From Halobacteriovorax sp. JY17 (lineage in GTDB: Bacteria > Bdellovibrionota > Bacteriovoracia > Bacteriovoracales > Bacteriovoracaceae), in contig NZ_NJER01000001.1 in assembly GCF_002753895.1 (NCBI RefSeq), positions 1,426,910-1,490,909 of the forward strand: a DNA stretch of 64,000 bases. Direction: 5' to 3'. Positions 1 through 64,000 of this stretch are shown here, in pieces. A model generated the notes under the pieces. It had not been told where the DNA came from, did no database searches, and saw nothing but the letters and a program-made list of their open reading frames with translations. Both the position numbers and the translations under genes were made by a program. How positions within the stretch are numbered: the first letter of the stretch is position 1; every line of letters begins with the position of its first letter.

Positions 1-13
1 TCTAGATACTTCA

Positions 14-1054
14 TTAGTATTTCCATTTATTTGATATTTTAACGAGACTTAACATAATAGGAACTTCGATAAGAACTCCTACAACAGTTACAAGAGCAGC
101 TCCAGAGTTAATCCCAAACAAAACGATTGCAACAGCAACTGCAAGCTCGAAGAAGTTACTGGCCCCAATCATTGACCCTGGAGAAAGAATACAATGCGGA
201 AGATTCATTCTCTTTCCAATGAACCATGCGCAAAAGAAAATAAAGTAAGTCTGTATGGCTAAAGGTATCGCAATGAGAAGAATATCCACAGGATTTGAGA
301 TAATTTTATCACCTTGAAAAGCAAATAATAAAACAAGAGTTGTTAAAAGAGATGTGATGGAAAGTGGTCTCAGCTTCTTTAAGAAAACTTCATTGAACCA
401 CTCTTTACCAAAAGTCTTGTTCAGTACCTTATTTACAATAACTCCAAAAAATAGCGGAACAACGATGAAAATAATAACTGAAGCCGACAAAGTATCAAAT
501 GGAATGGCTATATTAGTTACTCCAAGAAGTAGTTTTACAATAGGAATAAAAGCGACAAGAAGAACTAAGTCATTAATTGAAACCTGAACTAAAGTGTACT
601 CAGGGTCTCCATCAGTTAAGTATGACCATACAAAAACCATAGCTGTACATGGAGCGGCACCTAGTAGTATGGCCCCCGCAATATATTCTTTGGCCATCGC
701 TGGAGAGATAAGTCCCATATACAATTTCTCAAAGAATATCCATGCAAAGAATGCCATAGTAAAAGGCTTAACGAGCCAATTTATAAATAAAGTAAGAAGA
801 AGACCTTTAGGGTTCTTTCCCACATTCTTAACAGAAGTAAAGTCAATTTGAACCATCATTGGAAAAATCATAAACCAAATCAGAATAGCGATAGGAATAT
901 TTACACTTGCAATACTCATTAGACTCAAGGACTCAACTGCCCCCTGAAAATTTCTACCGATAAGTATTCCTAAGACAATGCAAAGAATCACCCAAGTAGT
1001 AAGATGCTTTTCAAAGAAGTTGATACTTTTTTTATTTTCAATTTGATTATCCAT
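14..1054 (-). CDS. acr3: Arsenite efflux permease, ACR3 family
   Basis: Inner-membrane carrier that exports arsenite, the product of arsenate reduction. The 346-residue protein is highly hydrophobic, with about ten membrane segments, and has the ACR3/bile-acid-symporter layout, including the GAAPCTAMVFVWS segment that carries the conserved cysteine of the family. An ATG at 1081 is possible, but the ATG at 1054 (MDNQIENKK) follows a GAGGG ribosome-binding site and gives a normal family length. The start lies inside the last codons of arsC, so the two are translationally coupled in a merR-arsC-acr3 operon. Family assignment is firm; arsenite as substrate rests on family and neighbour. Confidence 0.93.
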   Translation of the reverse strand: MDNQIENKKSINFFEKHLTTWVILCIVLGILIGRNFQGAVESLSLMSIASVNIPIAILIWFMIFPMMVQIDFTSVKNVGKNPKGLLLTLFINWLVKPFTMAFFAWIFFEKLYMGLISPAMAKEYIAGAILLGAAPCTAMVFVWSYLTDGDPEYTLVQVSINDLVLLVAFIPIVKLLLGVTNIAIPFDTLSASVIIFIVVPLFFGVIVNKVLNKTFGKEWFNEVFLKKLRPLSITSLLTTLVLLFAFQGDKIISNPVDILLIAIPLAIQTYFIFFCAWFIGKRMNLPHCILSPGSMIGASNFFELAVAVAIVLFGINSGAALVTVVGVLIEVPIMLSLVKISNKWKY

Positions 1055-1469
1055 TAATATATCCCTCAATTCCTTCAACAAAACTCTTTATCTCATCTCT
1101 AACTCTTCTATATACAGAAAGAATCTCTTCCTCATCAGTTATCTCTTTTGTCAGGCGAGGGGGATCATCAAAACCAAAGTGAATAATTTTCCCTCCAGGA
1201 AAGTAGGGACAATTCTCATTTGCATCAGAACAAACAGTGAAGACGATATCCATTTTTACATCTTCAAATTCATCAACAGTATTTGAAATATGTCCTGAAA
1301 TATCAACTCCAGCTTCCTTCATGACACTAACGGCTCTAGGATTTAATCCATGCTTAACTGTTCCTGCGGAATAAAAATTAAATTTTTCTTTAGAAAATAA
1401 AGACTTCCCCCAACCTTCGGCCATTTGAGAACGACACGAATTACCAGTACATAGAAATAATATATTCAC
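1047..1469 (-). CDS. arsC: Arsenate reductase, low-molecular-weight phosphatase type
   Basis: Cytoplasmic reductase converting arsenate to arsenite for export by the next gene. It begins with the P-loop CTGNSCR, giving Cys7 and Arg13 as the CX5R nucleophile site, and has Cys80 and Cys87 in TVCSDANENCP. This is the three-cysteine relay of thioredoxin-coupled ArsC enzymes. Its 140 residues match the family. It lies 14 bp after the regulator and overlaps acr3. The alternative reading, a protein tyrosine phosphatase, is unlikely because the redox cysteine pair is present. Confidence 0.94.
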   Translation of the reverse strand: MNILFLCTGNSCRSQMAEGWGKSLFSKEKFNFYSAGTVKHGLNPRAVSVMKEAGVDISGHISNTVDEFEDVKMDIVFTVCSDANENCPYFPGGKIIHFGFDDPPRLTKEITDEEEILSVYRRVRDEIKSFVEGIEGYING

Positions 1470-1482
1470 TTCTCTTCTCCTA

Positions 1483-1878
1483 TTAAAAGCAATCTAAAAT
1501 TGGACACTCGCTAAGTGGAAGACTAGTATCTTCACAGCAGTCAGCGAGTCCCTTCAGGGATTTCTTCATCCTTTTTAAGTCTTTAATTTTTAAATCTATT
1601 TCTGCTATTTTTTGTTCAGCTCTCTCTAGAACATCGCTACACTTTGAAGCTTTTTTAATTCTAAGTGCGAGTAATTCTCCAATTTCAGCAAGAGAGAATC
1701 CCAACTCCTGTGCTCTCCTTATGAAGATCACTCTCTGAACATAGTCATCAGAATAAGTGCGAAAACTTCCAGTCTTTTGAGGTTGTTTAATGAGCTCTTT
1801 TCTCTCATAAAAGCGAATTGTCTCGATATTGACATTAGCCGCTTCAGCGAGTTTTCCAATAGTAAGTTTTTCTTTCAT
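1483..1878 (-). CDS. MerR-family metal regulator with mercury-type cysteines
   Basis: DNA-binding transcription factor controlling its own arsenic operon. The N-terminal winged helix (LTIGKLAEAANVNIETIRFY) and the LGFSLAEIGELL segment closely resemble mercury MerR. Numbered from ATG 1878, Cys80, Cys114/115 and Cys125 fall where mercury MerR has its three Hg ligands (82, 117, 126). ATG 1884 and GTG 1893 are in frame upstream, but GTG 1893 lies in the operator and ATG 1884 lies before the expected transcript start, so 1878 is preferred. No ribosome-binding site fits, suggesting a leaderless message. An ArsR-type repressor is absent. The inducer (Hg, As or another soft metal) cannot be read from sequence. 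Confidence 0.85.
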   Translation of the reverse strand: MKEKLTIGKLAEAANVNIETIRFYERKELIKQPQKTGSFRTYSDDYVQRVIFIRRAQELGFSLAEIGELLALRIKKASKCSDVLERAEQKIAEIDLKIKDLKRMKKSLKGLADCCEDTSLPLSECPILDCF

Positions 1879-1884
1879 AGACAT

Positions 1885-1916
1885 AGTATACACTCCGTAC
1901 CATAGTACGGAGTCAA
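1885..1916 (-). promoter_or_regulatory. MerR-type promoter with mer-like operator
   Basis: On the minus strand TTGACT (1916-1911) and TATACT (1890-1885) are separated by 20 bp, the over-long spacing typical of MerR-activated promoters. The spacer holds the dyad CCGTAC-N4-GTACGG, and the full inverted repeat ACTCCGTAC/GTACGGAGT spans 1892-1913. The inner dyad has the same form as the classic mercury-resistance operator. Transcription should start about at the regulator's ATG. Confidence 0.88.
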
Positions 1917-1943
1917 GTCTACATTATTTCTTTAGAATTGGGA

Positions 1944-2657
1944 CTATTTTCTTCTATTCCCCATGAGGCGAAGAATAGACAAGAAGAGGTTAATAAAGTC
2001 TAAGTATAGTGTTAAAGCGCCAAAGATAGTTTCCTTTCTATCCTCTTCACTTCCCTCATTACCTATAATATTTGAATCCTTTATCTTCTGAGTATCGTAG
2101 GCCGTTAGTCCAGAAAAAACAACGACACCACAAATACCGTAAATTTTACTAGCTCCAGAACTCATAAGACTTGGAAAGAACATTGAAAGAATTGCAAAAC
2201 CAATCATTCCCCAAAGGGCCATATGACAAAATGTTCCAATAGGGCCTAAGTCTCTTTTAGTAAAATATCCAAATGCACTTAATCCCGCAAATGAGAAGGC
2301 CGAAAGAATAAAGGCGGACTGAATACTTTCACTTGTATAGATCAAAAAGATTACCGAGAGAGTTAACCCCGTTAGTCCTGCATAGAGAAGATAAACAGAG
2401 GTAGCAGCAAAAGCGGAGATCGTTTTAATCTTAGCTGAAAGAAAGAAGACTGCTCCAAGTTGAGCAATTATTAGACCATAGAAAATGATTTTATTTCCTA
2501 CAATCATTTCAATTAATTCCCTAGACTGTGATACATAGTACGAAATAAATGAAGTGAGCAATATTCCAATGGTCATCCATCTATAAACACCACTCATAAA
2601 GCGGGCGTTCTCCTCACTTATACTTTGTTCAGTTCTATAAATATTAGCAGTATTCAA
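1944..2657 (-). CDS. Bax inhibitor-1/YccA family membrane protein
   Basis: Multi-pass inner-membrane protein of the BI-1/TMBIM family, members of which act as pH-gated calcium-leak channels or interact with FtsH. The 237 residues carry about seven hydrophobic segments and the family-type C-terminal part with SGLTAYDTQKIK and YLDFINLFLSILRLMG. The start is a TTG placed seven bases after a clear AGGAG, so a non-ATG start is the best choice. It begins 11 bp after the TPM/LemA cluster on the same strand and may be the end of that operon. Biological role is not known from sequence. Confidence 0.9.
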   Translation of the reverse strand: MNTANIYRTEQSISEENARFMSGVYRWMTIGILLTSFISYYVSQSRELIEMIVGNKIIFYGLIIAQLGAVFFLSAKIKTISAFAATSVYLLYAGLTGLTLSVIFLIYTSESIQSAFILSAFSFAGLSAFGYFTKRDLGPIGTFCHMALWGMIGFAILSMFFPSLMSSGASKIYGICGVVVFSGLTAYDTQKIKDSNIIGNEGSEEDRKETIFGALTLYLDFINLFLSILRLMGNRRK

Positions 2658-2668
2658 AACGAGCTCCT

Positions 2669-3286
2669 TTATAGGTCCGTAATAAGTTCATCTGTTATTT
2701 CATTTTTATCATCAGAAGCAATTGGAAATTTTTCGATTAACTCAGTTCCACACTCAGTAATTGCAACGCAAAGACCTTTAATAATCTCCCCTGTCTTAAT
2801 GTGAGCGATAAGGTCTGAAACAATTCTATCCCAATAATTTTCAGCAACAACGCTCGCTATTCCATTATCTGCCATAACTTCGACTCTCCTCTCTAGAAGA
2901 GAGACGTAAATCATAATGCCTGTTCTGTCTTTAGTCTTAGAAACATTACTTGAATGAAAAACCTCTAAAGCTCTTTGAAAAACTTCCTCTTGCATTTCAT
3001 TTTTAGTCGTAGCAAGTCTCTTTAGAAAAGGTATATATCCTAAGAGGTAGCCTAAAATCATTCCTGGAATTTGAACCCAAACGAGAGTAATTGAATCTTC
3101 AAAGTCATAGAAGTTATAAGTAAGAAGAGCAAAGAGAAATGCAAAAAAAAGAGCTAGTCTAAAGTGCGCTGCCGGATAGAAGTCTGACTTCGACAAAATG
3201 ACAGGCACGATTTCTCCCGATGTTTTAAGTTCAGCCTCGACAATTGCTTTTTTAATAAATGCTCTATCTTCATTTGATATTTTCAC
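2669..3286 (-). CDS. TPM-domain membrane protein
   Basis: TPM (TLP18.3/Psb32/MOLO-1) domain protein of about 205 residues. The N-terminal half begins with a short helix and GEIVPVILSKSDFYP, followed by two hydrophobic segments around residues 45-90, then the rest of the domain. The reading frame is open to a TTG at 3292, but GTG 3286 sits six bases after GGAGG and overlaps the stop of the preceding gene as TAGTG, so coupled translation from GTG is more likely. It is the second TPM protein of the cluster and lacks the glycine-rich tail. Function in this group is unknown; envelope maintenance is an inference. Confidence 0.8.
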   Translation of the reverse strand: MKISNEDRAFIKKAIVEAELKTSGEIVPVILSKSDFYPAAHFRLALFFAFLFALLTYNFYDFEDSITLVWVQIPGMILGYLLGYIPFLKRLATTKNEMQEEVFQRALEVFHSSNVSKTKDRTGIMIYVSLLERRVEVMADNGIASVVAENYWDRIVSDLIAHIKTGEIIKGLCVAITECGTELIEKFPIASDDKNEITDELITDL

Positions 3287-4035
3287 TACCAACCTCCACT
3301 TGCGCCACCGCCGGAGAATCCTCCGCCGCCGCCAAAACCGCCTCCGCCAAAACCGCCTCCGCCACCAAAGCCTCCTCCTCTGGAGCCTCCGTAACTAGAG
3401 CTTCTTCCGCCTCCCATCGCACTTCCTATCAACATGGCAGCAAGGAATCCTCCCCCACCACCTCGGCCTCCACGACCAAAGATGCTAGCGAGAATAATAA
3501 TGATGAGAAGACTAAGAAAGGAGAATCCCCCTTGAGACTTATGTCCACGAACACGAGGAGTATTTCTAAGCTCTCCACCTGTATGCTTTACGATCTGACT
3601 GACACCAAGAATTATTCCTGATTGATAATCATTTTTCTTGAAGTACTGAGACATTGATCTAATAATTCTTCCAGAAGTAATATCAGGGAGTGAACCTTCA
3701 AGTCCTTGTCCTACTTCTATTCTAATTTTTCTATCTTTTAGAGAAACCAGTAAGAGAACTCCATTATCTGATTTCGCCTGTCCTAACTTCCACTGATCAG
3801 CAACTTTAATGGCATAACTCTCAATAGGCTCACCTTCCAGAGAATCCACAGTCAAAATAGCAATTTCATTCGTTGTTTGCTTTTTGATATCTTCAAGAGC
3901 ATACGTAAGTGCCGAAACAGCTTCCCTCGACAGAAGACCTGCTTCATCAACTACAGGTCTTAATCTTGGAACTTCTTTTGAAAAAGTATTTAAAGTTAGA
4001 ATTGAAAATAATAAAATTTTAATTATTTTCAACAT
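3286..4035 (-). CDS. YgcG-like TPM-domain protein with glycine-rich tail
   Basis: Secreted or membrane-anchored TPM-domain protein. Residues 1-19 form a signal peptide, residues about 25-150 the TPM domain (RPVVDEAGLLS, NEIAILTVDSLEG, NGVLLLVSLKDRKIRIEVGQGLEGSLPD), then a membrane segment near residues 172-187 and a glycine/serine-rich tail ending in SGGGASGGW. This is the standard YgcG architecture. It follows lemA with no gap, a pairing seen in many bacteria, which suggests a shared envelope function. The glycine-rich stretch makes misleading open frames on the opposite strand. Confidence 0.88.
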   Translation of the reverse strand: MLKIIKILLFSILTLNTFSKEVPRLRPVVDEAGLLSREAVSALTYALEDIKKQTTNEIAILTVDSLEGEPIESYAIKVADQWKLGQAKSDNGVLLLVSLKDRKIRIEVGQGLEGSLPDITSGRIIRSMSQYFKKNDYQSGIILGVSQIVKHTGGELRNTPRVRGHKSQGGFSFLSLLIIIILASIFGRGGRGGGGGFLAAMLIGSAMGGGRSSSYGGSRGGGFGGGGGFGGGGFGGGGGFSGGGASGGW

Positions 4036-4611
4036 CTAGAACTTCACCTTTGGAGCTTCTTGCGCTTCCTTAAGATTCTCGACTTCAAATTGTGGCTTTT
4101 TCTCATGCTTTAAAAATATTGAGTTATACCAAGATGTTGGAGGTACAGTGATTAAATTGTTAAAGGCCTTAATAGATTGGATATATCTATTTCTGGCAAC
4201 AGTAATTCTATTTTCAGTACCTTCAAGCTGAACTTGTAGGTCTCTAAAGTTTGCGTTCGCCTTTAAATCAGGATACTTCTCAACAACAACCATTAGTCTT
4301 CCAAGAGCAGATGAAAGTCCACTCTGTGCTTTAGAGAATTTCCCAAGAGTTTCAGTGTTTAGCTTATCTGCGCTAACATTTACAGAAGTCGCTTTTGCTC
4401 TTGCTTCTACAACGGCCTGTAGAGTGTCTTTCTCATGACTAGCATAACCTTTCACTGTAGAAACTAGATTTGGAATTAAATCACTTCTTCTCTTATATTG
4501 GTTTTGAACCTCAGCCCACTGTGCATCAACTTCATTGAGAGCTGTTGGAATACTTTGCATTCCACATGATGTAAGCAAGAGCATGATAAAACCTAAACTT
4601 AATATTTTCAT
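4036..4611 (-). CDS. lemA: LemA family lipoprotein
   Basis: LemA-family protein of 191 residues. The start MKILSLGFIMLLLTSC is a lipoprotein signal peptide with the acceptor cysteine at residue 16, so it should be lipid-anchored. The family signature VDAQWAEVQNQYKRRSDLIPNLVSTVKGYASHE follows directly, then a helical bundle and the C-terminal NLITVPPTSWYNSIF motif. It is the first gene of the lemA-TPM-TPM cluster. Molecular function of LemA proteins is not established. Confidence 0.9.
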   Translation of the reverse strand: MKILSLGFIMLLLTSCGMQSIPTALNEVDAQWAEVQNQYKRRSDLIPNLVSTVKGYASHEKDTLQAVVEARAKATSVNVSADKLNTETLGKFSKAQSGLSSALGRLMVVVEKYPDLKANANFRDLQVQLEGTENRITVARNRYIQSIKAFNNLITVPPTSWYNSIFLKHEKKPQFEVENLKEAQEAPKVKF

Positions 4612-4631
4612 TTATTCTCCTATAGAATTTA

Positions 4632-5075
4632 TTATTTTATACCAATATAAACTTCGACTTTATTTGTGCCGATGTATTTTTCAAAATCAGTGAGATATTC
4701 TCTATTATAGCTGCATTCACTTTTTGAGAAAAAAGACCAAATCTCTTGCCAAGCCTCGATAACTGCACCGGGCATTTCGCCTTCTTTTGAAAAGACCATA
4801 TACTTTCCTTTCTCAGTAGACACTTTAGAGAGTTCACTACCTACATTTTCAAAAGTAGACCCTGCTAAAACATTAAACTCTCCTGTCGCGTCAGACTCAT
4901 AAGAATAATAAACTCCGTAAACACTTGAATTAGAATTTAAGTGTTTTGCATTTTCATTATAGAAACGCTCCCAAAGACTTCCAATTTTAGCAGTTAAAGG
5001 ATCCATCTCATTAGAGTTTCTTGTTCTCACAGAAATACCTTTCAACTGAATACTTTCTAATTGCACTATTTCCAT
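4632..5075 (-). CDS. GyrI-like effector-binding domain protein
   Basis: Stand-alone small-molecule-binding domain of the GyrI/AraC effector-binding (SHV2) fold, 147 residues. Visible features are the start VQLESIQLKGISVRTRN, the YGVYYSYESDATGEFNVLAGSTF centre and the C-terminal EVYIGIK strand. No DNA-binding domain is attached. It is 20 bp upstream of lemA and 13 bp downstream of yebC, so it may be co-transcribed with either. Ligand unknown. Confidence 0.8.
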   Translation of the reverse strand: MEIVQLESIQLKGISVRTRNSNEMDPLTAKIGSLWERFYNENAKHLNSNSSVYGVYYSYESDATGEFNVLAGSTFENVGSELSKVSTEKGKYMVFSKEGEMPGAVIEAWQEIWSFFSKSECSYNREYLTDFEKYIGTNKVEVYIGIK

Positions 5076-5088
5076 GAAGCCTCAGCCT

Positions 5089-5820
5089 TTATAGATCATT
5101 AAAGTGTTCGCTAAATTGAATATTATGATAAACAGTTACAACGTCATCATCTGCTTCCAGCTTTTCAATTAATTTCATATTACTAAGATAAGACTCATCT
5201 GAAATCTCTTTAAAAGTCGTTGGAATTTGCTGAAGACCAGCTTCCTCTGGTTCTAGTTTCATTTCTTCTAATTTCTTAGAGATTGATCCAAAAACTTCCA
5301 TCGGCCCACTAACCTCAAAAATACCATCTTCAAGCTCTATTTCTTCCGCACCACAATCAATCATCTCTAGTGTAAACTCATCTTCATCTAAATCCCCTTG
5401 AGGAACTTCAAAGACAGCTTTTCGAGTGAAGATAAATTGTAATGTTCCTGTCGTACCAAGTGAACCTCCGGCCTTATTGAAGTATGAGCGCACATTGGCA
5501 ACAGTTCTCGTTGTATTATTTGTTGAAGTCTCAACAAAGATTGCAACGCCGTCTAACCCATAACCTTCATAGGTTACTTCTTCAAAACCATCGTCATCAC
5601 CACCAAGACCTTTTTTAATTGCTCTATCAATATTGTCTTTTGGAACATTATTCTTCTTACATTTTTCAAGTGCAATTCTTAGTAGGAAGTTTGTACTGGC
5701 ATCATCACCACCAGATTTAACGGCCTTTTGAACTTCAAAAAGAATTTTCGTATATATTTGTCCTCTTAACTTATCAGCTGCGCCTTTCTTCTTTTCAATA
5801 TTGGCCCATTTTCTTCCCAT
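5089..5820 (-). CDS. yebC: YebC/PmpR family protein
   Basis: Cytoplasmic YebC/PmpR-family protein (243 residues), described in other bacteria as a transcriptional regulator or as a factor relieving ribosome stalling. It starts with MGRKWANIEKKKGAADKLRG, followed by FLLRIALEKCKKNNVPKDNIDRAIKKG and the central YEGYGLDGVAIFVETSTNNTTRT motif, all family hallmarks. Length is normal. No ruvC/ruvA genes, its common neighbours, lie nearby. Confidence 0.95.
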   Translation of the reverse strand: MGRKWANIEKKKGAADKLRGQIYTKILFEVQKAVKSGGDDASTNFLLRIALEKCKKNNVPKDNIDRAIKKGLGGDDDGFEEVTYEGYGLDGVAIFVETSTNNTTRTVANVRSYFNKAGGSLGTTGTLQFIFTRKAVFEVPQGDLDEDEFTLEMIDCGAEEIELEDGIFEVSGPMEVFGSISKKLEEMKLEPEEAGLQQIPTTFKEISDESYLSNMKLIEKLEADDDVVTVYHNIQFSEHFNDL

Positions 5821-5902
5821 AAATCCTCTTGGTAAATTTAAATAATATATTGTTAATTAATATCATATCAGTAAGTGATAGAGAAATTTTAGTCTCTATT
5901 TA

Positions 5903-6454
5903 CTATAGCAATCGCATCGCATCATCTTTCTTTATTCTATAGAGAACATGCCTTTTTAATTTGTCTCCATCATCAACCATTGGATGATCAAAATCTCCCC
6001 CGAGGTCTCGCTTCATTCCAATTTTTTCCATAACTCTTATTGAAGGTTTATTTAATTTAGAAGTAAAGGAGACTACTTCCTCAAGCCCCAGTTCTGTAAA
6101 AGCAAACTCTATCACTGACCTAGCCCCCTCAGTTGCGTAGCCTTTTCCCCAGAAGTCTCTATAAATTCTCCAACCAATCTCTGTACATGGCGTGAAAGGA
6201 GTTTCATAAGCAGGTCTACCAAGGCCAATAAAACCGATAAATTCCCCAGTTTCTTTCACTTCAACAGCAAGTAGTCCAATATCATCTTGCTTAATTCTCT
6301 CGCGCTCCCTCTCTATTAATTTTTCACTTACTTCTCTTCCATAAGTTGAAGGAAAGAACTTCATCGTTTCAGTATCTAAATTTAATTGAATGAAGGGCTC
6401 TATATCAGAGTTCTTCCACTGTCTTAAAATCAATCTCTCTGTCTCTATAATCAT
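5903..6454 (-). CDS. GNAT-family N-acetyltransferase (RimJ/RimL type)
   Basis: Acetyl-CoA-dependent acetyltransferase of about 183 residues. It begins IIETERLILRQWKNSDIEPF, carries the acetyl-CoA loop WGKGYATEGARSVIEFAF and then GLEEVVSFTSKLNKPSIRVMEKIGM, the pattern of RimJ/RimL-like enzymes. The frame is open to 6493, but the ATG at 6454 has AGAGGTG six bases upstream and is chosen. The gene diverges from the ClC gene with only about 75 bp between starts. Substrate unknown. Confidence 0.9.
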   Translation of the reverse strand: MIIETERLILRQWKNSDIEPFIQLNLDTETMKFFPSTYGREVSEKLIERERERIKQDDIGLLAVEVKETGEFIGFIGLGRPAYETPFTPCTEIGWRIYRDFWGKGYATEGARSVIEFAFTELGLEEVVSFTSKLNKPSIRVMEKIGMKRDLGGDFDHPMVDDGDKLKRHVLYRIKKDDAMRLL

Positions 6455-6529
6455 CACTTCACCTCTAATGCTCTCCGCGTCGAAACGGTGCAAAATTACA
6501 TTCTCTTATTATTCAACTACATTGCGCAA

Positions 6530-7810
6530 ATGAAAACATTTCTTAAAAAACTTTTTCCTGCTTCTTGGAAGCTTGTACTACTTTCTATTGCCTTAGGAAT
6601 TCTCATGTTCTTTGCTGCAGAATTCTTACTTGCTTTAATTAGAGCAATTTCCAATTTAACTTTCTTTGGAGAGATTGATTTACACTCTAATGAACTCCCT
6701 CATGCTGGAAGTTATCTGATACTTATTATACCTCTTATAGGGGCCCTATCCCTCGGTTTAATGGCCAGATATTTAGACCATGGAATCAGAGGTCATGGAA
6801 TACCGGAAGTCATAGAGAGAATAGAATCTCACAAATCGAATATTCCTTTCAAGCTTCTTTGGCTTAGACCAATCGCCTGTGCCATCTCTATTGGAACCGG
6901 TGGTCCATACGGAGCAGAAGGTCCTGTCATAGGAATGGGCGGAGCCTTTGGATCTTTCATCGGACGACTATTTAAATTAAAAGAGACCGAGAAAAAAATC
7001 CTCTTGGCCGCTGGCGCGGCTGCTGGAATTTCTGCAGTCTTTGGAGTTCCTGTTGGTGCAGTATTTCTAGTGTCAGAATTATTTACCAGAAACCAAAATA
7101 TTAAAAACCTCTTTCCAATAGCAATCGCTTCACTCTTCGCTTATATCGCAAGAGTAATCTTTATGGGAGAAAAGCCTCTCTTTCACATAAATTTTGAAGC
7201 CTTTCATTTAACCCCAGAAGTACTTGGAGCTTTTGGAATTGTTGCCATTATCCTAGGAGTAACTGCAGCCCTTTCAATTTATGCAGTGGAGTTCTTCGAA
7301 GATTGCTATGAAAAACTTCCCGTGCACTGGATGTGGTGGCCGATGATTGGAGTTCTCCCTCTTGTAGTATTCGCATTCTTTTATCCAGATATTCTAGGAC
7401 CTAGCTACGAACTTCTTCAATCTCTTTTTGAAATACAAGACAGCTATTCTCTAATTATAAAACTAGCAATAATAAAAGGAGTTGTGTGGGCCTTCGCAGT
7501 TAGTTCAAGAACGACTTCAGGAACACTCGCACCACTACTTATTTTTGGAGCAGGAGTTGGGCTACTCAGCTTTACACAAATTGCCCCTCTTCTAGGTATC
7601 TCACCAGATATCTATCCTGTAGCGGCACTTATCGGAGCAGGTGCTTATTTTGGAGCGATTTCAGGCGCTCCAGTTTCCTCCGCTCTTATAGTTCTTGAAA
7701 TGACAGGATCATTATCATTACTGCCTGTTAGCTTTGGAACATGCCTTACCGCCGTTCTAGTCACGAAGGCCCTTGTATCAAAAAGTATCATGCAAACGGA
7801 GTACTCTTAA
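6530..7810 (+). CDS. clcA: ClC-family chloride channel or H+/Cl- antiporter
   Basis: Integral membrane anion transporter of about 426 residues. The three ion-path motifs are visible: RGHGIPEV (usual GSGIP), GPYGAEGPVIGMGGAFGS with the gating glutamate, and TSGTLAPLLIFGAGVG (GxFAP-like). No cytoplasmic CBS domains follow, as in short prokaryotic ClC proteins. A GTG at 6488 would add 14 residues, but the ATG at 6530 gives MKTFLKKLFP, a typical amphipathic start; neither has a good ribosome-binding site. It ends in a terminator. Whether it is a channel or an exchanger cannot be settled by eye. Confidence 0.9.
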   Translation: MKTFLKKLFPASWKLVLLSIALGILMFFAAEFLLALIRAISNLTFFGEIDLHSNELPHAGSYLILIIPLIGALSLGLMARYLDHGIRGHGIPEVIERIESHKSNIPFKLLWLRPIACAISIGTGGPYGAEGPVIGMGGAFGSFIGRLFKLKETEKKILLAAGAAAGISAVFGVPVGAVFLVSELFTRNQNIKNLFPIAIASLFAYIARVIFMGEKPLFHINFEAFHLTPEVLGAFGIVAIILGVTAALSIYAVEFFEDCYEKLPVHWMWWPMIGVLPLVVFAFFYPDILGPSYELLQSLFEIQDSYSLIIKLAIIKGVVWAFAVSSRTTSGTLAPLLIFGAGVGLLSFTQIAPLLGISPDIYPVAALIGAGAYFGAISGAPVSSALIVLEMTGSLSLLPVSFGTCLTAVLVTKALVSKSIMQTEYS

Positions 7811-7829
7811 CAGGTACTCTTTTTTTTTA
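7799..7829 (+). terminator. Rho-independent terminator of the ClC gene
   Basis: GAGTAC (7799-7804) pairs with GTACTC (7814-7819) across a nine-base loop and runs into an unbroken T-tract. The ClC stop codon lies in the loop, so coding sequence and terminator overlap. Confidence 0.8.
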
Positions 7830-7983
7830 TCTAAAATTATGCTACTATGTTTTTACTATGAATAAATAATCACTCCCCCTATATTTTCCCCTAAAAATTC
7901 AACTTAACTCTGAGGTGATTATCATGAATACACTTATCTACTAATTAAATTCATTTATTCCATTTAAATTTGTAGAGGTATTC

Positions 7984-8268
7984 ATGAGAATATTTACCAT
8001 TGTCATCATTGGTGCGCTTAACTATGTACTTTTTGACTTAAAACACTCAAGAAGAAACTTTTCTTTAAGAAGTTCTTCCACAACTTCCTCTATTACTTAT
8101 GAAGATAGAAAGAAGAAAATTAAAGAACTTCAAAGAAAGTATAAGAATAGAAAATTTAAAAAGAGAAAATTTTATGTGAGAAAAGATCTTAAATTAAAGG
8201 GCTCAAACCCTAAGGCCAAGAGATTTACAAATCAAAAGGCCTTAAGAAGAATGTATAGGAATTCCTAA
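7984..8268 (+). CDS. Small strongly basic protein with N-terminal hydrophobic segment
   Basis: Unrecognised 94-residue protein. Residues 3-17 (IFTIVIIGALNYVLF) form a hydrophobic segment that could be a signal anchor; residues 50-94 are dominated by Lys and Arg (KKIKELQRKYKNRKFKKRKF), a charge suited to nucleic acid, phospholipid or peptidoglycan contact. A TAGAGGT ribosome-binding site supports the ATG. It stands alone between the ClC terminator and a convergent gene. No function can be assigned. Confidence 0.65.
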   Translation: MRIFTIVIIGALNYVLFDLKHSRRNFSLRSSSTTSSITYEDRKKKIKELQRKYKNRKFKKRKFYVRKDLKLKGSNPKAKRFTNQKALRRMYRNS

Positions 8269-8271
8269 TTC

Positions 8272-9036
8272 CTATACTTCTTTTTTACAAGAAGAGAATA
8301 ATAATAAAGAAGCTGCCGATGCTGTGAAAACACTATAATCAAGAGGACCTTTAACTCCTCCAGTGAACGTCATGCTAAGAGCAAAGATTAATAGAAGTAC
8401 GAAACTAATAAGTGACGATTCTTTAAGTCTAAAGCCAATAATTAAAAATACTCCTAAAACAACTTCCAATCCTGTTGCCACATATCCCAAAGAGTTAGAA
8501 AGAAATTCAGGGGCCCAAGGATTAAGCATTGCTGTATATCCTAAAAAAGATTCCATATTTCCCCACGCAACACCAGGGGAACCTGCTTTTCCCCAAATAC
8601 CAAATCGGTCAGCGACAGCTGATAGAAAACTTGCAGCGAGAGCAAGCCTTAAAAATATTTTTGAATTCTTCTCTATTTTTGTACTCATAGTATCTCCGTA
8701 CTTTAAAAATTCTTGAAGGTCTTTTGGTATATCCATTGATTTAGTTGCGCTCACATTGCTACCACCGGTGTTACCCGTAGGGACAATACCTACAGCAGAA
8801 CCCACAATTCCCGCAGGAATACGAATAATCTGTCCACACGTATCTTTCCAGCTCTTCGTTCTTATAGCAATTCTAAGCATCCAATAATGACTAATGGTAT
8901 GGGCCATGACATCCATCTGACCTAAGATATGAGCTCTTTCTAAATGAGAAAAAGACTCCTCAAATCGGCTTAAGAAGAATAACTCTTTCCCCGATTTGAG
9001 TTCTCTATGAAACGCTTCTTTTAGTTTTTGATGCAT
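8272..9036 (-). CDS. DUF3703-DoxX-like fusion protein
   Basis: 254-residue two-part protein. Residues about 5-100 match the DUF3703 pattern (FSHLERAHILGQMDVMAHTISHYWMLRIAI, then IPAGIVGSAVGIVPTGNTGGSNVSA). Residues about 120-250 are a four-helix DoxX-like membrane domain (FLRLALAASFLSAVADRFGIWG, GLEVVLGVFLIIGFRLKESS, FALSMTFTGGVKGPLDYSVFTASA). DoxX-like proteins are linked to respiratory or thiol redox chemistry in other bacteria. An internal ATG (MSTKIEKNSK, about residue 116) lies just before the membrane domain and could give a separate product. It begins ATG at 9036 and converges on the small basic gene. Confidence 0.8.
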   Translation of the reverse strand: MHQKLKEAFHRELKSGKELFFLSRFEESFSHLERAHILGQMDVMAHTISHYWMLRIAIRTKSWKDTCGQIIRIPAGIVGSAVGIVPTGNTGGSNVSATKSMDIPKDLQEFLKYGDTMSTKIEKNSKIFLRLALAASFLSAVADRFGIWGKAGSPGVAWGNMESFLGYTAMLNPWAPEFLSNSLGYVATGLEVVLGVFLIIGFRLKESSLISFVLLLIFALSMTFTGGVKGPLDYSVFTASAASLLLFSSCKKEV

Positions 9037-9108
9037 AAAAACTCTCTAAACTTTATTAAAAGGTTAATTAAATCATACTAAAATGAAAGTCTTTATCAAA
9101 GTATTAAA

Positions 9109-9480
9109 TTAGTGAAGCCTGGATCCGTTTGGAACATTTTTATCAAGCTCAAAGAGAACAATGCCACCTTCTTTATCAGAGAACCCCATAACTAGAACTT
9201 CCGACATAATCTTTCCGACTTGTCTTGAAGGGAAGTTCACGACAGCTAAAACCTTCTTTCCCAATAGGTCTTCCTTCGCATAATGGACAGTTAACTGTGC
9301 TGATGATTTCTTTATGCCTATGCCCTCACCAAAATCAATTTTTAGAATATAACTTGGGTTCCTTGCTTCAGGAAAGTCTTTAACTTCTAAAACTTCCCCT
9401 ATCCGCATATCTACATTTAAAAAATAATCAAAAGCTATCTCTTTTTCTGCCGGCTGGCTAGGTTGAAAGTTTAAATGCAT
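9109..9480 (-). CDS. csaA: tRNA-binding-fold secretion chaperone CsaA
   Basis: CsaA-type protein with the OB-fold tRNA-binding domain, about 123 residues; in Bacillus it acts as an export-related chaperone. The family pattern is clear: FLNVDMRIGEVLEVKDFPEARNPSYILKIDFG, IKKSSAQLT, LLGKKVLAVVNFPSRQVGKIMSEVLVMGFSD. Two ATGs are available; AAGGG touches the first, whereas it is six bases from the ATG at 9480, so the latter is preferred. It diverges from a decayed DJ-1/PfpI-like gene. Confidence 0.93.
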   Translation of the reverse strand: MHLNFQPSQPAEKEIAFDYFLNVDMRIGEVLEVKDFPEARNPSYILKIDFGEGIGIKKSSAQLTVHYAKEDLLGKKVLAVVNFPSRQVGKIMSEVLVMGFSDKEGGIVLFELDKNVPNGSRLH

Positions 9481-9534
9481 GCTCATCCCTTTATCGTTCT
9501 CATTAAATATAAAAAAATATATTATGATAAGTAT

Positions 9535-9792
9535 ATGATAAAAAAAGTTTTAATTCCAATTCCTACAACAGATCTTGACCCTAGAGAATGTGCCATTCCT
9601 TGGAAAATCTTAACTGAAAAGAGAATTTGGAGTCTGATCTTTTAAAAAATCATATTCAGATTTTTTTGAGAAAGATAAACCTATCGAAGAGATCTGCCAT
9701 GGAGTTCACTGTTCGAGATAAAATTTCTCACCGCTCGTTGGCCGGGAGATACTCATCAATTTGCAGCTGGATTTCTAAAAATACTTCCTTAG
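9535..9792 (+). pseudogene. Decayed DJ-1/PfpI-like glutamine-amidotransferase-fold gene
   Basis: The first frame reads MIKKVLIPIPTTDLDPRECAIPWKILTEK, the typical start of a type-1 glutamine-amidotransferase-like (DJ-1/PfpI) protein, and stops after 36 codons. Another frame then gives FFEKDKPIEEICHGVH, including the nucleophile-elbow ICHG, and a third RWPGDTHQFAAGFLKILP as a plausible C-terminus before TAG at 9790. An intact relative would be about 220-230 codons, so most of the middle is deleted and frames are broken. The tail abuts the convergent FMN-reductase gene. Confidence 0.7.
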
Positions 9793-10304
9793 CTGATTGA
9801 AAGTATTTTTTTCGCTAGATTTTCGAGCACTTCTTTCAAGTCTTTATCTATTAGCCTATTCCCCATGAATTTTGAACGAATCGCATTCACTTGAAAGCAT
9901 TTATCTAAAGAAACTGACAGAGACATTGTCTTTAAAACTTCCAGCAACGAACTCATTGCATACTCACCACTCCCAGCAGAACAAACAAAGACAATAACTT
10001 TCTTCCCTGGAAGTCTTTCATCTGAAACGAGCCAATCAAGAGCATTCTTCAATACTCCCGGAACCCCATGTGCATACTCAGGAGTAACAATTAGCAGATA
10101 GCTTGCAGCACTAACCTTATCTTTAAAATCTATGACAACTTCTGGCTCATCGATATCGGGATTAAAATGTGGCAATAGATCAAGTGATTCATATATAGAT
10201 AACTCCACTAGATCATTCAATGCTTTTAGCAAAAGTCCATTAGATGAATTTCTTCTAACACTTCCATTTAATGCAACAACTTCAACTTGCTTAGTTGGGC
10301 CCAT
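9789..10304 (-). CDS. NAD(P)H-dependent FMN reductase
   Basis: Flavodoxin-like reductase of 171 residues. ALNGSVRRNSSNGLLLKAL is the FMN phosphate-binding loop after the first strand, and TPEYAHGVPGVLKNALDWL is the signature of the FMN_red family; FVCSAGSGEYAMSSLLEVLK completes the fold. GGAGAAGG upstream supports ATG 10304. It reduces free flavin or quinone/azo-type substrates; the true substrate is unknown. Confidence 0.9.
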   Translation of the reverse strand: MGPTKQVEVVALNGSVRRNSSNGLLLKALNDLVELSIYESLDLLPHFNPDIDEPEVVIDFKDKVSAASYLLIVTPEYAHGVPGVLKNALDWLVSDERLPGKKVIVFVCSAGSGEYAMSSLLEVLKTMSLSVSLDKCFQVNAIRSKFMGNRLIDKDLKEVLENLAKKILSIS

Positions 10305-10406
10305 GCTACCTTCTCCTTAATATTATTTATGATAACTCTCTAGCCTCCTTAAATCAAAGAATCACACAAGTACTACGCTGGTTATGAAAATAGGTCCCCT
10401 CTTTTT

Positions 10407-10532
10407 CTACTTAGGACTTCCACAAAAATCAGGATGAATCTTACAGGCTGCTCCAGCCCCTCCTCCTGCGTATGCAATTGCTCCGAAAAAAGTAAGAATT
10501 GCGATTAAAAATAACGTTATTTTCTTCTTCAT
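10407..10532 (-). CDS. 41-residue secreted peptide
   Basis: Short frame encoding 41 residues. Residues 1-22 form a classical signal peptide (three lysines, a hydrophobic core, AYA cleavage site), leaving a 19-residue mature peptide with GGGAGAA and two cysteines (Cys30 and Cys37) that could pair. AGGGG precedes the ATG. No homolog is recognised. It is flanked by intergenic DNA and stands alone on the minus strand. A toxin, pheromone or structural peptide role would be guesswork. Confidence 0.6.
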   Translation of the reverse strand: MKKKITLFLIAILTFFGAIAYAGGGAGAACKIHPDFCGSPK

Positions 10533-10642
10533 TTAAAACCCCTATTTATTAGATTTATCATCACTACAAAGTTACTATAAATGACCTGAATTAAAATATT
10601 AAACAATAAAGTATCAAAATATGACCTCAGAGTGAGCATTTT

Positions 10643-11386
10643 ATGAAAACAGAAATTATGAGAATCCAAAATGTCTTAAAATCTTCCCTAAGAGAAAAAG
10701 GTCTTCACTATAAAGATCTTTCAAAGGAAATGAATATTTCTCAAGCGACAGTCAAAAGACTCTTAAACAATGATGATGTATCCCTAAGTAAACTCATAGA
10801 ATTATGTCATAGTATAGGCCTAGATTTCTTCGAAGTAAGTGAAAGAGCATCTCACCAAAGAAGTAAGGTCTACCACTTCTCAAAACAGCAAGAGCTCTTT
10901 TTAGCAAAAGACTTAAAAAACTTTCGATATTTTCGTTTACTAGTTCTTAAAGAAAGTGTCTCAAATATTATTGAGAAGTTAGCAATAACAGAACAACAAA
11001 GTAATAAGATTTTAAAGACTCTTGAAAATCTTGAACTCATTGAAAGATGGCAATATGACAAAATAAAACTATTAGCGGACTTCCCTTTTAAGTGGATTCC
11101 AAATGGATCACTGCAGAAGAAATACTCTGGCCATATTTTAGAACGAGTTACGCAAGAAACAAAAGAGGCGCAACTCAATGATCTCAGTTCCGACTCAAAG
11201 AATAATTTGATTATTACTGAAATTCTTTTAGATGAAAACTCTCAGCAAGAGTTTAACAAAGAATTGAGAAAACTTGTCGAGCGCTATAAAGCAATTTCAA
11301 AAGTTGAACTTATCTCCAAATCAAAGCATGCAAGTATATTCTCAAGCTTCTTTCTTACTGGAAAGTTCTCCTGGTGGTCTTCGTGA
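10643..11386 (+). CDS. XRE-type helix-turn-helix regulator with C-terminal sensor-like region
   Basis: 247-residue DNA-binding protein. Residues 10-60 are a Cro/CI-type domain (LREKGLHYKDLSKEMNISQATVKRLLNNDDVSLSKLIELCHSIGL). The rest is helical and includes a second winged-helix-like stretch (IIEKLAITEQQSNKILKTLENLELIERW). This two-part layout resembles regulators common in Bdellovibrio-like bacteria. Targets and ligand are unknown. The 256 bp upstream contain the small secreted-peptide gene on the other strand, making it a candidate target. Confidence 0.8.
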   Translation: MKTEIMRIQNVLKSSLREKGLHYKDLSKEMNISQATVKRLLNNDDVSLSKLIELCHSIGLDFFEVSERASHQRSKVYHFSKQQELFLAKDLKNFRYFRLLVLKESVSNIIEKLAITEQQSNKILKTLENLELIERWQYDKIKLLADFPFKWIPNGSLQKKYSGHILERVTQETKEAQLNDLSSDSKNNLIITEILLDENSQQEFNKELRKLVERYKAISKVELISKSKHASIFSSFFLTGKFSWWSS

Positions 11387-11397
11387 ACTTTATACGA

Positions 11398-11700
11398 TCA
11401 ACTTCTCACATACTCAGAGATTATTGTTGTTGCCTCAACAGAACCCTCGAAGAACTCCGCCTTAATTGCGAGATATTTATCATTGGCAAAGAAAGAGCCC
11501 ATACTTTTCTTATCTTCAAAGAAGATGGCAAAAACGCGGTTAATTGGTCGCCCTTCTTCATTTTTCAATACTTCAGAAATTCTAAAATCATAACGAAAGC
11601 CTCCCCCATAATTCTCTAACAAAGGAGTCATTGCTTGGCGATAGAGATCGTACTGCTCGTCATTCTTCACTTGTAAACCAACTATCATCTCATAGCTCAT
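11398..11700 (-). CDS. DUF1330-like dimeric alpha/beta-barrel protein
   Basis: 100-residue protein with the DUF1330 pattern: a first strand (MIVGLQVKNDEQYDLYRQAMTPLL), YGGGFRYDF, then FAIFFEDKKSMGSFFANDKYLAIK. Proteins of this ferredoxin-like fold are small dimeric enzymes or binding proteins of mostly unknown role. It converges with the HTH gene, with 11 bp between the ends. Confidence 0.72.
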   Translation of the reverse strand: MSYEMIVGLQVKNDEQYDLYRQAMTPLLENYGGGFRYDFRISEVLKNEEGRPINRVFAIFFEDKKSMGSFFANDKYLAIKAEFFEGSVEATTIISEYVRS

Positions 11701-11733
11701 AAGTATTCCTATTCTTAAAAGTTATCAATGACT

Positions 11734-11928
11734 TTACTTTCCACAACACTTTTTAAATTTCTTCGTGCTTCCACATGAACAAGGATCATTACGACCAATT
11801 TTTGCGCTTGATCTTACAATTGGCCTCAACTGTTCATGATGATGATCATGCCCATGATTACAATTTGGACCGTGAACATGTCCCACTTCTTCCTTTGCTT
11901 CTTCTTTTTTAATTTCATTAGTCATCAT
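11734..11928 (-). CDS. SEC-C zinc-binding mini-protein with His-rich segment
   Basis: 64-residue protein. Residues about 17-35 are a metal-binding stretch ([18 protein letters not shown]) and residues 45-64 a SEC-C zinc motif, [20 protein letters not shown], with CxCx8CC spacing. SEC-C tails usually sit on SecA or other proteins and bind zinc; here the motif is free-standing. A metallochaperone or SecB/ribosome-contact role is only inference. Confidence 0.82.
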
Positions 11929-11997
11929 TAATCCTTAGCTATAAATAATAATCTTCGATTGAATGGTTTAAGATGAAGTGTTAAAGTAGAAAGCGCT

Positions 11998-13257
11998 ATG
12001 AACTACTACGCTATAGACTTTGGAACATCCAACTCACTTATTAACCATATCTCAGACTCTAATGAGATTACACCGATTCCAATGGAAGGGGATAGTAATT
12101 TTATCCTTAGATCCTTAATTTTTACAATGAGTCAAAGAGAGTGGTTCTTTGGTGAAGAAGCAATCGCTGAGTATACTGAAAATAATGGTGAAGGACGATT
12201 CTTTAGGTCCTTAAAGAAGTTTCTTGCTGACCCACACTTTAAGGGGACAGAGATCCACAATAAGAAGTACTCGATTGAAGCAATCATCGCTATATTTCTA
12301 CGAGAAATGAAAGAGCGCGCAGACCTTTTTACTGGTATGAAAGTTGAAAATGTTGTTATGGGTCGGCCTGCAAAATACTCACTATCTAAAGAAAACGATC
12401 AACTTGCTGAAGATAGAATGCGAAAGGCCTGTGAACTTGCAGGTTTTACTAATATTCATTTTTGTCCAGAACCTCTCGCCGCTGGACTAGATTTTGATAA
12501 AGATAATGTAGAAAAAAAGATTGTTCTAATTGCTGACTTTGGAGGAGGGACTTCTGACTTCACTCTAATGCAATTACATACGGGTCAATATACCCAAGAT
12601 GATATCCTAGGCCTTTCTGGAGTCTACAGAGCTGGAGACTCTCTTGATGGTGAGATGATGCGAAAGTTTATAGCGAAGCACTTTGGTGCGAAGTTTAGCT
12701 TTACACTCCCAATGGGAAATCAAACTCTAACATTCCCGAGAGCTCTTCTAAAGAAAATATGCTCTCCTGCCCTCATCACTCAGCTTCGAGAAAAAGAGAC
12801 ATGGGAATACTTAAAGACTATTCATCCATTTGCAAAGGATCAGGAAAATAAGCGCCACCTTGATCAACTCTTCTCCCTCGTTGACTACCAACTAGGCTAT
12901 ACGGTTTTTCAAGAAATAGAGAAATCAAAAATAACAATTTGCTCTAATGATATAGATCTTCATACCTTTCTTTTTTCCTATGGCGATATAGATGTCAAAG
13001 AGGAAATTCAGAAAGAAAAATACGTAGAGGCCATGGAACCAGTCGTTGAAGAAATTATCAATGCAATGATGGAAGTATTCACTCAATCAGGTCTCAACCC
13101 ATCTCAAGTTGATGAAGTTGTCCTTACGGGTGGAACAGCTCAATTCACTCAAATTCAAAATCGCTTGAAGGAAGTTTTTGGGAGTGAAAAACTTGTCGAA
13201 CATGACATTTACCAGTCAGTTGTTGGCGGATTATCTCAATACGCAACCCTTCTCTAA
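11998..13257 (+). CDS. Hsp70-like ATPase (YegD-type)
   Basis: Actin/Hsp70-fold ATPase of 419 residues. Phosphate-1 loop YYAIDFGTSNSLI, PEPLAAGLDF, phosphate-2 IADFGGGTSDFT and the adenosine motif VVLTGGTAQFTQIQNRL are in order. The protein ends soon after the ATPase domain, so it lacks the peptide-binding domain and lid of DnaK, like E. coli YegD. The ATG has no strong ribosome-binding site. Client or partner unknown. Confidence 0.9.
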   Translation: MNYYAIDFGTSNSLINHISDSNEITPIPMEGDSNFILRSLIFTMSQREWFFGEEAIAEYTENNGEGRFFRSLKKFLADPHFKGTEIHNKKYSIEAIIAIFLREMKERADLFTGMKVENVVMGRPAKYSLSKENDQLAEDRMRKACELAGFTNIHFCPEPLAAGLDFDKDNVEKKIVLIADFGGGTSDFTLMQLHTGQYTQDDILGLSGVYRAGDSLDGEMMRKFIAKHFGAKFSFTLPMGNQTLTFPRALLKKICSPALITQLREKETWEYLKTIHPFAKDQENKRHLDQLFSLVDYQLGYTVFQEIEKSKITICSNDIDLHTFLFSYGDIDVKEEIQKEKYVEAMEPVVEEIINAMMEVFTQSGLNPSQVDEVVLTGGTAQFTQIQNRLKEVFGSEKLVEHDIYQSVVGGLSQYATLL

Positions 13258-13275
13258 TTGTCTCCAAATACTACA

Positions 13276-13298
13276 AATTGTCTAATAAATAGACAATT
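13276..13298. other. Perfect 9-bp hairpin after the Hsp70-like gene
   Basis: AATTGTCTA (13276-13284) and TAGACAATT (13290-13298) are exact inverted repeats around a five-base loop. No T-tract follows, so it is a weak terminator at best, or an operator upstream of the next gene. Confidence 0.45.
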
Positions 13299-13361
13299 CT
13301 AAGATCTCACTTACCTAAGGGACGTTATATTTTGGCATATGAATTGCTATATATAGGAGTA

Positions 13362-14720
13362 ATGAAAATATTTATTCTACTCTATCTATTTAGTCTCTCA
13401 ACTTGGTCTGCTGATCTTAACCTCTTTCAAGAAGAGGGTTCTTTTAATGATGACTTCTCAAGAAGTATCCTCTCAGGTGATTTAAAAGCCGGCGAAAGAA
13501 TACATCTAAAAAATAAGAGTTTTGTTTATAAGGACGTTCTCGGGAGTGGAAATACAACTATAATTCTTAGAGTTCTCGACGAAGAAGTAAATAAAGAATT
13601 TGCTCTACGACTTCCACACGGAAATGAAGAGAAAAGATACACTATAAGTGATGGAAAGAGATTTATAAATCACACTTACAATGGCTATCAGGAGTTGATG
13701 GACTCAAAGCTCCCTATCCCAAGAATATATGACTACTATAAAGATTCATACTTATTAGTTGATCTAGTCGAGCACGATTTCAATCTAAAAACATTTCTTG
13801 CGAGAAATGAATTCATTGATGAGATTGAAAAAAAACGTATTGTTAATTCACTTCTAGATTTCTCAAGAAAGACTGCAATATACGAATCAATTGGAGATTT
13901 TCACTTAGAACAATTAGTCTACTCTATTGAAAAAAACAAGTGGTCTCTCTTAGATTGGAGTTCAGGTCATCAACTTGCAAGGCTTCCTTCTTCACAAATA
14001 ATTTTTAGAAGCGACTTATTTATGAGTAATAATGTTGCTCTAGATGAGAATGGGGAGGAAATCTTCAAAATCGAAAACGGTCAAAGAATAAATATACCTA
14101 GAGAAATCAGCGAATTTGAAAGAGAAATATTTCAATTAGTAAAAGAAGAGGTTGAAGCCCAAAGACTAGAACAAGCAGCAATTGATAAAGTTAAACTTGA
14201 TGACCTGAAAGTAAAATTAAGTGAATTATCAAGTCACACTGAAGTACTGAAAGTTTATAATGATTTGAGAACTACTCACATGGCCTCTTTTTTCACAATG
14301 CTCCAGAAAGACTTTATTGATAACCAACTTTCAAAATTTCCAGAAGGTATAATCAAACTACCAGAGCTTGAATTACTGCTAGAGCGCTTAGGAAAATTTA
14401 CTCCCTACTACTTCTCTATGTTTACTGAAAAAATATTAGGAAGTATTAATAACCTTGATACTTTCATGTACTTATACCAGAGAATAAATACAATTGGATT
14501 AGACGAAGAACTAGAAGATGATGTTGCGGGAGCAATCGCAAGAAATCTAGAACGGATACTATCTAATACGACAAATGACTCTGCATCGCTTAAAATTACC
14601 GAAAACCTCAAGAATGATTATGGACTCATTAATTATCGATCGCGAGAAATTCTCTCCAATGCGCAAAACTACCTTAAGCCGGCTAAAAGTTGTCGTCATT
14701 ATATTTCCAGCTTCTTTTAA
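13362..14720 (+). CDS. Secreted protein-kinase-like protein
   Basis: 452-residue protein with a signal peptide (residues 1-16) cleaved near WSA. What follows resembles a kinase fold: glycine loop VLGSGNT (59-64), EFALRLP at the VAVK-lysine position (79-85, with Arg83 instead of Lys), GDFHLEQ (178-184) like the catalytic GDxHxxN loop with Asp179 but Gln for Asn, and LLDWSSG (196-202) like the DFG motif with Asp198. Residues about 250-450 are helical and unrecognised. The ATG at 13362 has AGGAG three bases away and starts the signal peptide. Export of a kinase is unusual; it may be a degenerate kinase or act on another cell. Confidence 0.65.
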   Translation: MKIFILLYLFSLSTWSADLNLFQEEGSFNDDFSRSILSGDLKAGERIHLKNKSFVYKDVLGSGNTTIILRVLDEEVNKEFALRLPHGNEEKRYTISDGKRFINHTYNGYQELMDSKLPIPRIYDYYKDSYLLVDLVEHDFNLKTFLARNEFIDEIEKKRIVNSLLDFSRKTAIYESIGDFHLEQLVYSIEKNKWSLLDWSSGHQLARLPSSQIIFRSDLFMSNNVALDENGEEIFKIENGQRINIPREISEFEREIFQLVKEEVEAQRLEQAAIDKVKLDDLKVKLSELSSHTEVLKVYNDLRTTHMASFFTMLQKDFIDNQLSKFPEGIIKLPELELLLERLGKFTPYYFSMFTEKILGSINNLDTFMYLYQRINTIGLDEELEDDVAGAIARNLERILSNTTNDSASLKITENLKNDYGLINYRSREILSNAQNYLKPAKSCRHYISSFF

Positions 14721-14738
14721 TTCTCTAGGAGAAGTCTA

Positions 14739-15260
14739 ATGCCTATTGCGAAGTATTTTAAAAATTATCCTGATGCTTTAAAGAAGCAAATAGAAGACCT
14801 AATTTCAAGTGGCAATTTAAAGTCGTACCTTCTTAAGAAGTATCCTAATCAACATAGCATAAATTCAGACAAACAACTCTATGAGTACGTAAATGAATTG
14901 AAAGATTTGTACATGAAAAATGTTCCTCAACTTAGTAAGGTCATTTATCAAAAGCAGAGAGATATAATCAAAGATGCACTTGGAACCCATACCTTTGTCA
15001 GTCGCAATCATGGAGGAAAACTTAAGAGTAAACATGAGATTAGAATTGCTCAAAGTTTAAAAGATGCACCAAAAGAGATGCTTGAAATGCTAGTCGTCCA
15101 CGAACTCGCTCACTTCAAAGAAAAAGACCACAATAAGGCCTTTTATAAATTATGTATTCATATGCAACCAGATTATCATCAAGTTGAATTTGATCTACGC
15201 TTATATTTAACTCTGCTAGATCAAGGTGAAAATCTTTATGATGGATCATTTGTTAAATAA
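14739..15260 (+). CDS. YgjP-like zinc metallopeptidase
   Basis: 173-residue protein of the YgjP/DUF45 M48-like group. The HELAHFKEKDH segment gives the HExxH zinc site, followed by the family stretch AFYKLCIHMQPDYHQVEFDLRLYL, and the N-terminal half has LSKVIYQ and LKSKHEIRIA. No signal peptide, so cytoplasmic. AGGAG precedes the ATG. Substrate unknown. It lies 18 bp after the kinase-like gene, so co-transcription is likely. Confidence 0.9.
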   Translation: MPIAKYFKNYPDALKKQIEDLISSGNLKSYLLKKYPNQHSINSDKQLYEYVNELKDLYMKNVPQLSKVIYQKQRDIIKDALGTHTFVSRNHGGKLKSKHEIRIAQSLKDAPKEMLEMLVVHELAHFKEKDHNKAFYKLCIHMQPDYHQVEFDLRLYLTLLDQGENLYDGSFVK

Positions 15261-15329
15261 TTTAAATTGTTTCAGTATTTTAAGAGAAAAAACTTATTCA
15301 TTTTCTCCCAAACATTCCGAATAGCTTTC

Positions 15330-16532
15330 ATGTCAATGAGTAAAGAATCCTTTCATAAGCTTTTAAAGTTAGCCACGGCCAATGGGGTCAGTGATATTCA
15401 CCTTAGAGAGGGAGAAAATCCTTATTTTAGAATGAAGGGTGGTCTCAAAAAAATAAAAGGCGATATTCTAACGAAAGAAGATATGCTCACAATTTGTCAC
15501 ACAATAATTCAAGATAAGAATATATTAAAAAACTTAGAAACAATAAAAGAATATGATGGCTCCTATCAGCTTGGAACCATTTGTAGAGTTCGAATTAGTC
15601 TTCTAAAATTTCAAGGTCGAATAGCTATCATTATGAGAGTTATTAATATTAAAGTTCCGACTATGGCAGAGCTTGGACTTCCTCCTGCTCTTCAAGGTTT
15701 TGTTAACGCAAAACGTGGGCTCGTTCTAGTGACAGGTGTTACAGGATCAGGAAAGAGTTCGACTTTAGCTTCTATAATCCAAGAAATAAATAGAACAAGA
15801 GAAGAGCATATTTTAACAATTGAAGATCCAATTGAATTTATCTTCACATCTGAAAAATCGAGGATTACTCAAAGGGAACTTGGCGAAGACACTGATAGTT
15901 TTAAGGACGCTCTAAGAGGTGCTCTAAGACAAGATCCAGATATTATCGTTATTGGTGAACTTAGAGATGCTGAGACAATTCAAATTTCAATGAAGGCTGC
16001 AGAAACAGGTCATTTAGTCTTTGCGACTGTTCATACGACAAATGCCCCATCTACTATCAATAGAATTGTGTCCATGTTTCCACCTGAAGAGCAAGATAAT
16101 GTTAAACTTAGACTTTCTGAATGTCTCTTCGGTTCCATTAGCCAGCGTCTCCTTCCAACACTAGATGGTAAAGGAAGAATTTGTGCCCAAGAGATTATGG
16201 TAAACACAGTAGGTATTCAAGACTGCATTAGTGGAAAAGAAGACCTCTCAAAGATGTATATTACAATTGAAAAGTCCAAAGGAAAAATGCAGTCTTTTGA
16301 TCAGCATTTAACCCAGCTTTATAGGGCCAAGAGCATTACATTTGATGTTGCCAGTGGCGCTGCATCCTCTCCTACTAACTTTGAAAGAAATCTAGAGTTC
16401 GGAGACAATGAAAATGACAAAGAAGAGCAAGAAGAAAAGAAAGAAGAGTCTTCTTCAGCTGGAGATGATGACTCAACAGCTGAACATGAAGTAGAGGCTT
16501 CAAGTGGTGAGCTTTCTCTTGATCTTGCTTAG
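15330..16532 (+). CDS. pilT: Type IV pilus retraction ATPase PilT
   Basis: Hexameric ATPase that depolymerises type IV pili for twitching motility. Walker A GVTGSGKSS, the aspartate box TIEDPIEF, Walker B IIVIGELRDAETI and the His box HLVFATVHTTNAPSTINRI are all present; AIRNLIRE-type retraction motif is not obvious. The frame is open to a TTG at 15267, but MSMSKESFHKLL at 15330 matches family starts. The last 60 residues are a very acidic, serine-rich tail (EQEEKKEESSSAGDDD), absent from ordinary PilT. No other pilus genes are nearby. Confidence 0.93.
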   Translation: MSMSKESFHKLLKLATANGVSDIHLREGENPYFRMKGGLKKIKGDILTKEDMLTICHTIIQDKNILKNLETIKEYDGSYQLGTICRVRISLLKFQGRIAIIMRVINIKVPTMAELGLPPALQGFVNAKRGLVLVTGVTGSGKSSTLASIIQEINRTREEHILTIEDPIEFIFTSEKSRITQRELGEDTDSFKDALRGALRQDPDIIVIGELRDAETIQISMKAAETGHLVFATVHTTNAPSTINRIVSMFPPEEQDNVKLRLSECLFGSISQRLLPTLDGKGRICAQEIMVNTVGIQDCISGKEDLSKMYITIEKSKGKMQSFDQHLTQLYRAKSITFDVASGAASSPTNFERNLEFGDNENDKEEQEEKKEESSSAGDDDSTAEHEVEASSGELSLDLA

Positions 16533-16612
16533 TCAGTAGCTCCCATTTCTGTATATTCTGCTACTTACCACTTTTCTCTAAGCAATACTCAGGTTTATAC
16601 CGATAAACTAAA

Positions 16613-18238
16613 GTGCTAAAACTACTACTTCTACTATTTATAAGTACGACTTCGACTCTCGCCTACAATGTAAGTATTGAAGGAGAAGGTGAATTAAGAA
16701 ACTGCTCAACCGATGGTCCTAAAGAGTTATTTCACTGTCAAAATTCAAAAGGTGAAGAGTTCCTTATAAAAAGTAAAGACTGGGATTATGTCGCTTTAAA
16801 GAGAGACTCTTCTGGAAAATACAGCTCTGTTGATGTCTATAATATTTCAGACAAAGACGGAGGTTTTGTCTATGCGGCGAGCTTTGATAGCCAAAGCTTC
16901 TATACCGAAGAAGAACTTCCTAAATATCAAGGCCCAATAAATGATTATATAAATAATGAAAGATACCTCTATTCAGATTTTTTCAAAAATAATACTGAAC
17001 AAGAAATTGATACTGACAATAAAGAGCTTGCTGACTTTTACAAGAAAGCAAAATTTGAAATAGAAGATAAGAAAGAAAAAGTTGAAGAAAGTTTAAAAAT
17101 CAAGAACTTCAAAATCAAACTTAGTGATGGACAAGAAGTTAAGTGCTCAAAAAGTCCCCAAGAGAATTGTCCCCTACTCAACTGCGAGAAAGACTCAGAA
17201 GGTTTTGAAAGAATTATTCTTCGAAGTCAAAACTCCTTTATGGTTAATATGGAATCCTTTGGATTTAAAGGTAGTAATTTCTCTGTACCAGAAAACACTA
17301 TGCTTGGCCTCTATGATGAAAATGGAAATGAATTAATTACTTATGCAAAAAATCCAGAGGGCGTATTCAAATCTAGTATGCTAGTGCCTTCAAACTTTAA
17401 AAATAACCCAAGACTATTTAAGAGTTTAAAAGAGCCATCTTATATGAGCTTCTTGTCTTCCCAACTGAAGTCTTGTGGACCAAAAACATTGAAAGTTTTT
17501 TCTGATATCTTTGAAAAAACTCAAAGAGATTTACAAAATACATCAATGCTTCAATATATTGATCTAGCAAAAGGAATATTAGAAAGTAACTATATAAATA
17601 AAGATTCTATTCCGGGGAACGCTTGCTATTACAAAGGGGCATACTACGCGCCAGAAGGTTACCAGCGCGCCCTTGAACTTGAAGTCATGAGCAAGAAGAC
17701 CATATCCCTAGAAAGAGCACAGGAATTACTTGATCAGGCACTCAATAGAAGTGATATTCCTTGGAGCTACACTTATGATGGTTGCTACGCTCGGGCCCAC
17801 CTTATGGCGAGAATGTTTGAAGCAGAAGGCATTCATGTAGACAAGGCATGGCTTAGGGGCTCGCTTAGAATTCCGGGGCAACCAAAGGGTATGAATTGGG
17901 GCTACCACGTTGCTCCTCTTGTCTATGTCAAGGGAGAGAACGGAGAAGTTCAAGAGATGATTATTGATCCTTCTATTTCAAAGAAACCAATAACACCAAA
18001 AGAGTGGGCCAAGACAATGGAAGTTAACTTTGATGAAACCGAGCAAGTTTCATTTCCGACTCCAACAAATACGGCTTTCTATAATAAGACCAGTTATAGT
18101 GTGACAAATTCAACTCCCTACTGGCCAGAATATAATAAGAGGCTTTCAGAATCTGACAAAATGAGTATGGCCGCTCAAACCATGCTAGAGTATGGTGGCG
18201 CTCCTTCATCTGATGAAGAGTGGGAACGATGGGAGTAA
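16613..18238 (+). CDS. Secreted protein-glutamine-deamidase-like cysteine enzyme
   Basis: 541-residue exported protein. Residues 1-17 are a signal peptide. Residues about 335-475 match the protein-glutaminase pattern: DGCYARAHLMARMFEAEGI with Cys391, MNWGYHVAPLVYV with His432 and MIIDPS with Asp452, a papain-like triad that in known enzymes deamidates protein glutamines. The roughly 300 residues before it may be a pro-region or binding part and contain further cysteines. The start is GTG with little ribosome-binding site. It is followed by two more exported proteins including a nuclease, a plausible degradative set. Catalytic assignment is motif-based. Confidence 0.72.
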   Translation: MLKLLLLLFISTTSTLAYNVSIEGEGELRNCSTDGPKELFHCQNSKGEEFLIKSKDWDYVALKRDSSGKYSSVDVYNISDKDGGFVYAASFDSQSFYTEEELPKYQGPINDYINNERYLYSDFFKNNTEQEIDTDNKELADFYKKAKFEIEDKKEKVEESLKIKNFKIKLSDGQEVKCSKSPQENCPLLNCEKDSEGFERIILRSQNSFMVNMESFGFKGSNFSVPENTMLGLYDENGNELITYAKNPEGVFKSSMLVPSNFKNNPRLFKSLKEPSYMSFLSSQLKSCGPKTLKVFSDIFEKTQRDLQNTSMLQYIDLAKGILESNYINKDSIPGNACYYKGAYYAPEGYQRALELEVMSKKTISLERAQELLDQALNRSDIPWSYTYDGCYARAHLMARMFEAEGIHVDKAWLRGSLRIPGQPKGMNWGYHVAPLVYVKGENGEVQEMIIDPSISKKPITPKEWAKTMEVNFDETEQVSFPTPTNTAFYNKTSYSVTNSTPYWPEYNKRLSESDKMSMAAQTMLEYGGAPSSDEEWERWE

Positions 18239-18240
18239 GA

Positions 18241-18510
18241 ATGAAATTATTTATCATTACATTCTTTGTGCTTTCAATTAGTGCCAACTCAAAAGAGCTA
18301 ACTGGAAAAGTGAACGTCGCTTCTATTAAGAAAGTGTCCAAGTCACAATATCATATTCTCTTTAAAGAGAAGGCCGCAATCTATAAGAGTTCTTCTAAGT
18401 TTATAAAATGCCTAAATATCTCAGTAAAAGAAAAGAGAGAAGTTCTCATTAAATGGGATATTAATAAGTTAGAAATCATAGGCTGCAAATCTAAGAAAAA
18501 ATACCCATAG
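18241..18510 (+). CDS. Small secreted basic protein
   Basis: 89-residue protein, not recognised. Residues 1-17 form a signal peptide (KLFIITFFVLSISANS); the mature part is lysine-rich with two cysteines (in KCLNISVK and GCKSKKK). A GTG at 18220 is in frame, but ATG 18241 has GGAG five bases upstream and starts the signal peptide. It begins two bases after the stop of the glutaminase-like gene, so it may be a partner or inhibitor, an inference from position only. Confidence 0.65.
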   Translation: MKLFIITFFVLSISANSKELTGKVNVASIKKVSKSQYHILFKEKAAIYKSSSKFIKCLNISVKEKREVLIKWDINKLEIIGCKSKKKYP

Positions 18511-18548
18511 CTTTAGACATTTCACCCTTTTTAACATATTTAGTCGTT

Positions 18549-19238
18549 ATGAAAAATATCATATCTCTGTTCATTATACTCTTCTCTCTATCAACATTAG
18601 CGCAAGAAGTATCTCGCGCGACGATTACAGAAATGGCCAAGAGAAATCATGTTGCTCTTTCTTACCAAGATGTAAAAAAAGTACTCTTTTCAACTGTTGA
18701 AAATATTGATGGAGTTGTTTGTAGTGTCTATACACCAAGTCAGTGCCAGAAGAGATATTATAAAGACCCAACAGAATTAGAAATCAAAAGGGCCGAGCAA
18801 GGTTTTAACTTAAATATTGAACATACATGGCCTCAATCAAAGGGAGCAAAAGAGCTTCCGGCCAATAGCGATATGCACCACCTCTTTGTGACCAGCAAGG
18901 AATCAAATAGTAAAAGAGCAAACCTTCCTTTTTGTAATGCTGAATATGATTACTGGCAAATGGATGGAAGTATTTACGGCTTTGATCAATTTTCACAGGA
19001 CTGCTTTGAGCCACAAGACCTTCACAAAGGAAATGTAGCTAGAGCTATGTTCTACTTCTCTATTAGATATAATCTCCCAATCGATGAAGATCAGGAAGTA
19101 ACACTAAGGGCTTGGCATAAATTAGATCCTGTTGATAATAGAGAGCTTGAGAGAAATGAAATAATCAGAGCAATTCAAGGAAACTCTAATCCCTTCATTA
19201 CAAATCCTGAATTCATCAATATTATAAGAGACTATTAG
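18549..19238 (+). CDS. endA: Secreted endonuclease I
   Basis: Periplasmic or extracellular nuclease of the EndA/NucM/Dns family, 229 residues with a signal peptide (residues 1-18). The beta-beta-alpha-metal core is visible as NIEHTWPQSKGAKELPANSDMHHLFVTSKESNSKRANLPF, with the catalytic His in EHTWP and the Asp-Met-His-His segment. Family members cut double-stranded DNA non-specifically. In a predator or scavenger it would feed on prey or environmental DNA; that is inference. Its stop overlaps a decayed convergent frame. Confidence 0.92.
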   Translation: MKNIISLFIILFSLSTLAQEVSRATITEMAKRNHVALSYQDVKKVLFSTVENIDGVVCSVYTPSQCQKRYYKDPTELEIKRAEQGFNLNIEHTWPQSKGAKELPANSDMHHLFVTSKESNSKRANLPFCNAEYDYWQMDGSIYGFDQFSQDCFEPQDLHKGNVARAMFYFSIRYNLPIDEDQEVTLRAWHKLDPVDNRELERNEIIRAIQGNSNPFITNPEFINIIRDY

Positions 19239-19382
19239 TCGAACGAGCCAATATAGTCTTCGCCTACATTTCTAAGAATAGAGAAGTCCATCAAAGAAGC
19301 TTTCAATCTCTATATGCTGAGAATCAGTTGCCTCAATTTTAAAGATAACGGCTCTTCTCGTTAGACAGTGGAACACGATGAA
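19235..19382 (-). pseudogene. Truncated, frameshifted gene remnant beside the IS element
   Basis: On the minus strand one frame reads VIFKIEATDSQHIEIESFF and stops at 19272; a second frame continues NVGEDYIGSFD and stops at 19235, inside the end of endA. Joined across a frameshift they would make one plausible C-terminus. No upstream part is visible before the transposase region. It looks like the tail of a gene cut by the insertion. Family not recognised. Confidence 0.35.
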
Positions 19383-19404
19383 TCAAGACTAAAAAGATCA
19401 AGAT

Positions 19405-19475
19405 AAGCACGGATATTTCAATCTGATAAAATTCTTCTGCAACAAACAAATTTAAAAGGAGAATTACCCGTGCTT
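19405..19475 (+). promoter_or_regulatory. Hairpin hiding the transposase start codon
   Basis: AAGCACGG (19405-19412) and CCGTGCTT (19468-19475) are perfect 8-bp inverted repeats. The GTG start codon (19470-19472) lies inside the right arm and the AAAGGAG ribosome-binding site in the loop beside it. In a long read-through transcript the start would be masked. Confidence 0.55.
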
Positions 19476-20672
19476 GAGTCTCAGATTAACAAATTTTTAT
19501 CCTTACCTGAACTAAAATTTACCAAAAAAAGAAATCTTAAGAATTACGTTATTGAATTTGAATGCTACAAAACTAATGAGTTTGAAGTCTGCCCTAAATG
19601 TGCAACAAAATCTTATAAAGTTCATGATCGTGTTTTTGTTCACATCAAAGATATTCCAATTAGAAACAAGCTCATTTTCTTAAAGATTAAAAAGAGAAGA
19701 TTCAAGTGTCCCAACTGTAAGTCTGTTTTTAGAGAACCAATTCCTGGAATAAAAAAAGGATTTAAAACTACTCAACGATTTAGATCTCACATTCGTTGGT
19801 GTGCTTCAAACTTTTCAGATTTAAAAAGAGTTACAAAACAACTTCAATGCTCATCATGGCTTGTCTACACTGCTTTCTATGAACAGTTAAAGTTAGAAAA
19901 TAAAAAGTGGCAAAATGAATGGTCTTCAACAGTTGGTGTTGATGAACATTCCTTTCTAAGAAACTCAAAAAGTCACTCCACAGAATTTACATCTATATTT
20001 GTTGATTATAATAATAATCGTGTCCGGGAAGCTATTCTAGGAAGATCTATGGATGATTTAGAGAACTCGAGGATTATGGATATCAAAGGGCGAGAGAATG
20101 TAAAAAATGTCGTCATGGACATGTCTGGATCATATAAGAAATTTGTAACTAAGCACTTTCCAAATGCAATTATTACTTGTGATAAATTTCATGTCGTTAA
20201 ACTTTTCAATCATGCTTTAAATAGAATAAGAATTGAAGTGATGAAACATCCATATTTTTTAAAATCTAGGAACAGCCCTGTTCGAAGACTTTATCTAAAA
20301 AACCATGAGCGCTTAAGCTTCTCAGAAAGACATGTTGTAAGACATATTAATAGCCTTTTTCCAGAGCTTAAAGAGATGTATAAGTTCAAAGAGAGGATGC
20401 TGTTTATTTATAATATTAAAGGTTTCAAAAGAGCACGTAAAGCGATGACAAAGCTTACAGATGAGATGGCACAAAGTGGAAGAAAGATTGTTCAATCCCT
20501 TCGAAAAACAGTAGTGAAATGGCGACGAGAAATATTAAATTATTTTAGGACTAGACTCACTAATGGACGGACTGAAGGGTATAATCGTAAGGCCAAACTA
20601 ATACAGAGAAAGGCCTACGGGTATAGAAATTTTGAAAACTATAGGCTTCGTTTAATTTACGATTGTAGATAG
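19470..20672 (+). CDS. ISL3-family transposase
   Basis: 400-residue transposase. The N-terminal zinc ribbon has CPKCATKSYKVHDR and the second pair RFKCPNCKSVFREP, followed by an HTH region; the DDE domain has VGVDEHSF (first Asp), VVMDMSGSYKKFV and DKFHVVKLFN (second Asp region) and the C-terminal LTNGRTEGYNRKAKLIQRKAYGYRNFENYRLRL carrying the catalytic Glu. These are hallmarks of ISL3 (COG3464). GTG start after AAAGGAG. The frame is intact, so the transposase could be active. Confidence 0.95.
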   Translation: MLESQINKFLSLPELKFTKKRNLKNYVIEFECYKTNEFEVCPKCATKSYKVHDRVFVHIKDIPIRNKLIFLKIKKRRFKCPNCKSVFREPIPGIKKGFKTTQRFRSHIRWCASNFSDLKRVTKQLQCSSWLVYTAFYEQLKLENKKWQNEWSSTVGVDEHSFLRNSKSHSTEFTSIFVDYNNNRVREAILGRSMDDLENSRIMDIKGRENVKNVVMDMSGSYKKFVTKHFPNAIITCDKFHVVKLFNHALNRIRIEVMKHPYFLKSRNSPVRRLYLKNHERLSFSERHVVRHINSLFPELKEMYKFKERMLFIYNIKGFKRARKAMTKLTDEMAQSGRKIVQSLRKTVVKWRREILNYFRTRLTNGRTEGYNRKAKLIQRKAYGYRNFENYRLRLIYDCR

Positions 20673-20807
20673 TTTTAAGTTTCTCATTTTATTTTTAAGG
20701 ACTCATTTTATAATGTTTGGGAGAAGCTATAAATAAAACTCAAATATTTGAATAAGAAAACCGATAGTTAGATTAATAAAGGAAGAATTTTATCATTTAG
20801 GAATGGT

Positions 20808-20984
20808 CTAAGCATAATCTTGATCGAAGGTTTTGAGCTCTTTCCACTGCCGCCCGAGGATAACCGTTAGTTCATAATCTTGATAAATGATTTCTGTCTT
20901 AATCGTTTCTTCAATTCGAATATCCCAGTACTCGCAAATTCCTTGCGAAATACTAACATTATCTAGTGTTTTAATATGGTTCAT
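20808..20984 (-). CDS. Possible 58-residue hypothetical protein
   Basis: Open frame with a modest AGGA ribosome-binding site, reading MNHIKTLDNVSISQGICEYWDIRIEE and ending LKTFDQDYA. The composition is protein-like and acidic. No family recognised. It lies in a 730-bp stretch (20673-21399) otherwise holding only a terminator and a tRNA-like remnant, so it may be a gene fragment. Confidence 0.35.
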   Translation of the reverse strand: MNHIKTLDNVSISQGICEYWDIRIEETIKTEIIYQDYELTVILGRQWKELKTFDQDYA

Positions 20985-21133
20985 ATGATGTCCTGATTTT
21001 TTTGCTAACCTAGCATAAATATGAATTTTTCAAATTTCGATTGTAATAATTTTACTAACTGGTAGTGAAAATAAGAGCTTGAAATTTGGGCTTGGAAATA
21101 TTTTGGGATCCTGGTCTCTACTACCCCAGAAAC

Positions 21134-21165
21134 AAAAAAGCCCAGTCGTTAAACTGGGCTTTTTT
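21134..21165. terminator. Strong bidirectional terminator
   Basis: AAAAAAGCCCAGT (21134-21146) and ACTGGGCTTTTTT (21153-21165) form a 13-bp A/T-flanked stem around a six-base loop. On the minus strand it lies just downstream of a tRNA-like remnant, as the terminator at 41227 does for tRNA-Asp. Confidence 0.8.
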
Positions 21166-21201
21166 ATGATCAAGATAGTTGGTATCTGATCAAATATAAA
21201 A

Positions 21202-21277
21202 TGGCGGGGCGATCCACGGTCGAGCATTTTTAGGTCTATAAATGCTTTGGAGTTTTAACCAAGTTAATGGTCTAAAA
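21202..21277 (-). other. tRNA-like remnant (speculative)
   Basis: Read on the minus strand the segment ends GCCCCGCCA and, 59 bases before that end, contains TTAACTTGGTTAAAAC, resembling the D-arm of the tRNA-Asp at 41268 (TTAAGTTGGTTATAAC at 60 bases). The middle shows no clear anticodon arm. The rest of the match is poor, so this may be chance. Nothing else is seen from 21228 to 21387. Confidence 0.25.
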
Positions 21278-21399
21278 TGACAATATTTAATTTATTTGAT
21301 ATGATTCATCTTGGTTAGGTGTGAAAGAAAGTCAGTAATTTCGGAGAGTTACGGGCAGTTGGGAATATGTTATATTGTTCTTAACCAATGGAGCAAGTT

Positions 21400-21606
21400 A
21401 TGACTAAAAAGAAAGATTTTAATGAAGCAATGGAAGAAATGGACAAGTTAGATGATGTCGTTATTTCGGATAAATTAAAAGATGAATTATATGAAATCTA
21501 CAAAGATGAGATTTTTGAAGAAAATGAAAGTACTGAAATTTCAGCTTCTTCAGTTGATAAGATAAGGAAAGCGAGTGTTGAGCAAAGCAAACAGGATAGG
21601 ATTTAG
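21400..21606 (+). CDS. Small acidic protein, candidate antitoxin
   Basis: 68-residue acidic protein (MTKKKDFNEAMEEMDKLDDVVISDKLKDELYEIY...), not matched to a known family. ATG 21388 is also in frame, but GGAG inside that codon's neighbourhood sits six bases before ATG 21400. Its last 32 bases overlap the start of the PIN-domain gene, the tight coupling typical of toxin-antitoxin pairs. Charge, size and position suggest an antitoxin; no DNA-binding fold is visible. Confidence 0.6.
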   Translation: MTKKKDFNEAMEEMDKLDDVVISDKLKDELYEIYKDEIFEENESTEISASSVDKIRKASVEQSKQDRI

Positions 21607-22441
21607 AAACTTTTTCAAATCAATAGGGACGTCAGGCCATGTTGATCTAATAATAGATGCAAATGTAATTATTGCAGCTAAAGATAAGAACCATAAGGAT
21701 CATTCACTTGTAAGAGAGTTCTTTAATGATCTAAAAAATAAAACTCAAAGTTATACTTTATTTACAACTGTCACTACAAAAGCCGAATTTCTAGAATACT
21801 GTAGACGTATGATCATTACCAAAGCGATCATAAGTGCATATAACTCACACAATGAAGAGCAAATTCTAACATCAAAATGTCATCAAGAAATTCAAAGTCA
21901 AATTAGAGCTAGAAATTATAGACAAAATAAAGAAGTTCAAAAACAAGAACAATTAGAAAAGAAATTAGAAGCAGAAGGTTTTGATACTTTAGAGTATGAT
22001 ATTAAAGAATTTTCTATTGATGCAAATTACTTCAAAGACTCCGAAATCAAAAATATAAAAAAAGCCTTTAGGGCCAGAACAATTGAAAATGAACTTGGCT
22101 GGATTAAGCTGTGCGAGGATACACTTTTACCACGACTCGAAAAATATGAACAAATCTTAGATGATATGTGTCACTACTTAACGACAAGAGATATTGAGTC
22201 TAAGAAGTTTTTTACAGAGGGTGAAGTACAATGGCGTATGGCCACTCAAATATGTGCAGAAACCGCTATGGGGTATTCTGATGCAATGATTTTGAATATG
22301 GCGAATCATACGAGCATTAAACATATATTCTCACTTGATTACGATATTGTTTATGGCGGTCATATATCTGCTAAAGATAAAATAATAATTGTCCCTGATA
22401 AGAGATTGAAGCATTACAAGCAGACTCTGAAAGGACTATAA
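21575..22441 (+). CDS. PIN-domain-like ribonuclease, candidate toxin
   Basis: 288-residue protein. DLIIDANVIIAA gives the first PIN aspartate (Asp28), TKAEFLEY the glutamate (Glu71), GYSDAMIL the third acid (Asp236) and FSLDYDIVY the fourth (Asp255). Between Glu71 and Asp236 is a 150-residue insertion rich in Lys, Gln and Glu that looks helical or coiled-coil. Ordinary VapC toxins are about 130 residues, so this is roughly double. GTG start after AAGGA, overlapping the small acidic gene. RNA cleavage is inferred from the fold; PIN nucleases outside TA systems also exist. Confidence 0.68.
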   Translation: MLSKANRIGFRNFFKSIGTSGHVDLIIDANVIIAAKDKNHKDHSLVREFFNDLKNKTQSYTLFTTVTTKAEFLEYCRRMIITKAIISAYNSHNEEQILTSKCHQEIQSQIRARNYRQNKEVQKQEQLEKKLEAEGFDTLEYDIKEFSIDANYFKDSEIKNIKKAFRARTIENELGWIKLCEDTLLPRLEKYEQILDDMCHYLTTRDIESKKFFTEGEVQWRMATQICAETAMGYSDAMILNMANHTSIKHIFSLDYDIVYGGHISAKDKIIIVPDKRLKHYKQTLKGL

Positions 22442-22457
22442 CAGTTGAATCGCAGTT

Positions 22458-23084
22458 TTAGTAATTAGTTTTTTTAGCAATAAACTGGGTAACAGAAGCA
22501 TCTCCTTTATGAAACTTTCCTTCACTAAAATTGCGAATAATATCTCGTGATAGCTCTATTGAGAAGCCGTTGAAGTCGTGTTCTAATTGTGCCTTTGAAA
22601 AAAGCATATCTTTGTCTTTTGGGCCACCACTCTTGAGATCAATCTGATTTATATTGTATCCTTCAAGAAGAAATATGCCGTTATTTGTGAGTCCTTTTTT
22701 TATTGATAAATGTAAAGGAACTCTAATAGTTGAAGGAAGATGTGCTGAAATCGAAATGATAGCGTCCCATTTAAACTCACCCAAATTATAGTCTTTTAAA
22801 TCAGCAATATCATACGTAATATGGAGCTTATGTTCCTTTGCAAATTTAAGTGCTTTTTCTTTTCCTTTTGAGGACAGGTCAACAGCAGTAACATTAAACC
22901 CTTTTGAAGCAAGGAAAATCGCATTTCTACCTTCTCCTTCAGATAAGCATAAAATATTACCACCTTTCTTTAGCCTAAAGTAATGCTCTAATAGAAAACT
23001 GTTAGGTTCTTTGCCGTAACAATATTCATCGCTGCTATATCTGTCATCCCAAAATTTTTGAATGCTTTTATTCTCTGTAGTCAT
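22458..23084 (-). CDS. Class I SAM-dependent methyltransferase (TehB-like)
   Basis: 208-residue methyltransferase. WDDRYSSDEYCYGKEPNSFLLEHY is the family start; ILCLSEGEGRNAIFLASKGFNVTAVDLS is motif I and the ribose-binding strand. Resembles the TehB/thiopurine group that methylates tellurite, selenium or thiols. Convergent to the PIN gene, 16 bp apart. Given neighbours that handle sulfur and a DUF1971 (TehB-associated) gene further on, a chalcogen or thiol substrate is plausible but unproven. Confidence 0.88.
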   Translation of the reverse strand: MTTENKSIQKFWDDRYSSDEYCYGKEPNSFLLEHYFRLKKGGNILCLSEGEGRNAIFLASKGFNVTAVDLSSKGKEKALKFAKEHKLHITYDIADLKDYNLGEFKWDAIISISAHLPSTIRVPLHLSIKKGLTNNGIFLLEGYNINQIDLKSGGPKDKDMLFSKAQLEHDFNGFSIELSRDIIRNFSEGKFHKGDASVTQFIAKKTNY

Positions 23085-23126
23085 ATTTAATCATTTATTT
23101 TTCAGTTACATAATTGAAAAGATGTT

Positions 23127-23636
23127 TTAAAATTCAGACCAGAAAAAACCTCTGATTTGACCAACCTTGTAACCTACAGCTTTATCCTTTGGATATAATT
23201 TAGAAATTTTTTCTTGTAAATCAGCTTTAATATTTGTTCCATGACATTTTAAACATAGAGGCATCGTAATAATTGGTTTTAAGAGTCCTTGTTTTCCATC
23301 TTGTAATTTAACTACAGTATAAGGTTCTTTAGTTTCTTTGTTATGAAACTCTTCAATATATTTAAGCATCCATTCTTTTGGATAATTGGAAGGATTTCTA
23401 TTTTTTAAGCTGACTCTTCCAAATTGAGTGTTTGGACTTGATAAGCTCTTTTTTATTTCAGGAGCCTTTACATTACAAATTGTAACAGCCTCTAGTGGAG
23501 ATTTCTTCATGCCTTTTTGTAATTCAACTTTAAGTGCTGTTTGGAAAATTTTTATTTTTGACAAAATATCTTCTTTGTTTTCAGCAAAACTAGAATGAGA
23601 TAAAAGAAATGTCGTGAATAGAATTATTAGTTTCAT
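23127..23636 (-). CDS. DUF3365 (Tll0287-like) c-type haem protein
   Basis: 169-residue exported protein with signal peptide (residues 1-18, LLSHSSFA). The CLKCH motif in ITMPLCLKCHGTNIKAD binds one c-type haem, and the C-terminal GYKVGQIRGFFWSEF matches the DUF3365 domain. Such proteins are periplasmic redox sensors or carriers. Its start overlaps the end of the TauE gene by four bases (ATGA), so the two are co-translated. Confidence 0.85.
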   Translation of the reverse strand: MKLIILFTTFLLSHSSFAENKEDILSKIKIFQTALKVELQKGMKKSPLEAVTICNVKAPEIKKSLSSPNTQFGRVSLKNRNPSNYPKEWMLKYIEEFHNKETKEPYTVVKLQDGKQGLLKPIITMPLCLKCHGTNIKADLQEKISKLYPKDKAVGYKVGQIRGFFWSEF

Positions 23637-24436
23637 GCGTAGATTCCTTGCACTTTTACGGTGAACATTGAAGATTTACTTATTAGCGTCTCTTTATTTT
23701 TATATAGTATAAACAATCCCATGAGAATGAGAAATATAGCAAATCCTTTTTTTAAAGTATTTTGACTAATAAATCTTACAAGGTAAGAACCTATGAATAT
23801 TCCCACAATTGAACACGAACTAAATTTAAAAAGAAACTCCCAAGGTACAGTTACTTGATCAAGATAACCCATAAATCCTGTCAGTGAATTTAGAGCGATG
23901 AGTAATAAAGATGTTCCAACTGCTTTCTTCATTGGTGATTTTGCTAGTAATACTAGTGCGGGAACTATAAGGAATCCACCACCTACACCAACGACCCCTG
24001 TAATGATCCCAACAAAAATACCCTGAAGAGCAAGAAAGAAAAGGTCTTTTTTACTACTATTTTTTTCTAAGGTAGCTCTTTCTACTTCCTCTCTCCCTCT
24101 AAACATAAAAAATGCGGCGATAATCATTATAATTGCAAAAAAGATTAGTTGTGATTGACCTGAAATAAACTGGCTGATTTTGGCCCCACCAAATGTTCCA
24201 ACCATGGCAAATGGGCCAAAGATTAGTACCATTTTTAAATCTACATTCTTATTTTTAAAGTGAGGTATAACTCCGATTAAACTTGTCATCCCAACAATTG
24301 CTAGACTTAGAGCAATAGCTAACTTTGCATCCATCTTCATGACATAGACAAGTATTGGCACAGTTAAAATTGAACCTCCTCCGCCGAGTAGGCCTAAGCT
24401 TAATCCTATGAGTATAGCAAGTATGTATCCAATCAT
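23633..24436 (-). CDS. TauE/SafE sulfite/organosulfur exporter
   Basis: 267-residue inner-membrane protein with two repeated halves: [19 protein letters not shown] near the start and [41 protein letters not shown] in the middle. This is the TauE/SafE/YfcA transporter pattern, often linked to sulfite or sulfide-derived anions. Divergent from dps; an FNR-like site sits centrally between both promoters. A TATAGT -10 (24572-24567) is placed symmetrically to that of dps. Confidence 0.9.
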
Positions 24437-24566
24437 TTATTACTCCAAAGTTGCTTTTATAAAATCATCATTTCTCTTACTTGTTTAACTTACTGTTTTT
24501 ACTTCCAGATAAAGTATTTTAATAAATTATATGAGACAATCTAACTATAAATTCCTATTTAAAAAT

Positions 24567-24632
24567 ACTATAATGAAAAAAAATAAATAACTTTGAGCCC
24601 CATCAAGGTTGTTTTGTTTAATGTATTATAAT
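24567..24632. promoter_or_regulatory. Divergent dps/tauE promoters with shared FNR-like site
   Basis: TTGAG-CCCC-ATCAA occupies 24593-24606, centre 24599.5. TATAAT for dps starts 27.5 bp to the right (24627) and TATAGT for tauE 27.5 bp to the left (24572), placing the site near -41 for both, the class II activator position. The 15-mer TTTGAGCCCCATCAA is repeated before the persulfide dioxygenase gene. Confidence 0.7.
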
Positions 24633-24664
24633 TTATTTGATAACAACTATAAAGAAGATCCGTT

Positions 24665-25135
24665 ATGAGTATTAAAACTGGTATTAATGAAAGTAAAAAA
24701 AATGATATTGCAGCTGGGTTGTCTAAATTACTAGCTGAGACATATACGCTTTACTTAAAGACACACAAATATCATTGGAATGTTACAGGGCCAATGTTTC
24801 AAAGTCTTCATACGATGTTTGAAGTGCAGTATACAGAGCTTGCCCTTGCTGTAGATGAAATTGCTGAAAGAATTCGAGTTTTAGATTTTAAAGCTCCTGG
24901 TTCGTACACTGAATATTCAAAGCTTAGCTCCGTTAAAGAAGATGAACAATTAGATCGTAACTCTAATGAAATGATAGTGAATCTGCTTTCAGACCATGAG
25001 CAGGTAGTAAGAACTGCTAAAGAGATTTTACCTTTATTGGAGAATGCCAATGATGAAGGGACGAATAGTCTTCTTGGTGGAAGGATTGAGTATCATGAAA
25101 AAACTGCTTGGATGCTTAAAAGCTTATTAGGCTAA
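24665..25135 (+). CDS. dps: Dps-family DNA-protection ferritin
   Basis: 156-residue Dps protein: a 12-mer that oxidises Fe(II) with peroxide and shields DNA. Ferroxidase residues are at the canonical spacing: His37 (KYHWN), His49 (SLHTMF), Asp64 and Glu68 (AVDEIAERI). The C-terminus is short with no lysine-rich DNA-binding tail. The end overlaps the convergent regulator by four bases. Regulated by the FNR-like site 66 bp upstream of the ATG. Confidence 0.93.
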   Translation: MSIKTGINESKKNDIAAGLSKLLAETYTLYLKTHKYHWNVTGPMFQSLHTMFEVQYTELALAVDEIAERIRVLDFKAPGSYTEYSKLSSVKEDEQLDRNSNEMIVNLLSDHEQVVRTAKEILPLLENANDEGTNSLLGGRIEYHEKTAWMLKSLLG

Positions 25136-25752
25136 AGAAGATCATTAGGGGGAATGGAAATAAGTTTTTCATGGTCGAGAATTTTAAAGTCTCGACCATC
25201 CTTTTCAATATAACTATTTTTTTCTAAAATAGTCATTACACGAGCAACTGTTTCAAAAGTACTTCCTGAGTATTCGGCAATTTCTTTTCTTGTCCATACA
25301 TACTCAGGATACTTTAGTTTCAAAAAAACTAAAGACTCCGATATTCTCTTGTGTGTACTTTTATCTAATAACCCTGCCATCCTTAATTCTACTTTACCAA
25401 GATCTTTTGATATTGACTTAACAAGATCACGAAGTAGTAATGGATTTTCTGAACAAATCCTTGAACACTCTTCTTTTGATATTCTCACTACACTTGTCTG
25501 GCTAAGCGCTATTGTAGATGCATGATATGCTTCTTCTGCAAAAAAAGAACGGTGCCCCAAAATATCATTTTTTCCAAAAACTCGAAAAAATGTTTCTTTG
25601 CCTGACTCTGAGATATAAAAGAGTCCAATCATTCCTGACTCTATAAAGTATAAATTTTGAGGAAAGTCACCCTCATTATAAATGATTTGGCCACGCTTGT
25701 AGGTATGCTCAGTTTTGTGTTTAATATGTGGTTTTACGTTAATATAAAACAT
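25132..25752 (-). CDS. CRP/FNR-family regulator of the sulfur/redox module
   Basis: 206-residue regulator with a cyclic-nucleotide-fold sensor (residues 15-110) and a C-terminal HTH (150-190). The recognition helix STFETVARVMTIL has Glu167 and Arg171 in FNR-like spacing (ExxxR), matching the TTGA half-sites found upstream. There is no N-terminal iron-sulfur cysteine cluster; only Cys96 and Cys100 (EECSRIC) are present, a possible thiol switch. The gene sits between dps and the dioxygenase operon, and its own promoter overlaps the site at 25775-25788, suggesting autoregulation. Confidence 0.88.
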   Translation of the reverse strand: MFYINVKPHIKHKTEHTYKRGQIIYNEGDFPQNLYFIESGMIGLFYISESGKETFFRVFGKNDILGHRSFFAEEAYHASTIALSQTSVVRISKEECSRICSENPLLLRDLVKSISKDLGKVELRMAGLLDKSTHKRISESLVFLKLKYPEYVWTRKEIAEYSGSTFETVARVMTILEKNSYIEKDGRDFKILDHEKLISIPPNDLL

Positions 25753-25774
25753 TTTTCACCCATAAATATATAGT

Positions 25775-25788
25775 TTGAGCCCCATCAA
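25775..25788. promoter_or_regulatory. FNR-like site between the regulator and dioxygenase operon
   Basis: TTGAG-CCCC-ATCAA, identical to the site at 24593. TATAGT at 25811-25816 is a likely -10 for the rightward operon (29.5 bp from the site centre). Leftward, the site overlaps the expected -35 region of the regulator gene, so activation to the right and repression to the left are predicted. Confidence 0.68.
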
Positions 25789-25849
25789 AGTATTTTCTTT
25801 TAAAGCACTCTATAGTTATATTAATTAAATAATAACCTAGGAGATAGAT

Positions 25850-26710
25850 ATGTCACACAAATTAAAAGCCTTCTTTGATAAGGATACTAGTACGTTAACA
25901 TATATAGTTTATGACGAAAAAACTAAGGATTCAGTATTAATTGACTCGGTGCTTAACTATGATCCTGCTGCCTCTCGATTGACCTATGCGTCAATAGATC
26001 AAGTTCTCGACTTCGTTGAGGAGATGAGCCTTAAAGTTCACTATGTACTTGAGACTCATGCTCATGCAGATCATTTAACAGGAGCTTCTGAAATTAAAAA
26101 AAGGATTCCAAGTATAAAAATTGGTATTGGAAAAAATATAACAAAAGTTCAAGAAGTTTTTGGAAATATTTATAATCTTAAAGATCTTAATACTAATGGA
26201 GTCCAATTTGATGTTCTATTGGAGGAAAATAAGCCTTTAAAGGCAGGAACGATTGAGATTAAAACAATTTTTACTCCGGGACATACTCCAGCATGCTCGT
26301 CGTACTTAATTGATGATATGCTCTTTACTGGAGATGCACTTTTTATGCCTGACTTCGGTACTGCCAGATGCGACTTTCCCGGAGGAAGTGCGAAAGAACT
26401 TTATCATTCAGTTCATGAAAAACTATATAAATTGCCAGATGATACTAGAACATTTACTGCACATGATTATCAACCCAATGGACGTGAGCTTCAGTATAAA
26501 TCAACAATTGGTGAGCATAAAAGTCGAAATATCCAGTTAAAAGCATCAACAACAGAGGAAGAATTTATTCGATTTAGAAATGAAAGAGATTCAACTTTAA
26601 CTGCACCACGACTTTTATTGCCAAGTATTCAATTAAACATTAGTGCAGGAGAGCTTCCAAAAGCTGAAGACAACGAAAGTCACTACTTAAAAATTCCTCT
26701 AAGGAAATAG
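25850..26710 (+). CDS. Persulfide dioxygenase, ETHE1/Blh-type metallo-beta-lactamase fold
   Basis: 286-residue non-haem iron enzyme that oxidises glutathione persulfide to sulfite. ETHAHADHLTGA gives His70, His72, Asp74 and His75; FTPGHTPACSSYL gives His145; FTGDALFMPDFGTARCDFPGG gives Asp162 and the family's substrate loop. The C-terminal KSRNIQLKASTTEEEFIRFRNERD is typical of the Blh subgroup from bigR operons. AGGAG precedes the ATG. First gene of a probable operon with transport and phosphatase/rhodanese-like genes. Confidence 0.9.
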   Translation: MSHKLKAFFDKDTSTLTYIVYDEKTKDSVLIDSVLNYDPAASRLTYASIDQVLDFVEEMSLKVHYVLETHAHADHLTGASEIKKRIPSIKIGIGKNITKVQEVFGNIYNLKDLNTNGVQFDVLLEENKPLKAGTIEIKTIFTPGHTPACSSYLIDDMLFTGDALFMPDFGTARCDFPGGSAKELYHSVHEKLYKLPDDTRTFTAHDYQPNGRELQYKSTIGEHKSRNIQLKASTTEEEFIRFRNERDSTLTAPRLLLPSIQLNISAGELPKAEDNESHYLKIPLRK

Positions 26711-26720
26711 GAGATTGCAA

Positions 26721-27134
26721 ATGGAAAATATATTATACCCATTGGGTGGTGGAATATTAATTGGTATCTCTAGTACTATTTTACTTGCAGGTATCGGTCG
26801 AATTTCTGGGATAAGTGGAATTTTATCTTCAGTTATTTCAAGACCAGCAAAAGAACATTTTTGGAAATATAATTTCCTACTGGGACTTCTTATTGGAGGG
26901 GGAATGACTTATGTTTCATCGCCTCAACTTTTTAATTATTCAGTTAATGATAATTTAATCAAAGTCATCATTGCAGGATTACTTGTGGGGTTTGGTACAA
27001 GGCTTGGAAACGGTTGTACGTCCGGTCATGGGGTTTGTGGCATGTCTCGAATGGCAAAAAGATCAATTATAGCAACTATTACTTTTATATTAGTAGGAAT
27101 GATAACTGTAACTATAGAGGGGCTTATAAAATGA
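26721..27134 (+). CDS. YeeE/YedE-type thiosulfate transporter, first half
   Basis: 138-residue membrane protein with about four segments. It carries the transporter motif GTRLGNGCTSGHGVCGMSRM with its conserved cysteines, which relay thiosulfate or persulfide sulfur across the membrane in YeeE. A full YeeE is about 350 residues; here the two halves are separate genes. ATG 26721 follows AGGAG, while a TTG at 26715 is rejected. Overlaps the next gene by four bases. Confidence 0.88.
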   Translation: MENILYPLGGGILIGISSTILLAGIGRISGISGILSSVISRPAKEHFWKYNFLLGLLIGGGMTYVSSPQLFNYSVNDNLIKVIIAGLLVGFGTRLGNGCTSGHGVCGMSRMAKRSIIATITFILVGMITVTIEGLIK

Positions 27135-27538
27135 AAGCGCAAATAATAAGTTTAGTTTCGGGTATTCTCTTTGCCATTGGACTGTCGATTTCAGGAATGA
27201 TAAACCCTGAAAAGGTGAGAGGTTTTTTAGATATATTAGGCGACTGGGATTACTCTCTTGTATTCGTTATGCTTGGTGCTGTTAGTTTTAATTATTTTTC
27301 ATTTAAATATTTAAAAACAAAGAAGCCGATATGTGCAGATACACATTTTCTTCCAAAATCAAGCAAGGTTGATAAACAACTTATATCAGGAGCAGTTTTA
27401 TTTGGTGCGGGATGGGGCCTTCTTGGTATTTGTCCCGGGCCAGCGATAGTAAACTTAGTAACCCTTAATTCAAGTATTATCATTTTTATATTAGCTATGC
27501 TCGTTGGAATGGGAGCATATAAAGTTTATGAGAAGTGA
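27131..27538 (+). CDS. YeeE/YedE-type transporter, second half (DUF6691)
   Basis: 135-residue membrane protein, the partner of the preceding gene. FAIGLSISGMINPEKVRGFLDILGDWDYSL and GWGLLGICPGPAIVNL are the second-half motifs, with the conserved Cys in ICPGP. The frame is open from 27014 but the ATG overlapping the upstream stop (ATGA) at 27131 is the natural start. Together the two probably import or export a reactive sulfur species for the dioxygenase. Confidence 0.88.
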   Translation: MKAQIISLVSGILFAIGLSISGMINPEKVRGFLDILGDWDYSLVFVMLGAVSFNYFSFKYLKTKKPICADTHFLPKSSKVDKQLISGAVLFGAGWGLLGICPGPAIVNLVTLNSSIIIFILAMLVGMGAYKVYEK

Positions 27539-27544
27539 GGAATT

Positions 27545-28030
27545 ATGAAATGTTTTAATTTAACAGATATTGAAGATAAGAAAGAATCAATCCTTTTTGA
27601 TCATTTTATTCGAGTTGATAATATATATATTGCATCAAAGGTAATATCTGATGAACAAGTAGACTATTTGAATTCATTAGGAATTAAAGTTGCAATTGAT
27701 TTAAAGGGAAATAATGAAACGCTATTTAATGATAAGGAGCAATTTGAAATAAAGGGAATAAAGTATATTCATTTTCCAATAACAGATATTTCTAGCTTAA
27801 CCTTTGATCAGGTACAAGAGTTTAGTGAAATTCTTAATGAAAATGAATCACCGAAAATAGTATACTGTGCTTCTGGGAACAGAGTTGGAGCATTAATGGC
27901 ACTTCATGCCTCGATGGTTTGTGGTCATCCAAGGCAAAGAGCGTTTGGTTTTGGTGTCAGAATTGGGATGATAAATGAATCAACAAAAAATCAAGTTTAT
28001 GAAAAAATTTTCAAAGGAGATAAAAGATGA
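27545..28030 (+). CDS. DUF442 (beta-lactamase-hydrolase-like) phosphatase/rhodanese-like protein
   Basis: 161-residue cytoplasmic protein of the dual-specificity-phosphatase fold. The signature VYCASGNRVGAL has Cys108 and Arg113 (C-X4-R, one shorter than true phosphatases), the DUF442 pattern fused to dioxygenase domains in Blh proteins of other bacteria. A sulfurtransferase role is favoured by context. Overlaps the next gene by four bases. Confidence 0.85.
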   Translation: MKCFNLTDIEDKKESILFDHFIRVDNIYIASKVISDEQVDYLNSLGIKVAIDLKGNNETLFNDKEQFEIKGIKYIHFPITDISSLTFDQVQEFSEILNENESPKIVYCASGNRVGALMALHASMVCGHPRQRAFGFGVRIGMINESTKNQVYEKIFKGDKR

Positions 28031-28554
28031 GAAGAATAATATTATTGATAATAGGTGTATTTGTACTTAATGCTTGTGCTCATAAAAAAGGTAAGAGTGA
28101 AAGTGATATTAGAATAGGAGAAAATTTACAATCAAATAGATATGGAACCATATATTTTTCTAAACAACCTGATGATAAAGATTGGGCTAAACTAAAAGAA
28201 CAAGGCTTTGAAACAATTATCAATTTAAGAGAACCAAGCGAACATGATGAGAAAAATGAAAGAAAGTTAATAGTAAAATCAGGAATGACTTATGTTAATA
28301 TTCCATTCCCAAAAAAAATGAAACTAGACAATAACTATGTTTCAAAAGTCACGAAAGAAGTAATGAAAAACAAGGATAAAGGTAAAATACTTATTCATTG
28401 TAGTAGTGGAAACAGAGTCGGTATTTGGGTTGGTGCTCATTTTTATAAAGATCATGGTTTCTCAAAAAAAGAATCAATAAATACGGCTAAAGCTCATGGA
28501 TTAAATAAGCCAGAAGCTATTAATAAACTAAAAAAATATTTTGAAAATAACTAA
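28027..28554 (+). CDS. DUF442-like lipoprotein
   Basis: 175-residue protein with lipobox LNAC (Cys17), so anchored in the envelope. The same phosphatase-like site recurs as LIHCSSGNRVGIW (Cys125, Arg130). It is a second, exported version of the preceding gene, related in motif but divergent elsewhere, and could act on persulfides or phosphate esters in the periplasm. No family member with this location is known to me. Confidence 0.8.
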   Translation: MRRIILLIIGVFVLNACAHKKGKSESDIRIGENLQSNRYGTIYFSKQPDDKDWAKLKEQGFETIINLREPSEHDEKNERKLIVKSGMTYVNIPFPKKMKLDNNYVSKVTKEVMKNKDKGKILIHCSSGNRVGIWVGAHFYKDHGFSKKESINTAKAHGLNKPEAINKLKKYFENN

Positions 28555-28565
28555 AGAGAGGTTTT

Positions 28566-28841
28566 ATGAAAGATTTACCAAAAAACGTTACAGCTTATAA
28601 AAAAACTCCTAGCTACAATGAAAATTCTATTCCTAATACTCTTTCAAGTGGTCATCTTACAAAAGAGGGGACATGGGGGAAAATTTGTATTCTAAAAGGA
28701 ACATTAATTTATGTTATTGAGAATGATCCCGAAGAAATTATTGAGTTAAGCATTCAGAAATTTGGTGTTGTAGAGCCTCAAGTTTCCCACCATGTGAAAG
28801 CGCAAGGAGAGGTAGAGTTCTATGTCGAATTCTATAAGTAA
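28566..28841 (+). CDS. DUF1971 (TehB-associated) protein
   Basis: 91-residue cupin-like protein: LPKNVTAYKKTPSYNENSIPNTLSSGHLTKEGTWGKICILKG and VEPQVSHHVKAQGEVEFYVEFY are the DUF1971 pattern. In other bacteria the domain is fused to or next to tellurite methyltransferase TehB. GAGAGG precedes the ATG. It follows the DUF442 lipoprotein by 11 bp. Confidence 0.88.
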   Translation: MKDLPKNVTAYKKTPSYNENSIPNTLSSGHLTKEGTWGKICILKGTLIYVIENDPEEIIELSIQKFGVVEPQVSHHVKAQGEVEFYVEFYK

Positions 28842-28874
28842 ACTAATCCTAGTTAGATTGTTTTAAGGAAATAA

Positions 28875-29567
28875 ATGAGACACAATCAAAGAGAATTACA
28901 TAAAATAACGAATGTTGGTTTTTTAAGAGCTGCTGTACTAGGAGCGAATGATGGGATTATCTCTACGTCTAGCCTAATCGTGGGTGTTACAAGTTCGGGT
29001 CTTTCTGAAAAAGAAATACTTACTACTTCTATCGCAGCACTCATTGCTGGTGCAATGTCGATGGCTGCGGGTGAATTCGTTTCTGTCAGCTCTCAAGCCG
29101 ATACTGAAAAAGCAGATATAAAAAAAGAAAAGTGGGAACTCGAAAATGAGCCAGAAGCAGAATTGATTGAGCTTAAAAATATCTACTTAAAAAGAGGTTT
29201 AAGTGAAAAATTAGCTCTTGAAGTTGCTCATGAACTAACAAATCATAATGCATTAGATGCACACCTTAGAGATGAACTTGGTATTGTAAATGAACATAAA
29301 GCAAAACCCCTGCAAGCGGCATTAGTATCCGCATTCACTTTTATAGCTGGAGCAATTCTGCCAATTTTAGTAATTCTTATTGTTGATATAGAAAATTTAG
29401 TTTTTTCAGAAGTATTTGTTACTATTCTTGCATTACTTGTAATGGGAGGAGTTGCCGCCAAAAGTGGTGGCGCAAAACTATGGATTGGTTCAATTCGAGT
29501 TGCTTTTTGGGGAGCTGCAGCAATGGGATTTACAGCATTAATTGGATATTTATTTATGATATCATAA
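28875..29567 (+). CDS. VIT1/CCC1-family iron/manganese transporter
   Basis: 230-residue membrane protein. N-terminal LRAAVLGANDGIISTSSLIVGV and AGAMSMAAGEFVSVSSQADTEKAD are the two signature helices; a cytoplasmic acidic segment (residues 75-130) probably binds metal, then three more membrane helices. Removes Fe(II) or Mn(II) from the cytoplasm. Its place between persulfide and peroxide genes suggests limiting iron-driven oxidation, working with Dps. Confidence 0.9.
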   Translation: MRHNQRELHKITNVGFLRAAVLGANDGIISTSSLIVGVTSSGLSEKEILTTSIAALIAGAMSMAAGEFVSVSSQADTEKADIKKEKWELENEPEAELIELKNIYLKRGLSEKLALEVAHELTNHNALDAHLRDELGIVNEHKAKPLQAALVSAFTFIAGAILPILVILIVDIENLVFSEVFVTILALLVMGGVAAKSGGAKLWIGSIRVAFWGAAAMGFTALIGYLFMIS

Positions 29568-29646
29568 TGCTATATTGATACGTAGTTCGATTATTAATAA
29601 TATAAAGTTATACTTGTTTATGTATAACACTTACAAAGGAGTTTAT

Positions 29647-30273
29647 ATGTCATTACTATTGGGCGATACTGCCCCTAACTTTCAAATTGATTCACAAAAA
29701 GGAAAAATCGACTTACATGAATTTATTGGAAACTCGTGGTGTTTCTTTTTTAGTCATCCAGCTGATTTTACACCTGTTTGTACAACTGAAATGGGAAGAA
29801 CAGCACAACTAGCATCAGAGTTTGAAAAGAGAAATGTTAAGCCACTTGGTTTATCAACCGATTCAGTGGAAGAGCATAATAAGTGGATTTCAGATGTGAA
29901 TGATACTCAAAATACTGATCTTCAATTTCCAATCGTTGCCGATCTTGATCAAAAAGTAGCTAAGCTTTACGAAATGATTCACCCTGACCAAAGTGCAACA
30001 GCAGCTGTAAGGTCTGTTTTTATCATTGATCCAAATAAAAAGATTAGACTTACTATGACCTATCCTATGAGTGTTGGTCGAAATTTTGATGAAATCTTAA
30101 GAGTTGTAGATGCGCTTCAAACAACAGATAAGTTTGGTGTCGCAACCCCAGCTGACTGGCAAGTTGGTGACAAGGTAATTATTCCACCAAGTGTAACAAA
30201 TGATGAAGCTAAGAAAAAATTTCCTCAAGGTTTTGAGGAAGTTAGATCATACTTAAGATATACTAACGTATAA
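29647..30273 (+). CDS. 1-Cys peroxiredoxin (Prx6 type)
   Basis: 208-residue thiol peroxidase. FFFSHPADFTPVCTTEMGRTAQ contains the peroxidatic Cys; KIRLTMTYPMSVGRNFDEILRVVDALQ and VATPADWQVGDKVIIPPSV are Prx6-family segments. No resolving cysteine is evident at the C-terminus, fitting the 1-Cys class. ATG 29647 follows AAAGGAG; the open frame upstream to 29575 is not needed. An additional Cys (NSWCFFF) lies near residue 33. Confidence 0.92.
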   Translation: MSLLLGDTAPNFQIDSQKGKIDLHEFIGNSWCFFFSHPADFTPVCTTEMGRTAQLASEFEKRNVKPLGLSTDSVEEHNKWISDVNDTQNTDLQFPIVADLDQKVAKLYEMIHPDQSATAAVRSVFIIDPNKKIRLTMTYPMSVGRNFDEILRVVDALQTTDKFGVATPADWQVGDKVIIPPSVTNDEAKKKFPQGFEEVRSYLRYTNV

Positions 30274-30280
30274 AGAATTC

Positions 30281-30315
30281 GCCACCAATGGCTGCATTTC
30301 AAAGTTGTTGGTGGC
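30281..30315. other. Hairpin between peroxiredoxin and OsmC genes
   Basis: GCCACCAA (30281-30288) and TTGGTGGC (30308-30315) are perfect inverted repeats with a 19-base loop, followed by TAATTTAT rather than a T-run. Could attenuate read-through into osmC. Confidence 0.45.
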
Positions 30316-30361
30316 TAATTTATAAATATTTGAATAGCTTAGAAAGTACGAGGAACAATAT

Positions 30362-30796
30362 ATGTCAATGTATACAACAAAGTCTGTAGCGGTACCTGAT
30401 TCAGTTGAATTGCGAACGTCTTCTGATGGGAAAGACGATCTCATTGTGACGCCTCCTCCTGAATTCAAAGGGCCAGAGGGATTTTGGACACCTGAAGATT
30501 TGTTTTCAGCGAGTATTTCCAGTTGTTATATTCTGACATTTAAAGGAATCGCTAAGTTTAAAAAAATGGACTGGGAGAGTATAGAAGTCAAGGTTGAAGC
30601 TCAGCTGGAAAAAACTGATTCTGGTTATCGATTTACAAAAGCTACTATTTTTCCTCGATTAATTATTTGCTGTAAAAGTAATGTAGACAAATATTTGGAA
30701 GTACTAGATAAGGTTAAAAAAACTTGTTTGGTAACAAGGTCTATGAATACTGAATTTATCTTAGTTCCCAAAATTATTGTAAAGGCGAAAAAATAA
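30362..30796 (+). CDS. OsmC/Ohr-family thiol peroxidase-like protein
   Basis: 144-residue OsmC-fold protein. The two cysteines stand in FSASISSCYILTFKGIAK and KKTCLVTRSMNTEF, the usual active-site pair for reducing organic hydroperoxides, and TPEDLFSAS is the family substrate-loop motif. Two ATGs are available at the start. Ends convergent with the small membrane gene after cydB, one base apart. Confidence 0.9.
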   Translation: MSMYTTKSVAVPDSVELRTSSDGKDDLIVTPPPEFKGPEGFWTPEDLFSASISSCYILTFKGIAKFKKMDWESIEVKVEAQLEKTDSGYRFTKATIFPRLIICCKSNVDKYLEVLDKVKKTCLVTRSMNTEFILVPKIIVKAKK

Positions 30797-30797
30797 T

Positions 30798-31109
30798 TTA
30801 AAGTGCCTCGAATTTCTTTTTTTCTTTGAGTAACTTGTAATAAAGTAAGGCCATAAGACTACCACCTGTAATAGACATCAGTATATGTATACTAAAAAGT
30901 AAGTAATTAATACTTTGAAAGCCCACAATATGTTGAGGGGCAAATCCTAGCCGAGAAAAAGCTTTAATTAAGAAAATACTTCCAAAAACCCCAGCAATTG
31001 AATTACTTGTTGTCATCCATTTTTTTTCTAAAAAGAGACCTGTAATATTTGAAGCTGCTACGCCAATAAAAATACTAAATAAAGATATTAAGGACTCAAG
31101 CATATCCAA
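30798..31109 (-). CDS. Small membrane protein of the cydAB operon
   Basis: 103-residue protein with three predicted membrane segments (residues 5-27, 34-53, 64-90). It starts two bases after cydB ends, the position of cydX or accessory subunits, but is about three times longer than CydX and lacks its pattern. Not recognised; a cytochrome bd accessory role is suggested only by position. Confidence 0.65.
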   Translation of the reverse strand: MDMLESLISLFSIFIGVAASNITGLFLEKKWMTTSNSIAGVFGSIFLIKAFSRLGFAPQHIVGFQSINYLLFSIHILMSITGGSLMALLYYKLLKEKKKFEAL

Positions 31110-31111
31110 TC

Positions 31112-32185
31112 CTAGTGATCATAATTAAAATCATCAATTTTTCCAGTAAGTAATCTCTTTTGAATAAGCATATAAATACCCATTAAGATTATTCCAATGA
31201 TTCCCCAATATATAGCCACAGATAAAGGATATTGCGTAGTAGATGTATTATAAATGGTTAGGGGAGGGTTATGCTCATTTGTTGAAGGTAAAAGTGTTGG
31301 GAAATGTGAAAGTAGAGTTGTCGATAAACCCGAGAAAATCATTAAAGAGGATAATATAAAAGCTGTTGTTTCTTTTTTGAACTTTTTAGTAAAAAACAGG
31401 CCAACCAAAGTACCAATATAAATAAGTGGAAATATACAAAGAATGGGATAGCTTGTGAAATTTTCGATGGGTAAAGACTTAATAGAGCTAAGTGTTAGAA
31501 GTGCCGCTACAGAGAGAACTAACAGCACAATATTTAACTTTATGATGATACTTTTAAGTTTTTGATTAATAGATGAACGTGTTTTTAGAATTATCCAGTT
31601 TGCTCCATGAATAGCTAAGGTTATTGTAGAAATAAATCCAATCATGATTGTAAACCAATCAAAAATCCCGGGTTCAGTTGATAGAGGACTGAAGCTAGAG
31701 TTAAAAAATGGTAAAAAGAAATATTGTGGTTCATGAGATGAAACACCATCTATAACTCCACCAAAGTTTACTCCTCTTACAATATTCCCAAGCCCAACGC
31801 CGAATATTAAAGATAATAAAAGACTCGACACTCCAAATGCTTTATCCCAAAAGTCTTTCCATACCTGAAGCTTAAATTGATTTCGGAATTCAAGTCCAGT
31901 TGCTCTAAAAATAATAAGCCATAGGGCAATCATTAATGGAAGGTAGAATCCACTAAATACAGATGCATAAAATGTTGGAAATGCCATGAAGAGGAGTCCT
32001 CCGGCGGCAACTAGCCAAACTTCATTTGAATCCCAAAAAAGTCCTGCTGACTTTGCAATAACTAGCTTATCTTTTTCTTCTTTTGCAAAAAAAAGATGAA
32101 TGATACCAGCTCCAAAATCATATCCATCGAGTATGAAAAACATCACAAGTACTAATGCAATAATAATAAACCAAAAAACTTCCAT
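31112..32185 (-). CDS. cydB: Cytochrome bd ubiquinol oxidase subunit II
   Basis: Subunit II of the bd-type quinol oxidase, 357 residues, eight to nine membrane helices. The N-terminal FFILDGYDFGAGIIHLFFAKEEKDK and GLFWDSNEVWLVAAGGLLFMAFP segments are family hallmarks. Its ATG overlaps the cydA stop. The oxidase has high O2 affinity and resists sulfide and nitric oxide, which fits the nearby persulfide genes. Confidence 0.94.
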   Translation of the reverse strand: MEVFWFIIIALVLVMFFILDGYDFGAGIIHLFFAKEEKDKLVIAKSAGLFWDSNEVWLVAAGGLLFMAFPTFYASVFSGFYLPLMIALWLIIFRATGLEFRNQFKLQVWKDFWDKAFGVSSLLLSLIFGVGLGNIVRGVNFGGVIDGVSSHEPQYFFLPFFNSSFSPLSTEPGIFDWFTIMIGFISTITLAIHGANWIILKTRSSINQKLKSIIIKLNIVLLVLSVAALLTLSSIKSLPIENFTSYPILCIFPLIYIGTLVGLFFTKKFKKETTAFILSSLMIFSGLSTTLLSHFPTLLPSTNEHNPPLTIYNTSTTQYPLSVAIYWGIIGIILMGIYMLIQKRLLTGKIDDFNYDH

Positions 32186-33519
32186 TATTCATCTTCCATA
32201 TATTTAGGTCCATGATGTATAACTTTACCAACTAATAATAAAAATAATAATCCTAGAACCATGTAAAGACCTACAAAACCTAAAAGTGTAAAAATTGTAT
32301 TCCCTGCTGACACTGTTGGAGAAACTCCATCTGCAGTTTTAAGAAGCCCGTACACTAAATAGGGTTGGCGTCCAAGTTCAGCTGTATACCACCCCGTGAT
32401 ATTGGCAATGTACGGGAAGGGAAATAAAAGCATTATGACCCAAAGAATTGGTTTAGAGACATATAGAGCTTTCCTCCACATCATTAAGCATGCAAGAGCT
32501 AAAACAGCTATAAAGATCGTCCCAAGCCCCACCATTATATGATAACTATAGTAAAGAGCTGGTATATTCGTCGGAAGATCTTCTTCTTTAAATTCATTCA
32601 TACCTTTGACGGGTATGTCCCACGAAGAATAAGTTAATAAACTTAAGATATTAGGAACAGCGATCTTGTTGTCAATTCGTTTTGTAACCATGTTGGGTTG
32701 ACCAATTAAAATAATTTCCGAGCCAGCTTCTTCAGTCTCAAAAATCCCTTCCATTGCAGCAAAGGTTGCAGGCTGGTATTTAACAACATTTTTAGCGTTC
32801 ATATCACCTGTTGGCATTGCTACAAGAAAGCTTGATATCAATCCAAATATTACACCTGTCTTAAGAAAAAGCTTTCCATCCTCAATATGTCTATTAGTTA
32901 GTAGATAAAATGCACCTATACTTGCGACGACTACTGAGGAGGTCACCATTGAAGCCATTTGGTTATGAAGAAATGCTGGTAATAGCCAAGGATTAGTGAA
33001 TAACTCTGAAAAGTTAGTGAGTACAAATTTTCCATTTTCTAAAATTTCATATCCCACTGGATGCTGCATCCATGCATTTGTTGCAAGTATAAACCAGCCA
33101 CTAAGCCATGAGCCGAGAAAGACGAGAAACCCAACAAGCAAATGCATCCTTTGGCTCATGAGTTTTTCACCAAATATAAACAGAGCTAAGAAAGACGACT
33201 CTAGAAAAAATGAGAACATTCCCTCCATTGCTAAGGTTTGCCCAATTATAGAGCCTGTAAGTTCAGAGAACTTTGCCCAGTTAGTTCCAAACTGAAACTC
33301 CATTGGAATCCCAGTTACAATCCCCATAGTAAAGTTGATAGCAAAAATTTTCATGAAGAATTTAGCTGCGTTATTAAATCTAACGTTTTGAGTCTTTAAG
33401 AATTTCCATTTGAAGTAAACTATTATGAGTGAGAGTCCCATCGTTAGTTGAGGAAAAATGTAGTGAAATGTTATGGTAAAGGCAAACTGAAGCCTATCAT
33501 AAAAAATTATATCTTCCAT
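32185..33519 (-). CDS. cydA: Cytochrome bd ubiquinol oxidase subunit I
   Basis: Catalytic subunit I with the haem sites, 444 residues from ATG 33519. This start puts the haem ligand at His19 (TITFHYIFPQLTMG), as in E. coli, and is preferred over the TTG at 33534. FLHNQMASMV holds the second His, and GWYTAELGRQPYLVYGLLKT is the quinol/haem motif near the C-terminus (GRQPY here in place of GRQPW). The Q-loop is short. No FNR-like site is visible in the 178 bp upstream (33520-33697), which hold no gene. Confidence 0.95.
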   Translation of the reverse strand: MEDIIFYDRLQFAFTITFHYIFPQLTMGLSLIIVYFKWKFLKTQNVRFNNAAKFFMKIFAINFTMGIVTGIPMEFQFGTNWAKFSELTGSIIGQTLAMEGMFSFFLESSFLALFIFGEKLMSQRMHLLVGFLVFLGSWLSGWFILATNAWMQHPVGYEILENGKFVLTNFSELFTNPWLLPAFLHNQMASMVTSSVVVASIGAFYLLTNRHIEDGKLFLKTGVIFGLISSFLVAMPTGDMNAKNVVKYQPATFAAMEGIFETEEAGSEIILIGQPNMVTKRIDNKIAVPNILSLLTYSSWDIPVKGMNEFKEEDLPTNIPALYYSYHIMVGLGTIFIAVLALACLMMWRKALYVSKPILWVIMLLFPFPYIANITGWYTAELGRQPYLVYGLLKTADGVSPTVSAGNTIFTLLGFVGLYMVLGLLFLLLVGKVIHHGPKYMEDE

Positions 33520-33697
33520 ATATCTTCGGTACAATCTAAACTAATACCGTCTCCATTTATTGTTTTTATTTAAAAAATTATACACTCTGAGGTGCGTCAG
33601 GAAAAGTGAGAAACCACTCTTTTTGATGTTTCTTCATCTCCATTTTTCAAGATAGCTATGTCAATTAGGATACACTATTTATTTCAGCCAGTTTCAC

Positions 33698-34108
33698 TCA
33701 AGTGGAAGTCTGAACTAGGAATCGATTTCTTGATAAAATAGAGATTAGAATCCAAAAGATTGACCTCAGTGTCATGGCACCAACCGTTCTTATCTCATAA
33801 CTTTTACCTGAATACACATGAATACCAAAACCAATAAAGACAAGTAGGGTCGTGATGGCTAAAGTTATCGCTAGAGAAAAAGCCCATTTCTTTTTTAGAA
33901 ATATGCCAATTCCGAAAATTACATAGAAAAAACCACCAATAAAGTTAAACCAGAGGACAAATGGAACGAATTTACCAGCAAATTGCTTGCCTGCTTCACC
34001 ACCAAATAGGGCAAAGCCACCAGACTTTATTGTCATAATCCCAAATCCAATCGCAAGCAAGCCTAGAATTCCAATAATCATCTTGTCTTTTTTACTATTG
34101 ATTTTCAT
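33698..34108 (-). CDS. Four-helix membrane protein, end of the efflux operon
   Basis: 136-residue hydrophobic protein with four predicted membrane helices (residues 11-32, 45-70, 77-97, 110-128) and no recognised family. Its ATG overlaps the stop of the RND-TolC gene (ATGA), so it is translated with it. May help pump assembly; nothing in the sequence proves it. Confidence 0.65.
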   Translation of the reverse strand: MKINSKKDKMIIGILGLLAIGFGIMTIKSGGFALFGGEAGKQFAGKFVPFVLWFNFIGGFFYVIFGIGIFLKKKWAFSLAITLAITTLLVFIGFGIHVYSGKSYEIRTVGAMTLRSIFWILISILSRNRFLVQTST

Positions 34109-37100
34109 AGGGTTTCTCCATTTTTATATTTAGTTAAATATATCTCCATTTTTCCAATGGTATTAAAAAGGTTAAGAGATGTTACTTCATTTAAAAACTC
34201 TAACCCAATAATTTGAAGTGAGCTTCGGTCATATGCTTCTTGTAATTTGACATAATCAAGAGTTGTAATTTTACCATTTTTAAATCGTTTTTTTTCAGCT
34301 TTTAAAATTTCTTTCTGCTGAACTATTATTTTCTTTAAATAAGTTATTTGTTCTGTATTTGATTGAACTCTACCCTTAATTTCTCCAAAGCCATTATTCA
34401 AATTTAATTCTACTTGTCTCTCTCTAAATTCAGCTTGTCGTTTCTGGCTCAGGGCCATATTAATATTACTTGAGCTTTTCTTTCCTCCTAAATCAAAGTC
34501 CCAACTTATGCCTGCATATACTTCGTATTTGTCTTGAGAGTTCTCCTCAATGGATTCACTAATCCCACCTCCTCGGCCAAAGCTCTTTAGTGAAACAAAT
34601 AAGTCAACATTTGACTTTGCGGCCTCGTTTTCAATTCTCAGTAAGCTTTCAGAAATTTCTTTCCTTGTTTTTATTTGAGAACTCACCAGACCTTCTTTAA
34701 TTATATTTACAACCTCGTTATCTGAAAGACTCAGTAAAGATTTTGAAATCTTCATTTGCTCTATGGATATTTTTGGGTTGTATCCAATTTCTAAAATAGA
34801 TTTTAGCTTTATGCTCTCAATCTCTATTTTTGAATTAATTTCTGCTAGATTTTTTTGTCGGTTAGTTATTTCAACTTCTGAGGTAAGAAGTTCTGATTTA
34901 CTAATAATGCCTGATTTTCTTTTTACTAAATTATGCTTATGGAGTCCCTTGAATCTATCTAAAGAACTTTGAGCAATTTCTTTTTCTCTAACTAATTTAA
35001 CTAAATTCCAATAAATGACAATGGCATCACGAGCAACCTTATCCTTCTCAGCTTGTGTCCTATATTCAATACCTTTCCTTTGTAGCGATACTGCCTTTTT
35101 CTTAAAGTGGTATTCTCGGCTGCCAAAATTTCTCCACAATGGAATTGCGATTGATGTCTTATAAACACTATCCATGGCATCCAAGGAGAATTGATTGTTA
35201 CTTGGGATCGTTCCCATTTCTTTGTCTTCAAAACCAACACCTAACCCAAATTTAAAACCATAAGAAGTCAGCTTCTCGTAATCTAAAGAAAGCCCATAAC
35301 CCTCTTTCTTTGAATCTAATGTAATTGGAGGATTTGGATAGTTTTCGGATGTATACTTAAATAGCTTTGCTGATAACTTCCCATCAAGCATACCGTCAAC
35401 TCCACTCTCTTGATATTCAGCTTGAACTGCGTTTTCATCTTGTATTTTAAATTCATTCGATTCTTCTAATATTTTTACTATTGAGGAAATATTCAATTTC
35501 TCCTGTGCAATAGCATTTTCAGGTAAAAACCCTCCCACCACTGAAAAAATAAGTAGCATTGCTATATTGTTCATTTTAGCACCTCTATATTTTTTAAACT
35601 TATCCCCTAAGTCATTTCCAATTAAATATAATGTGGGCATAAAAAGTAGAACAACGGTAGTACCAAATAGAAGTCCGTAAAGAATTGCTAAAGACAAAGG
35701 AGACAATAAAGGGTCATACCCACCAATAGCGTAAGCAGTAGGAGCGACGGCCAGCACAGTACTAATTGTTGTCAGTGAAATTGGCCTTAATCTTTCTTTG
35801 GCTCCCTGAATAAGTAGCTCTTTAGAAAAGCCACCATTATCTTTCATAAGCTGATTTATATGATCCACTAGAACGATTGAATCATTTACTACTATTCCAG
35901 CAAGCCCAATGAGTCCAATTCCAGCAAACATTGAAATAGGTAAATTGTGAAGATAAAAAGACAAGAATATTCCCACAACTCCAAAAGGAATTACCGTTAA
36001 TATCAAAAAGGGTTTTGCGTATGAATCAAACATTAAGCTTAAAATAAAATATATCCCAACAATGGCCAAACCTGCTGCTATTATTAGTCCTGAGAAAATC
36101 TTTGCCTCTTCTACAGGTCTTCCACTAATCGTATATTTAATATTTTTTTCTTTAACGAACTTTGACTTAAATACATCAAGCATTTCCACTGCGGTTATCT
36201 CTTTGGTATTAATGTTCCCTGTAACAGAAGTTGAGCGTAGACCATTATAATGCTTAATCTCAGCGTAAGAAGGTCTTTCTTCATAGTCAATCATCGTATC
36301 AAGCTTAATTAGTTGACCACGCTTATTTGCGATAGGAAGCTTGGAAATAAAATCAAAGTCACCTCTCGATTTTTTGTCCAGCCTTAATCTAAAATCATAG
36401 GACTTATTTATAGAGGAGTAATCCGTTACGACCTGTCCATCAAAAGCAATTCTCAAGGTTCTTATAATATCTACAGGCGTTAATCCTGCCTGAGCAACTT
36501 TCTTGTAGTTTAATTTAAGATTAATTTCATCTTTTCCCGGAATGAAATCATCTTTAACATCAGAGATACCTTTGATTTTTTTCAAAAAACTAATAACTTT
36601 ATCAGACGATTCCTTTCTATCTTCGTTTTTATTAGAAGACATAATAATTTCAAAAGGTTCACCTAAAGGTGGCCCGATCCTCATTAGATCAAACTCTAAA
36701 TCATACCCTTTAGATTTAAATGTCTCTGAATGTTTACTATTTATTTCATTTATTAAATCTTGAGCGGTTCTTTCTCTATCGCTATATGGAGTCAGATACA
36801 CTAAGAATGAGACTAAATTTTCCTCAGTTCCAAAATTTGTAAGAGAACTTAAACTATGAGTTCCTATTCGTGTGGTATACCCAACAAGTTCATTCTCTTT
36901 TAAATTTCCAATGCTATTTTCAACATCCTTTATTATTGCTTCTACCTTTTCTGGAGCGTATCCTTTTTCTAAAGTAATTTTTAGAGAAAATCCTTCTGAC
37001 GCTTCTTGAGGAAAGGAGTCTTTCCGAACCTTAGTAGCTCCAATGAATACACTGAACACAAATAATCCAAGAAACCCTAGTATTGCGAGATAGCGAAATT

Positions 37101-38643
37101 TTAGAACTTTGGTAAGTATTTTTTCATAAAGATTTTCCCAAAATATAACAACACTATTCTTTTTATAGCCACCTTTCTTTATTGATCCATGTGCTAAGTG
37201 GGCCGGTAACAGCAAATAGCAATCTATCAATGATACAAATAATGCGATCATTACAACTGTTGGCATTTGCCATATAAATTTTCCGGGCAAACCTCCCAGT
37301 GCCAATAATGGTAAAAATGCTGTAATTGTTGTTAATGAAGCTGCTAGAACAGGCCTCCATAGCCTTCCAACCGAATTGCTTGCTGCTTCCTCTGGACTTT
37401 CACCATTTTCTATATTTACATCAAATCGCTCACTGATAACCATCGCATCATCAACAATCATTCCTAAAACAATGACAAATGCTCCCATTGAAACTGAATT
37501 TAGAGTCAGTCCCATTGGCACAAACAAAATCATGCTTCCAAATACAGTAAACGGAATTCCAAAGGCAGTCCAAAAAGCCGGTTTACCTCCTAAAAAATAA
37601 AATAGTAATATAAGGACGAGTACAAAGCCGATTAGCCCATTATTTTTCAATAAGGTAAATTTGCTTCTAGCATTATCTGAAACATCGTTATTGAGTTTGT
37701 AACTTGTTCCGGTAGGAAGCTCTTCTAGCTTAAGGAGTTCTTTTATTTTGTCCGACACCTTAAGTTGATCAACACCACTGCGAATGGCCACCAAAATGGT
37801 TGCACCACGCATACCATTATTTCTGACTATAAGTTTATCGTCTTTCGGTCGATAAATTATATTCGCGACATCACCAAGATAGACCCCTTGGCCGTCTGGA
37901 GACATCCTAATGACTGTATTTAAAACGTCTTCAGCTTTTTCGTATTTATTGAAAGATACAATCTTCTTTTGAGCGATAAAGGATTCTAACGTCCCCCCAG
38001 TTCCCACCTGATTTCTTGAGTTAATTGCGTAGTAAACTGAATTTAAATCAATATCCCTATCAAAGGCCTTTTTAGCATCCACTTCGATATGGATTTCTTC
38101 GTCAGGTAACCCGACCGTTGTTACACTTGATACGCCAGAAACTTTTCTTAAGTCATCCTCGATTTGAGGTAATTTGTTTTTCAAAAGATCATATGAACCT
38201 GAAAATGCTATTTCCATAATGGGTCTATCTTCGGTCGTTACACTGGTAATAACGGGTTGCCCCTCTATGTCGGAAGGAAAATCATCTATTTTATCAATCT
38301 CAGACTGCACATCTGCTAGTAAATCTTTAAATTGAAAATCATTTAAATCATCATCAGCAAAAATTGTTATTCTCGATACACTTTCAATAGAGCTAGATCG
38401 AAATTCCTTGATATTGCCAATCTCAGCAATTTTGTCTTCGATTTTTCCAGTAACATTTAATTCAACATCTTTTGAAGAAGCTCCCGGATATTTAGTTACA
38501 ATGACAATTTGATTCATCGAAACTCCAGGGAATGCCTCTTTTGGGACTTTGTAAATGAAATATCCACCGAGTATAAAGTTTAAAGCTAAAATAAAATTAA
38601 CAAGTATAGGCCTTCTAATAAAATATAATGTTACGCTTTTCAT
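34105..38643 (-). CDS. RND efflux pump fused in frame to a TolC-like outer-membrane protein
   Basis: A 1512-codon frame in two parts. Residues 1-1023 are a full-length HAE1/AcrB-type transporter: RRPILVNFILAL first helix, periplasmic domains, proton-relay VDDA at 397-400, and the repeated second half ending TTVVLLFMPTLYLIG. Residues 1024-1512 begin MNNIAMLLIFSVVGGF...AIAQ, a signal-peptide-like stretch, then a TolC/outer-membrane-efflux protein of coiled-coil repeats. No stop separates them. An AGAGGT ribosome-binding site precedes the internal ATG, so TolC may also be made alone. No periplasmic adaptor gene is in the operon. Substrate unknown. Confidence 0.88.
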   Translation of the reverse strand: MKSVTLYFIRRPILVNFILALNFILGGYFIYKVPKEAFPGVSMNQIVIVTKYPGASSKDVELNVTGKIEDKIAEIGNIKEFRSSSIESVSRITIFADDDLNDFQFKDLLADVQSEIDKIDDFPSDIEGQPVITSVTTEDRPIMEIAFSGSYDLLKNKLPQIEDDLRKVSGVSSVTTVGLPDEEIHIEVDAKKAFDRDIDLNSVYYAINSRNQVGTGGTLESFIAQKKIVSFNKYEKAEDVLNTVIRMSPDGQGVYLGDVANIIYRPKDDKLIVRNNGMRGATILVAIRSGVDQLKVSDKIKELLKLEELPTGTSYKLNNDVSDNARSKFTLLKNNGLIGFVLVLILLFYFLGGKPAFWTAFGIPFTVFGSMILFVPMGLTLNSVSMGAFVIVLGMIVDDAMVISERFDVNIENGESPEEAASNSVGRLWRPVLAASLTTITAFLPLLALGGLPGKFIWQMPTVVMIALFVSLIDCYLLLPAHLAHGSIKKGGYKKNSVVIFWENLYEKILTKVLKFRYLAILGFLGLFVFSVFIGATKVRKDSFPQEASEGFSLKITLEKGYAPEKVEAIIKDVENSIGNLKENELVGYTTRIGTHSLSSLTNFGTEENLVSFLVYLTPYSDRERTAQDLINEINSKHSETFKSKGYDLEFDLMRIGPPLGEPFEIIMSSNKNEDRKESSDKVISFLKKIKGISDVKDDFIPGKDEINLKLNYKKVAQAGLTPVDIIRTLRIAFDGQVVTDYSSINKSYDFRLRLDKKSRGDFDFISKLPIANKRGQLIKLDTMIDYEERPSYAEIKHYNGLRSTSVTGNINTKEITAVEMLDVFKSKFVKEKNIKYTISGRPVEEAKIFSGLIIAAGLAIVGIYFILSLMFDSYAKPFLILTVIPFGVVGIFLSFYLHNLPISMFAGIGLIGLAGIVVNDSIVLVDHINQLMKDNGGFSKELLIQGAKERLRPISLTTISTVLAVAPTAYAIGGYDPLLSPLSLAILYGLLFGTTVVLLFMPTLYLIGNDLGDKFKKYRGAKMNNIAMLLIFSVVGGFLPENAIAQEKLNISSIVKILEESNEFKIQDENAVQAEYQESGVDGMLDGKLSAKLFKYTSENYPNPPITLDSKKEGYGLSLDYEKLTSYGFKFGLGVGFEDKEMGTIPSNNQFSLDAMDSVYKTSIAIPLWRNFGSREYHFKKKAVSLQRKGIEYRTQAEKDKVARDAIVIYWNLVKLVREKEIAQSSLDRFKGLHKHNLVKRKSGIISKSELLTSEVEITNRQKNLAEINSKIEIESIKLKSILEIGYNPKISIEQMKISKSLLSLSDNEVVNIIKEGLVSSQIKTRKEISESLLRIENEAAKSNVDLFVSLKSFGRGGGISESIEENSQDKYEVYAGISWDFDLGGKKSSSNINMALSQKRQAEFRERQVELNLNNGFGEIKGRVQSNTEQITYLKKIIVQQKEILKAEKKRFKNGKITTLDYVKLQEAYDRSSLQIIGLEFLNEVTSLNLFNTIGKMEIYLTKYKNGETL
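35574..35586 (-). promoter_or_regulatory. Internal ribosome-binding site and start for the TolC-like half
   Basis: On the minus strand AGAGGT (35586-35581) lies six bases from ATG 35574-35572, in frame with and inside the RND coding sequence. The downstream codons encode a signal peptide, so this start would give a normally exported TolC-like protein of 489 residues. Confidence 0.65.
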
Positions 38644-38654
38644 AATATCCTTAT

Positions 38655-39281
38655 TTACTCTCTTCTGAGTCCTTTAATAACTATATCAACTCTCATTTTG
38701 ATTGCTTCATCCGTCATCAGTTTTTTACTGACGGCACTCACGCCTAGATCAAAAACCTTATTTACACCTAAATTCTTGAGTAAGCCTGGTATTAAATTTG
38801 AAAGTCCAATACTACCGGCAATTTGAGTCAGAATAAGAGGTAGGGGAGCTTCTATTAGAATTTTATTTTTCTGACAATCCTTTATAGTTTTTGCGAGTAT
38901 CATAAAATGCTTTCTCATTTTTAATCGAGCAAATTTTCGAACAGCTTCTTCTCCATTTAGAATATCGTTTAAAAGGACAAGGATTAGATGACGATTATCT
39001 CTAGCAAATTTTGCCATTGATAATAATTGGCTTTCAAGGGTTGCGAGATTATCTTCTTTTTCAATTAATTCAAAATCCACAAAAAAATCTTCATATACTT
39101 CACTTAGTATCAACTTAATAAACTTGTCTTTATTACCAAAGTGATAACTAAACATTCCTAAGTTTACTTTTGCTGCTGTTGAGACTTCTCTTATGCTTAA
39201 ATTCGATGCACCTTTCTTTATTAATAACTTTCGTCCCTCAACCAAGAGCTTTTTATCAGTATTTGTTGATTTTCTAGACAT
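38655..39281 (-). CDS. TetR-family repressor of the efflux operon
   Basis: 208-residue regulator. The N-terminal HTH is NLSIREVSTAAKVNLGMFSYHFGNKDKFIKLIL, the TetR pattern; the C-terminal two-thirds is the helical ligand-binding domain. GTG 39293 is in frame, but ATG 39281 overlaps the upstream stop as TAATG and is preferred. It is the second gene of the operon and likely binds the 32-bp palindrome upstream of the first. Ligand unknown. Confidence 0.9.
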   Translation of the reverse strand: MSRKSTNTDKKLLVEGRKLLIKKGASNLSIREVSTAAKVNLGMFSYHFGNKDKFIKLILSEVYEDFFVDFELIEKEDNLATLESQLLSMAKFARDNRHLILVLLNDILNGEEAVRKFARLKMRKHFMILAKTIKDCQKNKILIEAPLPLILTQIAGSIGLSNLIPGLLKNLGVNKVFDLGVSAVSKKLMTDEAIKMRVDIVIKGLRRE

Positions 39282-39730
39282 TAATGCTTCCACTCTTCAT
39301 GTGAGAAAAGTTTTTCATAATCTAGTAAACTTTCATGAATTCTACTTAAGCCAGTCTTATAGTCCCCTTTCTCAAAAGCTGAAGATCCTGTCAAAATTCC
39401 GGCAAGTACAGGGTGAATAGCCTCATCCGCATCAGGCTCTAGTTTACAAGTCTTGAAGATATCACTTATTACCAGAGAAATAGCTTTACCCACCTTTTTA
39501 ACTTCTGTTTTATTATCTTTATTTTTTTTATTCTTTTTAACAAGATTGAGTATTTTTTCCATTCGAATTTTTAAATCTTCAGTTGGTATAAACTTCTTAG
39601 CACCAAGATCTTTTACTTTACCAGAGGATATAGAATGATCATGTTCTTTTGAATCTTTGCTGTGATTGTGCTCATTAGAAAAAGCAGTATTTAATGTAAT
39701 TACTAAAACGATACAGATTAATTTATTCAT
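39281..39730 (-). CDS. Exported His-rich protein, first gene of the efflux operon
   Basis: 149-residue protein with a signal peptide (residues 1-18) followed by NEHNHSKDSKEHDHS, a His/Asp stretch able to bind metal, then a charged helical region (KKNKKNKDNKTEVKKVGKAI) and GSSAFEKGDYKTGLSRIHESLLDYEKLF. The open frame extends to 39814 but ATG 39730, after AGGA, begins the signal peptide. No family recognised. Metal handling would suit a pump that exports metal, but the pump is HAE1-like, so this is uncertain. Confidence 0.7.
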   Translation of the reverse strand: MNKLICIVLVITLNTAFSNEHNHSKDSKEHDHSISSGKVKDLGAKKFIPTEDLKIRMEKILNLVKKNKKNKDNKTEVKKVGKAISLVISDIFKTCKLEPDADEAIHPVLAGILTGSSAFEKGDYKTGLSRIHESLLDYEKLFSHEEWKH

Positions 39731-39762
39731 TTTTATCCTTTTTTGACCTATTTTTTTATGAG

Positions 39763-39808
39763 ACCTATAACTATACGGGTGTATAGTTATAGGTGTAAGT
39801 AATTGCAA
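39763..39808 (-). promoter_or_regulatory. Efflux-operon promoter with 32-bp palindromic operator
   Basis: ACCTATAACTATAC (39763-39776) and GTATAGTTATAGGT (39781-39794) are exact 14-bp inverted repeats around GGGT. On the minus strand TTGCAA (39808-39803) and TATACA (39785-39780), 17 bp apart, form a good promoter whose -10 lies inside the operator, the layout of direct repression. Confidence 0.78.
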
Positions 39809-39919
39809 ATGCAACTAAATAATAATGTAATTACGTGAATATATCGCTTCATTACACCTAGAGTGTTGTTTTTATTGATTACTTTCAAAATAAATAAAAC
39901 TTGTCGGCAGTTAAATCGT

Positions 39920-40085
39920 ATGCAAGAGCTTGAAAATATAAAGAATGAGTTTGGTAAAGATATTTTTGTAAAAAATTTTGAAATACTAAGAGAAGATTCG
40001 AATATAGTCTCGTGTCGCTCCAAACTATTGGCTACATGATCTAGAACAATATATTAAAGAAAGTGTACCAGAAGAAGCGGCTTAG
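39920..40085 (+). pseudogene. Possible frameshifted gene remnant
   Basis: ATG 39920 opens MQELENIKNEFGKDIFVKNFEIL and runs to TGA at 40037; a second frame continues VAPNYWLHDLEQYIKESVPEEAA to TAG 40083. A single frameshift near 40010 would join them. Followed by a short imperfect hairpin (40074-40093). Family not recognised. Apart from this, the 39809-40200 stretch shows only TGCTCA-CGTA-TGAGCA (40173-40188), a small operator-like palindrome. Confidence 0.28.
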
Positions 40086-40200
40086 GCCACTTCTTTATTT
40101 TGTATATTTCCCAGATTCATTTTTATAATTCATAATTAAGTATGCACGGATGCTAATTGATTTTTTTCATATTGCTCACGTATGAGCACTCCTTTGTAAT

Positions 40201-40230
40201 AGCTAGGACATCCCAAAAAATGTCCTAGCT
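40201..40230. other. Perfect 11-bp hairpin after the 118-residue gene
   Basis: AGCTAGGACAT (40201-40211) and ATGTCCTAGCT (40220-40230) flank an eight-base A-rich loop. It lies 12 bases beyond the minus-strand stop at 40243, where a terminator is expected, but no T-run follows on either strand. Confidence 0.5.
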
Positions 40231-40242
40231 TATTGTAAATTG

Positions 40243-40599
40243 TTATTGCAACTTGATCATAGAGTGCTGTCTAAAAAAGTCTGTTAGTTCACCAGTTATC
40301 TTCATTAGCTCCCATTTCTCATCAGATATTTTTATATTTTTGTCTTCCCATAGTTTTCTTATTCTTGGCATTTCATCAACAATTGTGATTTTAGATTGTT
40401 GTAATTCTTTACATAGATCATCATTCATCTTGCTAACCCAAAATTGAACTAAATCATCAGGATAAATTTTACTTCCAAGCTTGGTCTTGTTTAACTTCTT
40501 CAAAAGTTTGTCTGTTAGCTCTTTTGTCTTTCGTTTTATTGGTAATGTTGTTCTGTTGCCAATTGTACTTACTATTTGTGTTTGCTTTTTACCGTTCAT
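40243..40599 (-). CDS. Hypothetical charged protein
   Basis: 118-residue, lysine-rich, helical protein (KKQTQIVSTIGNRTTLPIKRKTKELTDKLLKKLNKTKLG...), no membrane segment or signal peptide and no recognised family. It follows the HTH gene by 18 bp on the same strand near tRNA-Asp, a site where mobile-element cargo is common. Confidence 0.6.
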   Translation of the reverse strand: MNGKKQTQIVSTIGNRTTLPIKRKTKELTDKLLKKLNKTKLGSKIYPDDLVQFWVSKMNDDLCKELQQSKITIVDEMPRIRKLWEDKNIKISDEKWELMKITGELTDFFRQHSMIKLQ

Positions 40600-40617
40600 G
40601 TTAATTTCCTTTTATGG

Positions 40618-40956
40618 TTAAGATGCCATTGATTTTAAAACTTGGTATACAGTCTTGAGCTTTTCGTTATCCATTTTGGATATTAAAAGGTGACACTCAT
40701 CTTTATGGTTTATGGGTATATCTCCGCTTTTTAGTAACTTATTCAAGTCATCAAGGGTGAGATTAAAAATTCGACACATATCCTTTATCCTGTCTGACGG
40801 TATCGGTTGTCTTGATTGCTCGTAGTGGCAAATAAGGGTGTGACTAACTCCTAGAAGCTTCGCTAAGTCCCTTATTCTCATTCCAGCTGAGATGCGCAGA
40901 TGTCTAAAAACTTGTGCTGTTGGAAGCTTCTCGCATTCCTGTAAAGCTAAATTCAC
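40618..40956 (-). CDS. XRE-family helix-turn-helix regulator
   Basis: 112-residue protein. Residues 18-72 form a Cro/CI-type domain: FRHLRISAGMRIRDLAKLLGVSHTLICHYEQSRQPIPSDRIKDMCRIFNL. The C-terminal 40 residues are helical. It resembles regulators carried by integrated elements. About 150 bp upstream are three phased TAGGCAA repeats that could be its targets. The 310 bp from 40957 to 41267 hold those repeats and the tRNA terminator but no gene. Confidence 0.85.
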   Translation of the reverse strand: MNLALQECEKLPTAQVFRHLRISAGMRIRDLAKLLGVSHTLICHYEQSRQPIPSDRIKDMCRIFNLTLDDLNKLLKSGDIPINHKDECHLLISKMDNEKLKTVYQVLKSMAS

Positions 40957-41107
40957 GTTCTTCTCCTTTTGTTAGATTGTGAATCGCTCTTTGATAATTC
41001 TATAACCAACTTAATATCTAGAAGTGATGGAAATTGATTATGAATTCCCATTTTCTATAAGTTGGTTAGGGTAAAAATATGGATGAAAATTGTGACTGAA
41101 TTAGTCG

Positions 41108-41136
41108 TAGGCAAATTGTAGGCAAAATTTAGGCAA
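41108..41136. repeat. Three TAGGCAA direct repeats at 11-bp spacing
   Basis: TAGGCAA occurs at 41108-41114, 41119-41125 and 41130-41136, exactly 11 bp apart, i.e. on one face of the helix. They lie between the HTH gene and tRNA-Asp. Could be protein-binding iterons, recombinase arm sites, or debris of an integrase gene end. Confidence 0.6.
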
Positions 41137-41226
41137 CGATCGTGACTTTTTGTGATCTACTGTGATTTTGTTAAAAACTGAATTATTTAAACTATTGAAA
41201 GGTCTTCCGTGTGATTTTAGGGAATT

Positions 41227-41255
41227 AAAAAAGCCCATCAGAGACGGGCTTTTTT
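41227..41255 (-). terminator. Terminator of tRNA-Asp
   Basis: On the minus strand GCCCGTC pairs with GATGGGC (one G-U), flanked by A and T runs of six. It begins 12 bases beyond the CCA end of the tRNA. The A/T flanks also allow use from the other side. Confidence 0.78.
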
Positions 41256-41267
41256 ATGTACTAAAAA

Positions 41268-41344
41268 TGGCGGGAGAGACGGGACTCGAACCCGCGGCCT
41301 TCGCCGTGACAGGGCGACGTTATAACCAACTTAACTACTCCCCC
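41268..41344 (-). tRNA. tRNA-Asp (anticodon GTC), CCA encoded
   Basis: 77-base tRNA read on the minus strand. Acceptor GGGGGAG pairs with CTCTCCC (one G-U), D-arm GTTA/TAAC, anticodon stem TCGCC/GGCGA around CTGTCAC, T-arm GCGGG-TTCGAGT-CCCGT, discriminator G and CCA. Identity elements G34-U35-C36 and G73 fit tRNA-Asp. Confidence 0.96.
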
Positions 41345-41407
41345 GCATTTCGTGAGATTAAATATAAGGATTTATAGGTGTAGAGTCAATAGAGAAATTG
41401 GTCTTTT

Positions 41408-42229
41408 TTAATAAAATTGTGAAGAGACAAAAGTTTTTATTGAAATGACCAGTAGCAGTACCGAGAATAATCTATTGGCGAGCTTTGGGCTAACTCTCTG
41501 TGTCCAACTTACTCCAAGCTTAGAAGAAAGAGACGAACCGATGAAGAGTGCGATCACCACTGAGAAATTTACATATCCCACCTGTCCCATTTCTAGAAAT
41601 CTATAGTTGAAAACAAAAGTTGGAGTTGGTTGTAGTAGGTATGTGAGCATTCCTGTGAAAGTTCCAACTACCATGCAGGTGTTACTATTAACTGAGAGGA
41701 GCTTAAAGGGAATATTTAGAATAACTATAAATAGTGGAACGAGGATAGCCCCGCCTCCAAGGCCTGTCATTCCCGAAATAAGACCTCCTATGAGACCTGT
41801 GAGTATACCAAGCAGGATTGTTTTCATATTGAGTTCAGGGGCCCACTTTTCTTCGTTATTAGTTTCTTTCTTATTTAAAATAGTTCTAAGGGCGATGAGA
41901 AAAACAAAGATGCTAAAGATTAGTTTAATAGTTTTTCCATCCATAAGCAGCGTGAGCTTTCCACCAATAATCACACCTGTAAGCATGGAGAGAGCAATGG
42001 GAGCAAGATATTTAAAATTTGGCTTAACTCCCGCCTTTATAAAAAAGAAAACATTCTTAAAAGAATTGAAGAAGATAAGCGTGAGCGATGTTGCAATGAC
42101 TACTTGAGGGGGGAGGTAAGAGAAGAACGTGTAGAGGGTAGGAACGATCAGAATTCCTCCGCCAACTCCAAAGAAAGTGGAGAGTAGTCCTACGAAAATA
42201 CCAGTAATTACAAGTCCTAAAAGTATCAT
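41408..42229 (-). CDS. TauE/SafE-family membrane exporter (second copy)
   Basis: 273-residue transporter with the paired motifs GLLSTFFGVGGGILIVPTLYTFF and GLISGMTGLGGGAILVPLFIVILNIPFKLLSVNSNTCMVV. Same family as the gene at 23633 but clearly diverged in sequence and without the haem-protein neighbour, so it belongs to the core region. Substrate unknown, sulfite or organosulfonate being the family default. Diverges from the SDR gene. Confidence 0.88.
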   Translation of the reverse strand: MILLGLVITGIFVGLLSTFFGVGGGILIVPTLYTFFSYLPPQVVIATSLTLIFFNSFKNVFFFIKAGVKPNFKYLAPIALSMLTGVIIGGKLTLLMDGKTIKLIFSIFVFLIALRTILNKKETNNEEKWAPELNMKTILLGILTGLIGGLISGMTGLGGGAILVPLFIVILNIPFKLLSVNSNTCMVVGTFTGMLTYLLQPTPTFVFNYRFLEMGQVGYVNFSVVIALFIGSSLSSKLGVSWTQRVSPKLANRLFSVLLLVISIKTFVSSQFY

Positions 42230-42310
42230 GATTAGAGTTTATAGAGGCAAATAGGAGATGTACAGTTGCCACATTCATTTCCTTAGATAGAATAGACAAA
42301 AGGATAATTT

Positions 42311-43054
42311 ATGAAAATTTTTATTACGGGTGGGACAACTGGAATTGGTTGGTCGCTAGCAAAAGAATATTTAGAGGATGATCATATTGTTGGGATCTGT
42401 GGCAGAGATTTATCTCGAATTGAAACCGGCGCTCTTGAAAAGTTTAAGAACTTAAAGACCTATAAAGTCGATGTCACAAATAGAGAAGAGTTAATTGCAG
42501 CAGTAGATGAATTTAGTGAAGGCTCTCTCGATCTAATGATTGCGAGTGCCGGTCGAAGTGTTGGTAGTAAAACTAAGGAACCCGACTTCGTAGCCTCTAG
42601 AGATGTAATTAATATTAACGTCTTAGGTGTCTTAAATACTTTTGAAGCTGCACTTAAGAATATGCTTCCAAATAAGAAAGGTCACCTCGCCGCGGTTGCA
42701 AGTGTTGCTGGAATGGTAGGGCTTCCTGGAGCATCATCATACTCAGCCTCTAAAGCAGCAGTGTTAAAACTCTGTGAGTCTTACTCAATGGATTTGAAAT
42801 CATTTAATATAGACGTAACTTGTATTGCTCCGGGATTTGTTGATACTCCTTTAACTCAGAAAAATGATCACGGAATGCCGTGGCTTATGAGTTCTGAGAA
42901 GGCCGCTAAGAAAATTAGAAAGGCCTTAGACAGAAAGAAGGTTCTCTTCGTTTTTCCATGGCAAATGAAAACAGTAATGTTTATACTAGAGAGACTACCA
43001 AGGTGGATGTATAGAGCATTTATGCAAATGCCGATTGCAAATTATAGTAAGTAG
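42311..43054 (+). CDS. Short-chain dehydrogenase/reductase
   Basis: 247-residue NAD(P)-dependent oxidoreductase. TGGTTGIGWSLA is the cofactor-binding TGxxxGxG motif, IASAGRSVG replaces the NNAG motif, and SSYSASKAAV has the catalytic Tyr-Ser-Ala-Ser-Lys with its preceding Ser. The C-terminal PRWMYRAFMQMPIANYSK looks membrane-associating. Substrate unknown. A lipoprotein gene follows after eight bases. Confidence 0.9.
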   Translation: MKIFITGGTTGIGWSLAKEYLEDDHIVGICGRDLSRIETGALEKFKNLKTYKVDVTNREELIAAVDEFSEGSLDLMIASAGRSVGSKTKEPDFVASRDVININVLGVLNTFEAALKNMLPNKKGHLAAVASVAGMVGLPGASSYSASKAAVLKLCESYSMDLKSFNIDVTCIAPGFVDTPLTQKNDHGMPWLMSSEKAAKKIRKALDRKKVLFVFPWQMKTVMFILERLPRWMYRAFMQMPIANYSK

Positions 43055-43062
43055 GTACTGTT

Positions 43063-43347
43063 ATGAAAAAAACGATTCTTATATCACTATTAATTCTCAT
43101 CAGTTGTAATAAGGAAGAAACAAAGGTTTTAGAGACTTCGAAACCTCAGCCTCATTATGACTTTTCAAAGAACGCTAATTCCGTTTCAGTTAAGGACGAT
43201 TTCTCTGATTTAAAAAAGAAAGTAGATGAATCTTGCGATACGGAAGAGGAAATTAAAGAAAAGCTTGTAAAACCAAAACAAGAGGCCTTTAAGCTTCAAG
43301 GTGGTGATACTGGTTGTGATATTTCGCAGTTAAATAAAGAAGATTAG
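43063..43347 (+). CDS. Small hypothetical lipoprotein
   Basis: 94 residues; MKKTILISLLILISC is a lipoprotein signal with acceptor Cys15. The mature part is charged and includes DESCDTEEEIKEKLVK and GDTGCDIS, i.e. two further cysteines. Not recognised. Probably co-transcribed with the SDR; ends four bases into the convergent phospholipase-like gene. Confidence 0.65.
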   Translation: MKKTILISLLILISCNKEETKVLETSKPQPHYDFSKNANSVSVKDDFSDLKKKVDESCDTEEEIKEKLVKPKQEAFKLQGGDTGCDISQLNKED

Positions 43348-45284
43348 AATTTCTTTTTAAGCTCATCTTTTGCTTTTATCAGGCTAGATGCAATGGCGTT
43401 AATCAGTGAAGAGATCTCTTTTGAGAGACTCGAATTGTCGATAGTTGCACGAAAGTTTTGAATATCTAAATCCATCACTTTATTTCGATCATTCCATGTC
43501 AGTAGAAAATTATTTTCAAAATTTCGAATTGATTTCTTATCAAATATTTGAACACCGATCTCTCTTGTATTTCCCTCTTGTGAATTTGGAGAAAGAGAGG
43601 CGGAACCTGTAAGTAGAGTTTTTCCATCAATAGAGAGAGTATTTCTGTGATTTTCTTGATGATAAATTTGCAGTTCACCATTTGGAAGATTCTTTGCGCT
43701 AGAAGTTGTCTTTCTCGCTTTGACTTCAATATTATATAAGTTGAGCTCTCTTAAGTAGATCGTGTTAGGAAGACCATTTAGGCCAACGTTACTATTGTGA
43801 TCAGCTAGTATCCTAATATCAAGCTTTGGCACTTCAAGCTTTCTCTTAATAAGAGCATTTATAATATAGGAGTCATAGAGATAGAGTTGCTCCATGTAGA
43901 TATGGGATTTGGCATTTCTAATCATGTCTATGACTATATTTCTTGTATTCTTAATCTTTCCGTCTAAAGACGATTCCGCGAGACGAACGACTTCATCACC
44001 TAAAAGAGGATAAGAATCTCTTCTTATTTTAAAAGTATCTAAAATATTTTTGGAATTATTTAAGTACTGAGAACTCTTTAGGAGGGCAGTTTCAAAATCG
44101 CTGTAGAAGTTGCTTTGCAAGAGTGCAGCGGCAGGACCTTTGATCCAAATATCGTTATCAAAGAAATATCCTCCAGAGTGATCACTCCAATTCTTAGATC
44201 CAACAAGGGCCTGAGGCTCTTCAGTATTAGCATCTATAACAATTAATTTTGAATTATTCTCTCTTTCTTCATCAAATGTCTTCACTAAGAAAACATTATT
44301 TCTTAGCTTAACCCTTAAATTCGTTTCCAATTTTAAGTACTCTAAAGTCTGAGTCTCTTCTTGAACGAGAATAAATACTTTGAAGTTTGAGTTCTTAGAG
44401 AGTTTCTTCTCAGTTTCTCTTAAAAGGTATTTCATGACAGTCATGCCAAGAGTTCCATCTATAATTCTTACACTTATGAAAATAGATTCTTTAGCTTCTA
44501 CAATCATCTCTTTTACTTTGATGAAAATAGGGTCTGTTTTAAATGCAATATGACCTTGCCCATGCTTTGTCTTAGGCATTTCTGTAAGGTCTTTATTCTC
44601 TTGGTTTAAATACCAATCAATTCTTTCTTTATCAGTGGCATTCTTGTTGAATATTTCAACTTGATTACCTGGTATCAAACCTGAAAAACTTAAAGTATAG
44701 GGAGATATTTTCAGCCCTTCTTGCAAGGAATAGGAGATCGGCTTCGTTTCTTTTATGGCCAAGATAAAATTCTTAAGATCAGAAAAACTAGAAATTAGAT
44801 TAGACTTCTGTCTAAAGTCATTGATTAAAGAGTCGTAGAAGTTATTTTCAGTGATATCTTTTCTATGATAAATCTTAGTAATTATCTTTTTTACTTTCTC
44901 TTTTTCTTCGGAACTCACTAGTGGAGACTGATAACTATCACGAAGAATATTTGCCTTATAAGTCATGATATAAGCAAGAGTCTGACTAAGGTTTCTCTGG
45001 TTTGGAGAAATTACTTTCCAGTAAATAATTGGTCTTAGGAAGTCTGTGGGAATTATACTTGAGAGCTCATCCACTAAGGCCTTGGCTTCTTTCTTTTTTT
45101 CTCGGTCAAGCTTTTGAATAGACTTTTTAAATTCTCCTAAATCAGAATAAGAAGAGTCTCCATATACTATAGCATATGAATCTTTATAGTAGCTGCTGAT
45201 CTCTATTCTTTCTTGTAAATTAAAGTTACTTCCTTGTGAATATAGGGAAAATTGAAGGATGAAAATAGAGAGTAGGTTCTTCAT
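43344..45284 (-). CDS. Exported phospholipase-D-like protein with degenerate HKD motifs
   Basis: 646 residues with a signal peptide (1-18) and two PLD-type halves. The first motif reads NSKLIVID (344-351), with Asn for the catalytic His but Lys346 and Asp351 kept; its partner GSKNW follows. The second reads HRNTLSID (546-553), His546 and Asp553 kept but Asn548 for Lys, followed by GSASLSPNS. Both active-site halves are thus missing one different residue. Residues 20-240 are unrecognised. Its start overlaps the preceding gene (ATGA). Activity is doubtful; a binding role is possible. Confidence 0.75.
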   Translation of the reverse strand: MKNLLSIFILQFSLYSQGSNFNLQERIEISSYYKDSYAIVYGDSSYSDLGEFKKSIQKLDREKKKEAKALVDELSSIIPTDFLRPIIYWKVISPNQRNLSQTLAYIMTYKANILRDSYQSPLVSSEEKEKVKKIITKIYHRKDITENNFYDSLINDFRQKSNLISSFSDLKNFILAIKETKPISYSLQEGLKISPYTLSFSGLIPGNQVEIFNKNATDKERIDWYLNQENKDLTEMPKTKHGQGHIAFKTDPIFIKVKEMIVEAKESIFISVRIIDGTLGMTVMKYLLRETEKKLSKNSNFKVFILVQEETQTLEYLKLETNLRVKLRNNVFLVKTFDEERENNSKLIVIDANTEEPQALVGSKNWSDHSGGYFFDNDIWIKGPAAALLQSNFYSDFETALLKSSQYLNNSKNILDTFKIRRDSYPLLGDEVVRLAESSLDGKIKNTRNIVIDMIRNAKSHIYMEQLYLYDSYIINALIKRKLEVPKLDIRILADHNSNVGLNGLPNTIYLRELNLYNIEVKARKTTSSAKNLPNGELQIYHQENHRNTLSIDGKTLLTGSASLSPNSQEGNTREIGVQIFDKKSIRNFENNFLLTWNDRNKVMDLDIQNFRATIDNSSLSKEISSLINAIASSLIKAKDELKKKF

Positions 45285-46549
45285 AGACTACCTACTGAGT
45301 TTTCGTCACTAACATATAGAAAGTTATCTAATTCTAATGATCGAATTAATTTCTCTGCAATATTTTCTCGAAAAATATTTTTTATGAGAAAACTCTCTCT
45401 TAGTTTATCAATTGATGCGGGAACACGACCATTTAATTGAACGTAAATCAAAGAGTCTTTAGTAAACTTCTTTTCTTCAAAGGAGTAGACCAACTTTTCG
45501 ACTTTGATTTTAGTTTTTAGTTTTATTGTTGAAGCTGTATATCTTCCATGTAGAAAGAAGTCTCCAGTAGTTATAGAGGCATTATTAATTTGGCTAAAGT
45601 TAGACTTTAACCATTTCCCCTCTTTCTTTATTGATGGAACAAGCTTTCCAAAGAATATTTCAAGTCTATCTCTTTTCGACTTCTTTGAGCTAAGTAATAT
45701 ATCTTTATATAGATCAACAGTAATAAAGTTATGGTTACTTTTTTTGAGGGATACGAGATGAAGCATTTTTACTTTTAGGTTATTGGAGCTAATTTCAAGG
45801 TCTGGCTCAGTAAGGTCATCTGCGCGAAAGTATCTTCTGAAGCGAACTTGAGCGATTGGTTCCTCTTTCTTGATTTTTTTAAGATCTATTAGGACACTTA
45901 TTGTTCCTCCGCTATATTGATAACGTTTCTGAGATGAGGACATTTTCGAATTAAAGACAGACTCTGTAATCGTTGGATTTGATTTCTCTAATTCTTCCTT
46001 AAGAGTTAAATGATTTATATTAACGAGCTGATTAGTAGATTGTTCATTTTTAAAGCTTAAGCTTTGTTCAAATTGAGGTTGAAAGTGAATATCAACTTGA
46101 AATTTTCCTTCTTTCATACCACTTTCTTTCAAGAGCTTTATAAACCTCTCGGTTGATGAGGAGAGAATATTTTCTTGAAATAATTCTACAATAGGCTTTC
46201 CCTTAGTTTTATTTTCTTCAAGCGTTACTTGAATCGCTTCTTGGAATGCCTTCACTGTTAAGATATTAGAATTAGTTGTAGTGCCACTACTCCATACTTC
46301 AGAGGATATTTTATAGTTTAGGTATTTATTAAAGGCATTACCGTAGAAGTAGTCCTTATAGGCATCATACTCAAGACTTCCGATTGAGCTTGCAATGGAT
46401 CTATCCTGTTGTACAGATTGAATTTGATTGGCCCAATATTGATAATAAGGCCCATAGAAATTAGATAGTGAATAAGTCGCCACTAGTAAAATAAAAATGG
46501 AGAACGGTATCCAAATAAGAATGTGTTTGTAACGTCGTGAATATTTCAA
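45281..46549 (-). CDS. Hypothetical membrane-anchored protein
   Basis: 422-residue protein with one N-terminal membrane segment (residues 10-30, ILIWIPFSIFILLVATYSL) and a large, probably periplasmic, beta-rich domain. No family recognised. Overlaps the phospholipase-D-like gene and probably works with it at the envelope. Confidence 0.65.
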   Translation of the reverse strand: MKYSRRYKHILIWIPFSIFILLVATYSLSNFYGPYYQYWANQIQSVQQDRSIASSIGSLEYDAYKDYFYGNAFNKYLNYKISSEVWSSGTTTNSNILTVKAFQEAIQVTLEENKTKGKPIVELFQENILSSSTERFIKLLKESGMKEGKFQVDIHFQPQFEQSLSFKNEQSTNQLVNINHLTLKEELEKSNPTITESVFNSKMSSSQKRYQYSGGTISVLIDLKKIKKEEPIAQVRFRRYFRADDLTEPDLEISSNNLKVKMLHLVSLKKSNHNFITVDLYKDILLSSKKSKRDRLEIFFGKLVPSIKKEGKWLKSNFSQINNASITTGDFFLHGRYTASTIKLKTKIKVEKLVYSFEEKKFTKDSLIYVQLNGRVPASIDKLRESFLIKNIFRENIAEKLIRSLELDNFLYVSDENSVGSL

Positions 46550-46635
46550 TTACTTCCCTCAAATCCTATTTTTTATCGGTATTTTGAGAGATTTTGTTTA
46601 GCTCAATTTAAACTTAAGCAAGTCATTTCAAATGC

Positions 46636-47172
46636 TTATGTGTTTGACCAAAATTGTACATACTCATCTTCATAGCTTAGCTTGCTTAAGTCCTTAACCC
46701 TATCAATATAGAGTTTTCCAAAAAGGTGGTCCAGCTCATGTTGAAAAACTGTCGCTAAGAAGTCTTCTAAGACAATTTCTGACTTTTTAGCGTCTTGGTT
46801 GTAGTAAGTAACTTTGACTTTCCTAGGCCTTTGGACAAAACCTCTGAGCCCTGGAACAGACAAGCACCCCTCCCAGAAACCTTGAAGTTCTTGATCGAGA
46901 ACTTCAATTATAGGGTTCACTATAATAAATAATTCGCTCTCTGCTGCATTTGGATATCTCTCTGAATCTCCAGGGATTTTTATAATCGCTACTTGGCTAG
47001 AAATACCAATCTGTGGTGCGGCTATACCTATGCCACCATTTTCGTTCATTGTATCAACGAGGTCATCAATAAGAGAGCTAAAAGCTTCAGAACCAATAGC
47101 TGAAATATCATACTCTTGAGCGACTTCTCTAAGTACTGGGTTTCCCATTCTAGTTAATTCTTTTATCGCCAT
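46636..47172 (-). CDS. def: Peptide deformylase
   Basis: Removes the formyl group from the first Met of new proteins. All three motifs are present: GGIGIAAPQIG (motif 1), EGCLSVPG (motif 2, Cys metal ligand) and QHELDHLFG (motif 3, HExxH). 178 residues from ATG 47172, which follows AGGAG by five bases; the GTG at 47178 is too close. Single gene; it is usually beside fmt, which is not here. Confidence 0.96.
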   Translation of the reverse strand: MAIKELTRMGNPVLREVAQEYDISAIGSEAFSSLIDDLVDTMNENGGIGIAAPQIGISSQVAIIKIPGDSERYPNAAESELFIIVNPIIEVLDQELQGFWEGCLSVPGLRGFVQRPRKVKVTYYNQDAKKSEIVLEDFLATVFQHELDHLFGKLYIDRVKDLSKLSYEDEYVQFWSNT

Positions 47173-47260
47173 AATCACTCCTGTAAATCCATGATAGAAT
47201 AAATTTGAAAAAGTCGCTAGAATTAATACTTATCTGTACGAATCAATAAGGATTTCTTGT

Positions 47261-47749
47261 TTGCAACAAAGTAAAAGTAACTACATGACACCTTCTTGCT
47301 TCAAGAAGCTTTCAGATGAAATGGAAAGACTTATAAAAGTTGAAAGACCAGAGACCACAAGAACGATTGCTTGGGCCGCAGGGAATGGAGATCGTTCTGA
47401 AAATGCTGATTATATTTATGGTAAGAAGAGACTTAGAGAAATTGATCGAAGACTCAGGTTTTTAAAGAAGAGACTTGAAGATTCGGTTGTTATAAATCCT
47501 CTAGATATGAATTCTGAAAAGATTCAATTCTCAGCAACGGTTACAGTTGAAAATGAAGAGGGAGAGGAAAGGATTTATACAATAGTTGGAATTGATGAAA
47601 TAGATATTTCAAAGGGATGGGTGAGTTGGAAGTCACCAATTGGAAGGACTCTTCTTGGAAAAAGTGTTGGAGACTCAGTTACGATTACAGCTCCTAGAAA
47701 TACGTTTGAATTAGAAATTATAAAAGTCGAATATAAGGAAATATTATGA
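47261..47749 (+). CDS. greB: Transcript cleavage factor GreB
   Basis: Rescues backtracked RNA polymerase. 162 residues: coiled-coil tip with GDRSENADYIYGKKRLREIDRRLRFLKKRLEDS is the GreB signature, and the C-terminal FKBP-like domain has DEIDISKGWVSWKSPIGRTLLGKSVGDSVTI. TTG 47261 is placed after AAGGA and keeps the usual N-terminus; ATG 47285 (MTPSCFKKL) is possible. Overlaps the next gene by four bases. Confidence 0.94.
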   Translation: MQQSKSNYMTPSCFKKLSDEMERLIKVERPETTRTIAWAAGNGDRSENADYIYGKKRLREIDRRLRFLKKRLEDSVVINPLDMNSEKIQFSATVTVENEEGEERIYTIVGIDEIDISKGWVSWKSPIGRTLLGKSVGDSVTITAPRNTFELEIIKVEYKEIL

Positions 47750-48126
47750 ATATACAATGTGAAGTTTCTCTTGGTGAATTAGTAGATAAAATCTCTATTT
47801 TAAAAATTAAAATGGAGAAAATAAAAGATACTAGTAAAACAGATTTAGTATTGTCTGAATATAAGGCTTTAAATAAAACTCTTGAGGAATTACGTCTAAG
47901 TGGAATTGAGAATTACTTATCTAAGCTTCAAAAGATTAATACGGAGTTATGGGAAATAGAGGACGATATTCGTGAATGTGAGAAGAGAAGTGACTTCTCT
48001 TCTCAATTCATAAGCTTGGCCCGTTCAGTTTATATAACTAATGATCAGCGCTTTGCAGTAAAGAATGAAGTGAATAATAAGTACGGATCTTCTATGAAAG
48101 AAGTAAAATCTTATGAAGAATACTAG
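47746..48126 (+). CDS. DUF6165-family protein
   Basis: 126 residues: CEVSLGELVDKISILKIKMEKI, LWEIEDDIRECEK, FISLARSVYITNDQRFAVKNEVN and GSSMKEVKSYEEY are the family pattern. A cytoplasmic helical protein, function unknown, in other bacteria near surface-polysaccharide genes. Overlaps greB by four bases (ATGA). Confidence 0.82.
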   Translation: MNIQCEVSLGELVDKISILKIKMEKIKDTSKTDLVLSEYKALNKTLEELRLSGIENYLSKLQKINTELWEIEDDIRECEKRSDFSSQFISLARSVYITNDQRFAVKNEVNNKYGSSMKEVKSYEEY

Positions 48127-48202
48127 TTTTCTTTTATTATCTCTTCAACATTCTCATTGATCTATGGTACATTTTTTAAAAAATATTTTAGAGGAGTCCT
48201 TG

Positions 48203-48991
48203 ATGGCAAAGCTATCAATTGAAGATAAGTATAAACTTTACGAATCTTCAGTTCAAAACCATGAAACAGATATTGAATTTATCAATAAAGAGTATCGTAA
48301 GTATTTTAAGAAGAAACCCTTCACACTAAGAGAAGATTTTGGTGGTACAGCTGCTATGGCCTGTGATTGGGTGAAGCAATCTTCAGAGCATAAGGCCTGG
48401 GGGGTTGATTTAGACTCTGAGCCAATTAAATACGGTAGAGAGAATCATTATTCAAGATTAAGCGAAGCTGAAAAATCAAGAATGAGTTATATTGAAGGAA
48501 ATGTTTTAGACAGCAGAGAATTCAAGTCAGATATTGTTGTTGCATTTAATTTCTCTTATTTTATTTTTAAAGAAAGAGCAGTCCTTCTTAATTACTTTAA
48601 AAAAGTCAGAGAGGGACTAAATGATAATGGAGCATTCTTTATTGATCTATTTGGTGGAACAGATGCTTGCCAAGAAATGGTAGAGGAAACGGACCATGAT
48701 GATCATACATATTTCTGGGATTGCGATAAATTTAATCCAATAACTTCAGAGGTCTTGTACTACATTCATTTTAAGTATCAAGGTAAGAAGCATGAAAAAG
48801 TTTTTACATATGATTGGAGAATGTGGGGGCTAACAGAGCTTCAGGATATTATGAAAGAAGCAGGATTCTCAAGTGTCATTCCATACTGGGAAGGCGAGGA
48901 TGGCGACGGTGGAGGTGATGGAAACTTCTATCCGGCCAAGGTCGAAGAGAATTGTGAATCTTGGGTCACTTATATTTGTGCTTTAAAATAA
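48203..48991 (+). CDS. Class I SAM-dependent methyltransferase
   Basis: 262-residue methyltransferase. LREDFGGTAAMACDWVKQSSEHKAWGVDLDSEP has motif I (DFGGT) and the acidic ribose ligand; VVAFNFSYFIFKER and LNDNGAFFIDLFGGTDA follow as motifs II-III. Substrate unknown. ATG 48203 follows GAGGAG; the frame from 48164 is not needed. Ends in a shared terminator. Confidence 0.88.
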   Translation: MAKLSIEDKYKLYESSVQNHETDIEFINKEYRKYFKKKPFTLREDFGGTAAMACDWVKQSSEHKAWGVDLDSEPIKYGRENHYSRLSEAEKSRMSYIEGNVLDSREFKSDIVVAFNFSYFIFKERAVLLNYFKKVREGLNDNGAFFIDLFGGTDACQEMVEETDHDDHTYFWDCDKFNPITSEVLYYIHFKYQGKKHEKVFTYDWRMWGLTELQDIMKEAGFSSVIPYWEGEDGDGGGDGNFYPAKVEENCESWVTYICALK

Positions 48992-49016
48992 AAAAACCGG
49001 CTTAGGCCGGTTTTTT
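48991..49016. terminator. Bidirectional terminator between convergent genes
   Basis: AAAAAACCGGC (48991-49001) and GCCGGTTTTTT (49006-49016) form an 11-bp stem around TTAG. It overlaps both flanking stop codons. Confidence 0.88.
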
Positions 49017-49617
49017 AGTTTTCGTATCCACCATCAATAATATCGATATCTAAATCATAGTCATAATCAGGTTCAACATCATTAAGTGGTGTATATTTCT
49101 TAATTATATGGTTCTTTATATTATTAAGAGTGAACATAGTCTCTCTCGTTTGGCAGAAATCAAAAGTGGAGTTCCCAAGTAGCACTTCATCAATAACTTG
49201 CTCTTTTGATAGTTGAGTATAGTCATTGAGGCCTTCATTTACATCGTCAATGAATTCTTCTAGCGTATCCCCGAGACCAACTTTAGATTCAATAATTAAC
49301 CTTTGAGCGTAAGCTCTGCCTTTGAACTTCTTGAAGTTTGAAATAGTTGCTTTAATAAAGTAAGTCCCTTCATAAGTGAAGGCAGCACCATAGAGAATTC
49401 CAGCAGTACTTAGTTCTATATTTAAGGAGAGAGTTCCTCCGAGAGTCGCACCTGTAGAAGAAATTGCACCTGTTGAGAAGTACACTCCTGTTCTAATTGG
49501 AGTGATTACCGGCTCTGTAAGGGCGACTAATTTAAATTTGTCGTATTCTCTTTCACAGTCTGCAAGAGATGAGAGTGAGAGAATCATAGTGAGAGAAAGT
49601 AGGATTAACTTATTCAT
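49015..49617 (-). CDS. Hypothetical exported protein
   Basis: 200 residues with a signal peptide (1-19, ...SSLADC; the C after A suggests no lipobox). Contains a glycine-rich stretch (GVYFSTGAISSTGATLGGTLS) that may be a beta-barrel strand or amphipathic segment and ends with acidic DVEPDYDYDLDIDIIDGGYEN. Overlaps the preceding gene by eight bases and is last in the nrdR-nusB operon. Function unknown. Confidence 0.65.
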   Translation of the reverse strand: MNKLILLSLTMILSLSSLADCEREYDKFKLVALTEPVITPIRTGVYFSTGAISSTGATLGGTLSLNIELSTAGILYGAAFTYEGTYFIKATISNFKKFKGRAYAQRLIIESKVGLGDTLEEFIDDVNEGLNDYTQLSKEQVIDEVLLGNSTFDFCQTRETMFTLNNIKNHIIKKYTPLNDVEPDYDYDLDIDIIDGGYEN

Positions 49618-50002
49618 CTGTAGTATCCTCTTTTGGAGAAAATTCTAGGAAAGTATGCTTCTTATATTTTTTTGAAAACTTTTCGACTAATTTATCTTCC
49701 ACACCTTCGTGGACAATAAGTATTTTACTTGGAGAGTCTTTAATTAGTATTGATAGGGTAGACTCTACTGCTAAGAGAGTTGATTGATCTGCTGCCTTAT
49801 TAATTAAGGCAATATTTAAAATATTATTAAAACTTTGTGTTTGATAGAGACCTACGAGGTTCGATTCTTTTTTCTCAAGAATTCCGCTTGTGAGATAGTT
49901 GAATTCTTGGAAGTATCTACTTGAATTTTGAAACTCTTTTTCACTGATCCAAAGAATGGAATTAATAGAATTATCAATTGTGTTTAATAATTCCTTATCC
50001 AT
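49610..50002 (-). CDS. Hypothetical cytoplasmic protein
   Basis: 130-residue protein without signal peptide or membrane segment. Mixed helix/strand (LLAVESTLSILIKDSPSKILIVHEGVEDKLVEKF...). It starts one base after the nusB stop and overlaps the exported-protein gene, so it belongs to the operon. Not recognised. Confidence 0.6.
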   Translation of the reverse strand: MDKELLNTIDNSINSILWISEKEFQNSSRYFQEFNYLTSGILEKKESNLVGLYQTQSFNNILNIALINKAADQSTLLAVESTLSILIKDSPSKILIVHEGVEDKLVEKFSKKYKKHTFLEFSPKEDTTDE

Positions 50003-50003
50003 C

Positions 50004-50477
50004 TTATTTTCCTATTGAGTCTAGAGTTCCATTTATAAAAGAATAAGAATCTGCAGTTCCGTACTTCTTGGCCAAGTTAACCATTTCGTCTATAACGACT
50101 GGCTTAGGTGTCGCCTTAACATAGAGGATCTCATATGCACCAAGCATTAAGAGAGCGTAATCAATTTTTTCTAATTGATGAATCTTTCTCTTATGAAGGT
50201 GCTTACTAATTTCTGACTCTAGAGTTGATTTACTTGTAAAAACACCACCAGAAAGAGAGAGCGCAAAGTTTTGCGAACCAGAAGGTAGTTGGTTATTTGG
50301 ATGCTCTTCATCTGGTTCAACACAAGACTTGATAAATTCTTCGATGAACCTTTCATATTCAGCTTTTGGATTCTTGGTTAGAACGAGATCTAGAAGATTT
50401 TCGTTTGAGCATAGTACTTTATAAACTAGTTTAAATGAAAATTCTCTGGCAATTGTCTTATTGCTGAAGTTGCTCAC
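50004..50477 (-). CDS. nusB: Transcription antitermination factor NusB
   Basis: 157-residue helical protein: AREFSFKLVYKV at the start, IHQLEKIDYALLMLGAYEILYVKATPKPVVIDEMVNLAKKYGTADSYSFINGTLDSI at the end, the NusB signature. A GTG start lies within the last codons of nrdR (20-base overlap). Acts with NusE in rRNA antitermination. Confidence 0.94.
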   Translation of the reverse strand: MSNFSNKTIAREFSFKLVYKVLCSNENLLDLVLTKNPKAEYERFIEEFIKSCVEPDEEHPNNQLPSGSQNFALSLSGGVFTSKSTLESEISKHLHKRKIHQLEKIDYALLMLGAYEILYVKATPKPVVIDEMVNLAKKYGTADSYSFINGTLDSIGK

Positions 50478-50943
50478 GTTCTACTCCTTTTGAAGCTGTA
50501 AGGTTTTTAAGTAAAGAAGAAACAAATCCTTCAATATCTTTATAATCCCAATAGAACGAAGCAAATCTTGTATATGCAACTGGGTCAAGATGAAGTAGTT
50601 CTTTCATTGTTAATTCACCGACAACATTGGAAGGAACTTCCTTTGGATAATGTTCGAGCATATGCCTTTCAATTTTTTCCATTAGCTTTTCAAGGTCTTC
50701 TGTTGAAACGGGTCTTTTTTGAGAAGCTTTTTTGAGACCACTTAGAATCTTGTCTCGGTTATAGCTTTCACGTCTACCATCATGTTTGAGCACGGCTGGC
50801 ATTTGAATTTGAATTTTCTCGTAGGTCGTAAATCTATTATCACAACCTTCACATTTTCTTCTTCTGCGCACACTTAAACCCTCTGGCATTAAGCGAGAGT
50901 CTACAACTTTTGTGTCGGTAACGTGGCAAATTGGGCAATGCAT
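50458..50943 (-). CDS. nrdR: Transcriptional repressor NrdR
   Basis: 161 residues: N-terminal zinc ribbon CPICHVTDTKVVDSR...RRKCEGCDNRFTTYEKI and ATP-cone LKHDGRRESYNRDKILSGLKKA. Represses ribonucleotide reductase genes according to dNTP/ATP levels. First gene of an operon with nusB, as in many bacteria (nrdR near glyA/nusB). Confidence 0.96.
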   Translation of the reverse strand: MHCPICHVTDTKVVDSRLMPEGLSVRRRRKCEGCDNRFTTYEKIQIQMPAVLKHDGRRESYNRDKILSGLKKASQKRPVSTEDLEKLMEKIERHMLEHYPKEVPSNVVGELTMKELLHLDPVAYTRFASFYWDYKDIEGFVSSLLKNLTASKGVEREQLQQ

Positions 50944-51135
50944 AGTAATTCCTAATAATTTAAAAGGTTTTTTACGTTATATGAGGCTTCATTGGCAAGG
51001 CATTATTTAAAATGTCTGAAAAATATACATATAATTTCAATCGCTTATGAGTTTCTTCTTTTAATAAAGAGACTCCATTCTTTTCTTAATATTTTCAGTG
51101 AATTACCCGTTAGGGAGTTGTTAAGGGAGAAATTC

Positions 51136-52647
51136 ATGAGAAAGTGGTTCATTGTATTTTGTGTGGTTACAATTCCTGTAGCGTCTTTTCTGATTTACCT
51201 ACACCCGTTGTGGTCACTGTGGTTGATTATTCTCCTACCGTCATGGTTGGTTGGGATTTATGATCTTACACAAACTAAGCATACTATTAAGAAGAATTAT
51301 CCTTTATTTGGAAGGTTGCGCTATGTAATGGAGGAGCTTCGTCCAAAAATCTATCAGTACTTTGTAGAAAGCGACACCGATGGAACTCCTATAAATCGAA
51401 TTAACAGAAGTGTTGTCTATCAAAGAGCAAAACGTGTTCTAAGAACAAAGCCTTTTGGAACACAAGTGAATGTTTACGAACCAGGTTATGAGTGGATTAA
51501 TCATTCGATGTATCCTCTAAGTGAGCATGAAGTTCCTTTAGAGAATCTAAGGGTTGAAATAGGCTCTAAGCATTGCTCAAAGAAGTACAATGCAAGTATT
51601 TTAAATATATCTGCTATGAGCTATGGCTCTCTAAGTGGCAATGCTGTTGAGGCCTTAAATAAAGGGGCAAGTCTTGGTGGATTTGCTCAAAATACTGGCG
51701 AGGGAAGTATCAGTGATTTTCACTTAAAACATGAAGGTCATATTATTTGGCAGATAGGAACGGGATACTTTGGAGCGAGAGATCACGATGGAAATTTTTC
51801 TGAAGAAAAGTATATTGAGAATGCAACAAGAGAGTCTGTGAAGATGATTGAGATAAAACTCTCTCAGGGGGCGAAGCCTGGTCACGGGGGAATTCTTCCT
51901 GCAAAGAAGAATACACCAGAGATTGCGAGAATTCGTGGAGTAAAACCGTTTGTGGCAGTAATATCACCTCCAGGGCACACTGAATTTCATAATAGTGATG
52001 GGTTAATTGACTTTATTCAAAAGTTACGTGATCTGAGTGGAGGAAAGCCTATAGGCATAAAGCTTTGCTTTGGTAAATTACATGAGTTCGAAGAGCTTTG
52101 TATAAGAATGAAAGAGAGGGATAATTATCCTGACTATATTGTTATCGATGGCGGAGAAGGTGGAACAGGTGCCGCTCCTCTAGAATTTTCAGATAGTCTT
52201 GGAACGCCAATGACGGAGGGACTTGTCCTTGCTTGTGATACGTTAAAGAAGTATGGACTTAGAGATCAGATTAAAGTTCTTGTGTCTGGAAAAATCATTA
52301 CAGGCTTTCATATGGTAAGAGCAATTTCATTGGGTGCAGATGCTTGTTACTCAGCAAGGGCAATGATGTTGGCCCTCGGTTGTATTCAGGCCTTAATTTG
52401 TAATACAAATAAATGTCCTGCGGGAATTGCGACTCAGGATAAGAGTTTATCTTGGGGCCTTGATGTCGAAAATAAAGGGGTTCGTATTAATAATTTTCAT
52501 CAAGAAACTATTAACTCAGTTAGAGAAATTCTTGGAAGTGCAGGAGTGGACCACCCAAATAAGTTGAAAAGATCAGATATTTTTAGAAGAATTTCACCTA
52601 CTAAGGTTAAAAATTTAGGAGAGATCTATCCATTTGATATCAAATAG
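51136..52647 (+). CDS. FMN-binding glutamate-synthase-like protein
   Basis: 503-residue enzyme of the FMN-dependent GltB-like family. Residues 1-40 include two hydrophobic segments, a membrane anchor not found in true GltB. The FMN domain has ISAMSYGSLSGNAVEALNKGA, VIDGGEGGTGAAP and RAMMLALGCIQALICNTNKCPAGIATQ, the last giving the three Cys for a [3Fe-4S] cluster. No amidotransferase domain. The open frame from 50992 is longer, but ATG 51136 follows AAGGGAGA. Divergent from nrdR. True substrate unknown. Confidence 0.88.
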   Translation: MRKWFIVFCVVTIPVASFLIYLHPLWSLWLIILLPSWLVGIYDLTQTKHTIKKNYPLFGRLRYVMEELRPKIYQYFVESDTDGTPINRINRSVVYQRAKRVLRTKPFGTQVNVYEPGYEWINHSMYPLSEHEVPLENLRVEIGSKHCSKKYNASILNISAMSYGSLSGNAVEALNKGASLGGFAQNTGEGSISDFHLKHEGHIIWQIGTGYFGARDHDGNFSEEKYIENATRESVKMIEIKLSQGAKPGHGGILPAKKNTPEIARIRGVKPFVAVISPPGHTEFHNSDGLIDFIQKLRDLSGGKPIGIKLCFGKLHEFEELCIRMKERDNYPDYIVIDGGEGGTGAAPLEFSDSLGTPMTEGLVLACDTLKKYGLRDQIKVLVSGKIITGFHMVRAISLGADACYSARAMMLALGCIQALICNTNKCPAGIATQDKSLSWGLDVENKGVRINNFHQETINSVREILGSAGVDHPNKLKRSDIFRRISPTKVKNLGEIYPFDIK

Positions 52648-52720
52648 ATTTTTCGCTGAAAAGCCTTCTGTTTAAGTTTAATCCATTTAGAGCCGATAAG
52701 CTTTTAGTGAGAGTGTATAA

Positions 52721-53707
52721 ATGAAATATTCTAGTTTCTTTGTTCTATTAATTTTAGTTTTAACATCCTGTCGAAAGACGGGTGACTTGGGTTCTATTGG
52801 TCAGAGTCTGAGTCCAGATGTTTCTTCAGATGCGAAGAAATTAACAGAGAACTTTGAAAAAATGCCATCAGCATATGATGTGAATGATTATATTAATGAA
52901 AAGTTGAGCGGTAACAGAGCATCATGCCCAGTTGCTGAAGATAGGTTTATGGCAAGTAAAACGAAAAGAGCTTCTTCAAAGAATGAACTATGTAATTATC
53001 CAGAACTCGGAAAGAAGTGGATTCAAAACTGTGAGAAATTATTCACAGATGGTGAAGTTCCAAAAGATGCACTAACTTACGCTTTAAAAGCTTTCAAAAA
53101 AAATTCAAAGAGTTTCCAAAATAAGAATTGTTATATGTTAGGAGATACAAGACACTATTCTATTGGCGGCATGACACGAGGTAAGTTTGAGGGAGCTCTT
53201 AAAAATGGTATTCCAAATAAGTGCCAAATCGTTATCAATAATACGAAAGAAAAATTGAGTACCTATAGAGGAAGAATGTATTACATCGATATCTGTAAAG
53301 GAAAGGTTGTAAAGTCTTACTTCAATATGGGAACAGGTCCAAAATTCAAAAATGTTTCAAGTCAAAAGTCTACGGTCAAAGGTGTCTTTCTTACAGGAAT
53401 GAAGACGTTTGATTTCAGTAGCCAAAAGTCTGGCTATAAAGAAATTCGAAGAAAAGCTAAAGATAATAAGGCCGATGCTCTTGCCTTAATTGGACTACAA
53501 TCAACAAATAATGGAAGTGCTGTAGATTATAAGTATATGCACGTCTCTCCGTACCAATCAAGTCATGGATGTCCTTCAATTGCAGGAAGTAATGCTTGGA
53601 TGATTAAGGAGCTTGCGAAGAATGGGCCTTCAATGGTTGTTAATTATGCTGACGGTATGCAAGATATAGATGACGTAAAAAACTGTGGACCTAGGAAAGG
53701 AAAATGA
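52721..53707 (+). CDS. L,D-transpeptidase-like (YkuD_2) lipoprotein
   Basis: 328 residues; lipobox LTSC with acceptor Cys17. The last third contains HVSPYQSSHGCPSIAG, the SxxHGCP signature with the catalytic Cys, in a murein L,D-transpeptidase catalytic-domain family protein; YYIDICKGKVVKSYFNMGTGP is the domain start. Likely crosslinks or modifies peptidoglycan. Overlaps the next gene by four bases (ATGA). Confidence 0.86.
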   Translation: MKYSSFFVLLILVLTSCRKTGDLGSIGQSLSPDVSSDAKKLTENFEKMPSAYDVNDYINEKLSGNRASCPVAEDRFMASKTKRASSKNELCNYPELGKKWIQNCEKLFTDGEVPKDALTYALKAFKKNSKSFQNKNCYMLGDTRHYSIGGMTRGKFEGALKNGIPNKCQIVINNTKEKLSTYRGRMYYIDICKGKVVKSYFNMGTGPKFKNVSSQKSTVKGVFLTGMKTFDFSSQKSGYKEIRRKAKDNKADALALIGLQSTNNGSAVDYKYMHVSPYQSSHGCPSIAGSNAWMIKELAKNGPSMVVNYADGMQDIDDVKNCGPRKGK

Positions 53708-54051
53708 AATTAATTCTAGCGATATTCCTATGTCTAGCGATTACAAAATCTTTTGCTAAAGACTTCTGCTATAGTTTTAAACTTGAAAAACAAAATAATA
53801 TAGAGCTTAAAATTAAGAATAGTTCCAAGAAAAATTTTGTCACTGTGGAGTCTCTTAAAGGAGAAGAGATATTCTTCTGTACTAATGATTCGGGTAGTTA
53901 CAAATGTTCTGGAGATGATGATTCTGGAAAATTTTCATTTGATTCTAAGAAAATGACTTTAACTATTCAGTTCATAACTTTTGGCAATCCTGATAACGTT
54001 ACTCTCGAAGTCACTAAGCATCCAGAGACTAAAGGCAAGAGCTGCCTCTAG
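53704..54051 (+). CDS. Small secreted protein
   Basis: 115 residues with a signal peptide (1-18). Beta-rich mature part with four cysteines (FCYSF, FFCTNDSGSYKCSG, SCL). No family recognised. Coupled to the L,D-transpeptidase-like gene, so an envelope partner or inhibitor is possible. Confidence 0.62.
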   Translation: MKLILAIFLCLAITKSFAKDFCYSFKLEKQNNIELKIKNSSKKNFVTVESLKGEEIFFCTNDSGSYKCSGDDDSGKFSFDSKKMTLTIQFITFGNPDNVTLEVTKHPETKGKSCL

Positions 54052-54068
54052 TCTGATTGCGAAATAGT

Positions 54069-55319
54069 TTAGTAGACAGGAAATTCTTTACATAGAGCTA
54101 AGACTTCGGCCCTAACTTCTTTTAACACTTCCTCATTATCATGATTCTTTAATGCCTTAGACATCCAAGCACCAAGTTGATCCATGTGCTTTTCTGTTAA
54201 TCCTCTTGTTGTAATCGCCGGAGTTCCAATTCTTACACCAGAAGTAATGAATGGAGACCTCTTATCTCCAGGAATCATATTCTTATTACAAGTGATTCCT
54301 GCAGCCTCAAGAGCGTGTTCGGCCTTCTTTCCTGATAGATTAACAGAGTCAGTCTTTAAAAGTAGAAGATGATTATCAGTTCCCCCCGAAACAATTTCAA
54401 TCCCTTCGCTTTGAAGTTTTTCTCCAAGAGCTTTTGCATTGGTGATGACTTGTTTTTGATATTCTCTATAACTAGGGTCTAGTGCTTCTTTGAAAGAGAC
54501 TGCTTTTGCTGCGATTACATGCTCAAGTGGTCCACCTTGAATTCCAGGGAAGACATTGAAGTTGATCTTCTTTGCTAGTTCTTCGTCATTAGTTAAAATG
54601 ATTCCACCTCTTGGTCCTCTAAGCGTTTTATGTGTTGTCGATGTGACAACGTGAGCGTGAGGAACCGGGTTAGGATGGAGGCCTGCGGCAACAAGACCAG
54701 CAATATGGGCCATGTCAACCATGAGGTATGCACCAACTTCATCGGCAATAGTTCTAAATTTTTCAAAATCAATTGTTCTAGGGTATGCTGAAGCTCCAGC
54801 AATAATCATCTTTGGTTTTTCTTTTATTGCAAGCTCTCTTAGTGCTTGGTAGTCAATCGTTTCAGTCTCTAGATCAAGTCCGTAAGGGATAATTTCAAAT
54901 AACTTTCCTGAAAAATTAACAGGCGAACCGTGAGTAAGGTGGCCTCCTTCTGCTAAATTCATTCCAAGAACTTTATCGCCAACTTCTAAGAGTGAAAAGT
55001 AGGCCGCCATATTGGCCCCTGATCCTGAGTGAGCTTGAACGTTGGCAAACTTTGCTCCGAATAATTCCTTAACTCTTTCAATTGCTAGAGTTTCAATAGA
55101 GTCTACAACTTCACAACCACCATAGTATCTCTTACCTGGAAGACCTTCGGCATACTTATTTGTAAGTATCGTTCCTTGCGCCTCCATTACTGCTTTAGAA
55201 GTATAATTTTCTGAAGCAATAAGTTCGAGTCCTTCCTCTTGTCTTACTCTTTCTAGTTCTACTAGCTTTGTAATCTCAGAGTCCATTATGCTAAGTGAAT
55301 TTGCATCTTTATGAAACAT
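54069..55319 (-). CDS. glyA: Serine hydroxymethyltransferase
   Basis: PLP enzyme interconverting serine and glycine with tetrahydrofolate, 416 residues. [15 protein letters not shown] carries the PLP lysine; [13 protein letters not shown] and the C-terminal [13 protein letters not shown] are family motifs. It starts 11 bp after fabF, so it is the last gene of the fatty-acid operon here. Confidence 0.97.
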
Positions 55320-55330
55320 ATTTAATCCTT

Positions 55331-56572
55331 TTATTCAGTATATCTCTTAAGAAGAAGTGATGAGTTTGTTCCACCAAAACCAAATGAGTTATTAAGTGCG
55401 TACTCAACTTGAACTTCTTTTGCCTTATTTGCAACATAATCTAAATCACATTCAGGGTCTTGATTATCAAGGTTAATTGTTGGAGGAAGAATTCCTTTAT
55501 AAAGCGCCATTGCGCAGAAAATACTTTCGACTCCACCAGCAGCACCTAGAAGGTGGCCAATCATAGACTTTGTAGAAGAGACATACATATTCTTTGCATG
55601 ATCTCCAAAAGTTTTCTTAATTGCCTTAGTTTCTCCAAGATCTCCAAGTGGTGTTGAAGTTCCGTGAGCGTTTACATAGCCAACTTTATCAGGAGTAATA
55701 CCTGCTGAATCAACACACATCTTCATACATCTATAAGCACCATCACCTTCTGGATGAGGAGCTGTAATATGGTGAGCGTCACTTGAAGTTCCATGTCCCA
55801 CAACTTCAGCATAAATTTTTGCTCCACGAGCTTTTGCTGATTCGTAATTTTCTAGAACTAAAATTCCTGCACCTTCACCAATAACAAATCCGTTTCTATC
55901 AACGTCAAAAGGACGTGATGCCTTCTCTGGCTCTTCAATACTTTTTGAAAGTGCCTTCATTGAAATAAATCCACCCATTGGTAGGTTGGAAAGAACAGAT
56001 TCTGCACCACCTGTGATCATTACATCTTGTCTTCCGGCCATGATCTCAAAAGCTGCTGCAGAGATTGCGTGAGCTGCCGAAGCACAGGCCGAAGCAATCG
56101 TGTAGTTCACACCTTGGAGGTTAAGCTTAATACTTAAAAGACCTGTGGCCATATTAGGAATAATTCCTGGAATAAAGAATGGAGAAATTCTTCTTGGACC
56201 TTTTTCCATAAATGTTTCGTATGATCTTTCTATTTCTGGGAAACCACCCATTCCTACACCAAGGATAGATCCGATTTTTTCGGGACTATAAGTGTGGTTT
56301 TCAAGACCTGCATCTCTCCAGGCTTCGTAGCCTGAGTGAAGAGCGAAGTGAATGAATTTATCATATCTAGAAGCTTCTTTTGCTTCTAAGATTTCAGGAT
56401 CGATTTCAAAGTTCTTAACTTCGCCGCCAATTTGCACTGCGAGTTTTTCGATTGGAGTATTTTCAATTTTTGAAATACCAGGCTTACCTTCAACGATATT
56501 TCCCCATACTTCATCTAGTGAATGACCAAGACCACAGATGGCTCCCATTCCTGTAATAACAACTCTATTCAT
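55331..56572 (-). CDS. fabF: Beta-ketoacyl-ACP synthase II
   Basis: Condensing enzyme that extends acyl-ACP chains, 413 residues. Cys-His-His triad visible: [24 protein letters not shown] and [13 protein letters not shown]. It lies 113 bp after acpP with a terminator between, so its expression is likely partly uncoupled from acpP. Confidence 0.97.
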
Positions 56573-56635
56573 TTGTAGATCCTCAGCTATTTTTAATATT
56601 GAATTTCAACACATAAAATATAGTGTAAAAAAAAA

Positions 56636-56665
56636 GGGAAGCCTATAGTTGCTTCCCTTTTTTTT
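56636..56665. terminator. Terminator between acpP and fabF
   Basis: GGGAAGC (56636-56642) and GCTTCCC (56651-56657) with an eight-base loop, flanked by nine A on the left and a T-run on the right. Functional on the minus strand downstream of acpP and on the plus strand as well. Confidence 0.82.
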
Positions 56666-56685
56666 ATCTGATTTTATTTAAATTC

Positions 56686-56910
56686 TTATTGTTTCTTTTC
56701 TAAGTAAGTAACAACGTCAGATACAGACTTAAGACCTTCTGCGTCTTCTTCTGGAATTTCTACTCCAAACTCATCTTCCATTTTCATCATTAGCTCTACG
56801 ATGTCTAGTGAATCAAGGTTAAGATCGTCTACGAAGCTAGTTCCTGCGTTGATTTTTGCAATATCAATCTTAGTTGCATCACTTACAAGTTTAATTACTT
56901 TTTCTTCCAT
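56686..56910 (-). CDS. acpP: Acyl carrier protein
   Basis: 74-residue acidic carrier for fatty-acid synthesis. The phosphopantetheine serine is in DLNLDSLDIVELMMKMEDEFG. Length and charge are typical. Sits between fabG and fabF with AAGGAGT as ribosome-binding site, and is followed by a strong terminator, consistent with high, separate output. Confidence 0.97.
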   Translation of the reverse strand: MEEKVIKLVSDATKIDIAKINAGTSFVDDLNLDSLDIVELMMKMEDEFGVEIPEEDAEGLKSVSDVVTYLEKKQ

Positions 56911-56943
56911 TGTTTACTCCTTATATGTGTTTGAATACTTTAC

Positions 56944-57708
56944 TTAAATATATAATCCGCCGTCAATCTTAATAACTTCCCCTGTAATATATGATGAGGC
57001 GCTACTTAGTAAAAAATTCACTAGGTTAGCCACTTCTTTTACATCACCAAGGCGGTTTAACGGGATCGAAGCAAGATACGCCTCTTTTACCTTTTCATCA
57101 AGTGCTTCGGTCATATCTGTTTCAATAAAACCTGGACATATTGCGTTACATCTTACGTTTCTAGAGGCTAGTTCCTTAGCATAACTCTTTGTAAATCCTA
57201 GCATTCCGGCTTTCGAGGCCGCGTAAGCAATTTGGGAAGGATTTCCCATAAGACCTACAACAGAGCTAATATTTACCACTGAAACATTCTCCGCTCTAAG
57301 GAATGCTCTCGAGAGAGCTGACGTTACAAGAATTGATCCTTTAAGATTTGTATCAATTGTTTGCGCGATATCCTCTTCTTTTAATCTTAGAACAATTTGA
57401 TCTTTCGAGATTCCTGCGTTGTTTACAAGTCCCGTAATCGCTCCGTGTTCTTTATTAAAAGAATCAAGGGCCGTTTTTATTTGCTCGCTATTAGTTACAT
57501 CAAACATAACACCTGTTGCATTTGTTGCACCGGCAGCTTTTAATTCTTCTTCGATCGTTTTAGCGATATCTTCTTTTCCTTCACGGAAATTAAAAACAAC
57601 GTGAGCTCCTTGAGAGGCAAGGTTCATTGCAATTGCTTTTCCAATTCCTCTTGTTGCTCCAGTAACTAAAACTATCTTGTCTTTTAAATCTTCAAATTTG
57701 GCCATCAT
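56944..57708 (-). CDS. fabG: 3-oxoacyl-ACP reductase
   Basis: NADPH-dependent reductase, about 254 residues. VTGATRGIGKAIA is the cofactor motif, LVNNAGIS the NNAG motif, SSVVGL and AYAASKAGM the catalytic Ser and Tyr-Lys. Two ATGs at 57708 and 57705 overlap the fabD stop; either start gives coupled translation. Confidence 0.97.
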   Translation of the reverse strand: MMAKFEDLKDKIVLVTGATRGIGKAIAMNLASQGAHVVFNFREGKEDIAKTIEEELKAAGATNATGVMFDVTNSEQIKTALDSFNKEHGAITGLVNNAGISKDQIVLRLKEEDIAQTIDTNLKGSILVTSALSRAFLRAENVSVVNISSVVGLMGNPSQIAYAASKAGMLGFTKSYAKELASRNVRCNAICPGFIETDMTEALDEKVKEAYLASIPLNRLGDVKEVANLVNFLLSSASSYITGEVIKIDGGLYI

Positions 57709-58658
57709 GATAGAAGCTCCTTAAGCTCATCAAAGGCACCTTCTTTATCTAGTGAGATGACTTTGATATTTCTATTTATTTTTCTAACAAGTCCCATGAG
57801 AACTCTTCCTGGTCCACATTCAATACAAATAGTGTCATCAGGAAGTTCTTGAATACTTTGAGTCCAGAGTACTGAACCATCGACTTGCTTAATTAAATTA
57901 TCTTGAATTGTTTGAGCACTTGTTCCTGCCGGATATTCTTTCGCATCAACATTTGCAATATAAGGAAGAGTGCTGTCTTTGAATGCAATGCTAGTGAAAG
58001 CATTATGTAAATTATTTGCAGCAGGCTTCATTAATGATGAATGAAATGGTGCCGAGACTTTTAGCTCAACCGCTCTATAAGGCTCTGTCCAGTTCTCTTC
58101 TAACCATGCAACAGCTCTATCACAAGCATTAGCTTCTCCAGATATTACAATTTGTGATGGCTCGTTAAAGTTGGCTGGCATGACTTCAGAGCCTTCCTGA
58201 CTAGCCGCTTTACAGGCATCTATAATTTTTTCTTGTGGAACTTTCATGATGGCAAACATTTTGCCTTTTCCCTCTGGAACAGCGTCTTGCATATACTTTC
58301 CACGAAGGTGGACTGCATTGAGAGCATCTTCATAAGAAATCGCTCCTGCGGCAACAAGGGCTGCGTATTCGCCAACAGAGTGACCTAGTACACGATCGAT
58401 CTTTACATTCTTTTCCTCGAGAATTTCTTTTGCTTTTTCAAAGAGAGCAACAGAGTGACTTAAGATTGCAGGTTGAGTGAACTTAGTAAGTTTGAGATCA
58501 TCTTCTGGTCCTTCAAACATCATTTGAGTTAGGTTAAAGCCAAGAGCTTGATTTGCCTTTTCAAAGAGGTTGAATGCTGTGTGACCCTCGAGAGACTTTC
58601 CCATCCCTACATACTGAGCACCTTGACCTGGGAATAATAGAGTAACTGATTTTGTCAT
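57705..58658 (-). CDS. fabD: Malonyl-CoA:ACP transacylase
   Basis: Loads malonyl groups on ACP, 317 residues. FPGQGAQYVGMG is the family start, GHSVGEYAALVAAGA holds the catalytic Ser, and VSAPFHSSLMKPAA the His. Starts 14 bp after fabH. Confidence 0.97.
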   Translation of the reverse strand: MTKSVTLLFPGQGAQYVGMGKSLEGHTAFNLFEKANQALGFNLTQMMFEGPEDDLKLTKFTQPAILSHSVALFEKAKEILEEKNVKIDRVLGHSVGEYAALVAAGAISYEDALNAVHLRGKYMQDAVPEGKGKMFAIMKVPQEKIIDACKAASQEGSEVMPANFNEPSQIVISGEANACDRAVAWLEENWTEPYRAVELKVSAPFHSSLMKPAANNLHNAFTSIAFKDSTLPYIANVDAKEYPAGTSAQTIQDNLIKQVDGSVLWTQSIQELPDDTICIECGPGRVLMGLVRKINRNIKVISLDKEGAFDELKELLS

Positions 58659-58672
58659 TTCTAATCCTTAGT

Positions 58673-59674
58673 TTAGTAACGTAGTAGAGTGGCCCCTGTC
58701 GTGAGTCCTGCACCAAAAGCATCAAATAGTACGATGTCACCACGTTTAATTCTTCCGTCTTGAATTGCTTCATGAAATGCCATTGGCACTGTTGCGGCAG
58801 AAGTGTTGGCGTACTTGTCTATATTTACGATTACTTTTTCAGGATCAATGCCAAGAAGCTTTCCTGTTGTTTCGATAATTCTAATATTGGCTTGGTGTGG
58901 AACTAACCAATCTACATCTTCTAATTTTAAATTCGCCTTTTCTAAAACTGTTTTAGCATTCTGAGCGAGAGTTCTTGTTGCAACTTTAAACATTTCTCTA
59001 CCTTTCATTTGCATGAAGTGAGATCTATCATCAAGGTGTGTGGCCGTAAGAGGATGAACAGCTCCTCCAATTGGTTGGTCAAAGAATTCTTTACCTGTGC
59101 CATCAGCTCCTAGGTGAGTTGCGAGAATATCAGACTCTTCGCCTTCTTCGCTTCTTCCTATGATTGCAACACCACATCCGTCACCAAAGAGAATACAGGT
59201 CCCTCTGTCTTCCCAGTTCACTTCTGTACTAAGCATTTCAGAACCAACGACTAAAATATTTTTTAACATTCCCGTTCTAACCATTGCTTGTGCCATATTA
59301 GTTCCGTAAACAAAACCTGAGCAAGCAGCTGCAATATCAAGAGCTGCACAGTGATTAGTAATTCCTAATTTTTGTTGAAGTATAACTGCTGTGTTTGGAA
59401 GTTTGTAATCAGGAGTAACTGAACCAAAGAGAATCATGTCAATATCGTTTGGTTCTAGGTTCGCTGCTTTCAGAGCTTGAAGACTTGCATGGTAGGCCAT
59501 GTCGCTTGGGAATTCTCCACCTTCAGTATTTGAAATTCTTCTCTCACGAATACCTGTTCTCTCAAATATCCACTCATCATTTGTATCAACCATTTTTGAA
59601 AGATCATCGTTAGTTAAAACTTTCTTAGGAACAAACATTCCTGTCCCTTTAATCTTTACCTTATATTCCGTCAT
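58673..59674 (-). CDS. fabH: 3-oxoacyl-ACP synthase III
   Basis: Starts fatty-acid synthesis from acetyl-CoA and malonyl-ACP, 333 residues. ALDIAAACSGFVYG has the catalytic Cys, VPHQANIRI the His and NIDKYANTSAATVP the Asn. No plsX lies between it and rpmF (174 bp apart), although the order rpmF-plsX-fabH is common. Confidence 0.97.
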   Translation of the reverse strand: MTEYKVKIKGTGMFVPKKVLTNDDLSKMVDTNDEWIFERTGIRERRISNTEGGEFPSDMAYHASLQALKAANLEPNDIDMILFGSVTPDYKLPNTAVILQQKLGITNHCAALDIAAACSGFVYGTNMAQAMVRTGMLKNILVVGSEMLSTEVNWEDRGTCILFGDGCGVAIIGRSEEGEESDILATHLGADGTGKEFFDQPIGGAVHPLTATHLDDRSHFMQMKGREMFKVATRTLAQNAKTVLEKANLKLEDVDWLVPHQANIRIIETTGKLLGIDPEKVIVNIDKYANTSAATVPMAFHEAIQDGRIKRGDIVLFDAFGAGLTTGATLLRY

Positions 59675-59848
59675 TTTTCCTTCCTATCTTTATGAGGTAG
59701 TAAAATAACAAATTTGCTTTCGATATGAAAAGAGTTAATTGAGAGAGAGGAGGTAGGGGATATTTAGACTATGAACGCAAAAAAGCAGAAAAATTAGTTT
59801 CCCAATAATTCTGCTTCTAATTTATTTTAAATTTTATTTTAAAAAGAA

Positions 59849-60058
59849 TTACTCTTCAGTAGTTTCTTCTCTATCTGCTTTTGTTTCGAAGATCTTTTGA
59901 CCTTTCCAGAAACCAGATGGAGAAATACATCCCTTCTTAGTTAATTCACCAGTTGTGTTATCAACTACAACATTGTTGTTTGCATATAATTTATGGTGTT
60001 GCCCAGCTCTTCTTAAACCTTTTTTTGAAACACTGGTTTTCTTCTTTGGTACTGCCAT
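59849..60058 (-). CDS. rpmF: 50S ribosomal protein bL32
   Basis: 69 residues beginning MAVPKKKTSVSKKGLRRAGQHHKL, the bL32 pattern. The zinc-binding cysteines seen in some bL32 proteins are absent apart from one. The C-terminus is extended with acidic residues (ETKADREETTEE). Follows the DUF177 gene, the usual pair. Confidence 0.95.
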   Translation of the reverse strand: MAVPKKKTSVSKKGLRRAGQHHKLYANNNVVVDNTTGELTKKGCISPSGFWKGQKIFETKADREETTEE

Positions 60059-60164
60059 CTTCTACTCCAGATATGTAACTTTAACTTAATTATTTTTCTA
60101 ATAAGGGTGAATATTTACGCTATATTAACCCATTTATCAAGCTTTTTAACTCATTCTATAGGAC

Positions 60165-60731
60165 TTATTGGGCCCCGTGTCCACAATCGTCGTGATTTAA
60201 GTCACTTCCACATTGTCCACATAGGCCTTTACAGCTTTCACTATGCAGAGGGTATGGGTTGAGACCAAGATAAATATGCTCATGAACAACTTTTTTAATG
60301 TGACACTTTCCTCTATTGTGAAAGTAAACTTCTAGTTCTGAATTGTCTGCCCAGACAGATAAATTCTCGTCGAATTCTTCTGCATCTTCAAACTTATCAG
60401 TTATAAAGACAGCGCTAAATTCTCCTCTAGCTGTTTCTGCTGCTGGGGCGAGGCATTTAATGCAAGGAGTAAGAAAATTACAGTCAAAATCTCCGCGAAC
60501 GATCAGTCCTTCGCCGTAGCTAGGGATTCCTTTTCTCTTAATTCTAAGATTCACGGTCATTTTTCTATTTTCAGGATCTTTTTCGTGCTCTTCTAGATTT
60601 TCTTCTAGCTCGGCAAGTAAGTCATTAACCCACTCACATGATTTATCGAGATGATATTCTCTCTCTTCCTCTAAAAAACTTTCGAGCCTTGGATACTCGT
60701 CTAGTTTGTCTTTTATGTCTCTTTGCAACAT
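60165..60731 (-). CDS. DUF177 (YceD) family protein
   Basis: 188 residues. CIKCLAP in the middle and HSESCKGLCGQCGSDLNHDDCGHGA at the end are the DUF177 cysteine motifs. YceD family members are linked to 23S rRNA accumulation and usually precede rpmF, as here (106 bp). Diverges from aroK. Confidence 0.9.
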   Translation of the reverse strand: MLQRDIKDKLDEYPRLESFLEEEREYHLDKSCEWVNDLLAELEENLEEHEKDPENRKMTVNLRIKRKGIPSYGEGLIVRGDFDCNFLTPCIKCLAPAAETARGEFSAVFITDKFEDAEEFDENLSVWADNSELEVYFHNRGKCHIKKVVHEHIYLGLNPYPLHSESCKGLCGQCGSDLNHDDCGHGAQ

Positions 60732-60822
60732 GGTAGCCTCTTCATAGTAAATATGTAGGGCTTGTAGCTTATAAGAAGCTAAAAGTACATTGGATATATC
60801 TTTTTTTCAGACGTAGGTTTTT

Positions 60823-61314
60823 GTGATTATAGCTATTTGTGGATTTATGGGAGCGGGGAAAACATCATTTTTAAAAATGTATCCCGAGGCCAATTCTGTT
60901 GATTTAGATAAATTTATGAGTGAGCAATTAAATCAGGAGCTAGGGGACTTTATTCGTGAGAGCGGATGGGAGAAATTTAGAGAATTTGAAAGTAAATCTC
61001 TTTCCTTGGCTCTTGATTCTATTGGGGAGGAGGGGCTTCTCTCCCTTGGCGGAGGCTCCCTCGACTCATTAGAAAATAGAGAACTTCTCTCCAAAAGAGG
61101 TGTTAAAATTTTACATCTCGCAGTTACATTTGAAGAGGCGATGAAGAGAATTAAAGGCGATGAAAATAGACCTCAATTGGATAAGGGCCGCGAGGAGCTT
61201 CTAGCTCTCTTTACTCAGCGGGAGGAGGTCTTTGAAAAAGCTCAAGACTGCTCTCTGCCCTCTGATTCTCAGGTCTGGCCAACAAATTGGACTGTTCTTA
61301 AATCTTTTTTTTAA
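60823..61314 (+). CDS. aroK: Shikimate kinase
   Basis: Phosphorylates shikimate in aromatic amino acid synthesis, 163 residues. GFMGAGKTS is the Walker A loop, VDLDKFM gives the DxD site, GWEKFREFESKSL the substrate Arg, LSLGGGS the glycine motif and RPQLDKGREELLALFTQRE the lid. The start is GTG. Slightly short but complete. Confidence 0.9.
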   Translation: MIIAICGFMGAGKTSFLKMYPEANSVDLDKFMSEQLNQELGDFIRESGWEKFREFESKSLSLALDSIGEEGLLSLGGGSLDSLENRELLSKRGVKILHLAVTFEEAMKRIKGDENRPQLDKGREELLALFTQREEVFEKAQDCSLPSDSQVWPTNWTVLKSFF

Positions 61315-61392
61315 AGCGGCCATGGTTTTGATATTAGACGTATCGTGTAAAGAAAGTCATAATATGGAGATATTCGCCAATGGGAGAAAAAT

Positions 61393-62853
61393 ATGAATTC
61401 GAATAGTTTAACAGTCGCGTTATTGCTTGAAGATATGGCACTGGCCAAAGAGTTTTCGGATATCTTCCGCGAGCTTGGAGTAGTTCCGCACTATTATGAA
61501 GATCTCGATTCATTTTGGAATGGTACTCTTGAAGTACTACCAACTCTCTCTCTAATTGATGTAAAGAAAATGCATGAAGGGAATTTACTTCTAAAGAAGC
61601 ACCCATTCGTGATCAATGAGCAAATGCCAATGGCCTTTTATTTTACAACAGGCTCAGCTCCTCTTCTTCATTCAACTTTTGATTTCTTAAACCTTGGAAC
61701 AATTCTTCACGGCGCAAATTATAAAGGGCAAATCAAGTCTATTTTAAAACGTCTAAATAAGATGATCTCATATGAGCATATGCTGAGTAATCTTGAACTT
61801 GAAAAAGGAAAGTTATTCAATCAAGTTCGAGGTCTTATCGAAGTCTCTCAGGTTTACAAAGAAGATAATTATTTTGAGAAATATTTAAAAGGTATTTTTA
61901 CAAAATTTGATAGTGCTAAGAGAACTTCATTTGATTTCTTTGATGCATGTGAAACAGTTTTTTCTGAGCTTCAAGATATTGTAGAGTTTTCTTTTGTTGA
62001 ATTAAGTGCCAATGGCCAAAGGCTTGTTTCTCCTGAAGGGCAGTCGATGAAGTATGTTTCTGTACCATCGCTCTTTCTTGGAAAAACTTGTAAGCAGGGG
62101 ATCGCAGAGTTCGCTCAAAATATGAGCTCTCAAGTTGCTGTTGAGTTACTTGGTGGCGAAGTGATGTCTCTCAATGTCACAGGTAGTGATGTTAATCCAG
62201 ATATAATTATTTACTTAAAACTAAATGACATGGAGCTTGCCGAAAGAATTGACTGGTCTTCTCTAGAGAGTCACTTAAATGGAATCTATGCTTACTTTAG
62301 AGATAATGGAAAAGCTGTTATTAAGAGAGAAGCAAGATTTATAACTCCTTGGGAAGCTTTCTCTCTCTTTGATAAGCAAATAAAAATGGCCTCAGTTGGT
62401 GATATCAAGAATCAATTTGCTCTCGTTGATATTGACCTCTCTGAATTAATTCAGACGGCAAGAGTAGGAGACTCGGGAGAGTTTTCTTGGAAAGAATTCT
62501 TTCAAGACTTCGTTACAAGAGTGACTTCTACATTTAGTTATGAATTAAAATTTATTTCAATGGGTGTTTCAAATATCGGTGTTGTTTGTGATCATGAACA
62601 CGTCGATCAAGTGATGAGCCATTTGAAAAATATAAGCGTACGTTTTTCTTACTGGCGCTATTTTGAGAGAGCAGATGCTCTTCTCTCTAAAAACTTAAAG
62701 CCTGAAATAAAAATGATTCCAGCCTCAGCAGAGGCCTATCTTCTTCACGTTGAAGATGTTAAATTCTCTGCTCTCGATGAATTAGAGTCTATTGCAATAA
62801 AGAAAAAGACTCAGGAAATTGTTTGGGGAAAAGCTCCGGAGAGGACTCTTTAA
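61393..62853 (+). CDS. Hypothetical protein with receiver-like N-terminus
   Basis: 486 residues, cytoplasmic. Residues 1-125 look like a CheY-type receiver (VALLLEDMALAKEFSDIFRELG..., LSLIDVKK at the phospho-Asp position, FYFTTGS at the Thr/Ser strand), though the acidic pocket is weak. A coiled-coil follows (130-170), then a mixed region and a C-terminal domain (residues 330-470) not recognised. Between aroK and alr, with four bases to alr, so it may be co-transcribed. Function unknown. Confidence 0.68.
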   Translation: MNSNSLTVALLLEDMALAKEFSDIFRELGVVPHYYEDLDSFWNGTLEVLPTLSLIDVKKMHEGNLLLKKHPFVINEQMPMAFYFTTGSAPLLHSTFDFLNLGTILHGANYKGQIKSILKRLNKMISYEHMLSNLELEKGKLFNQVRGLIEVSQVYKEDNYFEKYLKGIFTKFDSAKRTSFDFFDACETVFSELQDIVEFSFVELSANGQRLVSPEGQSMKYVSVPSLFLGKTCKQGIAEFAQNMSSQVAVELLGGEVMSLNVTGSDVNPDIIIYLKLNDMELAERIDWSSLESHLNGIYAYFRDNGKAVIKREARFITPWEAFSLFDKQIKMASVGDIKNQFALVDIDLSELIQTARVGDSGEFSWKEFFQDFVTRVTSTFSYELKFISMGVSNIGVVCDHEHVDQVMSHLKNISVRFSYWRYFERADALLSKNLKPEIKMIPASAEAYLLHVEDVKFSALDELESIAIKKKTQEIVWGKAPERTL

Positions 62854-62856
62854 AAT

Positions 62857-63984
62857 ATGAGATTTCGCTCTAGGCACATCATTAGTTTTGAAAAATTAGA
62901 AAGTAACTTTAAGAAACTCAAAAGTATTTGTATAAATAATAAAATTATTTTTATGGTTAAGGCCAATGCTTACGGGCATGGCGTAATTCCCATTGTTCGC
63001 CACAGTGTCGAAAAACTTGGGATAACTGAATTTGGATGCGCTAGTCTTGGAGAAGCTCTTTTACTTAGAGAAGAATTATACGATCTAGAATTTGAAATCT
63101 ATGTATTTTCCGACGTTCAAGTTGAGCTTAGAGAGTGTGCTGAGATTTATTTAAATAGAAGAATTGTTCCCGTCATCTCAAATCGAGAAGATCTAGATTT
63201 CATTTTAACAAATCGTGAATTTGAAAACTTCCCACTTTTTATAAAGTTTAATACTGGTATGAATAGACTTGGGCTTGAGATGTCTAGCGTTGATGAAGTG
63301 ATTAAGAGTCTTAAAATTGCAGGAAGAAAATCAGTCTATCATTTAATGACTCACTTATCTTCTTCCTCAATGCCAATAAAAACCAATAAGAGAAACCTCT
63401 TACAATTTGAAAATTTTGAGAAAATTAAGAAATCTTTTAAAGATGCTAATATTGAAGTTGAAGCTAGTTCTATTTCAAATTCTGGGGCCATTGAGCAAGG
63501 TGCAGGTCTTTTAGAAACTCATGTTAGACCAGGACTTATGATGTATGGGCCAAGTTCATTGCTTCCGCAGTACTCGCAGCTTAGTCAGTGGACTGGTGAA
63601 ATTATTTCAAAACTTGAAACTTATGTCATCTCTCTCTTTGATGTAGAGAAGGGACAGCCTGTTGGTTATGGTGCGACACCTTGCCCATCGGCAGGAAGGG
63701 TGGCCATTATTGCTCTTGGATATGGAGACGGTTTTTCAACTCGCTATCTCGGAGCGCATTTATATCATAGAGATATTGCTGGAAAAATTGTCGGTCGAGT
63801 AAATATGGATATGGCACAAGTTTTCTTTTCAAGTGATAACTTGCCAGAGCTAAAAGTGGGGGACACTTTCACAGTCTGGAATCATTCAGTTGAGAGCTTT
63901 AGTGAATTTTGTCAGGATGTCAAAATTATTCCTTACGAAGTATTTATCAATCTGACTCAGAGAGTTCCTAAGATTTATTCTTAA
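62857..63984 (+). CDS. alr: Alanine racemase
   Basis: PLP enzyme making D-alanine for peptidoglycan, 375 residues. FMVKANAYGHGV has the PLP Lys35; KFNTGMNRLGL and ALGYGDGFSTRY are family motifs, and GRVNMDMAQV the conserved Met-Asp motif. Only three bases separate it from the receiver-like gene. Confidence 0.95.
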   Translation: MRFRSRHIISFEKLESNFKKLKSICINNKIIFMVKANAYGHGVIPIVRHSVEKLGITEFGCASLGEALLLREELYDLEFEIYVFSDVQVELRECAEIYLNRRIVPVISNREDLDFILTNREFENFPLFIKFNTGMNRLGLEMSSVDEVIKSLKIAGRKSVYHLMTHLSSSSMPIKTNKRNLLQFENFEKIKKSFKDANIEVEASSISNSGAIEQGAGLLETHVRPGLMMYGPSSLLPQYSQLSQWTGEIISKLETYVISLFDVEKGQPVGYGATPCPSAGRVAIIALGYGDGFSTRYLGAHLYHRDIAGKIVGRVNMDMAQVFFSSDNLPELKVGDTFTVWNHSVESFSEFCQDVKIIPYEVFINLTQRVPKIYS

Positions 63985-64000
63985 TTTGAAAGAATTATAG

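Follow-up and report, generated by a model that had tools for sequence, protein, structure and literature searches.

The window, a 64,000-nucleotide stretch of the Halobacteriovorax sp. JY17 genome, carries a ferritin-like dps gene among genes of sulfur-related families and a Crp/Fnr-family regulator gene. Positions below are those of the window unless a contig or locus is named.

23127-23636, minus strand: Tll0287-like protein (Pfam), downstream of tauE and overlapping it; homologues occur in several relatives' clusters
23633-24436, minus strand: tauE/safE-family transporter (Pfam PF01925)
24665-25135, plus strand: dps, ferritin-like (Pfam PF00210; NCBIfam Dps models below cut-off)
25132-25752, minus strand: Crp/Fnr-family regulator (Pfam) with Cys96 and Cys100, an ETVAR recognition helix and no N-terminal cysteines
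25850-26710, plus strand: metallo-beta-lactamase-fold, persulfide-dioxygenase-like protein (NCBIfam Blh, ETHE1 4chl)
26721-27538, plus strand: split YeeE/YedE-type transporter pair (Sulf_transp, DUF6691; Pfam)
27545-28554, plus strand: two BLH-type proteins (phosphatase-like / sulfurtransferase; Pfam, NCBIfam)

The sulfur gene cluster and its regulator

The protein at 25850-26710 has the sequence of an ETHE1/Blh-type metallo-beta-lactamase-fold protein, matching ETHE1 4chl at 7.7e-31 and the dioxygenase half of NCBIfam Blh at 4.6e-96. It is nevertheless below the cut-off for the full-length, bifunctional Blh, the transferase half of which is a separate gene here. The neighbouring families suggest a sulfide- and persulfide-handling cluster with its own regulator, a function assigned from the families. 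An earlier note on this DNA had spoken of sulfur export by the TauE protein; the family match (PF01925) holds, but export comes from the family name only.

The regulator belongs to the Crp/Fnr family, with a cNMP-binding-like domain (PF00027, 1.1e-20) and a Crp-type helix-turn-helix (PF13545, 3.4e-09). It is not FNR proper, the oxygen sensor: the N-terminal [4Fe-4S] cysteine cluster is absent from it, its only cysteines are Cys96 and Cys100, and it scored 48.6 against the Fnr model, whose cut-off is 228. Its sequence has the marks of FNR-type DNA recognition, with ETVAR at residues 167-171 and TTGA half-sites in the DNA. A recognition helix of the form E--[SAT]R pairs with TTGA half-sites. The helix E[TS]VxR was found in 31 of 33 regulators, and the two without it (L059 and L060) had zero sites within one mismatch. 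A correlation between recognition-helix residues and the TTGAG-CCCC half-site was sought by eye and not found.

The C-x3-C pair formed by Cys96 and Cys100, a candidate thiol switch, is shared by roughly half of the regulators in the alignment (Cys96 in 17/33, Cys100 in 18/33). Judging from these residues, the regulator may respond to a thiol-based sulfur signal. Many regulators lack the two cysteines, so such a signal would not be universal.

A paralogous sulfur cluster lies on contig C4 of the same genome (L054, G000:C4:55000-71000). Its regulator is 53% identical to that of the window, and its operators are spelled differently, as TTGATCTAGATCAA and TTGATTAAAATCAA. Two insulated copies of the cluster may therefore coexist in one genome. 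In a tree of the regulators, L048, L158 and L157, all from other genera, are placed with the window copy (support 0.95-0.97), and L051, from a genome of the same genus, is placed with the C4 copy (support 1.0). By these groupings, the window cluster looks horizontally acquired. A transposase-like ORF, as judged from its translation, lies upstream of the cluster (19470-20672) and may bear on its arrival.

The operator between tauE and dps and its identical copy

The start codons of the divergent tauE and dps genes are at 24436 (minus strand) and 24665 (plus strand). The gap between them contains a 14-base FNR-like site centred at 24599.5, whose sequence and position had been given correctly in the earlier note. 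The gap between the regulator and dioxygenase genes contains a second, identical operator.

24592-24606, no strand: FNR-like operator TTTGAGCCCCATCAA, with core TTGAGCCCCATCAA at 24593-24606, common to the divergent tauE and dps
25774-25788, no strand: second operator, identical TTTGAGCCCCATCAA, in the regulator/dioxygenase gap; an equivalent site is present in 24/32 relatives' clusters

The exact 15-mer has these two copies and no third in the 3.47-Mb genome. They are 1.18 kb apart, each in a divergent gap of one cluster. When 129 genomes of the family were searched, the source included, it was found in only 2 of the 128 others, with one copy each. The copy at 25774-25788, absent from the earlier note, is the stronger evidence for a link to the regulator.

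A copy with one mismatch at C1:15575 was dismissed as lying inside an ORF, and there were 11 further copies with two mismatches. The degenerate pattern TTGAKN4MTCAA occurred at 83 places in the genome, and among 15 of these that were fetched, 1 was intergenic. In the 64-kb window, bare TTGAN6TCAA with one mismatch allowed was found 79 times against 75 expected; with no enrichment, the motif by itself is no proof.

The site is set above chance by its two exact copies, their rarity in the family, the symmetric -10s described below and its context. We defined an extended pattern as the site followed by nGT, 17-19 bp and TANNNT, with either direction of a site entering the count once. It had 8 distinct matches in the whole genome: those toward dps, tauE and the dioxygenase gene in the window, one toward tauE on C4, and 4 within ORFs, one of them an ORF of just 61 codons. 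The dps/tauE site, which has nGT on either flank, was the sole match in both directions. Among 58 site-like places, some inside genes, listed around the 32 relative clusters and that of the window, only this site and L165:6314 had nGT on both flanks together with a -10-like score of at least 8 at +21 or +22 on both sides. By our reading, the second direction of L165:6314 would put a -10 at the regulator's own start.

Spacing of the -10 hexamers in relatives and in a second genus

The following hexamers were considered as -10 elements.

24629-24634, plus strand: TAATTT, likely -10 of dps, 29.5 bp from the operator centre, in the phase of 34/40 relatives' sites
24565-24570, minus strand: TAGTAT, likely -10 of tauE, 29.5 bp from the operator centre, in the same phase
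24627-24632, plus strand: TATAAT, -10 of dps in the earlier note, 27.5 bp from the centre
24567-24572, minus strand: TATAGT, -10 of tauE in the earlier note, 27.5 bp from the centre
25811-25816, plus strand: TATAGT, -10 of the dioxygenase operon, 22 bp past its site, in class II phase

The equidistance claimed for TATAAT and TATAGT is real, the near edges of both being 27.5 bp from the centre. Symmetric -10s of that quality arose in about 0.16% of Markov-resampled flanks, a post-hoc figure. A scan for consensus promoters gave 8 hits against 6.8 expected, with zero at the dps/tauE site.

For comparison, we collected 32 clusters with orthologues or nearer homologues of the regulator (L048-L060 and L157-L175, including the C4 paralogue; L061-L064 were left out of the counts). 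We picked sites that differ from TTGATN4ATCAA by one mismatch or none, paying no regard to promoters. They were present in 24/32 regulator/dioxygenase gaps and upstream of 16/24 tauE genes, leaving 8 gaps and 8 tauE genes without a site at this threshold. At 34 of the 40 sites, the distance from the site to the start of a -10-like hexamer (weighted hexamer score of at least 8) was exactly 22 bp, although the relatives are not statistically independent. Other offsets between 10 and 35 had such a hexamer in 0-8 of up to 40 sites; +20 was at background with 4/40. On the activated side, nGT was present at 26/40 sites, against 5/40 on the mirror side. An offset of +22 corresponds to 29.5 bp from the operator centre to the first base of the -10, which is the class II position of -41.5.

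The same divergent order of tauE (72%), site (TTGAGCTCCGTCAA) and dps (88%) was found in a second genus, in genome G087 (L213). This locus was found via the dps protein, whereas searching with the DNA of the dps/tauE gap missed it. That search gave short, weak matches in 12 other genomes, which were set aside as presumed AT-rich noise. Over their first 45 bp, the flanks in G087 are only 47% and 56% identical to those in the window. Even so, hexamers are present at +22 on both sides, TACCCT toward dps and TAGAGT toward tauE, and no other offset from +16 to +27 reached a score of 7 on either side. No -10-like hexamer was found at +20 of the G087 tauE/dps site on either side. With shuffled flanks, all four sides scored at least 8 at a common offset between 17 and 25 in 0.07% of trials, and at +22 in 0.005% (about 5e-5). 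The site, its duplicate, the phase and the conservation in two genera are established as features of the sequences.

From the +22 phase in relatives and its conservation in G087, we reassigned the -10s to 29.5 bp; TAATTT (24629-24634) and TAGTAT (24570-24565) are the likelier elements by sequence comparison. They match the consensus less well than the hexamers at +20, which are 2 bp off the phase of the relatives. Class II spacing is found for dps (TAATTT), tauE (TAGTAT) and the dioxygenase operon (TATAGT). The leader of tauE would measure about 120 nt. The earlier statement of a site near -41 for both genes survives as a class II position, although its own hexamers would give -39.5 and those at +22 fit better. 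Its symmetry and its idea of two-way activation are also retained, since the predicted activating phase points toward both genes in the window and in G087. Of 23 E. coli promoters that FNR activates and whose starts are known, 19 lie within 4 nt of -41.5 (PMC3688515).

Proposed regulation of dps and tauE and its alternatives

We consider it likely, with some reserve, that the 25132 activator has its operator at the dps/tauE site and serves two class II promoters from there, in a sulfide/persulfide regulon into which dps was recruited. A dimer of the Crp/Fnr-family protein from 25132-25752 would be centred at -41.5 for both genes, and one such dimer per operator would act as class II activator for dps, tauE and the dioxygenase operon alike. 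The operator at 25774-25788 would activate the dioxygenase operon and probably also damp the regulator's own transcription. It lies 22 bp from the regulator start codon, too near to act as a class II site for a transcript with a normal leader in that direction, so autorepression is likely there. At the dps/tauE operator, both polymerases would depend on one dimer and on upstream DNA that overlaps, and alternate rather than simultaneous firing of the two promoters would be expected. The regulon would deal with sulfide or persulfide stress, and a single bound protein probably switches on tauE and dps within this sulfur-detoxification response. Activation at this operator, and the signal acting there, we infer from the sequences.

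The link of the site to the 25132 regulator, proposed in the earlier note, gains from the identical second site beside the gene and from sites of the same kind in orthologous clusters; binding of this regulator at the dps/tauE operator is the presumed consequence. The main result against this regulator as sole binder is from G087, where no orthologue was found in an 88%-complete assembly of about 440 contigs. The best hit there (32%) is FNR-like and has cysteines near its N-terminus. A dioxygenase homologue (53%) is located elsewhere in that assembly, and between dps and YeeE (L213:8413-8775) the regulator gene is missing, as is the dioxygenase gene. This gap retains an operator-like site, as though left over from a deletion. 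The site (TTTGAGCCCCAGCAA) precedes YeeE and has no hexamer at +22, with hexamers at +20 and +26 instead.

The absence in G087 of an orthologue agrees with binding by a different FNR-type protein, since that genome combines the site with an FNR-like protein. The JY17 genome encodes two candidates, a Cys-rich FNR-like regulator at C1:329543 (CxxC...C near the N-terminus) and the C4 cluster regulator. FNR itself favours TTGAT-N4-ATCAA, which also counts for this explanation. However, the C4 cluster owns the operators described above, the 25132 gene has the exact operator at its side, and sites of this kind are usual in its orthologous clusters, so another binder is unlikely. It is quite unlikely that the operator serves mainly dps, its tauE side being a by-product of palindromic symmetry and AT-richness and the true tauE promoter lying nearer the gene. 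The distances would fit: the operator is 58 bp from the dps start, which is normal and promoter-like, and 156 bp from the tauE start, whereas the distance to tauE is 34-55 bp in 16/16 tauE-directed sites of relatives (at most one mismatch). In addition, about 11% of positions in the tauE/dps gap score as -10-like. Against this, relatives often have such a site with tauE (16/24), and in G087, despite the divergence of the gap, nGT and a hexamer at +22 are still present on the tauE side; there too the tauE start is far from the site (205 bp).

A chance palindrome in AT-rich DNA would agree with the chance-level count of the bare degenerate pattern in the window, but not with the identical duplicate, the cluster-wide occurrence, the fixed phase or the conservation in G087. 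It is highly improbable; the dps/tauE site is real. Finally, the dimer could be at -39.5 for both genes, as the earlier hexamers at 27.5 bp imply. TATAAT and TATAGT are nearer the consensus, and a site up to 4 nt from -41.5 counts as class II according to PMC3688515. With +20 at background in relatives and not conserved in G087, this placement is rather unlikely.

The association of dps with this operator appears from locus comparisons to be a rare recruitment. We examined 52 distinct dps loci (30 + 22, L110-L138 and L187-L207 among them; L131, cut off at a contig end, was dropped). TTGAN6TCAA was present upstream of dps in the scanned region of 2/52 loci, both adjoining tauE. The palindrome ATAG-N7-CTAT, which we take to be OxyR-like, was present in 15/52, and in the first 30 loci it was found 8 times against 0.42 expected. 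Neither pattern was found upstream of the other dps of this genome (C1:1375679, 69%, L176). These counts suggest that dps switched regulators on arrival beside the tauE operator, which would have placed it under the control of the 25132 regulator, where many relatives have the OxyR-like site instead. A stress gene may thus change regulators through a change of neighbours. In E. coli, polysulfide and peroxide stress had an equal effect on dps (PMC6831875), which makes its link to a sulfur regulon sensible.

A wider proposal, which we hold only tentatively, is that a Crp/Fnr protein with Cys96 and Cys100 and without Fe-S cysteines senses persulfide and controls an entire family of sulfide-detoxification clusters, and that the move of dps in one lineage made a one-way class II site an exactly symmetric two-way switch coupling iron storage to persulfide stress. 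El-Robh and Busby are said to have found in 2002, in a systematic plasmid study, that E. coli CRP at a single target activates divergent promoters. The present case is similar in that one Crp/Fnr-family dimer would serve two divergent promoters, but here the equidistant site is natural, occurs in two genera and belongs to an uncharacterised Crp/Fnr regulon. Our regulator also differs from E. coli FNR in lacking N-terminal Fe-S cysteines and in its predicted targets, sulfur genes and dps. BigR is a regulator of the ArsR type. As in the bigR-blh operon of Xylella and Agrobacterium, Blh-type sulfur transferase/dioxygenase functions are beside a dedicated regulator, although BigR is described as a repressor (PMC5823870) and an activator of Crp/Fnr type is proposed here. 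The TTGAT-type half-sites and the -41.5 position are shared with E. coli FNR class II promoters (PMC3688515). Cmr of Mycobacterium tuberculosis, a redox-responsive Crp/Fnr-family protein, is described as using a single site for its own gene and a divergent gene (PMC5499769), so one site of this family serving divergent genes is already known. In that account, Cmr represses one cmr promoter and activates others, whereas the two genes that would be activated here, both from class II promoters, do not encode regulators. Bidirectional promoters that share -10 elements commonly have starts 10, 18 or 23 bp apart, and polymerase competition is documented for them (PMC12825309). Divergent transcription from one pseudo-symmetric element, with polymerase competition expected, is a likeness; the dps and tauE -10s differ in being about 60 bp apart, around the regulator site.

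A literature search, mostly of titles and abstracts, returned no description of a Crp/Fnr-type persulfide sensor or of such a regulon, and the sensors named there are of other families. Within that scope, the symmetric arrangement in two genera and the recruitment of dps into a Crp/Fnr-linked sulfur regulon seem to be new, and our results point to a sulfide/persulfide regulon of Crp/Fnr type. The locus offers a natural, phylogenetically supported case in which a single Crp/Fnr-family site has class II spacing toward each of two divergent genes, and in which competition of two polymerases for a single activator can be tested directly.

A scan of genome contigs gave distant homologues alone, mostly from Planococcus, and sulfur genes were not beside the homologues in the two Planococcus loci inspected. 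In L061 and L063 (G012 and G021), other Crp-like genes lie directly 3' of a BLH2-like gene, without an adjoining dioxygenase gene; they may form another branch of this group of regulators.

Follow-up and report, generated by a model that had tools for sequence, protein, structure and literature searches.

An RND permease and a TolC-like channel in one reading frame of Bdellovibrionota, joined by a predicted internal signal peptide

In descriptions of efflux pumps, the components are separate proteins that have to meet one another. At the locus considered here, by contrast, a pump and a channel are encoded in a single reading frame. It lies in the window, by which the whole analysed stretch of 64,000 nucleotides from Halobacteriovorax sp. 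JY17 is meant. One unbroken frame on the minus strand (34105-38643) runs through 1512 codons with no internal stop in the ORF read-out, and Pfam places an RND permease first and a TolC-like OEP domain second. A preliminary description of this DNA had claimed that the two proteins share one frame, and both the ORF and the Pfam matches confirm it. The features of the cluster, in the order of transcription, are the following.

38655-39293, minus strand: TetR-family regulator (Pfam TetR_N), first gene of the conserved cluster
35575-38643, minus strand: RND permease half, residues 1-1023 (Pfam ACR_tran)
35506-35616, minus strand: junction with predicted internal signal peptide, residues 1010-1046 (from its sequence and a layout kept in 8/8)
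35572-35574, minus strand: in-frame internal ATG, codon 1024, at which the channel of this species may be started on its own
34108-35505, minus strand: TolC-like channel half, predicted for the outer membrane, residues 1047-1512 (Pfam OEP, helix model, Foldseek)
34105-34107, minus strand: stop codon of the fusion
33698-34108, minus strand: small membrane protein of 136 aa with no family match, whose ATG overlaps the fusion stop by 4 nt

The RND transporter had been called complete, and the ACR_tran match indeed spans residues 7-1008 and profile positions 4-1019 of 1021 (537 bits, E 1e-160). The aspartate pair of the TM4 proton relay (Asp398-Asp399, D398-D399) is present, is invariant in the relatives and aligns with the DD of MexK. 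The best solved relatives of this half are MexK (E 2e-69), MexB, AcrB and other multidrug RND pumps. No cut-off of the NCBIfam multidrug subfamilies was reached, the best score being 438 bits against the 1250 of RND_permease_2, nor was that of the HME class (TIGR00914; 290 bits for the window protein against 701). Judged by these scores, the pump is a divergent RND protein outside the named subfamilies. For the RND half, the structure prediction was of low quality (pLDDT 50) and was left out of the analysis.

The C-terminal half had been described as TolC-like, with which Pfam agrees: the OEP domain was matched in two stretches, the best at residues 1344-1479 (E 9e-18), with 65 bits against a gathering score of 22. 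In the predicted structure of the junction and channel half, long helices form two pairs, each with a longest member of 69 residues. The mean pLDDT of this model is 64, with values of 85-95 within the long helices, and its low-confidence stretches lie at the places of the TolC barrel strands. Foldseek matched the model to TolC, ST50, CmeC, OprM and CusC (E 1e-7 to 1e-5), and all 42 matches with E up to 0.001 were TolC-type channels. When the sequences of PDB were searched with a profile of the channel half, no match was obtained at E 0.01, so that beyond Pfam it is the fold search by itself that speaks for TolC. These matches identify the two halves as a pump and a TolC-like channel; the latter would be exported and form a trimer in the outer membrane.

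The preliminary description had suggested a search for the same fusion in relatives, and the fusion was found in six other species of Bdellovibrionota. A protein search of the genus and family revealed it in genomes G004, G058, G059 and G031 (loci L009, L033, L034 and L035, respectively). A scan of named genomes added the fused L113 and a split orthologue, L115, and a search of the phylum with the channel half added L180 of genome G257 (the same search returned L113 as G232 and L115 as G262). Altogether, seven species from two families, including that of the window, carry the fused form and one carries the split form. Identity to the window protein is 80% for L035, 73% for L009, 66% for L033 and 65% for L034 and L113. 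The fused proteins of L009, L033, L034, L113 and L180 are unbroken and 1508-1509 aa long; the frame of L035 runs past the junction and is cut off at codon 1052 by the end of its contig, 29 codons beyond the last pump codon. With an open frame through the junction in six other species, a lost stop or an assembly error is ruled out as a general explanation. The fusion is real. Two separate genes in relatives had been named beforehand as the observation that would speak against it, and this arrangement was seen in one relative (L115) and not in the other six.

L115 comes from the Pseudobdellovibrionaceae MAG CSMAG_230, and its RND part is 84% identical to that of the window. It shares with the window the order of TetR gene, pump, channel and small membrane protein, as well as the Shine-Dalgarno site and start codon discussed below. 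However, it consists of two genes, the TGA of the pump overlapping the ATG of the channel by 4 nt (ATGA). The pump frame of L115 is shifted by 1 nt and ends at this TGA, and the length of its A-rich tail differs by 1 nt from that of the window. A run of eight A residues lies just before the split (L115 9040-9072), where slippage could bring back the fused frame.

What joins the two halves had been described as a signal-peptide-like segment ending in AIAQ, and inspection of the sequence agrees. In the window, a basic tail (KFKKYRGAK) is followed by a hydrophobic core of 15 residues, IAMLLIFSVVGGFLP, and a c-region, ENAIA. The AIA|Q site occupies residues 1044-1047, and the cut is predicted between Ala1046 and Gln1047. 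The assignment is based on composition and the -3/-1 rule. By inspection, a positive n-region, a hydrophobic core and a small-X-Ala motif are present in 8/8 relatives, that is, the seven fused proteins and the split L115, and all eight keep the order of basic tail, core of 12-15 residues, polar stretch and [A/T/V]-X-Ala. The motifs at -3 to -1 are AIA, AKA, THA, TYA, VMA, VQA, VYA and VKA, every one with Ala at -1; in 6/8 the residue at -3 is Thr or Val, which is permitted but weaker than Ala. The residue after the predicted cut is Gln, Glu or Lys. Conservation within the protein is lowest at residues 1010-1046, whose sequence varies while the layout stays and the length remains near-constant among species. 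Most RND helices are longer than the core. In the split L115, the homologous segment is the ordinary N-terminal signal peptide of the channel gene.

A second feature of the junction is the ATG of codon 1024 (35574-35572), which is preceded by AGAGGT-GCTAAA (AGAGGTG at 35580-35586). The preliminary description had pointed to this site as a sign that the channel can be made separately. As a ribosome site it is unusually good: among the 27 in-frame internal ATGs of the gene, none but this one has a Shine-Dalgarno consensus match of at least 5 nt. In L115, the homologous AGAGGTG-NTAAA-ATG is the true start of the separate channel gene. The site and the ATG of the window are common only to this split relative and are absent from L009, L033, L034, L035, L113 and L180. 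Other in-frame start-like codons occur in L009 (TTG), in L180 (ATG, codon 1016) and in L035 (TTG and ATG, in the core or behind it), and they are weak; in L033, L034 and L113, the stretch that starts at codon 1007 and reaches into the mature channel is free of ATG, GTG and TTG. Internal initiation is not the general route to the channel, because three relatives have no start codon near the junction, and as a conserved mechanism it was rejected. Going by their sequences, the channel must arise as part of a fused chain in at least these three species. In L033 and L034, a close pair that lacks an internal start, strong purifying selection acts on both halves: dN/dS is 0.12 over the RND half and 0.09 over channel residues 1048-1270. 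The claim that the channel can be made separately from ATG 35574 is thus only partly upheld: homology with L115 makes an additional, separately started channel plausible in the window species, and the six fused relatives without the site speak against a general mechanism.

The operon had also been said to have no periplasmic adaptor gene, and its neighbours are indeed the TetR gene and the gene of the small membrane protein. No adaptor gene was found in the cluster of the window or in the clusters of relatives that were read. A TetR gene lies upstream of the pump in L009, L033, L034, L035, L113 and L115 as well. Homologues of the small membrane protein follow the pump in L009, L113 and L115, and none was found downstream of the pump in L033 and L034. 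Small secreted proteins with a CxxCH haem-binding motif are encoded divergently beside the TetR gene in L009 (373-786), L035 (3871-4287) and L113 (4846-5274); the window has a small His-rich protein at that place (39281-39814).

The genome contains nine RND genes, and its two TIGR01730 adaptors and one HlyD_D23 match stand beside other RND genes than the fused one. At a third locus, a gene of 204 aa may, by its position, be a short adaptor. Most RND loci of this genome are without an adaptor gene: L169 has TolC, RND and TetR, L173 has OEP and RND, and L170-L172 have RND alone. L169 (C2:739-743 kb) holds the same parts as the fused operon as separate genes. In another genome, G109, the locus L065 (3859-9045) has TetR, TolC and RND in the opposite gene order, again with no adaptor, and the stop of its channel overlaps the start of its pump by 4 nt. 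That the adaptor is absent as a consequence of the fusion is not supported, unfused RND loci of the same genome being without one too. The fused pump may share an adaptor from elsewhere or work without one.

A parallel was found in Bacteroidota, where CusA/CzcA proteins of 1436-1482 aa have RND and then OEP in one frame. The order sampled first, as a control, had HME genes that were unfused or truncated only, and fusions were then found on plasmids. The sample of 14 fusions came from Cytophagia, Flavobacteriia, Saprospiria and Bacteroidia. In all 14, a hydrophobic junction segment is followed by Ala|Gln (Ser|Gln in one), and in all 14 records an adaptor gene comes directly after the fusion. 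The plasmid loci L138-L143 and L145-L152 have a junction of this kind and are annotated merely as RND transporters. In substrates of Bacteroidota, Gln follows the cut of signal peptidase I, which is known as the Q-rule (PMC5837995). That the rule is obeyed inside the fusions is good circumstantial evidence, at the level of sequence, that the site is used.

The best explanation, and probably the right one, is that the frame encodes a polyprotein that is cut by signal peptidase I into a pump and a channel in a 1:1 ratio. The 12 RND helices would take their usual places in the membrane, with the chain back in the cytoplasm after helix 12. An internal signal peptide, made up of the basic tail and the short core behind it, would then insert N-in/C-out and bring the channel half to the periplasm by way of Sec. 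After a cut by signal peptidase I behind Ala1046, the pump would keep a short additional C-terminal segment, and the freed channel would trimerise in the outer membrane. Equal production of the two would suit the assembly of trimer on trimer, and in the window species, the start at codon 1024 may supply further channel. From the sequences we infer Sec export, cleavage, 1:1 use, the pairing of pump and channel and the efflux function. A polyprotein with an internal signal peptide would account for the conserved features without special machinery. The preliminary description had seen a difficulty in a TolC half entering Sec after the C-terminus of an RND protein; evolution keeps exactly that layout, here and in the CzcA-OEP fusions of Bacteroidota. 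The split sister L115 counts against the polyprotein in so far as separate genes evidently serve too.

If ribosomes instead started at ATG 35574, the channel would be made apart from the pump and the fused form would be minor or a by-product. The strong Shine-Dalgarno match at a good spacing, the only such site among the 27 internal ATGs, favours this, as does the use of the same site and ATG as a real gene start in L115, 1 nt out of frame. However, the fusion is retained in six relatives that lack the site, selection acts on both halves in L033/L034, and in the window no termination occurs before the site, so ribosomes translating the fusion would pass over it. As a replacement for the polyprotein, internal initiation is rather unlikely, although the two are compatible in this species. 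A sequencing or assembly error, the locus truly being two overlapping genes as in L115, would fit the split in a sister with a pump 84% identical and an A-rich tail differing by 1 nt; it could explain this genome alone, the six other species being fused across the junction with no overlap signature, and is very improbable. For this one genome, an error of 1 nt keeps a small probability because the tail of the split sister differs from it by 1 nt in length.

The junction could also be a 13th membrane helix that tethers the channel to the pump, so that a single chain would cross two membranes and might replace the adaptor. Its nearly constant length across species and the missing adaptor gene nearby are in keeping with such a stable fusion. 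On the other hand, the core measures only 12-15 residues, and a signal-peptidase motif is found in all. In the structure model, the first channel helix starts about 5 residues past the predicted cut site. By the geometry of known TolC structures, about 5 residues make too short a tether between the inner membrane and the main part of a TolC trimer, and an uncut channel could not reach the position of the equatorial domain in a trimer of the outer membrane. Furthermore, the Bacteroidota fusions obey the Q-rule and retain an adjoining adaptor gene, and adaptor-less RND loci that are unfused are common in this genome. A stable fusion is accordingly a distinctly weaker candidate than internal initiation, and an improbable one.

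Regarding its distribution, a search of the phylum with the channel half at E 1e-20 matched 8/369 genomes, one of them weakly through a separate channel gene, and the gene is therefore patchy; within the genus, it occurs in 2/5 genomes. The gene tree joins two genes to partners outside their own families: L115 to the window gene (88/97) and the gene of G257 to L009 (97/97). These placements suggest horizontal transfer among these bacteria. One old fusion followed by one later fission appears to be the simplest account, because all relatives other than L115 are fused, in a tree whose deep branches are poorly resolved. The data agree with an ancestral fusion in which an internal start arose before the fission of L115, and they also agree with a split ancestor of the pair, from which the window lineage re-fused through a change of 1 nt.

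A selected fusion of pump and channel would be another way to fix their pairing and 1:1 ratio, and it raises the question of how the system functions without a linked adaptor. It would also provide a clear and testable case of a polytopic membrane protein that passes a second protein to Sec. The channel goes unnoticed in annotations that name such proteins RND transporters and nothing more. A literature search of titles and abstracts, with subscription papers outside its reach, found no description of RND-OMF fusions, and no mention of a fusion was found in the part of PMC8277102 that was searched.

Compared with known systems, the fusion of the window resembles MexJK, MexAB-OprM and AcrAB-TolC in having a permease homologous to theirs (MexK, E 2e-69) and a channel of the same fold. 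Those systems are encoded by separate genes together with an adaptor protein, whereas the locus of the window has no adaptor gene. In FbcH of Bradyrhizobium, which Thony-Meyer et al. reportedly described in 1989, cytochromes b and c1 are said to be made as one precursor and cut once it is inserted. As proposed for the fusion of the window, an internal signal sequence connects a polytopic membrane protein with a partner that is exported. However, the proteins are unrelated, and the cutting was shown by experiment in FbcH and is inferred in the window. The closest likeness is to the CusA/CzcA-OEP fusions of Bacteroidota (e.g., WP_182411467.1, 1464 aa, annotated as a CusA/CzcA family heavy metal efflux RND transporter), which have RND, a signal-peptide-like segment and OEP in one frame. 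They differ in their heavy-metal (HME) RND class, in the adaptor gene after the fusion and in phylum. Membership of the window protein among them was rejected on score (290 against 701 bits), and because the phylum is another, the two fusions are independent. By analogy, the window protein would work like a CzcA-OEP fusion while not being one, and the fusion of Bdellovibrionota is a variant of a layout already present, unremarked, in the database annotation of Bacteroidota. It is conceivable, at somewhat below even chances, that cut pump-channel polyproteins are a recurrent design of Gram-negative efflux giving equal numbers of pump and channel, which arose independently in Bdellovibrionota (multidrug-type, no linked adaptor) and Bacteroidota (metal-type), and that the gene of the window stands between fusion and fission, making both a polyprotein and a separately started channel.
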